Positions 1-64,000 of a DNA stretch of 64,000 nucleotides are shown in pieces. Numbering within the stretch: the stretch's first letter is position 1; every line of letters starts with the position of its first letter. The stretch is from Psychrosphaera saromensis (GTDB lineage Bacteria; Pseudomonadota; Gammaproteobacteria; Enterobacterales; Alteromonadaceae), in the NCBI RefSeq assembly GCF_002954545.1, contig NZ_MSCH01000003.1, forward strand, positions 1,080,824 to 1,144,823, written 5' to 3'. A program made the translations under genes and the position numbers. Under the pieces are notes generated by a model. That model was not told the DNA's origin. It worked only from the letters and a program-made list of their open reading frames with translations, and searched no databases.

Positions 1-90
1 GTTGTTCGTGTACCTTTATTTGTGCAAACAGGCGAAGTCATTAAAGTTGATACGCGTACTGGCGATTATGTTGGCCGTGTACAAAAATAA
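1..90 (+). CDS. efp: Elongation factor P, C-terminal end (partial)
   Basis: The window opens inside a reading frame that encodes 29 residues and stops at 88-90. It ends in the typical EF-P OB-fold tail, with VDTRTGDYVGRV close to the stop. EF-P relieves ribosome stalling at polyproline and is activated by lysylation of a conserved lysine outside this window. The next gene encodes EpmA, the enzyme that performs that modification, which supports the call. Only the last part is visible. Confidence 0.9.
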   Translation, partial: VVRVPLFVQTGEVIKVDTRTGDYVGRVQK

Positions 91-118
91 CATTCTCGTT
101 AAAGAGTACATAGTTATT

Positions 119-147
119 AAAAAAGCCTGACGATGTCGGGCTTTTTA
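119..147 (+). terminator. Intrinsic terminator after efp
   Basis: A hairpin with arms AAAAGCCTGAC and GTCGGGCTTTT (one G-T pair) and a GAT loop, followed by a T run, about 30 bases after the efp stop. It separates efp from epmA. Confidence 0.8.
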
Positions 148-217
148 GTAATTACACTTTACACCTCCCGTTTTAGGGCTCGCTTAAATTTAAAATGCTT
201 AATTGGAAAAGAATGAC

Positions 218-1234
218 ATGTGGCAACCTTCAGCATCAATCCCAACGTTAAAAGCACGCTCTATTTTTCTTGCGGCCATTAGGCAGTTTTTTGCGAGTAA
301 AGATGTGTGGGAAGTAGAAACACCAATCTTAAGTAACAACACAGTGACCGACTTACACTTGGATGCGTTTAATACCCAATTTAACTTTGATGTCACAGGC
401 GAACAAAAATCATTGTTTTTACAAACTTCGCCAGAGTTTGCCATGAAACGATTATTAGCCGCTGACAGTGGTGCTATTTTCCAAATTACTAAAGCTTTTA
501 GGCATGAAGCCGCAGGGCGCTTTCATAACCCAGAATTCACTATGCTTGAATGGTATCGCCCAGACTTTGACGATAAAAAACTGATGGCAGAATTAGATGA
601 GTTACTGCAATTCACCATAAATACTAAGCCCGCAATTTACCTGAGTTACCAACAGGCATTTATTGATTATCTGTCTTTTGACCCGCTAGCGACTAATTTA
701 ACGGAATTAAAAAGTATTATTACCAAGCATTCAACCGATGAATGGCTACAACAAGAGACCAAGACTGATACTTTATTGCAATGGTTGTTTAGCATGAAAA
801 TAGAGCCTCTTTTGGGTTTACATAGCGCCTTAAATGCAAGCGAAAACCCAGAAAAAAAACTATCAAGCGATGATTGGACTCCATGTTTTATTTACGACTT
901 CCCTGCAAGCCAAGCGTCATTGGCAAAAGTAAGCCAAAGTGACTCGCGAGTGGCACATAGATTTGAGTTGTATTATCAAGGTGTGGAATTGGCAAATGGC
1001 TTTTATGAACTACAAGATAACAAAGAGCAATTACGCAGATTCAACGCAGACAATGCGCTGAGAGTACAAGCTGGATTACCAGCAAAGCCGATAGACAATA
1101 ATTTGTTAGCGGCACTGGAAAGTGGTTTGCCAGATTGTGCAGGTGTTGCTGTAGGAATCGACCGCTTATTTATGCTGAAACAAAATTTAACCCACATAAA
1201 TCAAGCCATCGCATTTGATGTGAGCAGGGCATAA
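218..1234 (+). CDS. epmA: EF-P beta-lysine ligase EpmA (PoxA/GenX)
   Basis: A class II aminoacyl-tRNA synthetase-like enzyme that activates (R)-beta-lysine and attaches it to EF-P in the cytoplasm; it lacks a tRNA anticodon-binding domain. The N-terminal WQPSASIPTLKAR matches the E. coli protein closely. Class II motifs follow: the FRHEAAGRFHNPEFTMLEWY region near residue 100, FPASQASLA, ELANGFYEL, and the C-terminal GVAVGIDRL. The length (about 338 aa) fits the family. The frame could begin at TTG 203, but ATG 218 has GGAAAAG upstream, so I chose it. It directly follows efp, its substrate's gene. Confidence 0.95.
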   Translation: MWQPSASIPTLKARSIFLAAIRQFFASKDVWEVETPILSNNTVTDLHLDAFNTQFNFDVTGEQKSLFLQTSPEFAMKRLLAADSGAIFQITKAFRHEAAGRFHNPEFTMLEWYRPDFDDKKLMAELDELLQFTINTKPAIYLSYQQAFIDYLSFDPLATNLTELKSIITKHSTDEWLQQETKTDTLLQWLFSMKIEPLLGLHSALNASENPEKKLSSDDWTPCFIYDFPASQASLAKVSQSDSRVAHRFELYYQGVELANGFYELQDNKEQLRRFNADNALRVQAGLPAKPIDNNLLAALESGLPDCAGVAVGIDRLFMLKQNLTHINQAIAFDVSRA

Positions 1235-1263
1235 CTATTTCAAAAATAGGTTTAGTTGGCGCT

Positions 1264-1968
1264 TTACTGCGAAAAACCATTAATAACATTAAATGCATGT
1301 AACGGGTCGTTAGCAAATATGCCATCGACCTCATTTTGATAACACCATTGTATTTCTTGAGTGTGATCAATGGTGAAAATATACACCTGAGTACCAAGCG
1401 CTTTCACTTCATTCAAAAAGGCCTTGTTTACACAGTCCATATCTAAATGAATACTAAATACCGCAAAGTGAGTCAGATATTTTTTAATGTCTATTGGGCG
1501 ATTAGTCAGTAGTAAACCAAGCTTTAAACTTGCATCTAAAATATGTAATTTTTTTAAGTACACATGATTAAAAGAAGAAATGATCAGGTTTTCCATTGGG
1601 AAGTTAACTTTGTCACAAACCAGTTTTAGCTTTTTAAAGAACAAACCTATGCTTCTGATCTTCTTCAATTCAATATTAAGGACTAACGACTTATCGGCTA
1701 ATTCTTCAATGAGCCATTCCAGAGTTGGAATTGGTTTGCCATCTTTGCCCACAATGTTGGCAACATCATCTTCAGTTAAATTGATGGTTTTTTTATCAAT
1801 ATCAAATAAGCGGGTTAACCATCTGTCGTGGATAACAATGAAGTCTTCTCCAGCTTGAAACAAATCTATTTCCACTCCAGCCATAATACTCGAGTCACAT
1901 TGGCTAATCGCCGTTTGGCTATTTTCGGGAAAGTGAGCTGAAATACCTCGGTGAGCAAATATTTTCAT
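1264..1968 (-). CDS. Glycerophosphodiester phosphodiesterase family protein
   Basis: A 234-residue cytoplasmic-type GDPD without a signal peptide. It starts MKIFAHRG and carries HRG...PEN, then VEIDLF and VIHD, the metal-binding and catalytic signature of the family. GDPDs hydrolyse deacylated phospholipid head groups to glycerol-3-phosphate and an alcohol. The size is close to UgpQ, but orthology to ugpQ is not shown because no ugp transporter genes are nearby. It is convergent with epmA, with 29 bases between the stops. An upstream permease gene on the same strand may share its transcript. Confidence 0.85.
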   Translation of the reverse strand: MKIFAHRGISAHFPENSQTAISQCDSSIMAGVEIDLFQAGEDFIVIHDRWLTRLFDIDKKTINLTEDDVANIVGKDGKPIPTLEWLIEELADKSLVLNIELKKIRSIGLFFKKLKLVCDKVNFPMENLIISSFNHVYLKKLHILDASLKLGLLLTNRPIDIKKYLTHFAVFSIHLDMDCVNKAFLNEVKALGTQVYIFTIDHTQEIQWCYQNEVDGIFANDPLHAFNVINGFSQ

Positions 1969-2016
1969 TGAATACTCTATCTTAATGATCGTAAATTAAG
2001 GTTGGCAAAGATTAAA

Positions 2017-2928
2017 TTATGGCTCTTTGTATAGTTTCTTGGCTTGTTTATTCGATAAATAAGTTTCATATATCGCCGCCGACAATATGATAACGCCACC
2101 TAATAATGTCATTAGCTTTGGCACTTCTGCAAGGATAATAAAACCTAAAGCTATACCGTACAAAGGTTGTAAATAAGCAATTAATCCTGCGGTTCGAGCC
2201 GAGAGCTTATGAATGGCTGAGGCAAATAAAACATGAGGAGCCGCAGAGAAAAACGCGGTTAATAAAATAAGTAGCTGCCAATTGTCCACAGAAACATCCA
2301 TTGGCGTGTTGCCCACAAAAGGTATCAATACAATGGCGGTGACTAAAAACTGATAGAACATGCTTTGAGTACCAGAGTACTCTGTAAAATAGTGCTGGAT
2401 ACCAATATTTCTTAATGCCATCGCAAGGGCTGACACAACGCCTAATACGATACCAAGTAGATAGTCGTCAGTTAATGCAATCTCAGAGCTCCACAACGAT
2501 GGGAACAGCATACTAATACCAAAAGTAACAACGACACTGATTAAAATGTCCCGTACAGAAGGGAGTTTCTTACGAACAAGAGGCTCTAATAAAACGGTCA
2601 AAACAGGGTAGGTAAATAACGTGATCATACCAACCGCTACTGAGGACATTTGAATACTGGTAAAATAAGTAACCCAATGCAGCGCGGCCAACAAGCCTAA
2701 TATCAGCGCAATTTTATAATCTTTAAAGGAGTTTAAGCGTATTTTGCTTTTGCTTAACACTAATATTGCTAGCAGCAGAACGACCGTTAATAAACTACGG
2801 TAAGCAATAATATCTAATGCAGGAAGTTGGATAAGTTTAGCGAATAATCCAGAGACACCTAGAAGCATAACTCCTAAGTGTAATTTGACCATTGGATGCG
2901 GGTCAGTAAATAGCTTGTTTAAGCTCAA
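2017..2928 (-). CDS. EamA/DMT-family permease
   Basis: A 303-residue inner-membrane protein with about ten hydrophobic segments in two related halves, the usual EamA layout. Segments such as LHLGVMLLGVSGLFAKLI, ILGLLAALHWVTYFTSI and LTLLGGVIILSAAIYETYL are typical. The SARTAGLIAYLQPLYGIALGF stretch matches the conserved EamA motif in the second half. The family exports small metabolites such as amino acids; the substrate here cannot be inferred. It lies between the phosphodiesterase and psd on the same strand. Confidence 0.85.
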   Translation of the reverse strand: MSLNKLFTDPHPMVKLHLGVMLLGVSGLFAKLIQLPALDIIAYRSLLTVVLLLAILVLSKSKIRLNSFKDYKIALILGLLAALHWVTYFTSIQMSSVAVGMITLFTYPVLTVLLEPLVRKKLPSVRDILISVVVTFGISMLFPSLWSSEIALTDDYLLGIVLGVVSALAMALRNIGIQHYFTEYSGTQSMFYQFLVTAIVLIPFVGNTPMDVSVDNWQLLILLTAFFSAAPHVLFASAIHKLSARTAGLIAYLQPLYGIALGFIILAEVPKLMTLLGGVIILSAAIYETYLSNKQAKKLYKEP

Positions 2929-2966
2929 TGAATTAATTCGCTCATATATGTACTAACTAAACGGTG

Positions 2967-3827
2967 TTATACCACGTCAGCGAAATGTTCGCCTAAACGG
3001 GTAACTGAACCAGCTGTTAATTCTTCAACAAATTTAATTTTGTCTTTGCCAAATAAACAAACAACCGTAGAGCCTAGTTTAAAGCGACCCATTTCTTCGC
3101 CTTTGTCTAATACAATCGCGTCGTCGCCATCACTCGGGTAAGTCCATTGTTTTAATGTGCCACGTGGAGGAGTAATGTTTCCTTCCCACACTGTTTCAAT
3201 ACTACGAACAATAGTGGCACCAACGAGTACCATGGCCATTGGGCCTATTTCTGTATCAAATACACAAACAACACGTTCGTTACGTGCAAATAAGTTTGGT
3301 ACATTAGCAGCCGTTAAAGGATTTACTGAGAACGCATCACCAGGAACATAAATCATGTCGGTTAATGTGCCTTTTACTGGCATATGTAATCTATGGTAAT
3401 CACTAGGTGCTAAGTAGATAGTGGCAAAGTCACCATCTTCAAATTTGTCTGCAATCGCTTGATCGCCACCAACTAATTCTAAAGTAGAATAATAATGATT
3501 TTTAGCTTGTACCAAAGTACCGTCTTTAATTGGACCTAATTGGCTTACTGCGCCATCAACTGGGTGAGCCAGTTTGTTTTCATCTTCAATTATTGGACGT
3601 ACGCCTTGCGCTAATTCGCGGGTAAAAAAGTCATTAAAGGTTTTAAAATGTGCAGGGTCTGAATGTTTAGCTTCATCCATATTAATGTCATAGGCTTTAA
3701 TAAAGCTTTTAATTAATCCAGTTGTAACAAAACCAAGTTTAGCTCTTGCTAAAAAGCCAACTAATTTAGACACACCGTGTTTTGGTAGCGCGTATTGGAA
3801 CGCGATTTTAAAGTTATCAAAATTCAC
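2967..3827 (-). CDS. psd: Phosphatidylserine decarboxylase proenzyme
   Basis: Makes phosphatidylethanolamine from phosphatidylserine at the inner membrane. The protein has 286 residues, the family length. It contains [11 protein letters not shown], the [10 protein letters not shown] active-site region, and the C-terminal LGST self-cleavage site, where cutting between G252 and S253 creates the pyruvoyl group on the alpha chain. The start is GTG with AAGGG seven bases upstream. The neighbouring rsgA and orn genes reproduce the conserved orn-rsgA-psd neighbourhood of gammaproteobacteria. Confidence 0.96.
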
Positions 3828-3942
3828 TTGTTTACCCTTAAGAATAACGATTTATTCTTGTAGTTATATTTATTCTGTCGCCATTATACCTGAGCTGTTT
3901 AATTGAATGAACAATTGTTTGTAACAGCGAATGTCGGCTTTA

Positions 3943-4998
3943 TTAACTTGGTTCTTTTGATTGATGACGTAACGTAATTTCATCAATGGTTTGTAATATG
4001 CGTTTATAGCTACTGTATCTTTCCTGTGAAACTTTGCCATCGGCAATGGCTTGCTGTAGTGCGCAGCCGGGATCTTTTTGATGTTTACAGTCTCTAAATT
4101 TACACAGAGTTAGATAAGGTCTAAATTCTATAAAGCCATATAAAATTTGCTCTGTCTCTAAATGCCACATGGCAAATTCACGCACACCAGGCGAGTCGAT
4201 AATAGAACCGCCATTATCAAGTCTATATAACCTTGATGCCGTGGTAGTGTGCACACCAAGTCGACTATTGTCAGACACTTGCTTAGTTAAGATATTCACT
4301 TCTGGCAGGATAGAGTTAACCAAAGATGATTTACCCACACCAGATTGACCAACAAATACACTGGTTTTACCAACTAATAAATCTCTGACCGAGGCGATAC
4401 CTTGTTCTTCAATTGCAGACATAGTTAGAACCTGGTAACCAATGCTTCTATACAGCTCGACCGTTTTCTCAACCGCTTCTTTGTTGGCTTCATCCAACAA
4501 GTCAATTTTATTGATAAGAATAATAGGCGTAATATCAAGCTGTTCTACTGCAACTAAATAACGGTCAATAATACTTGGCGCTAAATCTGGCAATAAAGCC
4601 GAAACAATAAATATTTGATCTATATTCGCCGCAACGGGTTTAAGGCCGTCGTAAAAATCTGGACGCACAAATACACTTTCTCTTGGTTCAACGGCTTCAA
4701 TGACGCCGCCAAAATCAGAGTCAGATACTTTGTAAGGACGCCAAATAACTTTGTCGCCACAGACTAACGAGCCAACAGCACGGCGAAGATCACAACGAAT
4801 AAGTTCACCTTCCGTACTTTCTACATCGGCATGTTGGCCGTAGCGGGTGATCACCTGACCAAAACGTTGCTCACCCAGCATAGAGTCGTCTACTTTATCA
4901 GTGGAAGAGCCTTTGTCTTTTGCCTTGGCAATACGTTTACTTTGGTTATCTTTAATTCGTCTTGATTGAGATTTGGTTAATTTCTTTTGTTTTGCCAC
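3943..4998 (-). CDS. rsgA: Small ribosomal subunit biogenesis GTPase RsgA
   Basis: A circularly permuted GTPase that checks late 30S assembly. In order it shows a basic N-terminal tail, an OB fold, the G4 motif INKID, then G1 GQSGVGKSSL, the TTTASRL switch region and G3 DSPG, and a C-terminal zinc knuckle (CKFRDCKHQKDPGC). The permuted motif order (G4 before G1) is diagnostic. Length is 351 residues. The start is GTG, with AGG upstream. It is divergent from orn, with 110 bases between them. Confidence 0.96.
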   Translation of the reverse strand: MAKQKKLTKSQSRRIKDNQSKRIAKAKDKGSSTDKVDDSMLGEQRFGQVITRYGQHADVESTEGELIRCDLRRAVGSLVCGDKVIWRPYKVSDSDFGGVIEAVEPRESVFVRPDFYDGLKPVAANIDQIFIVSALLPDLAPSIIDRYLVAVEQLDITPIILINKIDLLDEANKEAVEKTVELYRSIGYQVLTMSAIEEQGIASVRDLLVGKTSVFVGQSGVGKSSLVNSILPEVNILTKQVSDNSRLGVHTTTASRLYRLDNGGSIIDSPGVREFAMWHLETEQILYGFIEFRPYLTLCKFRDCKHQKDPGCALQQAIADGKVSQERYSSYKRILQTIDEITLRHQSKEPS

Positions 4999-5108
4999 TT
5001 TTGGCCTATGATTTAATTATAAAAACTTGTGAAAGTTAATAAAAAGAATAACAATGGTTTCATATTATACTTAACCATGCGCGATAAAAAGGATTCCGTA
5101 AGGCTTAT

Positions 5109-5654
5109 ATGTCATTTAGTGAAAATAATCTAATTTGGGTAGATCTGGAAATGACCGGATTGGAACCTCGTACCGATAAAGTACTCGAAATTGCGAGTAT
5201 CGTAACCGACAGTGATCTTAATATTTTGGCTGAAGGTCCAGAGATCGCGATTTATCAATCAGATGATGTGCTAGATAATATGGATGAGTGGTGCGTTAAT
5301 CAGCATGGCAAGTCAGGGCTAACCGCTCGCTGTAAAAGCAGCAAAGTGTCAGAGCAAGAAGCGTGTGAGATCACCATTGATTTTTTAAAAGATTATGTGC
5401 CAGCAGGAACTTCACCTATGTGTGGTAACAGCATCTGCCAAGACCGCCGTTTTATGCACATACACATGCTGACACTGGAAGACTTTTTCCATTATCGCAA
5501 TTTAGATGTCAGTACGGTAAAAGAGTTGGCAAAACGCTGGAAACCGGAGCTAGTTTCTAACTACAAGAAAAAAGGCGCACATTTAGCGTTAGACGATATA
5601 AGAGAAAGCATTGAAGAACTTAAACGTTACCGTGAACTGTTCTTTAAATTTTAA
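5109..5654 (+). CDS. orn: Oligoribonuclease
   Basis: A DEDDh 3'-5' exoribonuclease that clears 2-5 nt RNA and linear di-GMP. It has 181 residues, as in E. coli. The Exo I motif WVDLEMTGL is at the N terminus, [13 protein letters not shown] gives Exo II, and [18 protein letters not shown] gives Exo III with its histidine and aspartate. A TAAGG ribosome-binding site precedes the ATG. It is the divergent partner of rsgA. Confidence 0.97.
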
Positions 5655-5715
5655 CGGTAAGTCTTAGCGTTAAACGCTAATTAATACATTTGGTATAAAT
5701 ACCGCAGAATAAAAC

Positions 5716-5740
5716 AAACCGCTTACTGAGCGGTTTTTTT
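5716..5740 (+). terminator. Terminator after orn
   Basis: A hairpin with arms AAACCGCT (5716-5723) and AGCGGTTT (5729-5736) and loop TACTG, running into a T tract. It ends the orn transcript. Confidence 0.85.
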
Positions 5741-5927
5741 GTGTCTGTTATTCGGCTTTACTTATATCTACTTGCTAGAGCCGTTAATTAATTCATCTAT
5801 GCAATTGATCTTAAATAAGATTAAAATCATATCACTATTTACAAGGTTATTAATTTAGAGCTTTTGCGTTGTGACTTTATGCAGAACTAGCTTTTATAAC
5901 TAATCCATTTAAGTTTCAGGTGTACCT

Positions 5928-6800
5928 TTGTTCTCACTTACACGTCGTCATTTAACAATTATTTCAGCTACTGTTATTAGCTTATTGTTGTGTTGGTATA
6001 TTTATCAAGTAAACGCTTACTCAGCCTATAGCCTTTTAGGTATGTTGGGCGCTTTATTTGCTAATGCGACAGGCGCTGGTGGCGGAGTGATTTTCATTCC
6101 TGCTTTTCAGCAGTTAGGTATTACACCCGAGCAATCGGTTGCTACCAGTTTTGCTATTCAATGTTTTGGCATGACAACGGGGACTGTGATGTGGCTCAAC
6201 CATGCTAAAACATGTCGGGTGGAAGATTGGAGTCTATTACCTAGCCTAAGCTTTTTATGTCTGCCGTTTGCCATTTTAGGTATTTGGACCGTTTATGGAC
6301 TTGAACTGTCATCACCTGGGTCGGTATCGTATTTGTTTGCCTATTTTTCAATATTTATCGGTGTTGGGCTTTTGTATACTGGTTTTAAAAAGTTGAGATC
6401 AGAAAAACAAAAAGCCCCTACGCAAGAAAAAAAGCAGGTGAATTATCAAGATAAAATGGCCTTAGTGGTATTAAGTTATTTGGGTGGCATACTCACAGCT
6501 TGGTTGTCGGTAGGCGTTGGTGAAATCATAGCCTTTTACCTTATATTCAGAGGGTATCGAGTGACGTTAGCAATAGCGGTCGCCGTGGTACTTTCTGCCG
6601 GCGCAGTCTGGTCTGGGATTGGTTATCATATTTATGAAAATAATATTTATTGGAGTGTTTTGTACTTTGCAGGACCCGGCGCAGTTATTGGTGGGATATT
6701 AGCTAAAAAGTTAGCCACTAGCATTCCTGTATTTCAACTTAAAATGTTCTTTGCTTGCTGGGTATTTGTTGCGGGTAGTATTGAATTGCTCGTTAACTAA
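5928..6800 (+). CDS. TSUP (TauE/SafE) family anion permease
   Basis: A 290-residue membrane protein with a GMLGALFANATGAGGGVIFIPAF motif near residue 40, characteristic of TauE/SafE permeases, and a related second half (LGGILTAWLSVGVGEIIAFYLI). Eight or so hydrophobic segments are visible. Family members export sulfite or sulfoacetate or move other small anions; the substrate is unknown here. The start is TTG with AGGTG just upstream, since no ATG fits the N terminus. It is a single gene, convergent with the DUF2721 gene through a shared hairpin. Confidence 0.85.
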   Translation: MFSLTRRHLTIISATVISLLLCWYIYQVNAYSAYSLLGMLGALFANATGAGGGVIFIPAFQQLGITPEQSVATSFAIQCFGMTTGTVMWLNHAKTCRVEDWSLLPSLSFLCLPFAILGIWTVYGLELSSPGSVSYLFAYFSIFIGVGLLYTGFKKLRSEKQKAPTQEKKQVNYQDKMALVVLSYLGGILTAWLSVGVGEIIAFYLIFRGYRVTLAIAVAVVLSAGAVWSGIGYHIYENNIYWSVLYFAGPGAVIGGILAKKLATSIPVFQLKMFFACWVFVAGSIELLVN

Positions 6801-6802
6801 TT

Positions 6803-6848
6803 CAGCTCTGTCTGCTCTTGGTAAAAGAGCAGAGAAAAAGCAGAGCTG
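6803..6848. terminator. Nested hairpin between convergent genes
   Basis: Outer arms CAGCTCTG (6803-6810) and CAGAGCTG (6841-6848) enclose inner arms CTGCTCT (6812-6818) and AGAGCAG (6826-6832). It fills the gap between the TSUP gene and the DUF2721 stop and probably ends transcription from both sides, although no long T run is present. Confidence 0.55.
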
Positions 6849-7289
6849 TTAATCTGATTTAAGTATATTTCGTATCTTTGATCTTTTCGTTGCTTTTACA
6901 CCTTTTAACGACTCCATAGACTCCAGTTCTATTTCAATTGCTCTGGTACTAATGTGTACTTCAAATAGTGACAGAACTAAAGATGCCGTTAGTGACGTTA
7001 AACTTAAGCCAAATAGTATGGAGCCAGAAAATGGCATATCAACAAATATAAGAAACATGGCTATAGTGCATAATAAAAAGCTTAACACTCCAGCGCTTTG
7101 CATCGCTCTAATTAAAAAAAGTCGGGTGCGTAAATTGGATATCTGACGCTTTACGACTAACTCTAATCCTTCATTATCACGTTTATTCAATCCCCTGATC
7201 AGCTGAGCTAACACTAAAAAACGATTGGTGTAAGCAAGTAACAATAAAGAAATTGCAGGAAACAATAAAGCTGGGGTTGTTAGAGTCAT
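6849..7289 (-). CDS. DUF2721 family membrane protein
   Basis: A 146-residue protein matching the DUF2721 layout: an N-terminal transmembrane segment (TPALLFPAISLLLLAYTNRFL), a charged loop (RGLNKRDNEGLELVVKRQ), and two more helices (GVLSFLLCTIAMFLIFV and SILFGLSLTSLTASLVLSLFEV), with a charged C-terminal tail. The function of the family is unknown. The ATG start has no strong ribosome-binding site. It is divergent from the DUF416 gene. Confidence 0.8.
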   Translation of the reverse strand: MTLTTPALLFPAISLLLLAYTNRFLVLAQLIRGLNKRDNEGLELVVKRQISNLRTRLFLIRAMQSAGVLSFLLCTIAMFLIFVDMPFSGSILFGLSLTSLTASLVLSLFEVHISTRAIEIELESMESLKGVKATKRSKIRNILKSD

Positions 7290-7400
7290 GTGATAATAAG
7301 CCGTTATCCGTTCGATTTTAAAATCATACAGCTATCGAATATCTAGGTCTATTGTTATAATGCAGATAATTTCAGCCTGATATAACAATTTATCAATAAA

Positions 7401-8075
7401 GTGAGAAGTCATTTGGCCAATTCATCTAATAAAGCATCACCGAAGAAAAAGACATCTAACAAAAGCTCAGCTCACGAAAAAACCAATAACTTTCAACGTA
7501 TTCGTGAATTATCAAGAAAGCAGCAAAGCGTTTTATCTTTAGCCTTGTTAGAAAGAATGAAACCAAATTATCAATTATTTGCTCATGTGACAGAATTCCC
7601 ACAGCCTTATATCTTGGATAATATAGCCAATAGCTTGTGGGAAAAGCTATTAGTTAAAAACGCTAAAGTTAACTTTGCTGTGATGGAAGAGAAAATAGAA
7701 GAGTTAACTCCAGACGAGTTAGACTTTGATGTATACGGCGTTTACCCAGCAATTTATTATTGCACAGGATTATTAACCTATCTTAATGGCGAGCAAAGTG
7801 AAGAAGAATACGACTCGGTTGCCATCGCTAAAATATCGCAAGGCTGTATTGTGCACCTTATTGAATATCAAGCTGGTGATATTGAATTAGAAAATGAAGT
7901 TATCCGTGAGCACGAATTGATGACGGCCGAAATGTCAGTATTGACCGACTTAATTGATTGGTTATCAACCACCAGATTGAAAGATTTGGACTTGAAATCA
8001 ATTCGCAGTAAAGCATTAGAAATCGTATTTGCTGATGGCGTAACCAATATTGGTATAGAGCTAGAAAGCGAATAA
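7401..8075 (+). CDS. DUF416 (YjaG-like) protein
   Basis: A 224-residue soluble protein resembling E. coli YjaG. Shared features are the ERMKPNYQLF segment, the LWEKLLVKNAKVNF segment and FDVYGVYPAIYYC, where YjaG has DFDLYGVYPAID. The function of the family is not established. An extra lysine- and serine-rich N terminus of about 30 residues precedes the domain. The frame can begin at GTG 7401 or TTG 7413; GAGAAG lies before the latter, so the start is uncertain. It is convergent with rraA. Confidence 0.8.
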   Translation: MRSHLANSSNKASPKKKTSNKSSAHEKTNNFQRIRELSRKQQSVLSLALLERMKPNYQLFAHVTEFPQPYILDNIANSLWEKLLVKNAKVNFAVMEEKIEELTPDELDFDVYGVYPAIYYCTGLLTYLNGEQSEEEYDSVAIAKISQGCIVHLIEYQAGDIELENEVIREHELMTAEMSVLTDLIDWLSTTRLKDLDLKSIRSKALEIVFADGVTNIGIELESE

Positions 8076-8140
8076 AGAGTAAAGTAAATAAAGCGAATGC
8101 TTATAAAAGCTTAGCCAATAAAAAGTTATAAACACAAATA

Positions 8141-8173
8141 AAAAAAGAGGTGATAATTTCACCTCTTTTTTTT
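8141..8173. terminator. Bidirectional terminator between DUF416 gene and rraA
   Basis: Arms AAAAGAGGTGA and TCACCTCTTTT around a TAATT loop, with A runs before and T runs after, so it can act on both strands between two convergent genes. Confidence 0.85.
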
Positions 8174-8207
8174 ACTGTAATTTTTATGACTAGCTCAGTC
8201 GATATCT

Positions 8208-8693
8208 TTATTCGATATCAAGTGGCTCAGCAGAAAGGATTGTACCTGTGCTGTCAGCATAAATATGATCATCTGGTAAAAACGTAACGCCTGCAAAGTT
8301 AATTGCAATATCATCTTCACCAGCGCCTGTATCAGCAGCTGCCACTGGAATTGAGTTTAAGGCTAAGATGCCAATGCTAAACTCTTCAAGGGCGTCAACT
8401 TCTCTAACGCTGCCATTACAGATAATACCTTCCCATTTATTCTCAACGGCCATCTCAACGATTTCAGCATTTAATAAACCAGAACGAATTGAACCGCCAC
8501 CATCAATGACTAACACTTTACCTAAGCCAGATTGGTTTAATACTGTCATGATCAAGCCATTGTCTTCAAAACATTTGATTGTCTGAACTTGACCACCAAA
8601 TGATGTCACACCACCATAATGTTCAAAAATTGGTGACAGTACGTCAATTTGCTCAGCAAACATATCGCATAATTCTGAGGTGTTGTAATCCAT
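8208..8693 (-). CDS. rraA: Ribonuclease E activity regulator RraA
   Basis: A trimeric protein that binds the RNase E/degradosome scaffold and inhibits RNA decay. It begins [12 protein letters not shown] and continues [40 protein letters not shown] and the C-terminal [12 protein letters not shown], close to E. coli RraA along its whole length. Starting at the ATG at 8693 gives 161 residues, the E. coli length; a start 21 bases upstream is possible but would add seven unconserved residues. Confidence 0.95.
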
Positions 8694-8857
8694 GTGGAGT
8701 CCCGTTAATGGCATTGAATAATTCTACAAAGGCAAAGTATATGATCAGAACTCAGCAATACCAGTAATTTCAACAAAGCATGTAAAAATAATTGTAAAGG
8801 AAAGCTGGCGGAACGCTTTATTTGGCATGATTAAGCAAGAAGACAAAAAGACGTAAC

Positions 8858-8883
8858 AAAAAAGGAGCCTAAGCTCCTTTTTT
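8858..8883 (-). terminator. Terminator after purH
   Basis: A hairpin with arms AAAAAAGGAGC and GCTCCTTTTTT around a four-base loop, lying just past the purH stop on the minus strand. Confidence 0.85.
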
Positions 8884-8909
8884 AACATTAACTATTTAAA
8901 CGCTAGTGT

Positions 8910-10502
8910 CTAGTGACGGAAGTGACGCATTCCAGTAAACACCATAGCAATGCCGTGTTCGTCCGCTGCGGCGATAACTTCTTCATCGCGCATAGAGCCG
9001 CCCGGTTGAATGATTGCTTTGATACCAGCAGCTGCGGCTGCATCAATACCATCACGGAACGGGAAGAAGGCATCTGATGCCATAACCGAACCTTCAACCA
9101 CTAGGTTTTCGTCAGCGGCTTTAATACCTGCGATTTTAGCAGAGTAAACTCGGCTCATTTGGCCGGCACCAACACCCACTGTCATGCTGTCATTGGCATA
9201 AACAATCGCGTTTGATTTAACAAACTTAGCGACTTTCCAGCAGAACATTAAGTCTTTCAATTGTGCTGCAGTAGGTTGAATTTTAGAAACCACTTTTAAG
9301 TCGGCTTCTGCAACCATACCTTGGTCACGGTCTTGAACTAATAAACCACCGTTAACACGTTTAATGTCTGGCTGAGTTGTTTTAGTTGACCATTGTCCCG
9401 TTTCTAACAAACGGACATTTTTCTTAGCTGCCACAATTTGAGCTGCTTCTGCTGAGATAGATGGTGCAATAATAACTTCTACAAATTGACGAGAAACAAT
9501 GGCTTCTGCCGTGTCTGCGTCTAATTCGCGGTTAAAGGCAATAATGCCGCCAAACGCCGATGTAGGGTCTGTTTTATAAGCGCGGTTATAGGCTTCTAAA
9601 ATGGTATCGTTTTCTGCAACACCACAAGGGTTTGCATGTTTAACGATAACGCAAGCTGGACGCTCGAATCCTTTAACACATTCCAGTGCTGCATCTGTAT
9701 CAGCAATGTTGTTATAAGAAAGTGCTTTACCTTGTAATTGTGTTGCTGTTGAAATTGATGCTTCTTCAACTTCACTTTCAACATAAAACGCAGCTTGCTG
9801 GTGGCTGTTTTCGCCATAACGCATTTCTAACTTTTTACTAAACTGTAAGTTATAAGTACGTGGGAATTTAGAGTCTTCCACTTCATCAGCATTGTCTGAA
9901 TAATCTGGAACCATTTTGCCAAAGTAATTGGCGATCATACCGTCGTATTGCGCAGTATGCTCATAAGCTGCGATAGCTAAATCGAAACGAGTTTCAAATT
10001 TAGTTGCGCCCTTGTTTTCGTTTAATTCATTAATTATACGGTCGTAATCTTTGGCATTAACCACAATAGTGACATCTTTATGGTTTTTTGCTGCTGCGCG
10101 AACCATAGTTGGTCCACCAATATCAATGTTTTCAACGGCATCTTCCATTGTGCAATCTGGATTAGCAACCGTGCTAGCAAACGGATATAAGTTAACCACA
10201 ACCATGTCGATTGCTTCAATATCATTTGCGGCCATTACAGCGTCATCAATACCACGACGAGCTAGAATGCCGCCATGAATTTTAGGGTGAAGTGTTTTAA
10301 CACGCCCATCCATCATTTCTGGAAAACCAGTGTGGTCCGAAACTTCAATTGCGTTTACGCCATTTTCAGTAAGTAATTTGAACGTGCCACCGGTTGATAA
10401 AATCTCAACACCGTGTGAGGTGAGTGTACGAGCAAACTCTACTATACCAGTTTTGTCTGACACGCTAATAAGTGCGCGGCGAACAGGTCGTAATGTATCC
10501 AT
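8910..10502 (-). CDS. purH: Bifunctional AICAR transformylase/IMP cyclohydrolase
   Basis: Catalyses the last two steps of de novo purine synthesis. The N-terminal MGS-like IMP cyclohydrolase domain covers roughly residues 1-200 ([34 protein letters not shown]). The AICARFT domain follows ([44 protein letters not shown]). Length is 530 residues, as usual. It has its own terminator and lies downstream of fis on the same strand, without purD in view. Confidence 0.97.
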
Positions 10503-10560
10503 TGATTGTAGTTACCTTAGATTATTTAAAAAAATGATTAAAATCTGTAAAGCTAAAAAC

Positions 10561-10584
10561 AAAAAAGCACCCAAGGGTGCTTTT
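10561..10584 (-). terminator. Terminator after fis
   Basis: Arms AAAAGCACCC and GGGTGCTTTT around AA, 23 bases past the fis stop on the minus strand; it separates the dusB-fis operon from purH. Confidence 0.8.
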
Positions 10585-10606
10585 CTGCGGTCATCCCGCG
10601 AGGGGA

Positions 10607-10897
10607 TTAGTTCATGCCGTAGCGTTTTAACTTTTTACGTAAAGTACCACGGTTAATTCCTAACATATTCGCTGCGCGTGTTTGGTTGCCGCGAGTATAT
10701 GTCATGATTTCTTCTAAAAGTGGTTTTTCTAATTCAGACAATACTAAGTCATATACGTCTGTAGAATCTTGACCATTTAACGTTTGTAAGTAATTACGAA
10801 CTGCTTTTTTAACTTCGTTGCGTAACGGCTGAGGTTTGTCAGCTGTTTGGATGTGCGCATTCGTAATGAACGGAGTTGGAACGTTTTGATCAAACAT
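10607..10897 (-). CDS. fis: DNA-binding protein Fis
   Basis: A 96-residue nucleoid and regulatory protein. The C-terminal helix-turn-helix ([24 protein letters not shown]) is essentially the canonical Fis motif, and the [13 protein letters not shown] helix also matches. Fis bends DNA, activates rRNA promoters and assists inversion and excision recombinases. It is the second gene of dusB-fis, 73 bases behind dusB, the arrangement known from enterics, where the operon promoter lies upstream of dusB. Confidence 0.97.
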
Positions 10898-10970
10898 GTT
10901 ATTTCTTCTCTATCGGATAAAGTTAAGACTAAAATCTGGCGCGAACCTAAGTCGTTGCCAAATGTATTTT

Positions 10971-11933
10971 TTAAATATTTTCGAAAAATGCGTTTAAGTC
11001 ATCAAATTGCTGTTGGCAATCTTCAATTGCATTAAACCTTTTTCTAAATGACCTGTCCTTGTCTTGATCTGCTAAGTACCAACCAACATGCTTTCTAGCA
11101 ATTCGTGGACCTAACACATCACCATACAACTGGTGCAAATTACTAACGTGCTCCAATAATATGCTACGAACCTCTTCCTTCTCTGGTGGCGCCAGAATAT
11201 GACCGGTTCGCAAATAGTGATCAATCTCTCGGAATATCCAAGGACGACCTTGCGCGGCACGACCGATCATAAGACCGTCGGCATTGGTATACGCTAATAC
11301 CTGTTCTGCTTGTTCTGGTGACGTAATGTCGCCATTAGCAATAACAGGGATTTGTACATTTTCCTTTATCTCTTTAATGGTGTTGTACTCTGCCTGACCT
11401 TTGTACATACAAGCTTTTGTTCGCCCGTGTATAGCCAAACATTGAATGCCATTGCGCTGAGCAATTCTGGCTATTTCAACACCATTACGATTATCGGTAT
11501 CCCATCCGGTTCTCGTTTTTAAGGTAACAGGCACTTTTACTGCTTTTACTACCGCCTTAATGATGTCTTCCACCAATTGAGGGTGTTGCATAAGCGCAGA
11601 GCCTGCTAACTTCTTATTTACTTTTTTTGCTGGGCAGCCCATGTTGATATCAATGATCTGCGCCCCATTTTTTTCATTAAATGCGGCAGCTTCAGCCATT
11701 AAGTCTGGATCTGCACCTGCTATCTGAACCGAGCGAATACCAGTTTCACCCAGGTGGTTCATTCTGTTCATGGACTTGTCGGTTTTCCAAACATCTGGAT
11801 TTGACGACAACATTTCAGAGACTGCTAATCCAGCACCTAGTCGACGACATAATTGTCGAAAAGGCCTGTCCGTTACTCCAGCCATAGGCGCAACAATTAA
11901 ATTGTTGTCGAGAGTGTAAGGACCAATTTGCAT
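10971..11933 (-). CDS. dusB: tRNA-dihydrouridine synthase B
   Basis: An FMN-dependent enzyme that reduces a uridine of the tRNA D loop. It shows APMAGVTDRPFRQLCRRLGAG at the N terminus, the catalytic-cysteine motif INMGCPAKKVNKK, KTRTGWD, IHGRT, and the IANGDITSPEQA and GLMIGRAAQGRPWIF phosphate-binding region. Length is 320 residues. It is first in an operon with fis. Confidence 0.96.
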   Translation of the reverse strand: MQIGPYTLDNNLIVAPMAGVTDRPFRQLCRRLGAGLAVSEMLSSNPDVWKTDKSMNRMNHLGETGIRSVQIAGADPDLMAEAAAFNEKNGAQIIDINMGCPAKKVNKKLAGSALMQHPQLVEDIIKAVVKAVKVPVTLKTRTGWDTDNRNGVEIARIAQRNGIQCLAIHGRTKACMYKGQAEYNTIKEIKENVQIPVIANGDITSPEQAEQVLAYTNADGLMIGRAAQGRPWIFREIDHYLRTGHILAPPEKEEVRSILLEHVSNLHQLYGDVLGPRIARKHVGWYLADQDKDRSFRKRFNAIEDCQQQFDDLNAFFENI

Positions 11934-12455
11934 TAACTTTCTACCACCGCTTGTTATTTCAAAATTACATTACTGATTAAACACTGCTCATTAATCTAAT
12001 TTAGAGCTATCAAGCCTCTAGTTTGAACCGCTGACGATTTCAGTTTTAACTGGAAACGCACAACACCGTCTCTGTCCAAAAAAAGGGCGGCAAGTTTACT
12101 GCTTTTTCAACAAAAATCAAAGGTTGTTTTTTAAACAATATTTGTTTTTTTTATGGTCTTTAGTATTGACATTTTAAATTAGATACAAAATCAGTGAATT
12201 ATTAACAAATATGCGACTAATATGGCTTTGCGAACGATTTAGTCTTGAATTCTAGTTAAAAATGAGTTTAGCGGAACAGAAAAATATATTTATAAAAAAA
12301 CCTCAATTAGGTGACTAATTGAGGTTCCATAAGTATGAATTTTAATGTATGTAAATTTAAGTTGAGCGTTTTTATGTAAGCGCTTTCGTAAATCGGTTTC
12401 TGAGAAAGCCTACCTTCAACTTAATTATGTTTATTTAGAAACTGATTTGCCTGAC
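11934..12455. other. Intergenic region between prmA and dusB
   Basis: No convincing gene in this 522-base AT-rich stretch. It holds the prmA terminator and, between it and dusB, the likely control region of the dusB-fis operon. The nearer part has A and T runs of the kind found at fis promoters, but I cannot place a promoter with confidence. At 12358-12422 AAGTTGA pairs with TCAACTT over a long distance; no known RNA is recognised. Confidence 0.5.
12294..12326 (-). terminator. Strong terminator after prmA
   Basis: A perfect 12-bp inverted repeat, AACCTCAATTAG (12299-12310) and CTAATTGAGGTT (12315-12326), loop GTGA. On the minus strand it is followed by seven T residues. Confidence 0.85.
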
Positions 12456-13337
12456 TTATTTAATGGCACCATCCAATCTAACCCACTCATCTTGTTGAGT
12501 GGCTGGATTCATATTAGCTAAGTCTTTATAGGCATTTAACACATCATCGCCTTGTTCGGCTAAAATGCCAGATAAGGCTAATTCAGTTCCAGTATGGCCG
12601 TAACCACAAATCACTTCTTTTAATTCTTTTAAAGGACCGGCAAGGATATTCGCCAAGATCACGTCGGTTTCAAAAACAGGCGCATCTTCTGGTAAATACC
12701 ATTCAATCTTATCTGCTACATTATTACGCTCGGCATTTTCTTGGCTGGCGGTAATCGCTTTTGGATCTATGTCGATACCAATTGCGCGTTTAGCACCAAG
12801 TTTCAGTGCCGCAATTGCTAATATGCCACTGCCACAACCAAAGTCTAAAACGGTTTTACCAGTTAAATCCATTTGCTCTAACCAAAGCATACAAAGTGCC
12901 GTGGTTGCGTGTGTGCCAGTACCAAACGCCAAACCTGGGTCGAGTACTACGTTACAGGCTTCTGGATCTGGAATAGGTAACCAACTTGGGCAAACCCATA
13001 AACGTTCGCCAAATTGAATTGGGTGGAAGTTTTCCATCCATTCACGTTCCCAGTCTTTATCTTCAACTTGTTCAATTTTACAGTTAAATTGGCCTTGAAA
13101 CATGTCCTGGTCTTTTAATATGTCCACTATATGTTGCATTTCAGTAGCTGCATCAAACAAGCCCACTACTGTAGAGGTTTGCCAATATTTAATATCGCCA
13201 GGGAATAACTCAAATATCGCTTCATCTTTATCATTGGCGGTAAAGGTAACGGATTGGCTACCCACTTCGACTAACAAGTCACTAATGTCTTCTACATATT
13301 CCGAATTAACCGCGAAACGAATTTGAACCCAAGCCAC
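12456..13337 (-). CDS. prmA: Ribosomal protein L11 methyltransferase
   Basis: Trimethylates ribosomal protein L11 using S-adenosylmethionine. Landmarks include QVEDKDWEREWMENFHPIQFGERLWVCPSW in the linker, DPGLAFGTGTHATT, and the SAM-binding VLDFGCGSGILAIAALKLGA, with the NILAGPL active-site loop. The start is GTG at 13337, preceded by GGGAG, giving 293 residues as in E. coli; an in-frame TTG five codons earlier is unlikely. Confidence 0.96.
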   Translation of the reverse strand: MAWVQIRFAVNSEYVEDISDLLVEVGSQSVTFTANDKDEAIFELFPGDIKYWQTSTVVGLFDAATEMQHIVDILKDQDMFQGQFNCKIEQVEDKDWEREWMENFHPIQFGERLWVCPSWLPIPDPEACNVVLDPGLAFGTGTHATTALCMLWLEQMDLTGKTVLDFGCGSGILAIAALKLGAKRAIGIDIDPKAITASQENAERNNVADKIEWYLPEDAPVFETDVILANILAGPLKELKEVICGYGHTGTELALSGILAEQGDDVLNAYKDLANMNPATQQDEWVRLDGAIK

Positions 13338-13513
13338 ACAACACTCCCACAAGACCGTTTAAATCTTAATAAAATCAAATAATGGCAAATTCTAACTCAT
13401 CCAATAGCAATCTTCTAACAATAAGCAGATAAAGCGCTGTTTATAATGGTGAGTATTCGCTAAACTTTCGTTAATTACACTCTTCATCATTTATAAATAT
13501 ACAGGCAGCACTC

Positions 13514-14368
13514 ATGCTCAGTTATCGTCACGGTTTTCATGCCGGCAATCATGCCGACGTTCTTAAACATTTAATCTATCAATATGTATTGTCTTATATG
13601 TCTCAAAAAGACAAAGGATTTAGCATTGTCGATACGCACGCCGGAGCCGGTGGGTATAAATTGTCGGATGACTTTGCGGCTAAAAATAAAGAGTACGAAA
13701 CCGGTATTAACAAGTTATGGAATGCGCCAACGGACAAAATGCCAGAGTCGGTTAAAAACTATGTTGATGCGGTTAAACGTTTTAATACAGAAAGTGAATG
13801 TTCAGAATTAGAAGTGTATCCAGGTTCTCCTTGGTTTGCTTTGGATGCGATTCCACTTGAAGGTAAAACCTTTTTCCACGAATTACACCCAGCTGACTTT
13901 GAATTATTAAGACAATTTGTCAGAACTAATCGTTATCGTAAAGCTATAAAAGGTGACGGATTTAGTGAAAGTGTTGGTTTGTTACCACCACCAAGTAAAC
14001 GCGGCGTTGTGATCATCGACCCACCTTATGAGATGAAAGACGATTATTATCGCGTGGTAGAATACATAGAAACTATGTATAAGCGTTTCGCTGGTGGTGT
14101 CTACATGATCTGGTATCCAGTTGTTGACCGTTACCGCATTAACCAAATGGAACACGACTTAATAAAAAGTGGTGTTAAAAACATTCAATTGTTTGAACTT
14201 AATGTCAGTGAAGATACCGAAGAACACGGCATGACAGGTTCAGGCATGATAGTAATTAATCCGCCTTGGACATTAAAAGCTGAGATGGAAACTGTGTTAC
14301 CTTATTTAGTGTCTACTTTAACCAATAACCAAGGTGACTTTAGAATAGAGCAGCTAGTCTCTGAATAA
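13514..14368 (+). CDS. rlmJ: 23S rRNA (adenine(2030)-N6)-methyltransferase RlmJ
   Basis: Methylates A2030 of 23S rRNA. The N-terminal MLSYRHGFHAGNHADVLKH is the hallmark of the family, followed by IVDTHAGAGGY (SAM binding) and the catalytic IIDPPYE. Length is 284 residues, against 280 in E. coli. It is divergent from prmA and is followed by two hairpins. Confidence 0.95.
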   Translation: MLSYRHGFHAGNHADVLKHLIYQYVLSYMSQKDKGFSIVDTHAGAGGYKLSDDFAAKNKEYETGINKLWNAPTDKMPESVKNYVDAVKRFNTESECSELEVYPGSPWFALDAIPLEGKTFFHELHPADFELLRQFVRTNRYRKAIKGDGFSESVGLLPPPSKRGVVIIDPPYEMKDDYYRVVEYIETMYKRFAGGVYMIWYPVVDRYRINQMEHDLIKSGVKNIQLFELNVSEDTEEHGMTGSGMIVINPPWTLKAEMETVLPYLVSTLTNNQGDFRIEQLVSE

Positions 14369-14443
14369 AGGCTTATGAATATAAGCTCGTGGGTAAGAGC
14401 TGCTAAATAAAATCGCAAAATAACAAAGCGACTATTAACTATT

Positions 14444-14495
14444 AATGGAGGTTTAACTCCATTGCTCTAACAGCTCCAGTGTTTAAACTGGAGCT
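14444..14495 (+). other. Twin hairpins with identical GTTTAA loops
   Basis: The first hairpin has arms AATGGAG (14444-14450) and CTCCATT (14457-14463). The second has arms AGCTCCAGT (14472-14480) and ACTGGAGCT (14487-14495). Both loops are GTTTAA, and the two share complementary GGAG/CTCC cores, so they could also pair with each other. There is no T run. They may be a weak terminator of rlmJ or a structured leader of the next gene. Confidence 0.4.
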
Positions 14496-14541
14496 AACAT
14501 GACTCATTATAAAAAGCTCAAATATCAAAAAGGGATCAAAC

Positions 14542-15393
14542 ATGAATGTTGTTAGCAAGATTAAAAAAAATATAAAAGTGGCTTCAATTTCTAGTGCCGT
14601 TTTATTGGGGACCGTAACTTTATTATCAGCGTGTAGTGCTGGTAATGACGCAGCTTCAGCTATCGATACTGTGTTAGCCGATAAAGCTCGTGGCGAAAGT
14701 GCAGTACGTGATCAATATCGTCACCCAAAACAAACACTAGAGTTTTTTGGTTTAACACCAGAAACGTCAGTGGTTGAGATTTGGCCTGGCGGCGGTTGGT
14801 ACACAAAAGTCATTAACCCTGCGGTAAAAGAAAAGGGTAAATACATTGCAGCTCATTTTCCTACCTTTGAAGGTGGTTCTGCATTTTATGAACGTAGCTT
14901 TAACAGCTTTAAAGAAAAAGTAGCGACAGACCCTTTATATCAAGGTGCTGAGATTTCGCAATTTCACCCAACTAAATTATTAGACTTTGCACCTGAAAAC
15001 AGTGTCGATATGGTACTGACGTTCCGTAACGTTCATAACTGGTATATCGGCGGTGAAGACGCGGCTGTAGAAAGTGCATTTGCTGGCTTTTATAAAGCTC
15101 TTAAAAAAGGTGGCGTGTTAGGTGTGGTTGAACACCGTATGCCAGAAAGTTTGGATCAAGTAGAGAACAAACGCTCAGGTTATATGAAGCAATCTTATGT
15201 TATTGCTGCAGCTGAAAAAGCCGGTTTTAAATTGGTGGCTACAAGTGAAATCAATGCAAATGCAAAAGACACAGCTCAACATCCAAAAGGTGTTTGGACA
15301 TTACCACCAAGCCTACGTTTGGGTGATGAAGATAAAGCTAAATATGTAGCTATCGGTGAAAGTGACCGTATGACGTTGAAATTCGTAAAGTAA
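14542..15393 (+). CDS. Predicted methyltransferase-like lipoprotein (COG4798 type)
   Basis: A 283-residue protein with a lipoprotein signal: basic N terminus, hydrophobic SSAVLLGTVTLL and the lipobox LSAC near residue 31. The rest resembles a class I SAM-methyltransferase fold: VVEIWPGGGWYTKVI as motif I, AENSVDMVLTFRNVHNWY as the post-I region, and GFYKALKKGGVLGVVEHR. It matches uncharacterised predicted methyltransferases of the COG4798 kind. A SAM-dependent enzyme anchored outside the cytoplasm is odd, so it may have another activity. AAGGGA precedes the ATG. Confidence 0.75.
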   Translation: MNVVSKIKKNIKVASISSAVLLGTVTLLSACSAGNDAASAIDTVLADKARGESAVRDQYRHPKQTLEFFGLTPETSVVEIWPGGGWYTKVINPAVKEKGKYIAAHFPTFEGGSAFYERSFNSFKEKVATDPLYQGAEISQFHPTKLLDFAPENSVDMVLTFRNVHNWYIGGEDAAVESAFAGFYKALKKGGVLGVVEHRMPESLDQVENKRSGYMKQSYVIAAAEKAGFKLVATSEINANAKDTAQHPKGVWTLPPSLRLGDEDKAKYVAIGESDRMTLKFVK

Positions 15394-15477
15394 GAAACGT
15401 AAAGTAAAAAGCTTGAAATAAGCTCATGTCATATTTTCTCTTAGGTTAGTTGATAAACCTAAGGTTAATAGATAATT

Positions 15478-15516
15478 AAAAACGGTAAGCCACAGAGATG
15501 TCGCTTACCGTTTTTT
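15478..15516 (+). terminator. Terminator after the lipoprotein gene
   Basis: Arms AAAACGGTAAGC and GCTTACCGTTTT (12 bp, perfect) followed by T residues. Confidence 0.85.
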
Positions 15517-15789
15517 ATTGCCATAAAATCGTCAATCCTAGGCGCAGCATCACTTTAATAAATAATATAGTGTTTACTTGTTTGAGAATGAGCCACTAAA
15601 TGTTAATTTGTCGGTCTGCTTTATATATGCATTTTTATACAAGCATTTTTATATTGGATATGAAAAACTGTCGACGTATTTATCCATCAAAGCGTACTAA
15701 CTTTGTAGCCAGTTTTATCAGTAAGCGGTTATTAGCTGCAAGTTAATATCGTGAGCTACGTAGTAACAATCAATAAAGGCGTGAACCGT

Positions 15790-18096
15790 ATGAGTTTAGA
15801 GTTGAATAACAAATTAAGGAAGCAAATTAAGCTTCGTTATAGTCTGGCACTTTCGCTCATCGCTATATTGATCTCCACGTCATTTTTTATCATATCGTCT
15901 GTATTAAAAAGTCAAAGCGATGATGCTGCAATTATTAATATTGCGGGTATGCAGAGAATGTTATCGCAAAAAATAAGCTTACACGCCAATCAAATTATTG
16001 GGGCCGCTCGCCTAAGCGACTCAAGTGTGTCGTCGACCTCACAAATTAAAAAGTTACAAGCCGCCGTTAACAAGTTTGAAGCTAATCAACAAACATTAGA
16101 GGAATTGCTCGCAGGGCAGAACCCAAGTGGCTTAATTCCGGTTAAGGTTGATGACATTTTATATTCAGCACCAATTTTACTTAAATCCAGAATTATCAAT
16201 TATATATCTGCCGCGCAAAATCTAATTATCCAAGCCGAAAGTAACGCAACTCAGCCGTTATCGTGGAATTATAATGACGATAAGACGGATTTATTATTGG
16301 AAGACTTAAATAATGTCGTGCTGGAATTAGAACTAGGAGCGGAGTTACGAGTAGATAATATGTCGAATATTGAGACTATGCTCTTTATCGCGACGTTATT
16401 TATTTTACTACTGGAATTGTTCTTTATATTCAAACCGCTTGAACGCCAAATTATGCGTAATGTTGAAGACTTAGAACACGCCAAAGATGCTGCAGAACAG
16501 GCTAATATTGCCAAGTCTGAGTTTTTAGCCAACATGAGCCACGAACTAAGAACACCTTTAAATGGCATTATGGGCATGCAGGAGTTGGCAAGAAGTGAAA
16601 CCGACTCTGTTAAGCGCGATAGCTTTTTGCTGCAAGCCGTTACATCGTCAAAACATTTGTTGAAACTGATCAATGAAGTGTTAGATCTTGCTAAAATTGA
16701 AGCTAAAAAAATGTACTTGGAACAAGACGACTTTTCACCAAACCAAGTATTAGAACAATGCTTAGCCCCTTTTATCGTGCTTTGTCAGCGTAAGTCCATC
16801 CAGTTAAATATTGTGAATCCAAAAGAGTTTCCTGCTTACCTAAAAGGCGACTCAACTCGCTTAACACAAGTCATCAATAATCTATTGTCCAACGCCCTTA
16901 AATTCACCGAGCAAGGTGAGATTGATGTCAATATTCAACTAGAAGAAACGGCGGACGGCAAAGTAAAACTGCTTTTTTCTATTACCGACTCAGGTATTGG
17001 CATTGCTCCAAATCAGTTGGATAATATTTTTAATAAATTTACCCAAGCAGACAGTTCCACTACGCGAAAATTTGGAGGAACCGGTTTAGGCCTTAACATC
17101 ACTCGCGATTTAGTTGAAATGATGCAAGGTGAAATTAACGTAGAAAGCGAAGTTGGCAAAGGCTCACACTTCCATTTTTTTGTCGTACTAGAAAAGTCTG
17201 ACACAAAATCAGACGTTATAGCAGAACAGGAAGTTAATACACAGGGAGTTAATATTCAGGCTATTGATCCACAGAATAACGACAGCTTAATTGTGGTTGT
17301 CGACGATCTAGAAAATAGCCGAATTTATTTACAATCTTTGGTTAATAAAATGGGTCTGCGCTGCCTTACATTTGACTCAGCCGCAGCATTTCAAAAAGAG
17401 CAAGCCAATATAGGGCCAGTTGCTGTATTAGTTGTGGATTATCAAATGCCGAATGTCGACGGCATAATGTTAATTGAGCAACATAAAGCCCAAGATACCA
17501 ACTGCAAATATATGGTTGTTACCGCAGCACCAGAAGCTATTTCATTGTCAGATAGACAAACGCTTGGCCAGGTGCCAATTTTAGAAAAACCAATTACGCC
17601 TGAAATATTCAACAAGAAGCTTAATTTATTATTGTGCGAAAACAAACATAGCAAAAACAACCAGTTTACTAATGTTGCAGAATTAAAAATATTATTGGCA
17701 GAAGACAATACAATAAATGCACAAATTGCTATTAACATGTTGGAGCGAATTGGTCACAAGGTTGAGTGGGTTGTTAATGGCTCTGAAGCCGTTGAGAAAG
17801 TATGCTCTCAGCAAGAGGGCGGTAAACAACAGAGCAGTCAATTCGACTTAGTGTTAATGGACGTTAACATGCCAGAAATGGACGGCTTAGAAGCCACACG
17901 GATCATAAGAGAACGTTTTAAAGGTAGTTTGCCTATCGTAGCGTTAACGGCAAATGCGTACGCTTCAGATATTAACGAGTCGTTAAATGCCGGTATGGAT
18001 GCTCATATTACCAAGCCGATTAAAATGGACGAACTGTTAAAACTGGTGTCACAAATTCAGCATGGCGATAAGTTGGACTCAAGGGCCGCAGATTAA
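15790..18096 (+). CDS. Hybrid sensor histidine kinase with PilJ-type sensor and two receivers
   Basis: A 768-residue inner-membrane kinase. Two transmembrane helices (about residues 18-38 and 193-213) flank a periplasmic domain with [14 protein letters not shown], the signature of PilJ/NarX-like type IV pili sensor domains. The H-box [15 protein letters not shown] places the phospho-histidine at H251, and the ATPase domain has [16 protein letters not shown] and GGTGLGL. Receiver 1 has D550 (VVDYQMP) and receiver 2 has D691 ([11 protein letters not shown]). No cognate regulator is adjacent and the signal is unknown. Starts at GTG 15751 or GTG 15781 are possible; ATG 15790 has AAGG ten bases upstream. 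A 14-base repeat containing GCATTTTTATA occurs twice upstream (15629-15653). Confidence 0.9.
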
Positions 18097-18141
18097 AGTG
18101 CGGTTTTTAAATCAAGTGGCTGGCTGTTAAACAAGAAAAGT

Positions 18142-18172
18142 AAAAGGGACTGACTCAAGCCAGTCCTTTTTT
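18142..18172 (+). terminator. Terminator after the hybrid kinase gene
   Basis: Arms AAAGGGACTG and CAGTCCTTTT (one G-T pair) followed by T residues, 45 bases past the stop. Confidence 0.75.
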
Positions 18173-18230
18173 ACCATTTATGCTTTTATGAAAAAAGCGC
18201 TTTGACTACAGATTTTATTGCCGTTTTTAT

Positions 18231-19355
18231 TTATTTTAACGCTTGTTTTAAAGCGGCTAAACACAACAACACGTTTTCATTTTTTGCGCTGTATCCCATC
18301 AAACCAATGCGCCATGCTTTACCAGCAAAGGCACCAAGGCCTGCGCCAATTTCCAAGTTAAACTCATTTAATAAATAGCTTCTAACGTTAACGTCATCAA
18401 TGCCTTCAGGAATATACACTGCGTTTAATTGTGGCAAACGCTCTGACTCAGGAACAATAAACTTAATGCCCAATTCAGCTAACCCCGTTGCCAGTGCTTT
18501 ATGTTGGTCGGCGTGACGTTTCCATGCGTTTTCTAATCCTTCGTTATAAAGGTTTAATAAAGACTCATGCAAGGCATATAAAGAATTAACCGGCGCTGTG
18601 TGATGATAGCTACGTTTACCACCGGCATTGTCAGCCCAGTAATCCATTACCAAGGTTTGGTCTAAAAACCAGCTTTGCACTTTAGTGGTTCTAGCCTTAA
18701 TTTTTTCAACCGCAGCAGGACTAAAACTAACAGGTGAAAGTCCAGGCACACAAGATAAGCATTTTTGGCTACCAGAATAAATCGCATCAATTTGCCAATC
18801 ATCAACGCGTAATTCAACACCGCCTAGAGACGTTACTGCATCAACAATAGTTAAACAATCGTGTTGTTTGGCAATAGCACATAAGGTTTTAGCATCAGAC
18901 AGAGCGCCCGTTGAGGTCTCTGCATGCACAAAAGCAACAAACTTAGCTTCAGGATGTGCTTTTAAACAAGCGTCAAGTTGAGCAGGGTCAACAGCGCGTC
19001 CCCATTCACCATCAACTACAACTGCAGTCGCGCCTAAACGCTCAACATTTTCTTTCATTCGGTTACCAAAAACACCGTTTATACAAACGATTACGGTCTC
19101 GCCAGGTTCAACCAAATTAACAAAACAGGTTTCCATACCAGCAGAACCAGGCGCAGAGACCGCCATAGTAATATCGTTCTTAGTTTGAAAAGCATATTGT
19201 AATAACGTCTTTAACTCATCCATCATGCCAATAAATAGAGGATCCAAATGGCCTATGGTTGGTTTAGATAAAGCCGCTAATACTTGTGGTGAAATATCTG
19301 AAGGTCCAGGGCCCATTAAGGTGCGACGTGGCGGATTGAAAGAAGTAATAGTCAT
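18231..19355 (-). CDS. PLP-dependent alanine/serine-glyoxylate aminotransferase family protein
   Basis: A 374-residue class V aminotransferase of the PucG/AGXT kind. It begins with PPRRTLMGPGPSDISPQVL, includes VSAPGSAGMETC, HAETSTGAL, IVDAVTSLGGVELRVDDW (PLP ring aspartate) and SGSQKCLSCVPGLSPVSFS, where the lysine forms the Schiff base. Family members transfer amino groups from alanine or serine to glyoxylate, or act on ureidoglycine; the substrate cannot be told from sequence. It is a stand-alone gene, divergent from hipB. Confidence 0.88.
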   Translation of the reverse strand: MTITSFNPPRRTLMGPGPSDISPQVLAALSKPTIGHLDPLFIGMMDELKTLLQYAFQTKNDITMAVSAPGSAGMETCFVNLVEPGETVIVCINGVFGNRMKENVERLGATAVVVDGEWGRAVDPAQLDACLKAHPEAKFVAFVHAETSTGALSDAKTLCAIAKQHDCLTIVDAVTSLGGVELRVDDWQIDAIYSGSQKCLSCVPGLSPVSFSPAAVEKIKARTTKVQSWFLDQTLVMDYWADNAGGKRSYHHTAPVNSLYALHESLLNLYNEGLENAWKRHADQHKALATGLAELGIKFIVPESERLPQLNAVYIPEGIDDVNVRSYLLNEFNLEIGAGLGAFAGKAWRIGLMGYSAKNENVLLCLAALKQALK

Positions 19356-19525
19356 AGAAATCTCTTTTTATTAGAACGTTTTTAATTAAACGTGATGGCT
19401 TGCAGCATAACAAGAAAAAACAATACGGAGAATAACAACTTGTTATGTTTACTATCACGTCAGACTATAAAGGTAGGTAAAGTAAAACGGCTGTGCTGGT
19501 AATAAATATAAATCACCCCTTTATT

Positions 19526-19551
19526 TTAATGGATATACAGGTATCCATTAA
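19526..19551. promoter_or_regulatory. Palindromic operator upstream of the first hipBA
   Basis: A perfect 10-bp inverted repeat, TTAATGGATA and TATCCATTAA with centre TACAGG, 50 bases before the hipB start. A degenerate half-site (TACCATTA, 19575-19582) lies closer to the gene. The likely ligand is the HipB-like protein acting as autorepressor. Confidence 0.65.
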
Positions 19552-19601
19552 TGTGTTTTTAATGCTAAAATAGATACCATTATGTCTTTATTGGTTTAAC
19601 T

Positions 19602-19889
19602 ATGAATAGATTGTCTTTATTTTCAGCGGCGGATCTGCAAACGTCTATGAAAGAATGGTTGATAAGCCAAAGAAAAAATCAGAAGTTATCCAGAGACCGA
19701 CTAGCAGAAATAAGTACAGTTCCGTCATCAACCATCAAAAAGTTTGAAACAACAGGTCAAATCTCGTTTAGGCAATTTTTATTGTTATGGCAAAGTGTTG
19801 ATGATTTACAACGATTACAATCATTAACAGAAATATCATCTATTAAAACCGATAAACCAATGTCAATTGAAGAGGTACTTAAAGGATGA
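19602..19889 (+). CDS. HipB-like HTH antitoxin (module 1)
   Basis: A 95-residue protein with a helix-turn-helix in residues 15-65 (LISQRKNQKLSRDRLAEISTVPSSTIKKFETTG). It overlaps the hipA-like gene by four bases (ATGA), and a perfect palindrome lies upstream, so it is probably the antitoxin and autorepressor. Ribosome binding before the ATG is weak, and translation may begin near a transcription start. Confidence 0.8.
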   Translation: MNRLSLFSAADLQTSMKEWLISQRKNQKLSRDRLAEISTVPSSTIKKFETTGQISFRQFLLLWQSVDDLQRLQSLTEISSIKTDKPMSIEEVLKG

Positions 19890-21211
19890 ATTATCTACAG
19901 GTAAAAAAATTAGACGTTAAACGTAAATTGTCAGATGGAACCTCCGTTTTTGTTGGTGAGTTAGCGCAGAATAAACAAGGCGTATATTTTCAATATGACG
20001 ATAATTATTTAGCAAAATTTAATAACCTTTCCCCATTTAATCTTAACGCTGACACATCACTTCAAATAGCTCCTGCTACACCTCATAACGGTTTGCATGG
20101 CGCGTTTTCTGATTCCCTACCGGATGGCTGGGGATTGTTGCTAATGGATCGGATATTTAGACAAGCAGATATTTTACCATCACAAATAACCGCAATGGAT
20201 AGACTCTCGTTTGTCGGCAACGGCGCAATGGGGGCATTATCTTTTTCACCGACTAGCGAATTAAAACAACAAAGTGACATTAGCCAAATTTCAATTGCAG
20301 AGTTAGGCATGCAAGCCCAAGCTATTTTTGATGGGCAAACCTCAGATGTGTTACAAGCATTGGTTAATGCTGGAAGCTCTGGTGGCGCAAGACCTAAAGC
20401 CCAATTGTACTTAAACGATAACGACAATAATTATTGCAGTACAAGCTCAAGTCAAAACAACCAAGCGTATTTAGTTAAATTTACCTCTTCACAGCTTTCA
20501 TTGGGGCATGAAGAAGGAATATGTGAAGCTGCGTATTTAAGTTTGGCAAAGACCGCTGGCATTGACGTTCCAGAATGGAAGTTATTGGATGCGCCAGAAA
20601 AGTCAGGCGCTGAAAAATGGTTAGCGGTAAAACGCTTCGACACCATTAAAAATAAAAGCTCGGGAAAAAATACCGCGGAAAACAATGTTGCAACCGAAGG
20701 GCGACTGCATTTACACAGTGCATGCGGGTTGTTGGATGCAGATTTTAGAATGCCAAGTTTAGATTACGAAGACTTAATAAAAGCCAGCAGTTTATTATGT
20801 AAGAGTCCTGCGGCAGGACAAGCGATGTTTCGTCGTATGATATTTAACTTGTTTGGGTTAAATCAAGATGATCACAGTAAGAACTGGGCGTTTTTACAAG
20901 ATGATATTGGCAAATGGCAGTTAGCTCCATTTTACGACATTACCTACAGCCCAACACCATTTAATGAACATTCAACGGCGTTCTCAGGATTTGGCAAAAC
21001 ACCGAGTTTACAGGTTATGAAAAAACTAGCAGCGCACGCTAATTTTTCTAATTGGAAAGAAGCCCAGCAGGTTATTCAAGAAGTTGTAGATGCTATAAAT
21101 AACTTTGCTAATGTTGCAAAAACCCTAAATGTAAAAACAGATACTATTAAATTAATAAGCAAACAATTGGATAATGTTTATAACGAAAATAAAATATTAT
21201 TAACGGTTTAA
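19886..21211 (+). CDS. HipA-like Ser/Thr kinase toxin (module 1)
   Basis: A 441-residue HipA-family protein. The N-terminal subdomain has PHNGLHGAFSDSLPDGWG; the phosphate-binding loop region has SSGGARPKAQLYL; the catalytic loop is FNLFGLNQDDHSKNWAFL (D-H-x-K-N) with the metal-binding region FYDITYSP. HipA kinases phosphorylate cytosolic targets such as GltX and induce dormancy; the target here is unknown. It is translationally coupled to the upstream HTH gene. It differs clearly from the second HipA at 32.7 kb. Confidence 0.88.
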   Translation: MNYLQVKKLDVKRKLSDGTSVFVGELAQNKQGVYFQYDDNYLAKFNNLSPFNLNADTSLQIAPATPHNGLHGAFSDSLPDGWGLLLMDRIFRQADILPSQITAMDRLSFVGNGAMGALSFSPTSELKQQSDISQISIAELGMQAQAIFDGQTSDVLQALVNAGSSGGARPKAQLYLNDNDNNYCSTSSSQNNQAYLVKFTSSQLSLGHEEGICEAAYLSLAKTAGIDVPEWKLLDAPEKSGAEKWLAVKRFDTIKNKSSGKNTAENNVATEGRLHLHSACGLLDADFRMPSLDYEDLIKASSLLCKSPAAGQAMFRRMIFNLFGLNQDDHSKNWAFLQDDIGKWQLAPFYDITYSPTPFNEHSTAFSGFGKTPSLQVMKKLAAHANFSNWKEAQQVIQEVVDAINNFANVAKTLNVKTDTIKLISKQLDNVYNENKILLTV

Positions 21212-21237
21212 TAACCCCTAGATTCGCATAACAATAC

Positions 21238-22314
21238 CTATAAACTCGACAATGCCTTTTCAGCCATCTGTTTTATATAAGCATTTACTTTCCAACTTTT
21301 TGGGTTCCAGCCTAATAAAAACCGATAAAAATCCGCCCATGCTACAGGATATAACTCTTGGTACTCTTTGCTTAATTCTACAAAATCTATACTGGAATGC
21401 TCATCATGGGGAGTATGAGTTACAGCATCAGCTAATGCTTGTTTTAATGCGTTTAAATAAAATGGCAGGATAAGCTCTCCAAACTCTTCAAGACCAGACT
21501 GGTCAAGCGCACTACCCGCTAAATAGGCTAAATCAACAACTCCAACACCACGGCCTACATATTGAAAATCCACTGCTGCAACTGAGTTGCCATCAGAATG
21601 AAAACATAAGTTTTCAAACTTAGCGTCGCCATGTATTAAGGTTTGGTACTTAGCCTCTTTTAAACGTTTATCCAGCCGTGTTGCCTGTTGTTTTAAATTT
21701 GATTCTGGCATCGCAAGCAATTCATCTTGGCGTGTATTTAAGTGCCAATAACCACCTTGTGACCACAAATTATCAGCCTTAGTAAACATGAATTTACTAT
21801 GAAAGTTGGCCAGCCAAGTTATGGCTGTTTTAAGTTTTTGCCAATCGTTCTTATCTGCGCTTATGTTAAAACCACTGGCATGTAAGTCTTCCATCACCAG
21901 TAAGTAACCATCTTCTAATTCTATGATTTCATATAAGGTCGGGACTTTGCAGTTTTGTGCAGCATTTTGTTGATTGTGGCTTTGGCTACAACCGTGGTTA
22001 CAGTTTTGATTAAACGCTTTATTACAGAAGCTGGCATATTCACGATAAAAGTGAGTTTCTACCTGGTAAGATTTGATTTTTCGCTGGTGGCTTTTGTCAC
22101 CACTCCAACCTCTAGGGTGTTCAGTAAGCGGCGCTGAAGTTTGAATATGTTTAACAATATAACTCTGTTTTTTGTTTTTACTATAACAACGCACAATACT
22201 GCCATAACCGCTCCAAAGCTCCTGTAATTGCTCAACAAATTCAAGAGACTGATCTTGTAATGTGTCTTGTAATACTTGTTGTAATTGAGGCAACAAATCA
22301 AAAGACGTCGGCAT
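21238..22314 (-). CDS. APH/CHK-like phosphotransferase
   Basis: A 358-residue protein-kinase-fold small-molecule phosphotransferase. The Brenner motif LIHGDAKFENLCFH and the metal-binding AVDFQYVGRGVGVVDLAYL identify the family, close to the ecdysteroid-kinase/choline-kinase-like group. The N-terminal part includes YIVKHI (candidate ATP lysine) and LLVMEDL (hinge). An unusual histidine-, cysteine- and asparagine-rich insert (NQNCNHGCSQSHNQQNAAQNC) sits near residue 105. The substrate is unknown. It is convergent with hipA and separated by a hairpin from the peptide gene upstream, so it may not belong to that operon. Confidence 0.78.
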   Translation of the reverse strand: MPTSFDLLPQLQQVLQDTLQDQSLEFVEQLQELWSGYGSIVRCYSKNKKQSYIVKHIQTSAPLTEHPRGWSGDKSHQRKIKSYQVETHFYREYASFCNKAFNQNCNHGCSQSHNQQNAAQNCKVPTLYEIIELEDGYLLVMEDLHASGFNISADKNDWQKLKTAITWLANFHSKFMFTKADNLWSQGGYWHLNTRQDELLAMPESNLKQQATRLDKRLKEAKYQTLIHGDAKFENLCFHSDGNSVAAVDFQYVGRGVGVVDLAYLAGSALDQSGLEEFGELILPFYLNALKQALADAVTHTPHDEHSSIDFVELSKEYQELYPVAWADFYRFLLGWNPKSWKVNAYIKQMAEKALSSL

Positions 22315-22390
22315 GGTGATGATCTTCTTTATATTCAGGTTTAAGTGGCGGGCTTTAAATGCGGCAAATGGTATTTAGTTAAGAATGGAT

Positions 22391-22423
22391 AAAGTTAAAG
22401 GGCGTTTAAAACCCTTCAACTTT
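22391..22423 (-). terminator. Hairpin between the GG-leader peptide gene and the phosphotransferase gene
   Basis: Arms AAAGTTAAAGGG (22391-22402) and CCCTTCAACTTT (22412-22423) with one mismatch. It probably ends the peptide transcript, although the T run is poor. Confidence 0.5.
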
Positions 22424-22443
22424 ACTTTTAACCAAAAAGATTG

Positions 22444-22581
22444 CTAATCACGAACAATGATTTCGCCGTTTTTACCTGCAATACTGCCACCGCTAACGGC
22501 TTTTATTTCTTGCGCGTTAAGCTCACGTACTTTACTGTCTTGAGATTTAGTATTTTTTTTTGCTTTGTTTTTAATATTCAT
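22444..22581 (-). CDS. 45-residue peptide with double-glycine leader
   Basis: A short gene with a good AAGGAA ribosome-binding site seven bases before its ATG. The product starts MNIKNKAKKNTK, continues VRELNAQEIKAVSGG (residues 18-32), a bacteriocin/microcin-type double-glycine leader with the usual E-L-x-x-x-E pattern, and ends SIAGKNGEIIVRD. Cutting after G32 by a peptidase-containing ABC transporter would release a 13-residue core. No such transporter or maturation enzyme lies in the window. The core end GKNGEIIVRD resembles GKTGTIIVQE, the end of the upstream 120-residue protein. Function is inferred only. Confidence 0.7.
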   Translation of the reverse strand: MNIKNKAKKNTKSQDSKVRELNAQEIKAVSGGSIAGKNGEIIVRD

Positions 22582-22727
22582 AATGTATTCCTTTTTTATG
22601 CTTGAGTTATAAAATAATTTACATTTATGTGTCGGTTGCGAATTAACACTTCAGTTATACTGAAATATATTAAATAAGCCACGGCTAACACAGCTTTTAT
22701 CTAAACCAATAACCATTCGTAAATAGT

Positions 22728-23090
22728 TTACTCTTGAACAATAATCGTACCAGTTTTACCAGTAATATCTCTTACATCAAAATGTGGAGCAAGCTCTTCA
22801 TAAGTTGCATCAGCTACAGATTTATCACCGCTATATTTTACAATATCTAATGTGAAAGTATCGGTGCCCGATTGACTCGCTGTTTTTACAACTGTTTGGC
22901 TATTAGGTACCCATTCCCACTCTGAGTCATTCCACTTAAAAAAGACAAATGTGTTCGGTGTACTAATAGCGCTAGCTAAAGTCTCATCCACAATAAAATG
23001 AAGTTCAGCCCCTGGTTCTACATCTGTTCCTAGAGTAATAAACACTACTTCTTTTGGCGTGCCCTTTACTGTCATTAATACATCTCTCAT
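22728..23090 (-). CDS. Unknown 120-residue protein sharing a C-terminal motif with the GG peptide
   Basis: No family recognised. The start is one of two adjacent ATGs (23093 or 23090) following AAAGGAAGC; a longer frame to 23168 is unlikely. The sequence is acidic and rich in beta-prone residues (EVVFITLG, AELHFIVDE, TFVFFKWNDSEWEW), without a signal peptide or transmembrane segment. It ends VRDITGKTGTIIVQE, resembling the end of the downstream GG-leader peptide. The two genes lie 146 bases apart on one strand, divergent from the Ser/Thr kinase. It might be a substrate, partner or immunity-like protein of the same system. Confidence 0.6.
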   Translation of the reverse strand: MRDVLMTVKGTPKEVVFITLGTDVEPGAELHFIVDETLASAISTPNTFVFFKWNDSEWEWVPNSQTVVKTASQSGTDTFTLDIVKYSGDKSVADATYEELAPHFDVRDITGKTGTIIVQE

Positions 23091-23314
23091 CATGCTTCCT
23101 TTGTTTTGTTTAATTAAATTAAAGTTAAATCGGACTTTTACTTTAATCAGGATTGATTGTTTAAGCAAATATATTACATAACATACTGAATTATAATATC
23201 TTTAGATTGAGTTTTTAGTTAATGCACTAACTAATAGAAAACGGGATAAAGCCCTCGAGTAAATTCGTATTATTGTAACAACCAGTAGTGCTGTGGAGTG
23301 TTAAACGTTATACT

Positions 23315-23349
23315 TTTTCTTTTCTTTTCTTTTCTTTTCTTTTCTTTTC
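23315..23349 (+). repeat. Pentanucleotide microsatellite (TTTTC)x7
   Basis: Seven perfect five-base units directly upstream of the kinase gene, 160-195 bases before its ATG. Such tracts change length by slipped-strand mispairing. Confidence 0.95.
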
Positions 23350-23356
23350 AAAGTCA

Positions 23357-23386
23357 AAGGACAAGGACAAGGACAAGGACAAGGAC
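23357..23386 (+). repeat. Hexanucleotide microsatellite (AAGGAC)x5
   Basis: Five perfect six-base units, flanked by degenerate copies on both sides (23350-23405), only seven bases after the pentanucleotide tract and about 120 bases before the kinase start. Confidence 0.95.
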
Positions 23387-23508
23387 AAACACAAAGACAA
23401 ATAGACAGCAGACTAACGTTTATCTTATGACGGTAATTAATAAATTATCAGTTTGATAGTTTGTTCGTATTTTTAACACATAGCCGCTTTATTTATATAG
23501 GAGTTATT

Positions 23509-26500
23509 ATGGCCACAGATGACAGTCATTTAGAAGATACACTTCCTATTGATGAAGGGGGTGGTGTTAGTACTAGCGCTAGTTCAGGTACAGCATTTGC
23601 AGAACACAACCTTAATGGCTTTCCCATTAAGGTTAATAGTCGATTTACTTACGTAAAACGTCTTGGTCGAGGTGGTAGTGCTTTGGTTTACCAAGCATTT
23701 GATAATGTGCTTGAACGCCATGTAGCTCTAAAGTTTTTATTAAATCCCCAACAGAAAAACCAAGCAAGATTAGTAGCTGAAGCTCGCTCACAAGCTAATG
23801 TAGAACACTCTAATATTTGCCCTATTTATGAAGTTATTGAAACAGGCAATAGTGTCTACCTAGTTATGCAATTTATTGAGGGGGAAAGCTTACAAGCTTT
23901 GTCGCCAACATTAAGCCTGGAACAAATATTACTGCTATTAAAAAAGACAGCCCTTGGACTGCATACCGCCCACATGCAGGGCATGATCCATCGTGACTTT
24001 AAACCCGCCAATGTAATGGTCAATCTTGCATCTGGTGATATGGATGCCAAAATTGTTGATTTTGGCTTGGCAGCTCAAGATATCAGTCAAGATAATAAAA
24101 CATCTAAACTTGCAGGTACAACCGGGTTTATCTCACCGGAACAATATAAAGATGATTTTACAAAAATAGATCGCAGCAGTGACATTTATTCACTTGGCGC
24201 CAGTCTTTTATACTGTTTAACTGGCAAGCTCCTAGTCATTGGTAAAAGTAATACGGTTGAAAACACTGCAGAAAGCTCTACATCAGACAGCTATACCTTA
24301 AAAAGCGATACCTTAAAAAGTCAAACCTCAAATAGCAAAGCCCCAGCCAGTAAAGAGCTATCTATTAACCAGCCGCCTATTAACGAGTTATTAGCCAATA
24401 CCTCGTTGCCTAAAGACGTACAAATTATTATTGCCAAAAGCATGGCGGCGGAACCTCAAAACCGTTATCAATCAGCATTGGAAATGGCGGATGACATTAG
24501 TCGTTATTTAGCAGGTGAACCAATTAAAGCCAGATCCAGCAAAAGTTATTGGTTAGGCCGAAAGTTAATAAAGCATAAATGGTTAGCGGGGGCAGCGTTT
24601 ATCGCTATTGTTGGTACCTCTGGTATGTACATTAACCAGCTTCATCAGCAGAAAAACCAAGAGCAGCAACAAAGAGTGAGGGAGCAAGGCTTGTTGCAAA
24701 TTAATAATAAGATTAATGATCTGGAATATCAGGCGCAACTTACTTATATGTTACCAAGGCATAACATTGAAGCCCAACAGCAAAAATGGTTAGCAGATGC
24801 TAAGCAACTAGAGCAGGAGTTGCCCGATATTAATCCAATACTGTTAGGTGCAACACATTACGGTATAGGACGTATTTACCAAGTTTTAGGGGATACGTTA
24901 AAGGCGACTGAACACTTAGAGCAAGCACATCAATTAGAAAAAATTGACGACACCGCTTTTTATTTGGCTCTTGCCTACAGTGAATTGTACCAACAGAAAC
25001 TTACTGTACTTCGAAATATCGCTAGTAAAAATGTTAGAGAATCTAGAATTGCGCAACTAGATGAAAAATACAAAACACCTGTAATAGCACTATTAAACGA
25101 ACATATAGAATCAGCCCCTTATCGTTCTTATGCCAATGCTTTGTTGACCTACTATCAAGGTGATTGGGATAGCGCTATGGATATTTTAAATAAAGGTGAA
25201 GATTTACCTGTTTGGTATTATGCGGATGACGTTTTAAAAGGCGATATATTATTAGCGCAAGCAAATGCATTAAATAATGCTGGGAGCATTATTTATTTAA
25301 TAGAGCCTTTAATAAAGCAAGCATCAAGCTACTACCAAAATGCTAACATAATAGCACGTAGTGAACCATCACTTGTACTTAAACAAATATCAGCAATAAA
25401 CTTAGAGTTTGCCATGTTTAACCAAGCTGGTAAGGCAGCTGAAAGTCATTTGATAGATAAAGCTCAACAATTAAGAAGTGAAGTGTTAGAGATCACTAAA
25501 GTAGATGGTGACGTTTATCATACCTTTGGATTACTTTATTTTAACTACGCATTCAATCTACATTATAACAATGGTAAGCCTGAAAAATGGTTGGAGTTGG
25601 CTGAATCAGAGTTTACCAATGCCAATAACTACACCACTAAAATGGGTGATATCTGGTTGTCATTTGCGCGTTTATATTCAAATAAAATTAAATTACAAAC
25701 AGAACTTAATATAGATAATAGCGACACCATAAAAAAAGCAATTAATGCGTTAAATAAAGTGTCAGACACAGCAAAAGATTATTATTATTTTAATCAGTTA
25801 GGCACATTAAATCGCTATAGAGCATTAGACGTTAGGGATGAAGGTGGTGATGATAAAACCTTATTTGAAGCTTCAATTTTTAACTACCTTGAAGCAAATG
25901 CACGATTTCCTGAGCGTATTGGCAGTTTGATAAATGCGGCATCAGTAATTATCGATATGTCAGAAAGTGACGGCCTTAATGATAGGTATCTTGCGTTAAA
26001 AAAAGCAGAGTCAATATTGATTAAGGTTTTAAAAAAAGAAACTGATCATTTTGTTGCTAATTATTATCTTGCAGTTACACAATTTAATTTATTGCATTTA
26101 TCACTTTATCAAGGATTAGCAGTACAAGGATTGGATATAGGTGACGCTTTTAACAAAGCGTCTGAGCAAATGGCGCGGACTAAATTAATCAATAGTACTT
26201 TGCCTTATGTTTTAGACTTGGAACAAAGGCTGAAACAATTAGAATATGAATTAGTGTTCCAAAAAACAAAACAATGGAATAATGACTTTGATAAGCTTAT
26301 TGCAGCAAGAACGAAGCTAGCAAAAACGTTTGCACAAAATACTATAGTGACCAGTAACTTTGTGGGAGTACTTTGCGGCATAACGGGTATTCGTGTTCAA
26401 TTAGGTTTACCTGCTGAAGCTTATATTGATAAGCTAGAACAAGCACTTAACGAGTATCCTGAATTTGAAAATGTGGAAGCGTATCGGGCGTTAAGCAAAT

Positions 26501-26733
26501 TATTCCGCAATTGGAATACACCAAGCGTAGGTAAGCTTAATCTAATAAATGACTTTAAGCTAAGAGAAAAACGTACCCCACCACATGATTGGGCGTTAGC
26601 TATGGTGTTAATAGCAACAGCGAGTACGAAACAGGATATAGAGGAAGCAACCGAATTATTAAATAGCAATAAAGGTATGCTTCCAGCCTATCGAAAACTG
26701 ATTTTGGAATGGGCCAACAAAAAAGTATTTTAA
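23509..26733 (+). CDS. Transmembrane Ser/Thr protein kinase with large TPR-like C-terminal domain
   Basis: A 1074-residue PknB-type kinase. The kinase domain (about residues 45-345) has GRGGSALVY (from G53), ALKFL with the ATP lysine, HRDFKPANVM (D163), DFGLA (D184) and GTTGFISPEQY. It contains a serine- and threonine-rich insert near residues 245-290 (repeats of TLKS). A single transmembrane helix follows (about 359-378), then about 700 residues of helical repeats resembling TPRs, probably outside the cytoplasm. ATG 23509 has AGGAG upstream; the longer TTG frame is unlikely. Two microsatellites lie in its promoter region, and an FHA protein gene follows after 87 bases. Confidence 0.9.
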   Translation: MATDDSHLEDTLPIDEGGGVSTSASSGTAFAEHNLNGFPIKVNSRFTYVKRLGRGGSALVYQAFDNVLERHVALKFLLNPQQKNQARLVAEARSQANVEHSNICPIYEVIETGNSVYLVMQFIEGESLQALSPTLSLEQILLLLKKTALGLHTAHMQGMIHRDFKPANVMVNLASGDMDAKIVDFGLAAQDISQDNKTSKLAGTTGFISPEQYKDDFTKIDRSSDIYSLGASLLYCLTGKLLVIGKSNTVENTAESSTSDSYTLKSDTLKSQTSNSKAPASKELSINQPPINELLANTSLPKDVQIIIAKSMAAEPQNRYQSALEMADDISRYLAGEPIKARSSKSYWLGRKLIKHKWLAGAAFIAIVGTSGMYINQLHQQKNQEQQQRVREQGLLQINNKINDLEYQAQLTYMLPRHNIEAQQQKWLADAKQLEQELPDINPILLGATHYGIGRIYQVLGDTLKATEHLEQAHQLEKIDDTAFYLALAYSELYQQKLTVLRNIASKNVRESRIAQLDEKYKTPVIALLNEHIESAPYRSYANALLTYYQGDWDSAMDILNKGEDLPVWYYADDVLKGDILLAQANALNNAGSIIYLIEPLIKQASSYYQNANIIARSEPSLVLKQISAINLEFAMFNQAGKAAESHLIDKAQQLRSEVLEITKVDGDVYHTFGLLYFNYAFNLHYNNGKPEKWLELAESEFTNANNYTTKMGDIWLSFARLYSNKIKLQTELNIDNSDTIKKAINALNKVSDTAKDYYYFNQLGTLNRYRALDVRDEGGDDKTLFEASIFNYLEANARFPERIGSLINAASVIIDMSESDGLNDRYLALKKAESILIKVLKKETDHFVANYYLAVTQFNLLHLSLYQGLAVQGLDIGDAFNKASEQMARTKLINSTLPYVLDLEQRLKQLEYELVFQKTKQWNNDFDKLIAARTKLAKTFAQNTIVTSNFVGVLCGITGIRVQLGLPAEAYIDKLEQALNEYPEFENVEAYRALSKLFRNWNTPSVGKLNLINDFKLREKRTPPHDWALAMVLIATASTKQDIEEATELLNSNKGMLPAYRKLILEWANKKVF

Positions 26734-26820
26734 TAAAGTTAAACAAAAGACTGTATTAATAATATAATCAAGAATAAGATAATACTTGTTTAAATAACGA
26801 CCAACTAAAAGGGGTACCCA

Positions 26821-27816
26821 ATGGCATATATTAAAAGTTTTGACAAAGGCATTATTCATTTAAAACAAAGCCATTTATTTGGTCGTTTACAAAATGTTGT
26901 AGATACCTACTTGCAAGACAGCGCCGTGTCTCGTTTACATTTTTTATTAGAATATACCGCGCCAAACTGGTACTTAGTCGATTACAGCAGTAATGGAACT
27001 TGGGTAAACGGCGTGCGTATTACTAAAGGTGTACAAACATTAGTTAAACAAGATGACGTTGTTGTTATTGGTGGCAAGTTTGGTACTGAGTTTCAATTTG
27101 TAGATGCTGGTGAACCGGTAGATATACTTTGCAGACGCAACAGCCCTGACAGCCCAATTATTGAAACCTTACAATTGCAATCGACAAACCATTTACCAAA
27201 TCAACAACACTGTGAGGTGAGTATAACCAGAGATAATGACAACTGGGTGTTAGAACATGAACACCAACAACGCAGCTTACATGACGGCGACTGGCTCACC
27301 ATAGAAAAGCAAAAGTGGCAGCTGGTACTAACGGATGCACCAAATTCCACAATGAAAGTTCAAGACAACGAACTTCAGTTATCTGAAATACAGTTACAAT
27401 TACATACCAGCCTAGATGAAGAAACGACCAGTGCTAAAATGGTCAGTCACATGGGTGAAGTTAATTTACAAACACGTAGTCATCATTATTTACTCTTGTT
27501 ACTTGCAAGACAAAGAATTGCAGATGCCAATAATCATATTGACGCTACAGAGTGTGGTTGGGTTTATATGGATCACTTAACAGAAATGCTAGGTATACCA
27601 GAAACCTTAATTAATATTCAGATTTACCGAGCTAGAAAACAATTAGAAACCGCGTTAAATGGTGACATTGACGGCAAAGAACTAATAGAACGACGCTCAG
27701 GGAAAATTCGTATTGGGTTAACACACTTTGCCATCTACAAAGGTGCTAATTTGGAAGCTCAGAACGCGGAAGACACAAGCCTAAAAAGCAAAAGCTTAGA
27801 CACTGAAGCTGCCTAA
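26821..27816 (+). CDS. FHA-domain protein with C-terminal winged helix
   Basis: A 331-residue soluble protein. The FHA domain (residues about 18-95) has LFGRLQN, SAVSRLHFLLEY and SSNGTWVNG, the phosphothreonine-binding signature. The C-terminal part (about 215-310), with METLIN-like helix LGIPETLINIQIYRARKQLE and a SGKIRIGL beta hairpin, resembles an OmpR/SARP-type winged helix. It is therefore a candidate transcription factor that reads phosphorylation by the kinase encoded upstream. AAGGGG precedes the ATG and a hairpin terminator follows. Targets are unknown. Confidence 0.82.
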   Translation: MAYIKSFDKGIIHLKQSHLFGRLQNVVDTYLQDSAVSRLHFLLEYTAPNWYLVDYSSNGTWVNGVRITKGVQTLVKQDDVVVIGGKFGTEFQFVDAGEPVDILCRRNSPDSPIIETLQLQSTNHLPNQQHCEVSITRDNDNWVLEHEHQQRSLHDGDWLTIEKQKWQLVLTDAPNSTMKVQDNELQLSEIQLQLHTSLDEETTSAKMVSHMGEVNLQTRSHHYLLLLLARQRIADANNHIDATECGWVYMDHLTEMLGIPETLINIQIYRARKQLETALNGDIDGKELIERRSGKIRIGLTHFAIYKGANLEAQNAEDTSLKSKSLDTEAA

Positions 27817-27856
27817 GCTATTAGATAATTAATATATTAAATAACTAAGCATTAAA

Positions 27857-27903
27857 TTTAAAGGTTCAGTTTTATAAGTTATTTATAAAGCAGAACCTTT
27901 AAA
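27857..27903 (+). terminator. Long hairpin after the kinase-FHA operon
   Basis: Outer arms TTTAAAGGTTC (27857-27867) and GAACCTTTAAA (27893-27903), with a second paired stretch TTATAA inside. It marks the end of the kinase-FHA transcription unit. Confidence 0.7.
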
Positions 27904-28086
27904 GCTTTCAATTTCAAACCGCATATCTCAAGCCTGCATATAAAGCTCTTCATAGTAAAGCCCCAAATGTGAATCAAACACCTTCACAACGTATCTGTTT
28001 CTTACCCTATTTTGATTTTACTAACTTACTGGACGTAAATAGGCTAAAATCGCAGGTTATTGTTTTAGCCTTGAGCCCTTTATAAA

Positions 28087-29424
28087 ATGACCTCTACTCC
28101 AACTGCAACCAATTTCAAAGAACTTGGCCTAATAACACCTTTGTTAGACCGCTTAACTGAATTGGATTACCAACAGCCAACCCCTATTCAAGCACAAGCG
28201 ATTCCAACGATATTAGCAGGGCGTGACTTAATTGCAGGGGCAAATACTGGGTCGGGTAAAACAGCAACCTTTGCATTACCCCTTCTGCAGAGCATTCATT
28301 TACAAAAGACGAACTCACAAAAACAAGGCTCCAACAAAACAAACATAAAACCCGGCAACTATGTTGCAGGACTTATTCTGGTACCTACGCGTGAGTTAGC
28401 CAAACAAGTCGCAGACAGTATTAAATCTTATGCTCAACACTTTAACGGTGAAATTAAAACGGTTGCCGTATTTGGTGGTGTATCGGTTAATACACAAATG
28501 TTAGCCCTGCGTGGCGGTACCGACATTTTAGTGGCAACACCAGGTCGACTGTTGGACTTAATCTCAAGCAATGCCATTAAACTAGACTTAGTGAGCACGT
28601 TAATTCTGGATGAAGCCGACCGCATGTTAAGCCTCGGCTTTACAGAAGAACTAACAAAACTGTTGAACTTAACACCAAAGAAAAAACAAACGCTATTGTT
28701 CTCAGCAACCTTCCCAGAACAAGTACAAAATTTAACTAAAACCCTGTTAAACCAAGCGGTTGAAATACAACTACAAAGTGAAGACGCCAGTACCTTAGTA
28801 CAACGTGTATTTACCGTTAACAAAGGCGAGAAAACCGCCGTATTAGCGCATTTAATTAAACAGCACCAATGGCAACAAGCTTTAATATTTGTTAACTCAA
28901 AGAAAAGCTGTACTCACTTAGCCAACAAATTACTTAAACGTGGCATAACCGCAGAAGTATTCCACGGCGACAAAGGCCAAGGCGCGCGTAGCCGTGTACT
29001 TGAGTCATTTAAAGCCGGTGACATTCAGGTGTTGATCGCCACCGATATTGCAGCACGCGGATTAGACATAGAAAAACTACCTGTGGTGATCAACTTTGAT
29101 TTACCAAGAAGCCCGTCAGACTACATGCACCGCATTGGCAGAAGTGGCCGTGCTGGAGAAGTAGGCTTAGCATTATCCTTAATAGATCACGAAGACTTCC
29201 ATCACTTCAAAATCATAGAAAAGAAAAACAAAATTCGCCTAGAACGTGAATTAGTAGAAGGTTTCCCAGTTACCGACATTCCGGACCAAGCCGTGTTAGA
29301 CGCAGAAAAATCACAAGGCGTAGGAATGGCAAAACCAGAAGGCACAGGTAAGAGAAAACATAAAAACAAATCATCAATAAGTGCCGCCGACGTTTGGGCA
29401 GGGCATCCCAGCTCGGATGATTAA
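28087..29424 (+). CDS. DEAD-box ATP-dependent RNA helicase (RhlE-like)
   Basis: A 445-residue helicase with all core motifs in order: Q motif (FKELGLITPLLDRL...QPTPIQAQAIP), ANTGSGKT, PTRELAKQ, TPGRLLDL, DEAD, SAT, and HRIGRSGRAG, with a basic C-terminal tail (GKRKHKNKSS). It remodels RNA in ribosome assembly or decay. The RhlE group is the best fit, but RhlE, SrmB and DbpA relatives are hard to separate by eye. It is a single gene. Confidence 0.9.
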   Translation: MTSTPTATNFKELGLITPLLDRLTELDYQQPTPIQAQAIPTILAGRDLIAGANTGSGKTATFALPLLQSIHLQKTNSQKQGSNKTNIKPGNYVAGLILVPTRELAKQVADSIKSYAQHFNGEIKTVAVFGGVSVNTQMLALRGGTDILVATPGRLLDLISSNAIKLDLVSTLILDEADRMLSLGFTEELTKLLNLTPKKKQTLLFSATFPEQVQNLTKTLLNQAVEIQLQSEDASTLVQRVFTVNKGEKTAVLAHLIKQHQWQQALIFVNSKKSCTHLANKLLKRGITAEVFHGDKGQGARSRVLESFKAGDIQVLIATDIAARGLDIEKLPVVINFDLPRSPSDYMHRIGRSGRAGEVGLALSLIDHEDFHHFKIIEKKNKIRLERELVEGFPVTDIPDQAVLDAEKSQGVGMAKPEGTGKRKHKNKSSISAADVWAGHPSSDD

Positions 29425-29485
29425 AGCAGTGATGGTTAAAGCACTGATGTATAATCATCAAACTTTAGTTGGAAAATCATTCACT

Positions 29486-29616
29486 CGGTAGACTGTTACC
29501 GATTGAAAGTGCTTTATGTATTATAATCGGTAGTTTAACTCCCTTTTTATCTTGTTTTTATTAAAATTCGGTAGAAGTCTACCGTTATAGTGTTATTTTA
29601 ATACCAATAACGGTAA
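29486..29616. promoter_or_regulatory. Phased CGGTA operator array before the XRE gene
   Basis: CGGTA starts at 29486, 29528, 29569 and 29611, so successive copies are 42, 41 and 42 bases apart, about four helical turns. Two copies are palindromes: CGGTA-GACTGT-TACCG (29486-29501) and CGGTAGA-AG-TCTACCG (29569-29584). The array lies between the helicase gene and the XRE-family gene, which probably encodes the binding protein. Confidence 0.6.
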
Positions 29617-29724
29617 TAAACTACTGGAATGCCGTAACCCTTAATTGCCCTGACGAAATCTTACATTTCCCAGCGATTGGTTTTCACAATATAAAAAATA
29701 AATTAGTAGAGATGAGGGTTTATA

Positions 29725-30042
29725 ATGCTTAGATCTAAATCAAAAGGACATAACTTGACAGCCGAGCAATTGACTAGAGAGCACAGAAAAGAAGTTTTAG
29801 CTAAATTAGAAAGTGACCTCGCTAATAACGTGATCACAATTGGTGAAGTTGTTAAAACAATAAGAACAGAGCTGTACGGCATGACCCAAACTCAATACGC
29901 CAAATTCATAAAAATATCGGACAAAACATTACGAGATATTGAAAAAGGCAATACCGACCCACGCTTATCTGTTATCAGCAAAGTACTTGCCCCTGGCGGC
30001 TTTCAAATAAGCGCGAAATTTGTACCCAGAGTAGTGGAGTAA
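29725..30042 (+). CDS. XRE-family transcriptional regulator
   Basis: A 105-residue protein with a helix-turn-helix in residues 40-90 (IGEVVKTIRTELYGMTQTQYAKFIKISDKTLRDIEKGNTDP). The N-terminal third is basic. GAGGG precedes the ATG. Its promoter region contains four evenly spaced CGGTA sites, which suggests autoregulation. No toxin gene is obvious next to it; the downstream gene encodes a small membrane-associated protein. Confidence 0.82.
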   Translation: MLRSKSKGHNLTAEQLTREHRKEVLAKLESDLANNVITIGEVVKTIRTELYGMTQTQYAKFIKISDKTLRDIEKGNTDPRLSVISKVLAPGGFQISAKFVPRVVE

Positions 30043-30117
30043 ATATAAAGTTTGATGTCTCAGCTTGTATAATAACTAAGCTGGGTGACGCATTAAATAT
30101 TTTAAAGAGAATAGTGC

Positions 30118-30456
30118 ATGAAAAAGTTAATAAGCCGAAAAAGAAAGTATTCTTTTAAAAAGAAAATGCAGAGCTTTAAACAAGCATTGGCACAGGAAAA
30201 ACAAGAAACGCTGGAGATGCTCAGTATCTATAAAAAGTTTACTAAGCGGGCCGCGAATAAGGCAGAAATGAAAATTGCCCATACGCAGTTTTTCGATCTG
30301 CTAAAGGGCTGTGGATTAGGTGTTTTTGCTTTACTACCTTTCGCGCCAATCACCATTCCTATTCTTTTGAAGGTTGGCAGAATGATAGGTGTGGATTTAA
30401 TGCCCACCTCTTTTAATGAGAAACCCCCAGTTAAAAACCCAGCACAAGATAAATAG
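30118..30456 (+). CDS. Small LETM1-like protein
   Basis: A 112-residue protein with a strongly basic N terminus (ISRKRKYSFKKKMQSF) and a hydrophobic segment GVFALLPFAPITIPILLKVGRMIGVDLMPTSF. This resembles the start of the LETM1 ribosome-binding domain seen in small bacterial homologues. Function in bacteria is unknown. It lies 75 bases after the XRE gene and could be co-transcribed. Confidence 0.65.
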   Translation: MKKLISRKRKYSFKKKMQSFKQALAQEKQETLEMLSIYKKFTKRAANKAEMKIAHTQFFDLLKGCGLGVFALLPFAPITIPILLKVGRMIGVDLMPTSFNEKPPVKNPAQDK

Positions 30457-30460
30457 CGGC

Positions 30461-30565
30461 AAAGCTAATCTATAAACGCTACTCTATAAAAGCTAAGCCG
30501 CAAAGCCAATCCAGAAAGCTAATCTATAAAAACTAAGTTATAAAAGCCTTAGGCCGCAAAGTTTA
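30461..30565 (+). repeat. Two imperfect tandem copies of a ~54-base AT-rich repeat
   Basis: AAAGCTAATCTATAAA occurs at 30461-30476 and 30515-30530, and GCCGCAAAG occurs at 30497 and 30553. These are two degraded copies, the second running into the end of the MAPEG gene. Confidence 0.7.
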
Positions 30566-30970
30566 AGCAGCAAAGATCAGGCCTAATAAAACCATTTGAG
30601 TTAATAACCCAATTAAATAAAAGTAACTACGCGGGCTTGGATTCTCATTGGTCGCAATTTTATAAAACAACGCCATATGAACAATACGCGCCGTCGCAAA
30701 TACAGTTGTCACAACATAAAGTGTATTAGCATCAACTCCCGCAAACATCGCCAACAAAGCCGTAACCACGAACAGCGGCACATTTTCCAAAGAATTCATA
30801 AACGTACGATTGCTACGGAATACAAAAGAGTGGTGATCCAACTCAGCCGCAACCACACCAGGAATATAATGTTCCTGCTTTCTATGGGCTCTAGCCGCAA
30901 CCAAAGCTTGAATAACAACCGTCGTGATAATAATAGCGATTACAAAAATACTGTCAGCATATTGTGTCAT
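30563..30970 (-). CDS. MAPEG family membrane protein
   Basis: A 135-residue protein with four hydrophobic helices and the MAPEG signature (RSNRTFMNSLENVPLFVVTALLAMFAGV). Eukaryotic relatives handle glutathione and eicosanoids; the bacterial role is unclear. AGGA precedes its ATG. Two palindromic sites lie upstream, suggesting control by a regulator encoded elsewhere. Confidence 0.85.
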   Translation of the reverse strand: MTQYADSIFVIAIIITTVVIQALVAARAHRKQEHYIPGVVAAELDHHSFVFRSNRTFMNSLENVPLFVVTALLAMFAGVDANTLYVVTTVFATARIVHMALFYKIATNENPSPRSYFYLIGLLTQMVLLGLIFAA

Positions 30971-30994
30971 TGTGTTTTTCCTGTGTAATTATAA

Positions 30995-31055
30995 TTTGCG
31001 TGCAAAGTAATTTAACAAGGCAATGCCTAACTGTCAATAACTTTGTGTACAAAGT
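30995..31055. promoter_or_regulatory. Two palindromic sites in the MAPEG gene promoter
   Basis: TTTGC-GT-GCAAA (30995-31006) and ACTTTGT-GT-ACAAAGT (31040-31055) share a central GT and the half-site GCAAAG/ACAAAG; their centres are 47 bases apart. They lie 25 and 70 bases before the MAPEG start. They look like sites of one regulator, for example MarR- or TetR-like, none of which is encoded nearby. Confidence 0.5.
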
Positions 31056-31300
31056 AATTAATGAAAAAAAAAGCGGAAGGTTTTAAGGCTAGAAGGGAGA
31101 AAGCTGTAAGCGATAACAGTAAGTAATATGGGGGAGTGATACTGTAGTGGCCAACTCGTGTTGACCACTGATTTGTTTTTAAGCTTGTTACCTTTGCCTG
31201 ATAAAAGATACTTTGTACTTTCACATTTGCATGCTTGGCTCACAAAATATCACAAGCTAACTAACTCTTTAAATGAGTCCGGCCTCTAATACTCATAGTA
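31007..31300. other. Intergenic region between MAPEG and acyltransferase genes
   Basis: No gene with ribosome-binding site and plausible composition. Besides the operator at 31040, it holds an imperfect hairpin, AGTGGCCAAC (31146-31155) with GTTGACCACT (31160-31169). Confidence 0.4.
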
Positions 31301-32242
31301 CTAATACGGGCTAGGATCTTCTGGGTTCTGTTGAGTTTTAAAACGCTTATGAAGCCATAGGTACTGAGCAGGGTATTGACGAATAACCGACTCCAACCAG
31401 GTATTATAATTTGCAGCATCTTCTTCTTCAGAACCTGTGCTAGGTAAAGGTTCATAAAATTCTAATATGTATTCCTGGCTATGGCCTTTACGGTGGTAGC
31501 TGTACGGAATAACTTTTGCTTTTCCTGCTTCAGATAAAAACGTTAAGCCAGTAATAGTGGCTGCGGTTCGGCCAAAAAATGGTGAAAATGTACTGTGTTT
31601 TCTACCGTAGTCTTGATCCGGTGCGTACCAAAGAACTTCACCACGGCGCATACAACTAATAAAGCCTTTAACATTTTTTTTATGATAAGCATTTTTAACA
31701 AAACTATAACGGCCACGCATCATCACGGCATTCATTAGTTTATTTTTAAGCGGTCGGTAAGTTACATTTAAATCACAAACTAAACTTGTTAGTCCACCGG
31801 CTAAATCAAGAGTACTAAAATGTGCGCCCGCTAATAATATTCCGGTTCCGTTAGCACGTTCTCTTTCAAGAATGTCTTTGCCGCGAACTTCAATACGGTT
31901 TTTAAATTTGTTGAGATCACGAAACCATGACGTAGCACTGTCGAAATAACCTTGCATGTTTTCATGTAATATTTCTCTAACCAAAGCTGCTTTTTCTTCA
32001 GCCGTTTTTTCACTAAAACAAATATCAACATTAACTTGAACAACATGACGACGGCTTTTAACTAAATGAAAAACCAAAAAAGCTAAGCCTCGGCTAACTT
32101 GCCATTGCAATTTAAAAGGTAAAAAACAGCATATAAATAAAAAGCTAACTAGAAACCAAGTTCCCCAATATTTTGGATGCAAATATTCAAATTTAAGCAG
32201 TCTTACATCTTCAGTACGTTCTAAAGCAGGTTTCTTTGTCAT
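31301..32242 (-). CDS. Lipid A biosynthesis late acyltransferase (LpxL/LpxP-like)
   Basis: A 313-residue inner-membrane enzyme transferring a secondary acyl chain to Kdo-lipid IVA. An N-terminal membrane helix (WFLVSFLFICCFLPFKLQW) precedes the catalytic HFSTLD (HX4D) in LLAGAHFSTLDLAG. WYAPDQDYG and the SVFAPFFG-like STFSPFFGR are also typical. The ATG at 32242 has AGAGAAG upstream and is preferred to TTG 32263. Choice between LpxL, LpxP and LpxM is not resolved. Confidence 0.88.
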   Translation of the reverse strand: MTKKPALERTEDVRLLKFEYLHPKYWGTWFLVSFLFICCFLPFKLQWQVSRGLAFLVFHLVKSRRHVVQVNVDICFSEKTAEEKAALVREILHENMQGYFDSATSWFRDLNKFKNRIEVRGKDILERERANGTGILLAGAHFSTLDLAGGLTSLVCDLNVTYRPLKNKLMNAVMMRGRYSFVKNAYHKKNVKGFISCMRRGEVLWYAPDQDYGRKHSTFSPFFGRTAATITGLTFLSEAGKAKVIPYSYHRKGHSQEYILEFYEPLPSTGSEEEDAANYNTWLESVIRQYPAQYLWLHKRFKTQQNPEDPSPY

Positions 32243-32708
32243 AACTTCTCTTAAGGGGAACAATTAAATAAAGTACTATTTTTAATAGTAATATTGCCTT
32301 GTTTATTACTCGGAATGATTTCGCTTATAGGCTAACAATCGCGGCGAGGAAGTACAATAAAAAAATCACCGCGAATAGCCATTCAAATAAAAGCAATTTA
32401 AGCTAAGAATGGAATTTTAATACACTTTGTATAGCTGTAACGCTTATATTTTAGCTTTGAGTTATTCACCACCGCAGCGTTAAATACAGGGTAAAGTATA
32501 AAGGCATAACAATGTTGTTTAATTTCTTTATTTCTACTGTCAAACGGTAAGACGTTAACTAGCGTATAACCGTTCCCAAATCACTACGCCACTTCAAGCC
32601 TAAATTAATACGAGCCTAAACTAATACAAGTACAAACTAATTCATAATGAAACGGCGGTTCCGGTTCTTAACCGATAACTACCTGCTACACGCAAGTAAA
32701 AGAATTCG
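32243..32708. other. Intergenic region between acyltransferase and hipA genes
   Basis: I see no gene. An interrupted stem pairs GGCT (32330) and CGCGG (32340-32344) with CCGCG (32369-32373) and AGCC (32377-32380). At about 32597-32646 a 16-base AT-rich unit (CCTAAACTAATACAAG and variants) is repeated about three times. Confidence 0.4.
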
Positions 32709-34043
32709 TTACACTTCTATTGTCGAGATCATTGAAGTTTGAGAATTTAAATATTGTGCTCTCACTACAATGTTGTCTTTCAATTGGTCAATGTAGAGTT
32801 GTTCTTCTTCTGTAAAATCATTGCTCTTGATTAAATCTTGAACAAAAGTTCCTGCTGTTAAAGTGGACGTCACTTTTTTTGTTAAATTAGACAGTGATCT
32901 TGCCAGTAATTTTTTATCTATTGCACATGTTTCTGCAAAATCAGCTAACTGGTAGGCATTGATATCATTGGGGTCAAATTCATCTCCCATTGCCATCGCT
33001 AACACATACTTAAATTGAGAAAACATGGCAATATTGACCAGGTCATAAGCAGGAGTGAAACTACTATTATCCTTTCCCCAAAATAGTGATACGTTTTTTC
33101 CATGACTATCATAATTACTAATGATTAAGTTAAATAGCTGCCAATTAATTAGCCATTGTGCGCTTTGGGCTGGAGAAGACATTGATTTACTGAATTCAAA
33201 TAATTTAGGAAGGCTTGCACCGTCTCTAATATGTTGAACATCTCTATTATCACCTAAGTTTCGTTCATATTTAAAATCCCTAGGCAAGTTTAAAGCTTGG
33301 CATCCGTCAATCACGTGTCGCCTAAATACCTGTTTTTTGTCTGAGACAAACTTTCTATCAAAACGGCGAACAAGAAGCGCTGGGTGTTTTCCAAATCTAA
33401 CAAACTCAACTTCAGCAGTTGGTAAGCCTACGGCTACCGATAACTTCATACAAAAGTATTCGTTGAGGACTAAATTTAAACAATTTTTCTTTTCAAATTT
33501 TAAGATATGAGTAGAGCACAGTGCTCCGTCCCCAAAGCCAATCTCGCCATTCTCATTTATAAAGACATTTAACTTGTCCTGAACACCCGCCACACTGAGC
33601 CTAGGCTTGTCATCCCAAGTTAAGAGACCTGTATATTCTTTAGTGTCTAATCTACTTTCAAGCTCATCTTTGCTGAGTAACCTAAAAGCAGGTTGAACCG
33701 CTTCTTGTTCAATACTGTTAGTTGTAAAAGTAACAGCGCCTGAAAGATCACCGCCTATTTCACGTATTTGTGAGAAAACATTCTTTTCAGAAACACCAGC
33801 ACGTTCTGCAAGGAGTAACCTAGCATCCCCTTCCGGTAAAATATTATCTAGGAAGTTATATGCCACAGGGTTATGGTGATCATTATCAAGCGTTAGGCTT
33901 GGAGATATAGCAAAACCACTTTGTTGCCAATCGTTATTGTACTCTAGCTTGGGCAAGCCAGTTTCTTTGTTCAGTGACAGTTCACCAATAACGTTTTCAG
34001 CAAATTTTACATTTAAGCTATAGGCATCTAATTTATTCTTCAT
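32709..34043 (-). CDS. HipA-like Ser/Thr kinase toxin (module 2)
   Basis: A 444-residue HipA-family kinase. The N-terminal subdomain has YNFLDNILPEGDAR, a common HipA landmark, followed by IGGDLSGAVTF, SVAGVQDKLNVFI (nucleotide loop region), the catalytic NYDSHGKNVSLFW and the metal-binding AYDLVNIA. The catalytic aspartate is present with S-H in place of the more usual D-H. It follows its HTH partner after three bases. Target unknown. Confidence 0.88.
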   Translation of the reverse strand: MKNKLDAYSLNVKFAENVIGELSLNKETGLPKLEYNNDWQQSGFAISPSLTLDNDHHNPVAYNFLDNILPEGDARLLLAERAGVSEKNVFSQIREIGGDLSGAVTFTTNSIEQEAVQPAFRLLSKDELESRLDTKEYTGLLTWDDKPRLSVAGVQDKLNVFINENGEIGFGDGALCSTHILKFEKKNCLNLVLNEYFCMKLSVAVGLPTAEVEFVRFGKHPALLVRRFDRKFVSDKKQVFRRHVIDGCQALNLPRDFKYERNLGDNRDVQHIRDGASLPKLFEFSKSMSSPAQSAQWLINWQLFNLIISNYDSHGKNVSLFWGKDNSSFTPAYDLVNIAMFSQFKYVLAMAMGDEFDPNDINAYQLADFAETCAIDKKLLARSLSNLTKKVTSTLTAGTFVQDLIKSNDFTEEEQLYIDQLKDNIVVRAQYLNSQTSMISTIEV

Positions 34044-34046
34044 TCG

Positions 34047-34337
34047 TTAAACCCATTCGTTATCGGCTATAGAATTAGAGTCAGGAGTTAATAGCTCTTT
34101 TGTCGTTAGTTTTATGCCTAACCCTTTTAAAACCGAAAATACAGCGGACAAAGTACAATTAGCATTACCGTTTTCAATACGTGATAGCGTATTTATACCC
34201 ACTGAGCATAATGCAGCGCAGTCCGCTAGTTTCATATTCAACGTTGTTCGTTTTGCTTTGACCAACTGACCTAGTATTTCTGCATTTTCTATGTGTGCAG
34301 AGCTAGGCATGTCAGAAACTTTAACTCGATTAGCCAT
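34047..34337 (-). CDS. HipB-like HTH antitoxin (module 2)
   Basis: A 96-residue protein with an XRE helix-turn-helix in about residues 25-80 (LGQLVKAKRTTLNMKLADCAALCSVGINTLSRIENGN), first gene of the second hipBA pair. Four palindromic sites at 50-base spacing lie directly upstream, strongly suggesting cooperative autorepression. Ribosome binding before the ATG is weak. Confidence 0.85.
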   Translation of the reverse strand: MANRVKVSDMPSSAHIENAEILGQLVKAKRTTLNMKLADCAALCSVGINTLSRIENGNANCTLSAVFSVLKGLGIKLTTKELLTPDSNSIADNEWV

Positions 34338-34353
34338 ATTAATAACACTCTAT

Positions 34354-34524
34354 TATTCACCATTAACAGTGATTATATTATCAAGAGCAACATTAGCAAG
34401 GAATATTCACCACCATGAGTGAATAAATAAAATGCTAGTAATAAAAGATATTATATTCACCATTATTGGTGAATATAAAGCATGATGACATTAATTAATC
34501 ATTATTCATCGTTAGTGGTGAATA
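34354..34524. promoter_or_regulatory. Four palindromic operators upstream of hipBA module 2
   Basis: Sites with core TTCACC-n-GGTGAA lie at 34354-34375 (degenerate), 34404-34425, 34453-34476 (perfect, arms ATATTCACCA and TGGTGAATAT) and 34501-34524. Centres are 50, 50 and 48 bases apart. Multiple evenly spaced operators also occur upstream of E. coli hipBA. Confidence 0.8.
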
Positions 34525-34638
34525 ATAAGTTTGTTAATTTATGAAAAGCTGAGTTTTGTATTACAGACAACAACTAACTTTTGATTGACATAACTAAACG
34601 GATTAGGCACTTTATCTATATGAAATAAAAGGAGTTAA

Positions 34639-34782
34639 ATGAAAGTGAAAGTGAAAGGATATCTTGCACCTTTAAGTTCCCAACTTAAGAGGTTAATAAG
34701 TATAGCTTCAGCTATTGTTTTAATATTCCGATTTAAGATCATCCTCAAAAAAATTAGCGAAAAAAAGCTGTACGTTACCTAA
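34639..34782 (+). CDS. Putative 47-residue basic hydrophobic peptide
   Basis: The frame begins at an ATG with AAAGGAG at ideal spacing. The product starts MKVKVKGYLAPLSSQLKRL, has a hydrophobic stretch ISIASAIVLIF, and ends with a lysine-rich tail. No family is recognised. The composition resembles small membrane-active peptides, but a chance frame or a leader peptide of the downstream DUF262 gene, 37 bases away, is possible. Confidence 0.4.
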   Translation: MKVKVKGYLAPLSSQLKRLISIASAIVLIFRFKIILKKISEKKLYVT

Positions 34783-34819
34783 CTTAGTATAACTAAAATG
34801 GCATTCAGAAGAGAGTATT

Positions 34820-36640
34820 ATGACAAAAGAAAAAAAGACTATAGATCCTAATTATTTAGAAGTATCAAATTTGTTTAATGGTTCTTGTGTATATCAAGTA
34901 CCTAAATATCAGCGTGGATATGCATGGGAAGCAACTGAAGTTGAAGAGTTTTGCAACGATCTTTTTGAATGCTTGGATGCTTATGAAAATGATGAGGAAC
35001 TCGAACATTTCTTCGGTGGCGTTGTTTGCATTGAGGAAAAGCCAGATAGTCCAAAACAAACTCATAAATGCTTTTCTGTGGTAGATGGTCAACAGAGAAT
35101 CTCTACTTTTATATTATTTATATCAGTGATTAGGGATTGTTTGTTAACAATCCATAATGACATCGAGGACAAATATAAAAATGGTGTCAATACACTAATT
35201 GATACATATGAAAAGAAATATCTTTATTACTCTGAAAGTCGAAATCTAGAGGAAATAAAATATGAAAAGCTACGAATGTCGATTAAAGATGAAGAGTTTT
35301 ACCATAGTTTAGTATACAAAAGGCAATTATTACCTCAAAAAACAGATTCTCATAAAAGAATACAAAAAGCTCAAAAACTAATAAAATCTAAAATAGAGCA
35401 TAGAATTGATAAATTAGATTTTATTGAAACAGTTCAAGTTTTTGAAAAAATTGATGCACTTCTTTCATCAAAGTGCCATTTGTTAAAAATCACTACAAAT
35501 AAAAATGAAGATGCATATAGATTATTTCAGGTATTAAATGACAGGGGGAGAGCGCTGAGTGCATGTGACTTACTTAGAGCTACTTCTCTTAGTAAATTTG
35601 AAGCCAATGAATATATAGGGTTACAGGATAAAGCCGCAGTTATATGGGACGAGATAACTGAAGATAGAGAACGGGATGTTGAAAAATACTTTAGCTTTTA
35701 TTATGTATCACAAGCTGCGGATAAAATAAAAAAATTAGATTTATTTTCAAAATTTAACAAATTGTTCTTTGAAAACAGTAACCCAGAGGGAATATATACA
35801 AGGTTACAGAATATTTCAGAGCAGCTGGATACGATAAAGTTATTGGAAGACGGTGAATGGCCATATGAAAAGTCAAATTTATCACAGTGGCATCATCAAA
35901 GAGCAAAGTTTTTAGTTGTTAGGTTAAAACATACTGAATGTATACCGTTATTATTAGCTGCCACACAACTCAGTGAAACAAAATTTTATGAACTAGTAAG
36001 AGTACTTGAAAAATTTTTCTTTAGATTTAAAACTGTTCTAGGTAAGAGGTTTGATCCTGTCGTAAAGGTTTACCTTGAAGAAATTAAAAAGATAAATAAA
36101 AACCCTCAGACATACGGTGTTCAAAGTATAACCAAAGAGTTAAGAAATGTTTTAGAGAGTAGAACTACTAATGAAGAATTTATACACGCTGTATTACAGT
36201 TAGAGTTTTCGACGAAAGAAAGCAAGGATGCAACTAATGGTAATCGAGTCATAAAGTATCTATTACTGCAGCTAGAAGAAAATTATGACTGGTTACGTTC
36301 TGAAAACCCTTCGATTAAGAGCAGGGAAAATATGGTGGATAAAAGTCACGTTTATGACTTTCCTTTTGTATCAATTGAGCATGTTTATCCGTGTACCCCC
36401 AAAAAGATTGATAAAGACATCGATTCCAGGAAACACAAACTAGAAAATTTAACTGTACTTGCAAGAGACACTAATTCTTTAGTAGGTAACAAAGGATTTC
36501 AGGATAAAAAAGTACACTTTGCAGCAAGTAAGTATAAGTTAAATAAAGAAATTGCAAATTACAATACTTGGGATAACAACACATTAGCTGAACGGAAAAC
36601 TCAAATAGAGAATTCATTAGTTGAGTTATTTAGGATTTAA
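34820..36640 (+). CDS. DUF262-DUF1524 protein (SspE/GmrSD-like restriction effector)
   Basis: A 606-residue protein with the N-terminal DUF262 signature: PKYQRGYAW (residues 28-36) and VVDGQQRIST with D89-G-Q-Q-R93. The C-terminal region contains SIEHVYPCTPKK and HKLENLTVLARDTNSLVGNKGF, a DUF1524/HNH-like nuclease pattern. This layout is that of GmrSD and of SspE, which cleaves DNA in response to phosphorothioate marks using DUF262 NTPase activity. It is therefore a candidate partner of the nearby dndBCDE genes, though it could act alone. Confidence 0.82.
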   Translation: MTKEKKTIDPNYLEVSNLFNGSCVYQVPKYQRGYAWEATEVEEFCNDLFECLDAYENDEELEHFFGGVVCIEEKPDSPKQTHKCFSVVDGQQRISTFILFISVIRDCLLTIHNDIEDKYKNGVNTLIDTYEKKYLYYSESRNLEEIKYEKLRMSIKDEEFYHSLVYKRQLLPQKTDSHKRIQKAQKLIKSKIEHRIDKLDFIETVQVFEKIDALLSSKCHLLKITTNKNEDAYRLFQVLNDRGRALSACDLLRATSLSKFEANEYIGLQDKAAVIWDEITEDRERDVEKYFSFYYVSQAADKIKKLDLFSKFNKLFFENSNPEGIYTRLQNISEQLDTIKLLEDGEWPYEKSNLSQWHHQRAKFLVVRLKHTECIPLLLAATQLSETKFYELVRVLEKFFFRFKTVLGKRFDPVVKVYLEEIKKINKNPQTYGVQSITKELRNVLESRTTNEEFIHAVLQLEFSTKESKDATNGNRVIKYLLLQLEENYDWLRSENPSIKSRENMVDKSHVYDFPFVSIEHVYPCTPKKIDKDIDSRKHKLENLTVLARDTNSLVGNKGFQDKKVHFAASKYKLNKEIANYNTWDNNTLAERKTQIENSLVELFRI

Positions 36641-36644
36641 TTAT

Positions 36645-36749
36645 ATGACACCTAATGAATTACGCGCAGCTATACTAGGCGTTAAACGTTGGAATAGTGT
36701 TGATGAACTTAACTTACCTAGAAAAAATATAACAGTTCCAAATGAGTGA
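36645..36749 (+). CDS. Small 34-residue ORF, possible gene remnant
   Basis: Begins MTPNELRAAILGVKRW after TAGGAT, four bases past the DUF262 stop, and ends at 36749. The start looks like the N terminus of a longer protein, so it may be a decayed gene or a small protein of the module. No family is recognised. Confidence 0.3.
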   Translation: MTPNELRAAILGVKRWNSVDELNLPRKNITVPNE

Positions 36750-36779
36750 TGTTTGCTTGGCATAGTGGAGGTGTATTCA

Positions 36780-37352
36780 TTGGATAAAATAAAAATATGG
36801 AGTGAATTAGCTATGAATGTAATAGTTAAGTGGCTGAATGAAAAGGCAATTCCTTGGATATTGCACTTGCTTAGAGTAACCAAGGAGTTTGTTATAACCT
36901 TACTATTTTCATTATCTCCAATACTGCTTAGTGGACTAGTTATTGCGACATTCAGTGATGATAAGTTTCAAGATGCTGTAATTAGTAACTTTAAGCGTGG
37001 TGAAGCTTTTTTATACACTGCAGCGTTTCTGGCTCCATATATTGTGAATAGGTTAGGTGAGGGGGTTAAAGGTATGTTTAAAGAGGTTTGTTTTTATATA
37101 TTTTGGGCTGTTTTGCTCAGTGGTGCCTATGTATTCCTGGTGATTAGAATAGAAACATTAATAACAGGTTCATTAAAAATAGAGGACTCTACACTAAGTT
37201 TTGTGAGCTACGTAATATTGTTCTTTACTATGTTAATTTGGTACTACAGTGTTTGGCCACTTCATTATAAGACTAAGGGAAAGGTATTTCGAAAAAATGA
37301 AAAAGAGATGGAAGATTTAAATAATGAGCTTGATAAGAAGCTAGGAGTGTAA
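36780..37352 (+). CDS. Four-helix membrane protein of the DGQHR module
   Basis: A 190-residue protein with about four transmembrane segments (FVITLLFSLSPILLSGLVIA, LYTAAFLAPYIVN, CFYIFWAVLLSGAYVFLVI, FVSYVILFFTMLIWYYSVW) and a charged C-terminal tail. TTG 36780 is preceded by GGAGG; the frame extends nine codons further upstream without support. No family is recognised. The DGQHR gene starts one base after its stop, so the two are probably translated together. Confidence 0.65.
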   Translation: MDKIKIWSELAMNVIVKWLNEKAIPWILHLLRVTKEFVITLLFSLSPILLSGLVIATFSDDKFQDAVISNFKRGEAFLYTAAFLAPYIVNRLGEGVKGMFKEVCFYIFWAVLLSGAYVFLVIRIETLITGSLKIEDSTLSFVSYVILFFTMLIWYYSVWPLHYKTKGKVFRKNEKEMEDLNNELDKKLGV

Positions 37353-37353
37353 A

Positions 37354-38514
37354 GTGCCAAAAATAAAAACTAATTTCCTCAAGGTAACACAACCAATTGG
37401 TGATTTTTATTGTTGTGTCATGAAAGCTAATGAACTTTATAAGATTTCATACTCTGATGTACGTGATCTTCAAAATGAATCTGAAGATGGTGTTGGTACA
37501 TACTTAGGTATTCAGAGACGATTGAGTAATACTAGAGTAAAAAAAATAAAGGAATATATTAGTTCTGTTGATGCTACATTTCCTAACTCTGTAATTATTT
37601 CAATGCCTGAAAAATACATAGAATTGAACAACTCTTTATTGACTATTGATTATAAAAGCGAAAAGGAAGGCAAAATTGCAAAGATCTTGGATGGACAGCA
37701 TAGGCTTGCGGGCTTTGCTGAAAATAATGGTAAATTCGTTGATAAAGAAGGAAACGAACAAGATTTTGAACTTTTAGTAACTATCTTTGTTGAAGCAGAT
37801 CTTCATACACAAGCACAAGTGTTTACAATGGTAAACCAAAGTCAGACTAAAGTTAATAAAAGTTTAGTTTATGACTTAGAGTCCTTGGCTATGGCAAGGA
37901 GCCCATACCGAACCGGCCATCAGATAGCGGTTTTAATGAATAATAGGAAAGATTCGCCGTTTTACCAGAGAATAAAGCGATTGGGTGTTAAAACAGCAGG
38001 TGTTAATGGTGAGCTATTAACGCAGGCTGCATTTGTAGAGAACCTTATAAAGTTAATTTCTAAGAAGCCGAGTTTAGATAGAGATATTTTATTAGGCAGA
38101 AAAAAGAACTTTATTGGACTCAAGGAGAAAAAGCTACCTGATGATGAAATTGCAGATTACAAGCGGCTTGTATTCAGAAAGAGCTTTATTGAAAATGACG
38201 ATTCGACTATAGCTGCTAATGTTTTCAATTTTTTTACTGCTGTATCCGATAGATGGTATGAAGCTTGGGACAAGGGAAACTCAGCTTCAGTATTGAATAA
38301 AACCGTAGGGTTAATAGCTTTAATAAGACTATTCAGAGATATCTACAATTACTATGTTGAACGTGGGAGTTATGAATATGGAGAAGTGGTGTCAAAGAGT
38401 GATTTTTCAAATTTTTTAGATGAGATAACAGTGGAAGATAACTTTTTTGAAAATATCGATGCAATATCTAAATCGTCGGGTTATATTTATAAACATTTAT
38501 CAGCTGAACTGTAA
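37354..38514 (+). CDS. DGQHR-domain (DndB-like) protein
   Basis: A 386-residue protein with ILDGQHRLAGF, the DGQHR motif at residues 113-117, the same position as in the DndB at 43 kb. The fold is related to ParB/DUF262. QVFTMVNQSQTKVNKS and RSPYRTGHQIA follow, as in DGQHR proteins. GTG start with AGGAG six bases upstream. DGQHR proteins are associated with DNA phosphorothioation and its regulation, but the partner here is a membrane protein, so the role may differ. Confidence 0.8.
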   Translation: MPKIKTNFLKVTQPIGDFYCCVMKANELYKISYSDVRDLQNESEDGVGTYLGIQRRLSNTRVKKIKEYISSVDATFPNSVIISMPEKYIELNNSLLTIDYKSEKEGKIAKILDGQHRLAGFAENNGKFVDKEGNEQDFELLVTIFVEADLHTQAQVFTMVNQSQTKVNKSLVYDLESLAMARSPYRTGHQIAVLMNNRKDSPFYQRIKRLGVKTAGVNGELLTQAAFVENLIKLISKKPSLDRDILLGRKKNFIGLKEKKLPDDEIADYKRLVFRKSFIENDDSTIAANVFNFFTAVSDRWYEAWDKGNSASVLNKTVGLIALIRLFRDIYNYYVERGSYEYGEVVSKSDFSNFLDEITVEDNFFENIDAISKSSGYIYKHLSAEL

Positions 38515-38517
38515 ATG

Positions 38518-38550
38518 AAAGAGTGGTTGCACACGCAACCACTCTTTATT
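38518..38550 (+). terminator. Terminator after the DGQHR gene
   Basis: Perfect 13-bp arms AAAGAGTGGTTGC (38518-38530) and GCAACCACTCTTT (38535-38547) around ACAC, then TATT. Confidence 0.85.
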
Positions 38551-38656
38551 AAATGTAGTTTTCGAAAGGGTTAAAAACTACTAGGCTGTTGTATCTTATA
38601 GAGCGAAGCTAGTCTTTAGTATTACAGTTTTTATCTTATTGGTTACTATTCCAGTT

Positions 38657-39007
38657 TCACAAATCACACACCAAAGGCAATAATCCTTTATGATTCCTTA
38701 TTGCCGACACCCCATCCTCAACATGCGCGGCCCATGCTGTTTGTAATTCTTTATCAGAATACTCAGGGTAGCGTTGTTTAAGTAGCAATTCAGTCACCAT
38801 TTGGGTTTTACCTAACCAGGTAAACTTATCAAGTTTGAGGCTACCTGAAAGTTTGTAGTCTTTTTCTCTATTGAACATAAATCCTTTTTCGATCGAGCGA
38901 AAAAATGCGATGCGGGCTGCTACGTTTGGTGTAACGCCTGTTTTACCTTTTAGGATTTGCAATTGTTCTTCAACGGATTTTTTTAGCCACATAGTTTGTG
39001 GGAGCAT
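38657..39007 (-). CDS. dndE: DNA sulfur modification protein DndE
   Basis: A 116-residue protein, last gene of dndBCDE. Sequence such as VTPNVAARIAFFRSIEKG and GKTQMVTELLLKQRYPE fits DndE, a small tetrameric protein with affinity for nicked DNA. The ATG lies one base past the dndD stop; a longer upstream frame overlaps dndD and is not used. It is convergent with the DGQHR gene. Confidence 0.85.
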   Translation of the reverse strand: MLPQTMWLKKSVEEQLQILKGKTGVTPNVAARIAFFRSIEKGFMFNREKDYKLSGSLKLDKFTWLGKTQMVTELLLKQRYPEYSDKELQTAWAAHVEDGVSAIRNHKGLLPLVCDL

Positions 39008-39008
39008 G

Positions 39009-41000
39009 TTATTTCGCCTCCTGTGCAAGCTCTGCCCAAAAGTAACCTTCTCGCAGGGTAGAACAATTAGTGTTTTGATTAAACTCAATCTCGAACGCAT
39101 GAGATACTTTATGCTCAATAGCTTGGTAAAAGTCTTCGTCTACTTCGGTGTCGGTTGAAAGCAGTATTACTTGCTCACTGGCTTCTGGGAAGTAGTGCTT
39201 AATAAGTTTATTGCGGTGTTTCGAATCTAAACGACCAAGTGGTGTATCTACCACTACAGGGAGTACTTTACCCGAAAGCTTACCGAGCGCTTCTAAAATG
39301 GCAAAAGCAAATATTTGCTTTTCCCCCGCCGACATAGATTTACGATTAATAATAACGCCTTCTGCATCGACTAGGTTTACGTCAAAGCTTGTTGGGTCTA
39401 TTTTAGCTGAGAGCTTTAAATCTTCTTTACGGGCAAGCTTGCGGTACGCTTTTACAAATAGCTCTTCTAGTTGGATTACACGCAGCTCTGTAAGGGCATA
39501 TTTAAAGTCTTGCAATACATGTTGGCTAAGCTCCACACGCTCAACGGCTTTATCGGCTGAATGGTTGTTTTTAAGCTTGGCATAGTCTTTTTCTAAGCGT
39601 TTAGCCAGCTCTAGCTCTTTAACTTTGAACTCTTTAGCTTTCAGTAGTTCGCTTATATATTCTTTACTTGTTGTATCGCGTTGTTTTTCAAGCTCGCGCA
39701 GCGATGAATATAGCTCGTGTAAATCAGCAGCGTCAGGTGCTCGTTCAATATTAATTGAAAGTGAGCTTAGTTTATTTTGTGTTTCGCTCAGCGCCGTTGA
39801 TAGTTCCTTTATAGATGCTTGTGACTGGGAAGCCTCTGTTACTTGTGCGTTTATAAGTGCAAATTCAGAGTCTGTAATATCAAGCTTTGGCTCTGCAAGT
39901 GCAGTTTGATTTACAAGCTGACCAAAGTAACTATTTACCGTTGCCATTATATTACTGCTTTGCTTATCAAACTTTTGATTAAGTTCGTTTTCAAGATTTG
40001 GTAACGCTTGTATTAACTCATTACCGAAAGCTTTAGCCTGTTTAATTTTTTGATCGCTAGTTAGTTGCTTAATTAAGTTTTGCATTGCCGTTGGCGCAAG
40101 TGCCATTGGTAGGTTGCCGCTTAGCTCTTGGCGTATTTTAGCTGTGAGTTCTTTTTCAAGCTCAATAAGCTCAGAGGCTTGAGCTTGCTCTTGATCTTTT
40201 GTTTTAGCCCATGCTCCACCTTGAGCTTGTATTTGGTTCTCTTTAGAGGCTATTTTCTTTTTAAGCTCAGTTAATTGTGCACCAATGCTATCGGCTTTAT
40301 CTCTTGTAGCATTTACCTGTTGGGTAATTTTGTGTTTTTGCTCTTCTGCGGCTTTAATTTTTTTGAGTGTATCTTTATCAGCTGTTTCTGCGCCTAGTCC
40401 TTTTAGGTAAATATCAAGGTCGTTGCTAAGGCGGTTTATAATGTCGATACCTAACAATTTTTGCACGGCTTCTTTTAAGTATGAGCCGGTGTCATCTTCT
40501 GCGAGTTCAGCTATTTTTTCACCATCAAAAAAGAATAAATCGCCAATACCTGGCGGTACTATTTCGTGTAAAAACGCTTGTACTTGCTCTGAGTTTAATG
40601 AAGTATCTTGCTCACCATTAATAGTAAGTGTTAACTTTTCATCGCCCTCAAGTTGCCATTTACGGGTAACTTTGTAAAGGTTATGCTTGCCTTGGTGAGT
40701 ATGTGAAAAGCTCAGTGTTATGCTTCCTTCGGCATCTTGCTGTGCTTTAGTGGCTGTTTTATTGGTTTGCTCGTTTAAGTAAGTTAGATAATCTTTTTTA
40801 GTGATTACAGCACCAAGCGCACGTTTACCTAATAACGCTAAACGAATAGCCGTAAGAATCGAGGTTTTACCTGCACCGTTTAAACCACCAAATAAAATAA
40901 TAGGACGCTCAAACATGCCTTCTTTACGAGGGTTTAAGTCTATAGTGGTTTGGCCGTTAAAAACTCGAAAGTTATTTAGGGTCAGTGTTTTAAAAATCAT
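39009..41000 (-). CDS. dndD: DNA sulfur modification ATPase DndD
   Basis: A 663-residue SMC-like ATPase. Walker A (GGLNGAGKTSIL) is near residue 40, long coiled coils fill the middle, and the ABC signature (SAGEKQIFAFAILEALG) with Walker B (VVVDTPLGRLD) lies near residue 560. DndD is thought to provide DNA nicking or structural ATPase function for phosphorothioation. Its ATG overlaps the dndC stop by four bases. Confidence 0.93.
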   Translation of the reverse strand: MIFKTLTLNNFRVFNGQTTIDLNPRKEGMFERPIILFGGLNGAGKTSILTAIRLALLGKRALGAVITKKDYLTYLNEQTNKTATKAQQDAEGSITLSFSHTHQGKHNLYKVTRKWQLEGDEKLTLTINGEQDTSLNSEQVQAFLHEIVPPGIGDLFFFDGEKIAELAEDDTGSYLKEAVQKLLGIDIINRLSNDLDIYLKGLGAETADKDTLKKIKAAEEQKHKITQQVNATRDKADSIGAQLTELKKKIASKENQIQAQGGAWAKTKDQEQAQASELIELEKELTAKIRQELSGNLPMALAPTAMQNLIKQLTSDQKIKQAKAFGNELIQALPNLENELNQKFDKQSSNIMATVNSYFGQLVNQTALAEPKLDITDSEFALINAQVTEASQSQASIKELSTALSETQNKLSSLSINIERAPDAADLHELYSSLRELEKQRDTTSKEYISELLKAKEFKVKELELAKRLEKDYAKLKNNHSADKAVERVELSQHVLQDFKYALTELRVIQLEELFVKAYRKLARKEDLKLSAKIDPTSFDVNLVDAEGVIINRKSMSAGEKQIFAFAILEALGKLSGKVLPVVVDTPLGRLDSKHRNKLIKHYFPEASEQVILLSTDTEVDEDFYQAIEHKVSHAFEIEFNQNTNCSTLREGYFWAELAQEAK

Positions 41001-42622
41001 TCTATGCCCTCAGCTTTGAGCAATGCAGTAATTTGTTTTAGGTCGTCTTCTAGCGCTTTTACTTCGTTACTTTGGCGCATTTGGCTCTGACGAATACCTA
41101 AATTAGAGGCAATAATGGTTTCGGCGCTTTCCCAGTCTTGCTGGATTAAACGGCCAATACGATTAAAAATACCTGTCCGGCGGGCAAGGCCACTCATTTG
41201 AGTTTCAACGTCTATTAGCTTTTTAACCATTTGCGGCGATACGCCATGCTTAGGTGCAATGTCGTTAAGTAATTGGCCTTCGGTTAGACTAAATTGGTTT
41301 GAGTCGTCTATTGTCCAGTCGAGTTTTATGCCTAACATCTCAAATACAATACCGGGTAGTGTATCGTCCCAATCTGGCTCGTTAGGATCATTTAACCATT
41401 CGTGCCTTACTGCATGTAATTCATCAACTGTAATTAACTCTACATCACGCCCTTGGTCGTTAAACTGCTTTTGTATGTTAAGCAATAAACGCATGGCATG
41501 TTGACGGTATTTTAGTAAATATGGGCCTGTTGTGTAGTCGTCTGTTAATACGCGCTCTTTGTCTTCTTTTAGTGTTTTAAATGCTAAACGACCATCGCGG
41601 CGAATATGGTTTCGGTATTTCTTTTTAAGCTTAGGGGAGGTACTACGCGATAAAATGTTTCGGTATTTTAAAAGCGGTGTCATCCATTGTTCGCCATTTT
41701 GAATCAGGCTTTCCATTGCACGGTCGCGAGTTACTACGGTACATGTCCAACAGCCAAAACGAGAATTACCACATGATGGCGTGGTTTCATCAATAACCAT
41801 TGGGCATTCGCCCTGACCTGATGAATCTTTGTATAAATTCCATAAGATGAGGTTTTTTCCGCCCCATGGGTTTTCCCATTCAAGGTCGTACTTATCGAAC
41901 CATTTATTTTTTATACCGTACGGAGTGTCTTCTGTTTTTAAATGACAAAGTCGCAGTATTTTCCACACATCGTCAACACTCCAAGTGTCTATTGGTGTAT
42001 AAATAAACGCATTACTTAAAGTTGTATGTACTGCTAAATCTGAGCCATCAATTTTATGTTTTTTAATTACTTGCGCACGAGACGCACTTTCCTGTGAACG
42101 TGAGCCTAATACGACAATGACTTCATCATATTCACTAACACGCTCTTTAATAAAGGAACTCACAGGGTCGATTTTCATGCGCTCAGTACACCAACGAAAG
42201 TTACGTGTTGGTGCGGGGTAACCTTTGCCTAGTAGATTTGCCCAAAATGTATTATTCGACTTTGGCACTACCTTATGAGAGGTAATTGGAAGGCCTTCAC
42301 GTTTAGCACCTTCTTCAATTAACTTTAATGATCTATCTACATGATCAACCACCATTGGAGTTTCTACCAAAGTGTCAGACGCAACAACAAATACTGGTTT
42401 GTGGCGCTCTTCTGGCTTTAAACCAAGTAAGGCAAAGTAAATTAGAGTCATTACAGCTGATGAATCTTTGCCGCCACTATAGCCTAAAACCCATGGACGT
42501 TTATCAGCGAGATAAACACGTTGAGTATCAGCTACAAAGTTGTGTAGCTGACTACCTGCAAATGATTCATTTTCGATGAATTCGATGTAATCTTCTAGAT
42601 CGTACTGTTTTAATAATTTCAT
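40997..42622 (-). CDS. dndC: DNA sulfur modification protein DndC
   Basis: A 541-residue PAPS-reductase-like ATP pyrophosphatase. The PP-loop SGGKDS is at residues 49-54. Iron-sulfur ligand candidates lie in CGNSRFGCWTC and the earlier RWCTERMK. The protein activates DNA for sulfur insertion with sulfur from a cysteine desulfurase. No dndA is present, so a host IscS-type enzyme presumably supplies sulfur. It overlaps dndB and dndD by ATGA. Confidence 0.95.
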   Translation of the reverse strand: MKLLKQYDLEDYIEFIENESFAGSQLHNFVADTQRVYLADKRPWVLGYSGGKDSSAVMTLIYFALLGLKPEERHKPVFVVASDTLVETPMVVDHVDRSLKLIEEGAKREGLPITSHKVVPKSNNTFWANLLGKGYPAPTRNFRWCTERMKIDPVSSFIKERVSEYDEVIVVLGSRSQESASRAQVIKKHKIDGSDLAVHTTLSNAFIYTPIDTWSVDDVWKILRLCHLKTEDTPYGIKNKWFDKYDLEWENPWGGKNLILWNLYKDSSGQGECPMVIDETTPSCGNSRFGCWTCTVVTRDRAMESLIQNGEQWMTPLLKYRNILSRSTSPKLKKKYRNHIRRDGRLAFKTLKEDKERVLTDDYTTGPYLLKYRQHAMRLLLNIQKQFNDQGRDVELITVDELHAVRHEWLNDPNEPDWDDTLPGIVFEMLGIKLDWTIDDSNQFSLTEGQLLNDIAPKHGVSPQMVKKLIDVETQMSGLARRTGIFNRIGRLIQQDWESAETIIASNLGIRQSQMRQSNEVKALEDDLKQITALLKAEGIE

Positions 42623-43704
42623 GCGTTTAAATATTCATTTTCTTTTTGTACATCGTCTTTTGAAATAGGAAGGCCTAGTTCACGTTTTATCTGTGTACTT
42701 GTTAGAAATATATTGCTTATAGCTTTTGATAATCGACCATGCTGCATTGCTCTATGAGTCCATGCTGGGTTGCTTTTTAGCCAATTGATATTAGCTATAA
42801 GTTTAAGTTTTTTTTGTTTTTCAGTGTCATTTAATTTAAGCAGTTCCTTACCAACTAAGGCTAATGCTTGAAGGCCAATACCATGTGCTGAAATATACTC
42901 TTGGCGAAATTCTGCAGCAGAAAGTTGTTTATTTTGGACTTGTATCCATTCCGGCATATAAATATTTAGTGCCTCCCAAAATGTAGCGGCTACTTGTCTT
43001 TCATCATTGTCAAAACCATCCTTAGTCCCTTTTCCAAGTAAAACACGGTTTGCTTGTTTAATGCCGCTAAGTGTAAATAGTTTACTACTTTTAACGGCAA
43101 TTGTAGAGCGCTCAAATTCAGTAAAACCAGCAAAAGGTTTAGTATTTAAAGCCAAATAACGTGCAAGTTCAGATGCCTGATCACGATGATCGTACATTGT
43201 ACCTAACGATGGGCTAGGACGTACTGCATATTTATTTAAATCTGCAAACATTTGTTGGCTACGTTGTAGCCCTTCGTCAACGAAAAATAATACAGCGATG
43301 TTATCTTGGCTTAACTCAGGTCTTTCTTTTAGTGCTTCTTCAATTGCAGCTCGGCGGTGTTGACCATCATTTATGAGGATTTGTGCATCCATGGGCACTT
43401 TTAAGTTGCCAATATTGCTGTTTTTATCTACTTCAACAAAGTCGATTTCTGCGCCGATAGAGGCTGTTATGGCTGAGAATACATAATCATGTGGCGACTC
43501 GACTAAGTAACGTGCCATTTCAGGAATACGGCCTTTATTAAGAGTGCGCTGTGCTCTTAGCTCTACAGGTACTTCCTCTTCATCATACATGAATATTTTG
43601 GGAATGAGCCTTAATGGACAAGTCGCTATATAAAAGGGTTTGCCCGCTTGTTGGCCTCGTACAGCTGGAAAACTGTAACAATAATTACTTTCAAAGTTGC
43701 TCAT
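42619..43704 (-). CDS. dndB: DNA sulfur modification protein DndB
   Basis: A 361-residue protein with INDGQHRRAAI, DGQHR at residues 113-117. DndB is the regulatory member of dnd loci, repressing transcription or tuning modification frequency. It is first in the dndBCDE operon and sits directly behind a 41-bp palindrome that is a good candidate operator. Confidence 0.9.
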   Translation of the reverse strand: MSNFESNYCYSFPAVRGQQAGKPFYIATCPLRLIPKIFMYDEEEVPVELRAQRTLNKGRIPEMARYLVESPHDYVFSAITASIGAEIDFVEVDKNSNIGNLKVPMDAQILINDGQHRRAAIEEALKERPELSQDNIAVLFFVDEGLQRSQQMFADLNKYAVRPSPSLGTMYDHRDQASELARYLALNTKPFAGFTEFERSTIAVKSSKLFTLSGIKQANRVLLGKGTKDGFDNDERQVAATFWEALNIYMPEWIQVQNKQLSAAEFRQEYISAHGIGLQALALVGKELLKLNDTEKQKKLKLIANINWLKSNPAWTHRAMQHGRLSKAISNIFLTSTQIKRELGLPISKDDVQKENEYLNA

Positions 43705-43715
43705 AATTTAATCCA

Positions 43716-43756
43716 ATCACGTAAGGTACGTAATATTATTACGTACCTTACGTGAT
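43716..43756. promoter_or_regulatory. 41-bp perfect palindrome upstream of dndB
   Basis: Arms ATCACGTAAGGTACGTAAT (43716-43734) and ATTACGTACCTTACGTGAT (43738-43756) with spacer ATT, ending 12 bases before the dndB ATG. Probably the operator for DndB or another regulator; it could also form a 5' RNA hairpin. Confidence 0.8.
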
Positions 43757-43882
43757 AATGGTAGCCTTTATCGCTATTGATTCAAATAAAAACTGCAGGG
43801 ATTTGTAATTTAAGATAATTTATTTTTCATATTGGTGGAGTTATATGAGCTGTATAGTGTGTTTTAATGAAGGGACTTATAA

Positions 43883-44062
43883 TTAAGCATGACTTTTAGG
43901 TAGTAAATAAAAGTATGCATTTCCTACTTTCTTAAATTTTAATTCTCCTTTTACTCGTCGATGCATAAGTTCACCCCCAGTAATTCGAAGTATTTTCTTA
44001 ATTTCAGTTGAAGATAACCAATTTGATGGTTCTTGTTTATCTAATTTCATATACCTAGTCAT
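43883..44062 (-). CDS. Small HTH/excisionase-like protein
   Basis: A 59-residue protein from the ATG at 44062. The pattern WLSSTEIKKILRITGGELMHRRVKGELKFKKVGNAYFYLL looks like a winged MerR/excisionase-type DNA-binding domain, common in mobile elements. The longer frame upstream runs through a hairpin and is not used. It may regulate dnd or be an element remnant. Confidence 0.5.
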   Translation of the reverse strand: MTRYMKLDKQEPSNWLSSTEIKKILRITGGELMHRRVKGELKFKKVGNAYFYLLPKSHA

Positions 44063-44068
44063 ATTATT

Positions 44069-44093
44069 AAAGCCTCTAAAATATAGAGGCTTT
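44069..44093. promoter_or_regulatory. Perfect inverted repeat before the small HTH gene
   Basis: Arms AAAGCCTCTA and TAGAGGCTTT (10 bp), spacer AAATA, seven bases before the ATG. Could be an operator or a hairpin masking ribosome access. Confidence 0.5.
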
Positions 44094-44284
44094 GATTGTG
44101 TAATTAATATTAGAGTGAATGAAATCATTACTCGATATTCTGGATCTGAATGTAGATTGAAATAAAAGAGATTATTAAAGACAGCAACTTAGTGGTTAAA
44201 TTGTGACTGGTTAATACTTTTGCCCACCAATTAGCCCACCAGTTGTATTCCCTAAAGGTAAATTAATCAATATTTAAGGGAGGG

Positions 44285-45910
44285 TTAACGTTTTTGCTTT
44301 CTTTTTTGTTTATTTAGTTTTCTAGCTTTGGCTTTATCTTTAATTTTTTTATTCGATACTTGTTCTTTTAATTCATTCACATTGGTTAATTTTTTTGCTT
44401 CTTCATTTGTTGAATTTACCCCATAAATTAAGTTTGGTAATAAAGTATTGTCGGTGACAACTTTTTCCATTACAGAAACAATATCGCTTGAAGATTCTCG
44501 GGGCTTTCCATTCGGAAGAAATTGAAGTAACAATGACATATCATCCTTATTTTTTTGCTTATGATTTATCAATAAATGATGATACTTTTTAACTGCTGGT
44601 GGTGTGATAGTTTCTATCCTTTGCTTCAACTCAGCAGTGCATAATTCATTTTGATAAATTTTCAAAAGTGAAGACAAATACTCAGCTAAGGATTCAACGG
44701 TCTCAGCTTTTACAGTGAATTTGTACACTGCTAGTTCAAAATGTACGTCTAAATAATTAGAATCATCGTAGTTTAATGAATCAATATAATTAGTATATTG
44801 AATTATACTTTCTTGGTGTTTATCTTCGAAATGTGAATAAACCCTTGCTAAAACTAATGAGGCATGATGAAAACCATAAACTTTACTTCTTATAAGTAAT
44901 TCAATTGCTAGATCAACCTCATTTTTGTGTAATTTGTTTACACCTAATTGGCATAACGCTAGTGGATAATCTTGTTCTACAGCTTTTGCTAAAAGTTCAT
45001 CAGATTTATGAATATCTATCTCAACATACTCACCTGATTTATATAAAGCACTTAATTGTGTTAATGCTAAAGGGTTTAATTCTTCTGCCGCCTCTTTTAA
45101 AAACTCAATACCATCATCTATGTCATCTTTCCATTGTTCTTCTATAGCGAAACAACCATAGTAAGCTTTTGCATCGGTATGTTCAAAGCACGCAGCTGTA
45201 TGCAGATATTTCTTAGCTTCGTTGAGATCTTTTTCTACAAAGCTACCTTTTACCAACATCATGCCGTATTCAAACATAGCATCATAATGCCTTTGATTAG
45301 CTGCACTTTTAATTAATTCAGTACCTTTTTGTATCTTTCTTTTTTCATCATATAGAAATCCACCTGTAGACTCCAAATCGCTCCATAAAGTAATTACCTG
45401 TTCTATCAGTGCAGTTCCAAGCTTAAACTTAGATTCAGGATCATCATTAAAGAAAACGTTATATGACAGTTTTTCTAGTAACGGTGCTACTGAAGCTTCA
45501 AACACATATTCTGAAAAATCGTTACGTAGCGCAGCATTTAAACCACTAATTAGCTGACAGAATTGTTGTACTGTGTCTGATGATATTTCCTTGTATTCAG
45601 CAATTGTTAAATTGTAGTCATGCTTATGGGCTGCTGCATTACCTGCTTTTCTAATCTTATGGAGAAGTTCAATTACGTCATTATTAAATACAGCTTCTGA
45701 TTTCAAGTTGTTAATTAATTGGGCGAGATCATTACCACCAGCTAGGCCATACTCATCATTAAGTTGAGTACAAATATCGTAGATTATTGAACGAAGTGAT
45801 ACTAAGGTTTGAATAGGTGCATCCACATAAGACGATTTGGCCTCTTCATACTGTAAGCCAATATCTTCATCATATTCTTTAACGTATTCCACATCATTTA
45901 ATTTCGTCAC
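44285..45910 (-). CDS. DUF4145-like protein with Sel1 repeats
   Basis: A 541-residue protein. The N-terminal 130 residues (ALVSLRSIIYDICTQLNDEYG-like region, IRKAGNAAAHKHDYN) resemble the DUF4145 domain, frequent in restriction and defence loci. Sel1/TPR-like helical repeats follow (AANQRHYDAMFEYGMMLVKG, LHTAACFEHTDAKAYYG), and a lysine-rich tail closes it (DKAKARKLNKQKRKQKR). GTG start with GGAAT upstream. It lies 81 bases behind the coupled DUF262 genes and probably belongs to their operon, as an adaptor or sensor. Confidence 0.72.
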   Translation of the reverse strand: MTKLNDVEYVKEYDEDIGLQYEEAKSSYVDAPIQTLVSLRSIIYDICTQLNDEYGLAGGNDLAQLINNLKSEAVFNNDVIELLHKIRKAGNAAAHKHDYNLTIAEYKEISSDTVQQFCQLISGLNAALRNDFSEYVFEASVAPLLEKLSYNVFFNDDPESKFKLGTALIEQVITLWSDLESTGGFLYDEKRKIQKGTELIKSAANQRHYDAMFEYGMMLVKGSFVEKDLNEAKKYLHTAACFEHTDAKAYYGCFAIEEQWKDDIDDGIEFLKEAAEELNPLALTQLSALYKSGEYVEIDIHKSDELLAKAVEQDYPLALCQLGVNKLHKNEVDLAIELLIRSKVYGFHHASLVLARVYSHFEDKHQESIIQYTNYIDSLNYDDSNYLDVHFELAVYKFTVKAETVESLAEYLSSLLKIYQNELCTAELKQRIETITPPAVKKYHHLLINHKQKNKDDMSLLLQFLPNGKPRESSSDIVSVMEKVVTDNTLLPNLIYGVNSTNEEAKKLTNVNELKEQVSNKKIKDKAKARKLNKQKRKQKR

Positions 45911-45991
45911 TATTCCATTACCCTAATATATCCAAATTCATATTTTTCTATTAAATAATATATTTAATAGCTCCAGTCTTCATAAGCTATT

Positions 45992-48478
45992 TTATTTAAT
46001 GGGATCACAGGTTAATTTCTGTAGATCTAGACATAGGTTAAATATTTTTTTTATAACATCACTTGTATGACTCAACTTTTTATTAACTCTATTGCCATTA
46101 ACTGTTGAGCCTTTCGAACCTGTATTTACAAGTTCAAAATCATGGTTAGTGAGTACTTCCGAGATAGAGTCTGAAAAGCGCGAGGAATTTCTCCCCCTAA
46201 ACCAGATAAGAAAACTACCAGAATAAAACTCAATAGTGATTGAATAATCATTACCATTAAATAACCAATTATCTATTAACACATTGGCGTATTCTTCTCG
46301 CGATTTAACTGCTTGATAGGATAGTCGACAAAATGGCTTTATTTGTTCTTGATCTAAAGCTAATTCTTGTTCAATGACTTTGGTGTAAAGCTCACTGTGA
46401 TAATGGTTTCTCTGCGATTCACTAAGTAGAATTATTTCTTCTTTTGCTAAAGATATAAAGCCTTGGCTGCAGTAACTGATTAACGCCTTATACTTAATTA
46501 GTGCTTTTCGCCAATCTTCAATATCTGAGTTTTCGAGCGCGTCATTACAAATTAACATCAAAGAAGTCGCTACGTTTTTAGGATCGAATAGTGAGTCATC
46601 CAGAACAGCTTTTACGTATTTTTGCTTTTCTTCCATAGCAGCGGAGCCAATACGTAACAACCTACGCCAACTATGATCACGATTTATATTGTTTCTTGTT
46701 TCTCTAGTGCTAAGCAAGTTGTACCTGCCACCCGTTTTTTCTGTGAAATATATCCCTTTGCTAAGAACCGCCCTTTCCCATGAATAGTCAATCGTTGAAG
46801 AGCTATACTTGATTAGATTAAATACCGCACTTGCTGATTTAGCATATTGCCCAAATTTACTAAAATATTGCACATCAAGCTCTTCTGTCCAGTCACAATG
46901 CTTATGTTCACGATAAAAAGCTAAGATGCCAGAAAAATTAAGGATGAAGCCAATTTGGCCATTAAAAAATGGATGCTTCTCTGCTCCTACGACTGCATTA
47001 CTCCACTCAGGTGACTTCAGCAATAAATGTGCTTTAATTTTCTCTTCTAGTACCTGTGCACCAACAAATCCCGTTAGTTCAAGTTCACCTTTAAACGTCA
47101 CTAATATAGAAGTATCGAATTGGCTTAATTCATTAATGGCAAAAAGCGCTTTATAGAATTCATCAGCGGTATTAATAATGGTATTTTCAACTAAATTGTA
47201 GATAACACGCATCCAAGAACTTAACTGGCCTTTGTCTTTATTCTTTGCAACGTAGGTGTAAAAAGCATAAAAACGTAATTTGTCATCATAACTTGCGCTG
47301 TTCCAAATAACTTTCTTAAACGTTTTCTCTTCTGAGTAATAGTATTGGTCTTCAAGGTAAGGGCTAATTTGGTTGCCTACCAAACCGTCATTATAAATTA
47401 AATCCAACATATCAATCAGACGAATGATTAAATTTTGGTTAAAGCATTTAAGTTCTTCATATTTGGAAAGCGTCGGCGCTTGTAAACGTCCAGACAAGCC
47501 AAAAATATCGCTCTTAGCTTTAGCTAATAAAACAGGAGAGTTCTTATTATCCAACAGGTATTGATAAGCGATAATTAACCTGAAGAAGTTCATTAACTCA
47601 TCATCGAAAGTATTATCGTCAGAGTAAGTATTTCTATATGGCCAGAATAAGTCAGCCCAACTGGTATCAATTTTATGAATAAAGTAATCGAAACCATCAA
47701 CTTGGCCTTCTCTAAAAACTAGTTGATAATCTGGCCACTGTTGATCGTACGACTGAATGAATTGTTCAAGCTTTGCTTTAAAGTTTTCAAAAACAGTTAA
47801 CGGCTTTCCGCGTGCATTCATCTTGATATATAACTCATCAGATAAACCAAACGAGTGGAGATTCAAGAATTGAAAGGTAATATAGGGGTGGGCGGTATCT
47901 GAAAGTTTATCGAATAAGCCATCGGATTTTCCTACAAACATCTCTTGAATCGCATCTAACATGCATAAACAAGCTTGAACCGTAGGGTCTTGCTTCCAAG
48001 ACAAATAAAACCACTGACTATCACTTATTTGAACACTAAGCTTACGCTTACTACTAACAAAGTTATTCGCCATTAACGCATTAAAAAATTCTGTTGTACT
48101 TGGCCTTGTTTTATAAGTAAAACGCGAACGACTGTCAGACGTAACAAAGCGTTCTTTAAAATCAGACTGTTGATTATTTTCAACTGCCAAGAACCAATGA
48201 AGTAAAAACAAGGTTGTTAAACGTTGCTGACCATCGAGCACAGAGAATATTTTATTATCTCCATTTTCAAAGTTGCCATAAACAAAATCAAGGTCAAGAG
48301 GGTGCCTTTCTGGATCGTCTTCTACCGTTAAAACATTAAACAATGAACGTAAAAACAAAGTTCTTACTTCACTTTCTTCAGAGCGGCCTTGTGCATAATC
48401 TCGCTGTAATATCGGAATTTCGATACTGTCAACTTCATCAAACAAACCATAAAATGTTAAGCTTTTACCACTGCTCAT
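45992..48478 (-). CDS. Large DUF262 protein, second of a coupled pair
   Basis: An 828-residue protein. IPILQRDYAQGR (residues 21-32) and VLDGQQRLTTLF (D82-R86) define an N-terminal DUF262 domain. The remainder is helical and not assignable; no clear HNH motif. The ATG at 48478 overlaps the stop of the preceding DUF262 gene (ATGA) and has AAAGGAG upstream, so the two proteins are made in concert and probably form a complex, as GmrS and GmrD do. Confidence 0.78.
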   Translation of the reverse strand: MSSGKSLTFYGLFDEVDSIEIPILQRDYAQGRSEESEVRTLFLRSLFNVLTVEDDPERHPLDLDFVYGNFENGDNKIFSVLDGQQRLTTLFLLHWFLAVENNQQSDFKERFVTSDSRSRFTYKTRPSTTEFFNALMANNFVSSKRKLSVQISDSQWFYLSWKQDPTVQACLCMLDAIQEMFVGKSDGLFDKLSDTAHPYITFQFLNLHSFGLSDELYIKMNARGKPLTVFENFKAKLEQFIQSYDQQWPDYQLVFREGQVDGFDYFIHKIDTSWADLFWPYRNTYSDDNTFDDELMNFFRLIIAYQYLLDNKNSPVLLAKAKSDIFGLSGRLQAPTLSKYEELKCFNQNLIIRLIDMLDLIYNDGLVGNQISPYLEDQYYYSEEKTFKKVIWNSASYDDKLRFYAFYTYVAKNKDKGQLSSWMRVIYNLVENTIINTADEFYKALFAINELSQFDTSILVTFKGELELTGFVGAQVLEEKIKAHLLLKSPEWSNAVVGAEKHPFFNGQIGFILNFSGILAFYREHKHCDWTEELDVQYFSKFGQYAKSASAVFNLIKYSSSTIDYSWERAVLSKGIYFTEKTGGRYNLLSTRETRNNINRDHSWRRLLRIGSAAMEEKQKYVKAVLDDSLFDPKNVATSLMLICNDALENSDIEDWRKALIKYKALISYCSQGFISLAKEEIILLSESQRNHYHSELYTKVIEQELALDQEQIKPFCRLSYQAVKSREEYANVLIDNWLFNGNDYSITIEFYSGSFLIWFRGRNSSRFSDSISEVLTNHDFELVNTGSKGSTVNGNRVNKKLSHTSDVIKKIFNLCLDLQKLTCDPIK

Positions 48479-50286
48479 GAGTGCACTCCTTTGCCACAAA
48501 AAATGCCATAAATACTATCTACCATAGCTGATTGATGATCTTGACTGTCCTTGGCTTCCCAGAACAACATTTTGTCTACTTGTTTACTGTAATATTTCAA
48601 AAAAGCATTTTTAGTACACAAAGGAACAAATGTCGCTTGTTTATCAAGGGCAATAATTCTAGATCGCTTAATAGGGAACACTGCATTTTGGTAGCTACGA
48701 TTAGTGGAGCTGTCTAAAAGTGTTAAGTTACCAATAGAATTATCTACATCTTCATCGCCACTTGGGTCATATAGCGCTAAAACTCGCTGGTAAATAGATT
48801 TAAACTGATCATTATCAAAGGTTGCTCTTTTCAATAATACGTCAGCATCTACTCTTATTTTTTGGGCAGCACTAGCATCTTCAGGCGCTCTTTCTTCAGC
48901 TGAAATGGTATTATCTTCAGAGATATAATCTATTACATTAGTCAGCCAGACTTTTTGTTTGTCTCTTACACTTGGCATATCAGAAGCAACAGAACGTATG
49001 TGCTCTATATCCCATACATCTAATTTAAATTTTTCAAATTGAAAGCGAGAGTTTGTCTGAGGGTTCGCCAGCAAACTCGCAATATTAAACAATAATAAAA
49101 TAGCTCGTAACCGCTTTGGACCAGAGTCATAACTTAACTGAGATAGATCAGCTTCAACGGTTTCTTTAGTTAAGTCAGAAAAGGTTTTAGACGGGAATGA
49201 TTTGTTAAACACACGCTTTATTAACGCTTGTCTAAACTCGTATTTCGTTTGGCTCGCATCACTTAAATCAAATAACTCTTCAATAGCTGTATTTTGTGAA
49301 ACTAAATAGCCTACTAAATGAAATAGAGCACGATCATTAAACCACTCATCCAATGTCATAAAGCACTGTTTAACCTTGAGCCATTCCTGCACTACATCGG
49401 CGTCTTGTTCGTTAAGTAACTGGTTAAACTGAAGGAATATCTTTAATTTATCAGTCTCAATAATACCATCACTGCTTAATTTATTGGCAGCTAACGAAAG
49501 AACAAACTCTATTCGGTTAGTTTTAATTGGGCTATTGCTAACAAAGTACCAAAAGGCATCGTCTTGTAAACGTTTTTCAATGGCGTCCCATTCCTGTGAA
49601 ATATTAAGTTGTTGAAGATGTCTTGCTGCTTTCCCATCTTGATCAAAATTACTCGACTTTAAAAACAGCGCCTTCACTAGTTCAGCATTAACTAAAGGAA
49701 TTTTACCCATATTGAGTCGGGTAAATACATCGGTAACAACTTCATTATCACCAATTGGATACCAAATAACTTTAACGTTTTTACCTATATCATCTTCATT
49801 TAATAGGGTTTGAATGAACTTTATTTGATAAGTCCCATCTTGTTGTTTAAACCATTCATTAACAGCTTTCTTTGCTTCAACGATATGGTAAAAATCAATA
49901 TTTTCTTCACCGCGTGCTTCATCAATATTCTCAAGAAAATCAGCACTACTTTCTCTGGTTTCGTAACTTAGTTGATATCGTGACTTACCTAGTAGTGTCA
50001 GAATATCTTTTAAGTAAGTCAGAATGATAAATATAGTGGTTAAACGTTGTTGCCCATCAACCAGTTCCCAAGCATCGTTATGCTGTTTCACTACAATGGG
50101 TTGTAGGCAATAAAAAGCACCTTTATTGCTATTCTCAGCTTGTTGTTGAAACTCTTTTATATCGTCTAGCAATTCAGTCACTTGTCGCTTAGTCCAGCGA
50201 TATCCACGCTGGTAAGCAGGAATATAAAAGGTTTTATTTAGCAGGTCACTTATCGGTTTTAGAACCAATTTATTATTATCAGGCAT
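48475..50286 (-). CDS. DUF262-DUF1524 protein, first of a coupled pair
   Basis: A 603-residue protein. DUF262 motifs are PAYQRGYRW (residues 23-31) and LVDGQQRLTT (D77-R81). In the C-terminal region, WDIEHIRS and SIGNLTLLDSSTNRSYQNAVFPIKR fit DUF1524, the HNH-like nuclease domain of GmrSD-type enzymes. AAGGA precedes the ATG. It lies 212 bases behind hsdR in the same direction. Likely a modification-dependent restriction component. Confidence 0.82.
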   Translation of the reverse strand: MPDNNKLVLKPISDLLNKTFYIPAYQRGYRWTKRQVTELLDDIKEFQQQAENSNKGAFYCLQPIVVKQHNDAWELVDGQQRLTTIFIILTYLKDILTLLGKSRYQLSYETRESSADFLENIDEARGEENIDFYHIVEAKKAVNEWFKQQDGTYQIKFIQTLLNEDDIGKNVKVIWYPIGDNEVVTDVFTRLNMGKIPLVNAELVKALFLKSSNFDQDGKAARHLQQLNISQEWDAIEKRLQDDAFWYFVSNSPIKTNRIEFVLSLAANKLSSDGIIETDKLKIFLQFNQLLNEQDADVVQEWLKVKQCFMTLDEWFNDRALFHLVGYLVSQNTAIEELFDLSDASQTKYEFRQALIKRVFNKSFPSKTFSDLTKETVEADLSQLSYDSGPKRLRAILLLFNIASLLANPQTNSRFQFEKFKLDVWDIEHIRSVASDMPSVRDKQKVWLTNVIDYISEDNTISAEERAPEDASAAQKIRVDADVLLKRATFDNDQFKSIYQRVLALYDPSGDEDVDNSIGNLTLLDSSTNRSYQNAVFPIKRSRIIALDKQATFVPLCTKNAFLKYYSKQVDKMLFWEAKDSQDHQSAMVDSIYGIFCGKGVHS

Positions 50287-50498
50287 CCGAATTCCTTAGT
50301 TTTTATCAACGGGCAAATCAATTTTATCTGCGAGTAATTTAGACACCCCGACTTGTTTTATTGAAGACAGCTCACAACTCTATGTTTGAATTATTCACAT
50401 GCATCAGTATTTCCTTATAACTTACCCAATATAGCTCTAGTTTCAAGAGCTGGGAATCCAGCTATTGTTGATTTTGAATCTATATTCATACTAACTAG

Positions 50499-53400
50499 CT
50501 AAACCTGCTTATTCATAAAATTATTATTTTTACTCAAACCTTTCATCAATACATCAAACATCAGTTCAGCAAAGCCTTTTGCAACAGCTTCGTTTGATAG
50601 CACCTTCATAGCCATGTTTTCATGTACCCCCATACTTTCTATCACTGCATCATTTATAGACTCAGAGAATGCTCCTAGCATGGCTTGTTCTTTACTGTTG
50701 TTGCGAAGTTGATCCATTACTGTATCGTTTTCAGAAACTTTACCAGCAATAGTATTAGCGTAATTGACCATATCGCCTTCCGTTAAGCCGTCTTCAACAA
50801 AGAGATCATTCATACGACTGATTATTTCGATTAACAACTCGGTTTGGGCATCTTTTGGTGTCGCACCACTACTTTCTTTAGTTGGTGCCAAATAAGATTT
50901 AGGTTCTTCCCCAATCTTATATCCAAGTTCTAAATTGGCTTCACGTTGCTCGTGTAAACGGAAATGTGTCATTGCTACATCTGACAAATCTATATCATCT
51001 TGAAGCACATCGTAACGTAGTAGGGGGTGTAAGTGCTTGGCGAATATGCTCAATTTCTCTAAGTCATAGTCATCAAAATCTACTATTTGAGAACTGAATT
51101 CGTAGTAACGGCAAAATGAAATTAAATCTTTCTTGAATACTTCAATAATATCCCGTGCTTCTTTAGCATTTTTAACGCTGTTTTCAGCAAACTTAACTTT
51201 CTTGTCGTTGTTCTCAGCTTTAGCTTTTTCTAATTCTGCCCTAGCAATATCGAGTACATGCGTAGCTTCTTTATAACGAACAGAAAAACGTTCTACAGCT
51301 GGTTTACAGATATTGGCTAACTTGTCCTGTTTAGTACGTTTATTGTTATAAGCTTCTACAAAGTTTTCAATCTCAGACCATTGATAAATGCCAACAGAAT
51401 TAAGCTTTTCCATAATCTCATAAACAAGATTTGGATCTGATACCCCCGATAATTCAGCCGTTTGAAAGTAAACTTTAAACTCTTCTAAGATTTCTTCTGG
51501 TTCATTTACAAAATCCAGTACAAAGGTTTTATCTTTACCTTTGTACGTGCGGTTTAATCGTGAAAGGGTTTGAATACACTCAACACCTTTAAGTGGCTTA
51601 TCAACGTACATAGCTACTAACTTTGGCTGATCAAAACCTGTTTGGAATTTATTAGCAACCAGCATTACTTGATAATCAGAAGTATCAAACGCCTTACGCA
51701 TATCTCTACCACGTAAATTAGGGTTCATACTTCTTTCAGTGAATGCCATATCTGGAAAATCAGGATCATTAATTTCACCTGAAAATGCCACCATAGCATT
51801 CACATTCTCATAGCCTTTGTTGGCAACGTATTTTTCAAAAGCGAGTTTATATCTAACAGCCTCTAATCGGCTTGATGTCACCACCATAGCTTTCGCTTCA
51901 CCACCTAATAAGTGCTTAACCTTACTATTAAAGTGCTCAATAATAGTTTCAACTTTTTGAGCAATATTATGTGGGTGTAACCGTACCCATTTAGCCATTT
52001 TAGTAGCCGCTTTTTTACTATCAACTTCGTGGTCACTATCAGGGTTTTGATGCGCTAATTGATACGCTACGCGATAACTAGTGTAGTTTTGCAATACATC
52101 TAATATAAAACCTTCTTCAATGGCTTGGCGCATTGAATAAACGTGGAAAGGTTCAGGCTTATTGTCATCAGTTGCTGGTGATTCTGGATCAGGACAACGA
52201 CCAAATAACTCAAGTGTTTTACCTTTAGGTGTAGCGGTAAAAGCAAAGTAACTAATATTTTTAGAGCCTTTTCTCGCTTCTAAACTTAAACGTAATATAT
52301 CTTCACTTGCTAACTCGCCATCTTCACCTAACTGCTCTGCCCCTAATTTTTCAGACATAAGCACTTCGCGGAGTTTGCGCGCAGTGGTTCCAGTTTGGCT
52401 TGAGTGAGCTTCATCGGCAATAACTGCAAAGCTTCTACCTGCTAAAGTTGAATCTTTTCTAATGGCTTCTAAAACATGTGGAAAGGTTTGAATGGTAACA
52501 ATAATAATAGAAGTGCCTGACTTTAGTTCGCTTGCAAGCTGTGACGATTTAGATCCTTGAGCTTCTTCTCTATTAACACGGGCTATCATGCCCTCGTTAT
52601 GGTCAAACTGATAAATAGTATCTTGTAACTGGCTATCAAGTACCGTTCTATCAGTAATAACAATTACAGAATCAAATACCTTATCACCAACCTGCTTTTG
52701 TAAAGCGTTATGGTTTGAATAGTAATGCAGTGATGCTAATTGATGTGATAACCAAGCAATTGAGTTTGATTTACCAGAGCCAGCACTGTGCTGAATGAGA
52801 TACTTTTCACCAGTACCTTCTTGCTCTACGGTATTTAATAATGTCGATACCGCAGACCATTGGTGATAACGCGGAAATATCAGCGTTTCTTTTTTAACAA
52901 TGGAACCATCAAGTTGTTCTTTTTCTTCTACTTGCAGGTGAATGTAGCGGCCTAAAATGGTTAATAAATTATCTTTTTGAAATATTTCATTCCAAAGATA
53001 AGCTGTAGGATAGCCATCTGTAGAGCCTTCAGCAGTTAGAGGAACATCGTTACCAGCAGCCCCTTCACTTGTACCTTGGTCAAACGGTAAAAAGAAGGTA
53101 CTTTTACCTGCTAAACGCGTTGTCATTGCTACGTTATATTGGCTAACAGCAAAATGGACTAACGCACCACGTTTAAAGGTTAATAATGGCTCAGGCTTTT
53201 TAGTTTTAGGATCTTTAGGTTGGCGATCCTTCATGTATTGAATTTTGGCATTATCTAATGCTTGTTTAAATTCAGACTTTAACTCTAAGGTAGCAACAGG
53301 AATGCCATTAACAAACAAAGTTAAATCTATTCTACCTTCGTAATTATTAGGTGAATAAACCAGTTCAGGCACAACACGTAATATGTTTTGCTCATAACGC

Positions 53401-53747
53401 TGAATAGCATCAGGATTTAAACCATGATCTGGCTTAAATGAGCATAAACTAAATTTAGCACCGCGATCTTTAACTAAATTGCGTAATACCCAAAGTGTTC
53501 CTTTATTACTGGCAGATAAATCTCGAACCACCGTTTTTAACAGTGCTTCTTCAGGATTTTTGGGGTGTATGCCTAACTGCTTTTCCCATTGTTCTGGCTG
53601 AGTCGCTTTAATAAAAGAAATTACATCTTCAGGGTATAAAGCCAATTCTTTATCATAATTTTTAGACTCGCCTAACAACCAAGCATGAGATTGCATTTGG
53701 TCTAAAATATCATTTTGGAATACTACTTCTTGGGCTTTACTACTCAT
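50499..53747 (-). CDS. hsdR: Type I restriction endonuclease subunit R
   Basis: The translocating and cleaving subunit, 1082 residues from ATG 53747 (AAGGAAG upstream; a longer frame overlaps the previous gene and is rejected). The nuclease core includes GRIDLTLFVNGIPVATLELKSE. The helicase motifs are HSAGSGKSNSIAWL (Walker A), DEAHSSQ (motif II), FTATPKGKT (III) and ANKFQTGFDQPKL with LSRLNRTYKGK (VI). It is separated from hsdS by a three-gene insert. Confidence 0.95.
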   Translation of the reverse strand: MSSKAQEVVFQNDILDQMQSHAWLLGESKNYDKELALYPEDVISFIKATQPEQWEKQLGIHPKNPEEALLKTVVRDLSASNKGTLWVLRNLVKDRGAKFSLCSFKPDHGLNPDAIQRYEQNILRVVPELVYSPNNYEGRIDLTLFVNGIPVATLELKSEFKQALDNAKIQYMKDRQPKDPKTKKPEPLLTFKRGALVHFAVSQYNVAMTTRLAGKSTFFLPFDQGTSEGAAGNDVPLTAEGSTDGYPTAYLWNEIFQKDNLLTILGRYIHLQVEEKEQLDGSIVKKETLIFPRYHQWSAVSTLLNTVEQEGTGEKYLIQHSAGSGKSNSIAWLSHQLASLHYYSNHNALQKQVGDKVFDSVIVITDRTVLDSQLQDTIYQFDHNEGMIARVNREEAQGSKSSQLASELKSGTSIIIVTIQTFPHVLEAIRKDSTLAGRSFAVIADEAHSSQTGTTARKLREVLMSEKLGAEQLGEDGELASEDILRLSLEARKGSKNISYFAFTATPKGKTLELFGRCPDPESPATDDNKPEPFHVYSMRQAIEEGFILDVLQNYTSYRVAYQLAHQNPDSDHEVDSKKAATKMAKWVRLHPHNIAQKVETIIEHFNSKVKHLLGGEAKAMVVTSSRLEAVRYKLAFEKYVANKGYENVNAMVAFSGEINDPDFPDMAFTERSMNPNLRGRDMRKAFDTSDYQVMLVANKFQTGFDQPKLVAMYVDKPLKGVECIQTLSRLNRTYKGKDKTFVLDFVNEPEEILEEFKVYFQTAELSGVSDPNLVYEIMEKLNSVGIYQWSEIENFVEAYNNKRTKQDKLANICKPAVERFSVRYKEATHVLDIARAELEKAKAENNDKKVKFAENSVKNAKEARDIIEVFKKDLISFCRYYEFSSQIVDFDDYDLEKLSIFAKHLHPLLRYDVLQDDIDLSDVAMTHFRLHEQREANLELGYKIGEEPKSYLAPTKESSGATPKDAQTELLIEIISRMNDLFVEDGLTEGDMVNYANTIAGKVSENDTVMDQLRNNSKEQAMLGAFSESINDAVIESMGVHENMAMKVLSNEAVAKGFAELMFDVLMKGLSKNNNFMNKQV

Positions 53748-53770
53748 AATATGCTTCCTTTCAGCTATTT

Positions 53771-54511
53771 TTATAATTCTCGAAACACACAAGTTATTTC
53801 TTTAGGGTTATTTTTCCATAAATGATCAAAACCACTAGATAGCATAATTTCAATATTGCTTTCTGGTGAATAAACTTTTAGGTAACGGTCATGAAAGCCA
53901 GCGTATTCTGTGTTTACTTGTACAGTCCAGTGTTGATAGATCTCTGTAAGGAACTGAGGGGTGATTTTTTGGCTATTTTTTATTGCTTGAATGTCATCGT
54001 GAGTTTCAACATATTCGATGATTAAACTTTGCCTTGGTAAAACACTCAGAAATAGTGCCTTTGTATTATCCCAATTACTCGCCAAATAATTATCACAAAC
54101 AACTACTTTTGTAGCGTTTGAGCAAAGAGACTGTATATAACTTAATAAAAAAGCTCTGTCATCTTCAGGTTTTAGATGTACTGATACGGTTTTATTAATT
54201 AACCCTTTTGTATAATTAACGAATGGAAGTTGAGGGTTTTCATCATCAGTTAGAATAACTTTGTAGCTTGATGAAGTCGCTAGTTGTTCAATTTCATGTG
54301 CAGCATCATTCCTATGTGCTAATTGAGAGAGTAGACGTCCATAATCAGCAATCTCTAACCCTTGTGCTTTAGCTTCAACCATTTGTTTATGATTTGTTAA
54401 ATAAGGCAAACTGATCTTTTGCATTAACTTTTTATATTTCTTTTGATGCTTTTCCCTATTTTCATATGCTATTAATAGTGATGTACTTAATACCATTTTT
54501 CCATTTGACAC
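53771..54511 (-). CDS. PLD-like/MIT-C-like protein of the hsd-embedded trio
   Basis: A 246-residue soluble protein. The C-terminal stretch FHDRYLKVYSPESNIEIMLSSGFDHL resembles phospholipase-D-like domains with an H-D-R-Y sequence as found in several defence effectors; no full HKD motif is present. The N-terminal half is helical and charged. GTG start with GAGG upstream, five bases after the ATPase stop. Likely the effector or accessory partner of the ATPase. Confidence 0.55.
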   Translation of the reverse strand: MSNGKMVLSTSLLIAYENREKHQKKYKKLMQKISLPYLTNHKQMVEAKAQGLEIADYGRLLSQLAHRNDAAHEIEQLATSSSYKVILTDDENPQLPFVNYTKGLINKTVSVHLKPEDDRAFLLSYIQSLCSNATKVVVCDNYLASNWDNTKALFLSVLPRQSLIIEYVETHDDIQAIKNSQKITPQFLTEIYQHWTVQVNTEYAGFHDRYLKVYSPESNIEIMLSSGFDHLWKNNPKEITCVFREL

Positions 54512-54516
54512 AGCAA

Positions 54517-55566
54517 TTACCTCATATCCATTAGTTCTTTGAGGGTTGCATCAAAGAATCCTGATGGAAATCCAACAACGTTCTTTTCTGTATCATTAAA
54601 CTTACCATTTTCATCAATAAATAAAGTGGTAAATGGCTCTGAAACATCTGGTTTGTAGTGAATAACGACATCATTCGTGTCTATTTTCTCTTCATAAACT
54701 TCATAAGCAATTCGGTTAATTAAATGCTCACAATGTGTTTCAACGATAAGTTGAATACCTTTGCTTGCTATAAATGTTAGGAATACACCAAGTAGTGCTT
54801 GTGTTTTAGGGTGAAGCTGTACTTCAGGGTTTTCTAATAAAATCATATCCCCTTTTTTAGCTATTAAGCAAATAATTAAAACTTTAGCTACATAACTCAT
54901 TCCTGCGCCTAAATTTAAAGGTGAAACATTGCTATCAATATCTTCAACTTTAAATGACACCTTTACTTGATCACTTACTTTTTCAGTGACTAACTCGGAA
55001 GGAGTACAAGTAATAAAACTTAACCACTGGCTTAACTGATAGGCTATTGTTTTAGAACCATCAAAGTGAATTAATTCATCAGGTAACTTTTTACCTTTAA
55101 GCTTTTCAAAAGTTGAAAAAAGAAATTCACCTAAATTACCTACTTTTCTTTCTGATGTAGGTACTAACTCTTGAGCACCTATTCGATTTGCATTTAAATA
55201 TAAAAGTTCTGGTACATTTGAATTTTGTATATTTTCGTAAATAAATTCAAGATTACTGTTTTTTTCAGCACCATTAACAGAAAACTTTACTTTATGGTTT
55301 ACACCGCTTGTATCAGTGACACTAATTTCAATTTCTTTCGCATTTACTTTTTTATTTCTAATAACACTAAAGTCACTTAAATATCGAATCAACTCTTCCA
55401 TACTATATTCATTGTTAGTAACACTGTGTTTTATTAACAACATTAAAGCCTGAATAACAGTTGATTTACCTGACGAGTTAGCACCAGTTAAAATAGTTAA
55501 TGGGGCTAGTTTTAATGAGGCTTTATCTATACTTTTTAAATTAAGTATATTTATATTTTTAAGCAT
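54517..55566 (-). CDS. DUF3696-type AAA ATPase of the hsd-embedded trio
   Basis: A 349-residue ABC/SMC-like ATPase. Walker A is GANSSGKST (28-36); MILLENPEVQLHPKTQ gives Walker B, IVETHCEHLINRI the D-loop/H-switch region, and FPSGFFDATLKEL the terminal DUF3696 (COG4938) signature. Related to OLD-like defence ATPases. It overlaps the upstream DUF262 gene by eight bases, and the PLD-like gene follows at once. I recall a similar set in the Menshen defence system but cannot confirm it. Confidence 0.85.
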   Translation of the reverse strand: MLKNINILNLKSIDKASLKLAPLTILTGANSSGKSTVIQALMLLIKHSVTNNEYSMEELIRYLSDFSVIRNKKVNAKEIEISVTDTSGVNHKVKFSVNGAEKNSNLEFIYENIQNSNVPELLYLNANRIGAQELVPTSERKVGNLGEFLFSTFEKLKGKKLPDELIHFDGSKTIAYQLSQWLSFITCTPSELVTEKVSDQVKVSFKVEDIDSNVSPLNLGAGMSYVAKVLIICLIAKKGDMILLENPEVQLHPKTQALLGVFLTFIASKGIQLIVETHCEHLINRIAYEVYEEKIDTNDVVIHYKPDVSEPFTTLFIDENGKFNDTEKNVVGFPSGFFDATLKELMDMR

Positions 55567-56668
55567 TATTTAACTCTTGAGAAATTTGTTGGGCTATATC
55601 AAAGCGAATTTTCACATGTTCGCTAGTGTCTATTGAACCAGAAAATAGTTCATCTTCATCGACTTTAACTTTATATTCTTCAACAAGCTCCTGAGCTTTC
55701 TCAAAAGCTAATTTACTAGGTTCAACATAGCAAAAAGCAAATACAATCATCTCAAAAAGCCCCATATTTACAGGTCTTCTATTCCCGCCATTTTTAGGGG
55801 TAAAACGAAAAGCATCATTACCTAAAACTTGATAAACATTTTTCATCCCAAACAAACAAACCGACTTTGCATGCTCAATTAATGCATCATCGGCTCTTGT
55901 ATTGAGAAACTTCATTACTGAAGCTAAAAAGGAATCCACATCAGACTTATATTGAATATTTGGAAGTTGGTTTGTGGTTAATAAGTAAAAGGCTACAAAC
56001 CTTAATACTAAATACCTATCACGCATTCTATTCGATTTTACTCCACCACCAGTGGCACTTTTAAAGTCAGGACTTTCAGCTAAATCTTCAATTAGTTTTG
56101 TTGATTTACCTTGATATAGTGCATGTCGCATTTCCTGCTTATTTAAATTAACGCCACCACGGTTAACTCGCTCAAAAATATTAAATTTCACAGACTCAGG
56201 TGTTGGCGGCTGAATAACATAAGAGTGAAGTTGATAATCTTCGATTTTTGCCTGTAATAATGGAGAGATTTCTTTGAATTTAAGTCCTTTTAAATGAGGT
56301 AACATAGACAAACTTGAAAGTGTAAATTCATTATTCAAAAAGCCTTTTAATGATGTAATGCGCTGTTTACCATCAATAATTTGGCGAATACCATCTTCGT
56401 TTTCAAAAAGATAAATTAAAGGAATTGGAATACCCATTAATATAGACTCTATTAACTCAGATTTATGCTTTTTATCCCAAACGTTTTCACGTTGAAAGTC
56501 GGGAGCAAGTACTAAATCACCTCGTTCTTCTCTTCGAAGAATTTCAAATATACTTGATTGCTCTTTTGCTATTCTAACTTGGGTATCAGTACCCATTTGA
56601 TGCGGAGGAGAAGTTAACTCAAGCTCATCTTGACCTTCAAATTCAATTTCATCTTCTGTATTTTTCAT
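55559..56668 (-). CDS. DUF262 protein of the hsd-embedded trio
   Basis: A 369-residue protein with APDFQRENVWDKKHKSELIESILMGIPIPLIYL and IIDGKQRITSLKGF (D99-G-K-Q-R103), a DUF262 domain variant with K at the third position. QEMRHALYQG and RMRDRYLVLRFVAFYLL also match DUF262 N-terminal proteins without an HNH domain. ATG 56668 has AAGG upstream. First gene of the three-gene insert between hsdS and hsdR. Confidence 0.85.
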   Translation of the reverse strand: MKNTEDEIEFEGQDELELTSPPHQMGTDTQVRIAKEQSSIFEILRREERGDLVLAPDFQRENVWDKKHKSELIESILMGIPIPLIYLFENEDGIRQIIDGKQRITSLKGFLNNEFTLSSLSMLPHLKGLKFKEISPLLQAKIEDYQLHSYVIQPPTPESVKFNIFERVNRGGVNLNKQEMRHALYQGKSTKLIEDLAESPDFKSATGGGVKSNRMRDRYLVLRFVAFYLLTTNQLPNIQYKSDVDSFLASVMKFLNTRADDALIEHAKSVCLFGMKNVYQVLGNDAFRFTPKNGGNRRPVNMGLFEMIVFAFCYVEPSKLAFEKAQELVEEYKVKVDEDELFSGSIDTSEHVKIRFDIAQQISQELNNA

Positions 56669-56780
56669 GGTCAAAACCTTGATTATTTCAATGCGGATAC
56701 TTTTTTACTAAATGTTATCATTTTATCTACCAGTCAGGAAAATATAATAAAACTAGTTCACTAGGTATTTGTTTCATCAT

Positions 56781-58148
56781 TTAATGTTTCAGCCAATTTC
56801 TTACGTCTATTTTGCCAGTGACAGCAGCGGAGATAAGCGCTGTTTTTCGTTCTTTCATTAAATTAATAGCTAATTGAGCATTCTTAGATAAACTATCTAA
56901 CTTACATATTATTGATTGTAAATATTCAATAATATTTAACTGTTCTGTCAAAGGAGGAAGGACCACCTTAACTTTTTTCAAGTCGTTTACACCTACATTA
57001 TCCTGAGTATTAGAGTTTACTTGACTACGAATACCTTGAGTGAACGCATGAGATTTAAAGTAATAAAAAAGATATAAACCTAAACATTTTGAAGGGTTAG
57101 GCTTAATCGTTACACATGAGTAGGAAACCAAAAACTCCCTATCAACATCAATGTATGATGCTGTTCCAATAGTTGCATAACGAGCCATAATAACGTCCCC
57201 TTGAGAGCTTTTTATTTTCTTTGATAGCTTTAAATAATCTTTCCGACATACTTGCTTGCAGTCTTCAAAATTTATAGAACTTGCAAATTCAGTTAAATCG
57301 CCAGTCATGACATAAGGAATTCCTGTATCAGCCGACTTAGGCATATAATGATCTACGTCACCAATAGCATTAAGTACATAATCCATATGACTTACAACCC
57401 AATGCTCAGGTGCTTCACCTAGCCATTCAATGCCTGAGTCTTTCATTGGAGTATTTGAGCTGAGGCCACGGGTGACGGCATGAGAAATAACGGCTTGGCG
57501 TTTTTCTTTTAATAGATCTATTAACTTTTCTTGTTTGGCAATTAAGGTGTCAATTTTTGCCGTTTCATGGTCGAGGAAGTCGGCTATTTTATGCTGTTCA
57601 TCTGGACTAGGGATACAAATACTCATATCACCAAAGTCTTCCATCCCAATATTTGGCTGACCAGTTTCTCTAACTAAAAAATTAATCTGATCATAAACAA
57701 CACTTGAAGACATTAAATAAAAAACAAAATCATCTATTATTATGTCATTAGCTGAAGAAAAGTGACCTACGCGGTAGTTTTGTAATAATGGTTCATCAAC
57801 TTTTGTGACCCGAATAATTTTCCCGATAGTCCCACCAGTAAGGCACATCAAAATATCTTTTTCTTTGATTAGTATGTTTTGAAAATTTTCAACTCTACTT
57901 TCTAGAACAAATGAACAGTTATTTAAATCTAAAAAACCACTTGGATGCAACTGAGTAATCTTTACGATTTTTGCTCCATCATCAACAAAATCATGCTCTC
58001 TAAATTGATATCCATGTCTTATCTTAACGTAATGTGTAAACTTTGCTTTTATCCATGTTGTGGGGATATTACCTAACCACTCAACACCAGACTCTTTATA
58101 TTCAGGATATTCACTGTACTTATTTCCGCTCAAGGCTGTTCCTGTCAT
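56781..58148 (-). CDS. hsdS: Type I restriction-modification specificity subunit S
   Basis: A 455-residue protein with two target-recognition domains (about 20-190 and 245-400), each followed by a conserved helix: PDEQHKIADFLDHETAKID and TEQLNIIEYLQSIICKLD. The repeated SGVEWLG/SGIEWLG entry motifs are typical. The ATG overlaps the hsdM stop. Its recognition sequence cannot be read from the protein. Confidence 0.93.
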   Translation of the reverse strand: MTGTALSGNKYSEYPEYKESGVEWLGNIPTTWIKAKFTHYVKIRHGYQFREHDFVDDGAKIVKITQLHPSGFLDLNNCSFVLESRVENFQNILIKEKDILMCLTGGTIGKIIRVTKVDEPLLQNYRVGHFSSANDIIIDDFVFYLMSSSVVYDQINFLVRETGQPNIGMEDFGDMSICIPSPDEQHKIADFLDHETAKIDTLIAKQEKLIDLLKEKRQAVISHAVTRGLSSNTPMKDSGIEWLGEAPEHWVVSHMDYVLNAIGDVDHYMPKSADTGIPYVMTGDLTEFASSINFEDCKQVCRKDYLKLSKKIKSSQGDVIMARYATIGTASYIDVDREFLVSYSCVTIKPNPSKCLGLYLFYYFKSHAFTQGIRSQVNSNTQDNVGVNDLKKVKVVLPPLTEQLNIIEYLQSIICKLDSLSKNAQLAINLMKERKTALISAAVTGKIDVRNWLKH

Positions 58149-60220
58149 TATGAATGTACCTCTTGCAGTAACTTCATAATATCGGCTGAAACGGCATCTA
58201 AATCGCCATCAATGGCTTCTAATGCTCTTGGTGGTTGGTATACATAAAAATGGCGGTTAAACGGTATTTCATAACCAACAATACCCACTTCACCATCGAT
58301 TGCATCAACTTTAGTTTCATCAATCCAAGCATCAGGTACGTGTGGTATTACTTCACGTTCAAAATAATCTTGTACTGACTGTTTTAATGGTACATTTTCA
58401 TTGTCACGAAGATCAGGATTAGGCTCTGGTTGACCTTTTTGTTTACCTGATTCGAAAAGACAAATTTCTGCATTTTCATCATGCTCACCAAAAAACTTAC
58501 ATATATTTTTTTGCTCAGAGGATGACAACTTTTCGGTGAAGTAATTAAAGAACTTAGTTCTGCTAAATACCTTCTTCTTGCCAATCAAGCTTTGTAATGT
58601 TGAATAACCAGCGGGTTGAGCTAGCTCTATTGTGATATCTGGATCTTTCTTCTTTGCTTTTTCAATATAGTCATGGCAATAAAGTTCGAAATTTTCTGTT
58701 GTTACATCAAAGGCTAGTTTTAATGGGCGTTCTACGGTAATACGTCTATAACCAAAATCTTGATAGTCGAATATTTTGCTAAAGTCGTTTTCTACAAATT
58801 GTCCGTAAGTTTTAACTATGGTCTCAATGCTCTCTTCGGTTAATTCTTTACGCTTGCTACCGAGTGATTTTCGCATTGCTTGGTAGAATACGTTTTCAAC
58901 CTCTTCAGTTGATTCGCCACCACCACTGCGTCCTCGGCCACCAGTTTTAGCTCGGACAGTTGAGGCATTGATTAGTTGAACTTTGCCTTTGCGCTGTGAT
59001 GGTTTGTTATTAGATAAAATCCATACATAAGTAGCAATACCTGTGTTGTAGAACATATCTGTAGGTAAGGCGATTATTGCTTCAAGTAAATCATTTTCTA
59101 GTATGTAACGTCTTATCTCACTTTCACCTGAACCTGCACCACCAGTAAATAGAGGTGAGCCGTTTAAGATAATACCAATACGTGAACCGCTTTCTTTTGA
59201 ATTAAGCGTAAGTGGGCGCATCTTACTAATAAGGTGCATTAAGAATAATAACGAACCGTCTGATACCCTTGGTAAACCTGCACCAAAACGACCTTCAAAG
59301 CCTTTGTCTTTGTGTTCGTCATTAATTTTCTTTTGTACTTTTTTCCAGTCCACACCAAAAGGTGGGTTAGATAACATGTAGTCAAATTTATCAGCAGGTA
59401 ATTGATCGTCAGATAGGGTATTACCCAATTTAATGTTGTCGACCTTTTGGCCTTTAATCAGCATATCGGCTTTACAAATAGCGTATGACTCAGGGTTTAA
59501 TTCTTGACCAAAGGCTGATAATGCGGCTTTGTCGTTAAGTTCATGCATGTATTCCATGCCTGATGATAAAAAACCACCCGTACCAGCGGTAGGATCGTAA
59601 ATACTACGCACTAAACCTGATTGGGTAAGTAGGCCATCATCATTACAAAATACTAATGAGGTGGTTAAACGGACAATATCACGAGGTGTAAAGTGTTCCC
59701 CTGCGGTTTCGTTAGAGCTTTCAGCAAAGCGTCTGATCAATTCTTCAAACACTAAACCCATGTTGTAGTTATCAACTGCTGCAGGGTGAAGATCGGTAGT
59801 AGCAAAGCGTTTAGCCACTTTGTAAAGTAAATCAGCTTCTTCTAGTTTGTCTATAGTATTAAAGAAATCAAAATGTTCGAATATTTCACGAGCATTAGGG
59901 CTAAATGATTGCACGTAGCTTTCAAGGTTTTGCGCTACGCCAGTTTCACCTAGCTTGTTTAAATCCATTTTGCTGGTGTTATAAAAACTTAACTTGGCAG
60001 CATGGGTTAGTATTTTATCTTGTGCCTTTTCTTCTTTTTCTTTAACTGACTCGTACATAGCAAGGACGTTGGGTTTGGTGTTTTCGAGCACACACTCTAA
60101 ACGTCTTAATAGGGTAAAAGGTAAAATAATACGCCCGTATTGGCTTTGTTTAAAATCACCACGGAGAAGATCAGCAACTGACCATAAAAATGCTGCGGTA
60201 GAAGAGAAATTGTCTGACAT
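58148..60220 (-). CDS. hsdM: Type I restriction-modification DNA methyltransferase subunit M
   Basis: An N6-adenine methyltransferase of 690 residues, with [10 protein letters not shown] (SAM binding), the catalytic SNPPFGVDW and an N-terminal HsdM domain ([30 protein letters not shown]). The C-terminal 200 residues exceed the 530-residue E. coli size but are common in this subgroup. AGGG lies nine bases before the ATG. First gene of a ten-gene one-strand run. Confidence 0.95.
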
Positions 60221-60423
60221 AAATATTTGCCCTGAAAAGTAGTTAAGTTTTCCGTAACTTTTGGCTTGTGGCTAATAGCTATAGCGGCAATAAACTTAAT
60301 GTAATTGTTAATTAAGGGTAATTTATCACATTACAAATACATATAAAGGAATGATTGAAAATGAGTATTGATAAACTATGTGTATATTGTAATTGTCTAA
60401 AAAAGAGTTATAACAACTTTAAG

Positions 60424-60534
60424 TGATCACTTTTAAGGTTTATTTACTGATCACTTTTAAAACTGACTTACTGATCAGTTAAGTGATCAGGTTTAAGTTA
60501 TTGTCTTTATTAGTTCATATACTTAAAGTGATCA
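60424..60534. repeat. Cluster of five TGATCA sites
   Basis: TGATCA starts at 60424, 60448, 60472, 60484 and 60529, within conserved contexts such as AAGTGATCACTTTTAAGG and TTACTGATCACTTTTAA. Spacings are 24, 24, 12 and 45 bases. The cluster lies between hsdM and the 60564 gene in the 343-base gap 60221-60563, which has no other gene. It could be a regulatory operator array or iteron-like replication sites for the element with the HUH protein. Confidence 0.8.
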
Positions 60535-60563
60535 GTTTTTTGATTGTTTGGTTAGAGCAATTT

Positions 60564-60911
60564 TTAATTTTTTGATGATTTATATTTCTTAAAGTATTTA
60601 TTCATCGCTTTTGCCAGAGGTGTTAATTCTATGCTGTTGTATGAATTGCACTTTATTCGAGCTTCTCTGAAATAAATTGCGCCTTTGTACCTATTTTTAT
60701 GTTTTAAGTAAACTGGAGATGTCCAGTCTAAATAATCGTCTAACTCTTTGATTGCTTGTAATTGTTCCATACATAAAGCTCTGTATTCAAACCTTGTTAA
60801 CTCTGCATCTAAAGGTACACCATAACGGACTTTAGCTCTTCCACCATGCTTTAAAGCGTTTTGATTTCCTTTTGGTGCTCCAGCTCCTATTCGTTTTCCA
60901 CCTCTTGCCAT
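60564..60911 (-). CDS. Small basic protein with GGKRIGAGAPKGNQNALKHG motif
   Basis: A 115-residue protein beginning MARGGKRIGAGAPKGNQNALKHG, a motif common in phage and mobile-element small proteins. The rest has FEYRALCMEQLQAIKELDDYLD and a lysine-rich tail. Function unknown. It follows the HUH protein gene by 35 bases and probably belongs to the same element. Confidence 0.6.
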   Translation of the reverse strand: MARGGKRIGAGAPKGNQNALKHGGRAKVRYGVPLDAELTRFEYRALCMEQLQAIKELDDYLDWTSPVYLKHKNRYKGAIYFREARIKCNSYNSIELTPLAKAMNKYFKKYKSSKN

Positions 60912-60946
60912 TATTTTCTCCTATAAACATAATTAATGTGTAAGCT

Positions 60947-61516
60947 TTATATCGCTTTTAAACGGCTTGCTTGATAGTCGCTAGTGAATAATGGCCTATT
61001 ACCTTTAGTTTCTTTCTTGGCAAGGTAACTGAGTCGATATATAGCTCTTTGTACTGATTCAGCATCGGCTCTTTTGATTTTGTAAGCATTATTCTCTGGG
61101 TAATAAACGCTCAGAGGCTGGGAAAGATTATTAATCGCTGCAGTTATCGCCTTAGCAATGCCGAATGAACTCTGTGCTTTGTGCCCATTAATCATAACTG
61201 CACAGTGATAATGAGGATTGTTTGATGTTAGAGTTTGTTCTCTAACCCATATATAAGCTACTTCACAGTTGTATTGTTTTTTTAACTTTTGTTTAAATTT
61301 TTTATTAAATTCATTGATCAGTTTATTGTCTTTCATTGGTTGTGTAGTCCGAAGATCAAATCTAACCACCAGCACTTTTGAATAGATCGTTAATATGTTG
61401 TTCATTTGCTCAAATATTTTATTCATTATTATTGTTTTTATACCTCTCTTGAATTTCATTATTTTCCATAAGTGGTTATCATAAAAAAAATCTACAGGTT
61501 CAAATCTGAGCGCCAT
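60947..61516 (-). CDS. Inovirus Gp2/YagK-YfjJ-type replication protein
   Basis: A 189-residue protein with VLVVRFDLR and PHYHCAVMING (H102, H104), matching the Gp2/YagK-YfjJ C-terminal family that belongs to HUH-type replication proteins. AIYRLSYLAKKETKG is a further landmark. A family-typical initiator nicks its origin. The start is ambiguous: ATG 61516 has no ribosome-binding site, ATG 61459 follows GGA, ATG 61426 is possible. A terminator separates it from the alpA genes. Confidence 0.72.
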   Translation of the reverse strand: MALRFEPVDFFYDNHLWKIMKFKRGIKTIIMNKIFEQMNNILTIYSKVLVVRFDLRTTQPMKDNKLINEFNKKFKQKLKKQYNCEVAYIWVREQTLTSNNPHYHCAVMINGHKAQSSFGIAKAITAAINNLSQPLSVYYPENNAYKIKRADAESVQRAIYRLSYLAKKETKGNRPLFTSDYQASRLKAI

Positions 61517-61642
61517 AATATTATTAATAACCTGCGTATTTGTATTAACTGATTGGACTTTAGGCCTTTGGGTGTAAAGGGCTCATTAATTATCGAGTTT
61601 GGATTAAGTCCATTTTATCGTTGCATTTTGTGTCACAAGGTA

Positions 61643-61674
61643 TTGAAAAAAAAGGCAATATAAAATTGCCTTTT
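61643..61674 (-). terminator. Terminator after the alpA-like pair
   Basis: Arms AAAAGGCAAT (61650-61659) and ATTGCCTTTT (61665-61674); on the minus strand a T tract of eight follows. It sits three bases past the second alpA-like stop. Confidence 0.85.
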
Positions 61675-61677
61675 AAA

Positions 61678-61905
61678 TTAAAACTGACTGAGCCAGCGTT
61701 CATAGTCACTTTGTTTCCAACCTTTTGTTTTATTGTTGATAGTAACGGGCTTAATAAATGAGCCTGATTTAACTCTACGATAAAGAGTAGAGCGACTTAC
61801 CCTTAATAATTGCATCATCTCGTCTATACGAATTATCCGCTCAACAGGGTACATTTTTCCGATTAACTGGCATTGGCTGAGCATGTGCTTTTTAGATGAA
61901 CTCAT
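61678..61905 (-). CDS. AlpA-family regulator
   Basis: A 75-residue winged-helix protein: VERIIRIDEMMQLLRVSRSTLYRRVKSGSF followed by GWKQSDYERWLSQF, the standard AlpA layout. AlpA proteins activate excisionase and mobile-element genes. ATG 61905 lies four bases past the first alpA-like stop; a longer frame exists but would overlap. Probably one operon with the gene above. Confidence 0.8.
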   Translation of the reverse strand: MSSSKKHMLSQCQLIGKMYPVERIIRIDEMMQLLRVSRSTLYRRVKSGSFIKPVTINNKTKGWKQSDYERWLSQF

Positions 61906-61909
61906 TAGA

Positions 61910-62137
61910 CTACCGACCCGCGCTAACTTGGTCACGGGTAGCAATCCACATTAAAATTTCAGATAGCCTCCAACCTACAGACCTGTTTGATAATCGAATG
62001 CGTTTTGGGAACTCATTCTTCTTTTCTAATTGAAATGCTTGGGTACGACTGATTGTTGTCAGTTCTTCACGTTCGGGCTCACGGACTATTCGGTCAAGCT
62101 CATTTGCTAAGGGTGTTTGGTGTACTGAATTGTTCAT
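61910..62137 (-). CDS. AlpA-like regulator (divergent copy)
   Basis: A 75-residue protein with ISRTQAFQLEKKNEFPKRIRLSNRSVGWRLSEILMWIATR, a typical AlpA wing and DNA-binding pattern. The ATG at 62137 has AGGAG at good spacing; a frame extending 37 codons upstream is not supported. The two AlpA proteins share a fold but little sequence. Confidence 0.8.
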   Translation of the reverse strand: MNNSVHQTPLANELDRIVREPEREELTTISRTQAFQLEKKNEFPKRIRLSNRSVGWRLSEILMWIATRDQVSAGR

Positions 62138-62392
62138 ATTCACTCCTACTGGTTCGTGTTTGTTTTCAGTGGGAGTGATATTAATTTCGCCAAGAAATAA
62201 AAATATGAAGTAATAAATTTTAGCTTTTGACTTTTTTTTATTTAGCACCTGTGGTGGGGGTGGAATTTATTAACCAATACAACCGTTAGTTGTTAGTGAC
62301 TTTATGTCTTTGGTTTAATGTAAGTTGTTGATAGTGTTGTAGGGCAGTTTATAAAATTAAATGGTAAGTGATTATAAATAACCAAGGCGGTA

Positions 62393-62947
62393 ATGAATAT
62401 GTCGAAAAATCAAATAATTAATATATTAAGAGATTTGGGATTAATTCTATTTGGCTCATTTTTAGCAGCTTATTTTTCAATTTACTTTTTTGGTAAAGAT
62501 TTTGAAAAAACTAAAGTTGAGTTGGCAATTGAGCAAACGATTATTGAGAAAAAAATGGATGTAGCGTTAAACTTAATTGAAAAAACGAGTAGGTTATATC
62601 AATTGTCAATCATGTATAGAAAGTATGAAATAATCGGCAATGAGTATATTAAAGCTATGATTAAACGTTTAAAAAAAAATGAGAAAAAAAACGTGAGTGA
62701 AATAGAAATTAGAGAAGCTCAAATGAATTTTCAAATATCGCTATTTTCAAGTAAGCCTTTTATTTCAAATGAAGTTTTTGAAAAGTTATCTAAATTTGGA
62801 ATGAAGCTCAGTCAGTTTAACTTCAGTGAAAATAATGATTCTGAGACATTAAAGGAAATTTATGAAGAAGCAGGTAAAAATTATAATGAAGCATTAGAGC
62901 TTATCAAAGCAAAATATAATACTACTTTGGTGAAACGTGATTCTTAA
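62393..62947 (+). CDS. Single-pass membrane protein with coiled-coil-like domain
   Basis: A 184-residue protein. One N-terminal hydrophobic helix (LRDLGLILFGSFLAAYFSIYFFG) is followed by a charged helical domain rich in K, E and N. AAGGCGG precedes the ATG. No family is recognised. It is divergent from the alpA-like genes and could be part of the element's cargo. Confidence 0.55.
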   Translation: MNMSKNQIINILRDLGLILFGSFLAAYFSIYFFGKDFEKTKVELAIEQTIIEKKMDVALNLIEKTSRLYQLSIMYRKYEIIGNEYIKAMIKRLKKNEKKNVSEIEIREAQMNFQISLFSSKPFISNEVFEKLSKFGMKLSQFNFSENNDSETLKEIYEEAGKNYNEALELIKAKYNTTLVKRDS

Positions 62948-63090
62948 TATAGATTGAAAATTAGATAGCAGCCATTTAGCACGAATTATCAGAGAGTATG
63001 AAACTGTATTTTTAAAACACTTGGGTTATTTATTTTAAAAAGGTAGTAATGAGTTATAGTATCTTTTTTATATAAATATTAGGAGCTTAA

Positions 63091-63693
63091 GTGTCAAATT
63101 ATTATTCAATTATCAAATGCGGTGTTCTTGCTGTAATTGTAGTTATTTTTGGCTTTAATACTGTTATTCAAATATTAAATGGAAATTTAATAACAGGGGG
63201 AGCTACTTTAATTGCAGGAGTTTCATTTATTTTTTGGTTATATTCATCAAGTCTTAAAGTTCCACTTGCATTATGTGGCATGTTGCTCTCTTTACTTGCT
63301 GTATTCGTGGATACCATACCTTTAGCGATTACAGAGTATGAGCATGTAGTTAAAATCCAAAACTTGGTCGTAAGCAATATAGGTGTTCACCATAAAAGTA
63401 CATCAATTGTAAGCAGTGAAGTTGGTATTCAATGCATAGCAGGAGGTTACAAAACTATTCTTAAATACTTTCCACATTATTTTAAAGCTATTTACTTTAA
63501 TAACTTATTATCGGCAATGGACACTATATCCTCCGCTGGAGTTCGTCAGCCATTTATTAATAACTCTTGTTTCGATGCGGTATTGGATAATTATGATACG
63601 TATAAAGATACTTTTGTTCACTTACCGACAGAAACCAAAGAAGCAATTAAAGCTTACGATAAAGCAAAAATTGAAGCTAACAAGTCCTCTTAG
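63091..63693 (+). CDS. Membrane protein of unknown function
   Basis: A 200-residue protein with three hydrophobic segments in its first 80 residues (LAVIVVIFGFNTVIQIL, GGATLIAGVSFIFWLYS, LALCGMLLSLLAVFVDTIPLAI) and a soluble remainder. GTG start with AGGAG five bases upstream. No family is recognised. It may share a transcript with the previous gene, 143 bases away. Confidence 0.5.
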   Translation: MSNYYSIIKCGVLAVIVVIFGFNTVIQILNGNLITGGATLIAGVSFIFWLYSSSLKVPLALCGMLLSLLAVFVDTIPLAITEYEHVVKIQNLVVSNIGVHHKSTSIVSSEVGIQCIAGGYKTILKYFPHYFKAIYFNNLLSAMDTISSAGVRQPFINNSCFDAVLDNYDTYKDTFVHLPTETKEAIKAYDKAKIEANKSS

Positions 63694-63780
63694 TCAGCAA
63701 CTTTTGTAATATTATGTCTCGTTTCTTTATGGGTAAAAGGTAGTTGGTTTATAGCTCATTAAAATTATGAGTTTTTTAAA

Positions 63781-64000
63781 TTAGGCTAAAGATAGATAAT
63801 CTTCAAAACGATAGTTATCTAAATCATTTTCCTTTAGCTCTAAACTAGATGCCGTCACATTTTTTATGCTTAAATATTTAGGTAAAATCTTTGTTTTGAA
63901 GTGATTACCTAAATCTCTTTCACCGCTGTTAAGTGCGATATTTAAATCATCAATTTTGTACTTCGGTAAATGTTTTTCGTCAAATTCATCTCCAAGTAAA
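63781..64000 (-). CDS. Unknown protein, C-terminal part (cut by window edge)
   Basis: A continuous minus-strand frame enters at the window end and stops at 63781-63783, encoding 72 visible residues (ending FEDYLSLA). It is acidic and has no recognised motif. The start lies outside the window. Confidence 0.5.
   Translation of the reverse strand, partial: LLGDEFDEKHLPKYKIDDLNIALNSGERDLGNHFKTKILPKYLSIKNVTASSLELKENDLDNYRFEDYLSLA

Follow-up and report, generated by a model that had tools for sequence, protein, structure and literature searches.

A kinase/FHA gene block with a small tail protein and a double-glycine leader peptide in Psychrosphaera saromensis

Within a stretch of 64,000 nucleotides from Psychrosphaera saromensis (the window), four neighbouring genes encode a Ser/Thr kinase, an FHA protein, a 120-aa protein and a 45-aa peptide. 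We consider it rather probable that they represent a kinase/FHA regulatory unit that works with a small tail protein, the four genes being one mobile or differentially retained unit. The gene content, the behaviour of the genes as one block, the intact kinase and FHA motifs, the recurrent pairing of kinase and tail protein and the common tail are all observed. In the proposed mechanism the kinase would phosphorylate itself or a partner on threonine, the FHA protein would bind the phosphothreonine, and its HTH-like C-terminal part, by putative DNA binding, would alter transcription at the module. The beta-rich 120-aa tail protein would be the dedicated partner of the kinase (ligand, substrate or output), and its C-terminal strand (xG-x-I-x-V here, D-P-x-I-x-V in sister clades) may be the functional element common to the group. 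The 45-aa peptide would be a lineage-specific add-on with a secretion leader ahead of the same tail, and a C39 peptidase exporter encoded elsewhere in the genome could release and export the 13-residue tail peptide.

Results

An ORF check of the window confirmed all four genes (Table 1) in the arrangement described by the sequence-only reading, i.e. the 45-aa and 120-aa ORFs divergent from the kinase gene, with the FHA gene following the latter. The kinase start is the ATG at 23509; a longer ORF opens with TTG at 23461. Shine-Dalgarno-like AGGA was seen upstream of all three starts inspected (45-aa, 120-aa and kinase). The EcKL-like and rhlE genes on either side adjoin each other in two sister species from the genus, and the four genes are missing between them; the four genes thus form one discrete block, with a left edge somewhere in 22227-22444 and a right edge at 28011-28019. 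These two uninterrupted sites come from a same-genus sample of seven other genomes, two of which hold the EcKL-like gene in another setting, while three are without it.

Table 1. Features of the four-gene block (window positions)
Feature	Position	Strand	Basis
45-aa peptide: leader VRELNAQEIKAVSGG then SIAGKNGEIIVRD	22444..22581	-	ORF, leader match, tail match
120-aa small protein ending DITGKTGTIIVQE, xG-type tail	22728..23090	-	ORF, tail match to 45-aa peptide
Intergenic region between the divergent halves	23091..23508	.	perfect (TTTTC)7 at 23315-23349, (AAGGAC)7.3 at 23357-23400
Ser/Thr kinase of 1074 aa: kinase domain at the N-terminus, then a weak hydrophobic segment and a long TPR-like C-terminal half	23509..26733	+	Pfam, motifs
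FHA protein, 331 aa, C-terminal HTH-like domain	26821..27816	+	Pfam FHA 57.8 bits, alignment
Block absent from two sister species, between EcKL-like and rhlE genes	22274..28010	.	comparison with same-genus genomes

The kinase matches Pkinase with 137 bits and carries GxGxxxxV, VALK, HRD and DFG, i.e. the domain and the full set of catalytic motifs of a Hanks-type Ser/Thr kinase, as which it had been labelled. Its description as a transmembrane protein with a large TPR-like domain is less firmly supported. The hydrophobic segment near residue 358 peaks at 1.32 on the hydropathy scale and stays below the line of 1.6, whereas 42 of 50 related kinases have one segment above that line, starting between residues 250 and 520. 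A TPR match is present but sub-threshold (17.7 bits vs. a cut-off of 27).

The FHA label was well founded, as the domain scores 57.8 bits and has the expected residues. Across 21 sequences (the window's included) G21, H40, N58 and G59 do not vary, and R22 and S37 hardly vary; R22, S37, H40, N58 and G59 are the residues that we take to bind phosphothreonine. The winged helix also assigned to this protein has weak support: there is no Pfam wHTH match, Sigma70_r4_2 matches weakly in 2 of the 21 members, and a comparison with the nSTAND wHTH gave an hhalign probability of 8.5. The neighbourhood of kinase and FHA gene recurs, with a kinase within 700 bp in 35 of 80 FHA loci and a kinase overall in 45 of them. 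Since 100 of the 111 scanned loci were collected through the FHA protein, the frequency of FHA genes in those loci is uninformative; among 14 kinases of at least 800 aa found through the kinase half, four have an FHA-HTH protein within 2 kb. The closest relative of the window kinase (locus L073) has a tail protein but lacks a neighbouring FHA gene. An FHA protein often accompanies the kinase but is not obligatory.

The 120-aa protein has the position that small tail proteins hold next to related kinases. Of 50 distinct related kinases with a length of 800-1200 aa, 39 have a strict tail protein no more than 350 bp away, and 38 of these 39 neighbours are convergent at the kinase 3' end. A tail neighbour is missing for five of the 50, and for 12 kinases longer than 1200 aa, five of which sit at a locus edge. 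Three weak kinase matches (G130, G139 and G283) were left aside. Among distinct small genes without a kinase neighbour, the tail occurs in 9 of 778, and four of these nine are in such kinase/FHA loci anyway. The set of 14 kinases found through the kinase half, from which the window's own kinase was excluded, is the fair one: ten have an adjacent strict tail protein, three a looser one (L044, L077, L078) and one none (L082:6410); the strict cases L079 and L081 escaped the gene calling behind the count of 39 and were recognised separately. Of the 80 FHA loci scanned, 26 of the 35 with a kinase within 700 bp have a DP-tail protein at the kinase, and none of the 35 kinase-less loci has one, which ties the tail to the kinase.

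By itself, the 120-aa protein is modelled as beta-rich with low confidence (mean pLDDT 48), and no relative by sequence was found in 59 other genomes or in the genome contigs searched. Membership in a Pfam or NCBIfam family was rejected for want of a match, as was a solved relative by sequence, for which matches were at chance level only.

The C-terminal ends of the 45-aa peptide (SIAGKNGEIIVRD) and the 120-aa protein (DITGKTGTIIVQE) are alike. One could regard the 45-aa gene as an unrelated bacteriocin-like peptide gene whose tail resembles that of its neighbour by chance, all the more so as many leader-type peptides occur in the family and the peptide itself was not found in the other genomes searched or loci scanned. 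Against this, the next gene is the best match of the peptide among 1783 gene C-termini, with a score of 35 (background mean 0.3, sd 5.8) vs. 25 and 24 for the best unrelated genes, the sequence GEIIVR recurs unchanged in the tail protein next to the closest relative of the kinase, and the 45-aa gene is inside the absent block. A chance likeness therefore appears very unlikely to us. The sequence-only reading had linked the divergent halves by inference. Their absence as a unit in two sister species, the common C-terminal tail and the tail proteins within 350 bp of 39/50 kinases now support that they belong together.

The leader of the peptide, VRELNAQEIKAVSGG, follows the double-glycine consensus, ending in GG, and resembles leaders elsewhere in the same genome (MRELNVNEIEQVNGG), which bears out its earlier identification. 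The 13 residues after the leader make up the mature part, which is similar to the tail of the protein encoded next door. Two exporter-sized proteins of the genome (722- and 759-aa frames), the candidate exporters, have a C39 peptidase domain, and at the level of this domain an exporter is available. They are encoded ~225-235 kb from the peptide gene, none adjacent to it. The likeness to the double-glycine peptides of C39 transporters thus consists in the leader consensus and the C39 peptidase proteins of the genome; the window gene differs by having no adjacent exporter and by a mature part that resembles its neighbour's tail.

A conserved place of the peptide in the module is not supported by our data. 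No full-length match was found in 195 other genomes of the family (best match E 0.05, leader portion only), none in 393 other genomes of the order reached E 0.05, and none of the 111 loci combines leader consensus and tail in one short ORF. A looser scan returned six short ORFs that contain GG and end in a tail-like sequence; two of the six come from duplicated records, and none has the leader. Kinase loci of relatives thus lack the peptide, which is what the sequence-only reading had named as grounds for refutation. Because it was found in no other genome searched, we take the peptide to be a local, lineage-specific add-on and not a conserved signal.

Discussion

To our knowledge, the activators of most bacterial Ser/Thr kinases are unknown, and a small partner beside most related kinases, with a tail common to otherwise divergent partners, is a testable candidate ligand, substrate or output. 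Limited literature searches returned no description of such a pairing of a kinase with a small tail protein. The closest kinase-FHA systems are presumably the PknH-EmbR type pairs of kinase and FHA transcription factor, which share with the window module the combination of a Hanks-type kinase and an adjacent FHA protein that has a putative DNA-binding domain. The window module differs by the TPR-like C-terminal half of the kinase, by another, unrecognised C-terminal domain of the FHA protein and usually by the small tail protein.

On the side of the tail protein, the closest likeness is to DP-EP (DUF1888, PF08985), which is likewise small, has a conserved tail at its C-terminus and is encoded next to a large TPR signalling protein. 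The 120-aa protein differs from it by TG instead of DP and by the lack of any Pfam match (none to PF08985 at E<=1; family cut-off 25 bits) or profile similarity. S-x-D-P is invariant in 19 canonical DP-EP members, and the window tail reads G-K-T-G. Profile similarity to DP-EP was found neither for the two xG groups nor for an alignment of the window protein and three DP-type proteins, and profile homology between the two xG groups was not found either (E 0.008, probability 4.8). As the 120-aa protein has no sequence homologue and no profile similarity to DP-EP, treating all tail proteins as one kind rests on position and tail.

The DP-type partners of related kinases are closer to DP-EP. Their alignment is homologous to it by profile (95.3%, E 2e-8), 7 of 15 match it at 14-19.5 bits (cut-off 25) and 8 do not, and the Ser of S-x-D-P occurs in 26 of 30 distinct partners, which were selected by DP. 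The model of one of them (L147, pLDDT 89.5) has as top fold match SO1698 (E 5.5e-5; TM 0.38-0.46 by query, 0.51-0.65 by target), a DP-EP protein of Shewanella oneidensis whose PDB title calls it an aspartic peptidase (3njh, 3nji, 3njk, 3njl, 3njm); two-domain laccases follow, and further down PixA (4pib) matches weakly (E 1.9e-3). The AidA/PixA family (PF12306) has an xDPxIxI C-terminal tail; PF12306 matches neither the window protein nor 19 other kinase partners scanned.

These links, sub-threshold matches included, would fit a tail protein that is no signalling partner but cargo of the inclusion-forming or self-processing DP-EP/PixA type, its expression simply governed by a kinase/FHA or nSTAND regulator close by. 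Canonical DP-EP genes of this family adjoin a conserved ~1090-aa protein in 20/20 loci, which in the three scanned is wHTH-nSTAND1-TPR and not a kinase, so that the same small partner has another kind of signalling protein at its side, and one kinase/FHA locus (L148) contains a true PixA gene. On the other hand, tail type (DPxIxV or xGxIxV, looser tails included in the labels) tracks the kinase tree, with 2 changes vs. a shuffled mean of 12.3 (minimum 7 in 300). The window kinase falls in a 13-row clade (SH-aLRT 97) with 12 xG or looser non-DP labels, the window's among them, and one row unlabelled. This suggests co-adaptation rather than free cargo, although neighbours inherited together would give the same agreement. 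We regard the cargo scenario as a possible but clearly less probable explanation than a regulatory unit with a dedicated partner. In other loci, homologues of the DP-type partners stand next to an nSTAND NTPase regulator, which suggests that two unrelated signalling enzymes rely on a single sensing principle.

nSTAND NTPases are common in conflict systems. Their nSTAND1 type in the related DP-EP loci, together with the patchy distribution and island-like presence of the module, might point to an anti-phage or conflict system with the kinase as effector and the small protein as trigger or inhibitor. That scenario is in our view unlikely: in PADLOC the kinase matches the kinase domains of many models, as expected for any Hanks-type kinase, the window FHA and 120-aa proteins have no PADLOC match, and the immediate neighbours include no recognisable defence genes. 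An assignment as a defence system by PADLOC was rejected, the kinase matches being generic.

A more far-reaching version of the regulatory unit would see in the tail a detachable signal strand, i.e. a ligand system that serves a bacterial Ser/Thr kinase by strand exchange, and we offer it as a long shot. SO1698 is reported to cut itself at the Asp-Pro bond of its tail (Osipiuk et al., J Biol Chem 2012). A DP-clade partner might likewise cut itself at Asp-Pro and so free its C-terminal strand; the window clade would have lost the cut site (xG for DP), and a separate gene would supply the free strand in trans, as a 13-mer released by processing at the double glycine. The 13-mer might then swap into the 120-aa protein, or the TPR half of the kinase might read it outside the membrane.

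One of the two sister species with an uninterrupted site (G002), though missing the window module there, has an FHA-kinase-DP-tail module of its own at another site (L038).

Results and discussion

Four genes inserted or lost as one block

All four genes proposed by the sequence-only reading are present (see table). The kinase has a complete catalytic domain (Pkinase, 137 bits; VALK, HRD and DFG all found) and a long C-terminal half with a weak TPR signal. The FHA domain encoded downstream scores 57.8 bits, and its phosphothreonine-binding positions are retained in 21 sequences, the window's own among them; the C-terminal domain of this protein (~130 residues) is HTH-like by eye, and Pfam gives no winged-helix recognition there. 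The leader of the 45-aa product is a double-glycine one, of the same type as others in this genome, which also encodes two proteins with a C39 peptidase domain. For the 120-aa protein no sequence homologue was found in 59 other genomes or in a scan of genome contigs.

Coordinates of the four genes and of further features
Feature	Location	Strand
45-aa peptide	window 22444..22581	-
120-aa protein	window 22728..23090	-
Kinase	window 23509..26733	+
FHA protein	window 26821..27816	+
Adjacent simple repeats	window 23315-23400	
HipA-type kinase gene	window 19602-21211	
Tandem small proteins	L035:1166-2240	
PixA gene	L148:3363-3932	
510-aa protein	L050:8263-9795	

Sister genome G002 has ~150 bp and no gene between its EcKL-like gene and rhlE, and G001 has ~190 bp; in the window the same interval measures ~5.8 kb and contains all four genes. 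The four genes thus behave as one unit in the genus comparison (n=2 genomes), and an insertion in the window and a loss in the sisters are equally compatible with the difference. Protein identity between G002 and the window is 90-98.5% for seven of ten shared neighbouring genes and 78-80% for the other three. Among the remaining five genomes of the genus, the EcKL-like gene has a different setting in two and is absent from three. G002 carries another FHA-kinase-DP-tail module at a separate site (L038).

The 45-aa and 120-aa products share the same C-terminal tail. The peptide's C-terminus was compared with 1783 distinct gene C-termini, taken from the window and the larger fetched loci (mean score 0.3, sd 5.8), and its best match is the 120-aa neighbor (35). 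Below it rank two unrelated genes, one scoring 25 and a glycine-rich one scoring 24, and three small proteins that adjoin kinases, those of L073 (24; seen as L054), L074 (23) and L076 (21; seen as L068). The nearest kinase relative (41% identity across the TPR half) adjoins a small protein with an identical GEIIVR. Shared tail and single-block behavior show that the link between the divergent halves, previously a conjecture, is real. The peptide, which had been counted as part of the module, is no conserved part of it.

Between the divergent genes lie a perfect (TTTTC)7 and an adjacent (AAGGAC)7.3 repeat, where slippage could cause variable expression (phase variation). The HipA-type kinase gene (HipA_C, 142 bits) has a 95-aa gene upstream, and this pair is retained in G002.

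The small protein accompanies the kinase

Two queries supplied the loci. The FHA protein led to 17 of 98 genomes, the window's own included, and to 80 named loci; the kinase TPR half led to 15 of 295 family genomes, again counting the window's. A small protein with a strict tail lies within 350 bp of 39 of the 50 distinct kinases of 800-1200 aa (31 DPxIxV-type, 8 GxIxV-type), and its gene is convergent at the kinase 3' end in 38 of the 39. The window's small gene is divergent and 418 bp away; that of L073 is similarly placed. Among the 11 other kinases, four have a looser tail neighbor, five have none, and in two the tail ORF is present but was omitted by the gene caller. Kinases above 1200 aa have no tail neighbor (0/12, though 5 sit at a locus edge). 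Away from kinases, strict tails occur in 9 of 778 distinct small genes, four of which lie in such loci anyway.

A kinase is found in 45 of the 80 FHA loci, within 700 bp in 35. A DP-tail protein accompanies the kinase in 26 of these 35; the 35 kinase-free FHA loci have none. Because DP tails track kinase presence across FHA loci, the small protein goes with the kinase. The FHA protein is an optional partner: an FHA-HTH protein lies within 2 kb of 4 of 14 kinases recovered via the kinase half.

In a tree of 51 kinase domains (14 labeled xG or looser non-DP, 32 DP, 5 uncounted) tail type changes twice; 300 shuffles averaged 12.3 changes and never gave fewer than 7, a control that overstates independence since some of the 51 are close relatives. 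The clade of the window kinase (SH-aLRT 97) comprises 13 rows, 12 xG-labeled including the window's and one without label.

Kinase, FHA reader and tail protein most likely form a single regulatory circuit, in which the tail protein would act as ligand, substrate or output; phosphorylation, binding, DNA contact and export are each putative. The 45-aa peptide is a local addition, the same tail placed behind an export leader. Our searches of open-licence papers found no description of a Ser/Thr kinase paired with a DP-EP-like tail protein.

Several loci show further arrangements. In L035 one kinase has two tandem small proteins, both with a DPxxVIIRPP tail, the first with what resembles a Sec signal peptide by eye and the second without such a signal. 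A true PixA gene (PF12306, 87 bits), ending WDPYITIED, lies upstream of FHA and kinase genes in L148. The 510-aa L050 protein, between kinase and FHA-HTH gene, is by eye FHA-like at its N-terminus and GGDEF-like at its C-terminus. In L138, L165 and L186, FHA-locus kinases above 1200 aa without DP/xG tail have a neighbor of 177-304 aa ending YPFTxS, possibly another tail class.

Relationship to DP-EP proteins

Seven of 15 kinase-linked DP-type partners match Pfam DP-EP below threshold (14-19.5 bits; cut-off 25); the other eight, and the four xG-type partners scanned, do not match. Profile comparison shows the DP-type alignment and canonical DP-EP to be homologous (95.3%, E 2e-8). One DP-type partner was modeled with confidence (pLDDT 89.5), and its top fold match is SO1698 (E from 5.5e-5; TM 0.38-0.46 query, 0.51-0.65 target), a DP-EP protein titled aspartic peptidase, followed by two-domain laccases (E from 6e-4) and PixA (E 1.9e-3). 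PDB chains D37A, S114A, D116A and P117A have 128 residues, the other 'Peptidase' entries of the set 119. This fits the self-cleavage at Asp116-Pro117 reportedly described by Osipiuk et al. in 2012.

S-x-D-P is invariant in 19 of 19 canonical DP-EP members, and its Ser is present in 26 of 30 distinct kinase-linked DP partners, a set selected by DP. By this motif the window's 120-aa protein falls outside DP-EP, because TG replaces DP; the peptide has NG at this position. No profile links the xG groups or the window protein to DP-EP, and their grouping with the tail proteins rests on gene slot and tail.

Of the 295 family genomes, 48 have canonical DP-EP genes above cut-off, the window's not among them. 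In all 20 loci fetched from these, the DP-EP gene adjoins a conserved ~1090-aa protein (two ORFs in one locus), which is wHTH-nSTAND1-TPR in three of three tested. Kinase and nSTAND1 loci together indicate that small proteins of the DP-EP kind pair with two unrelated signaling enzymes, each of which ends in TPR-like repeats. Many of the canonical DP-EP loci (L230-L249) also have a nearby gene whose product has a GGDEF-like C-terminus by eye.
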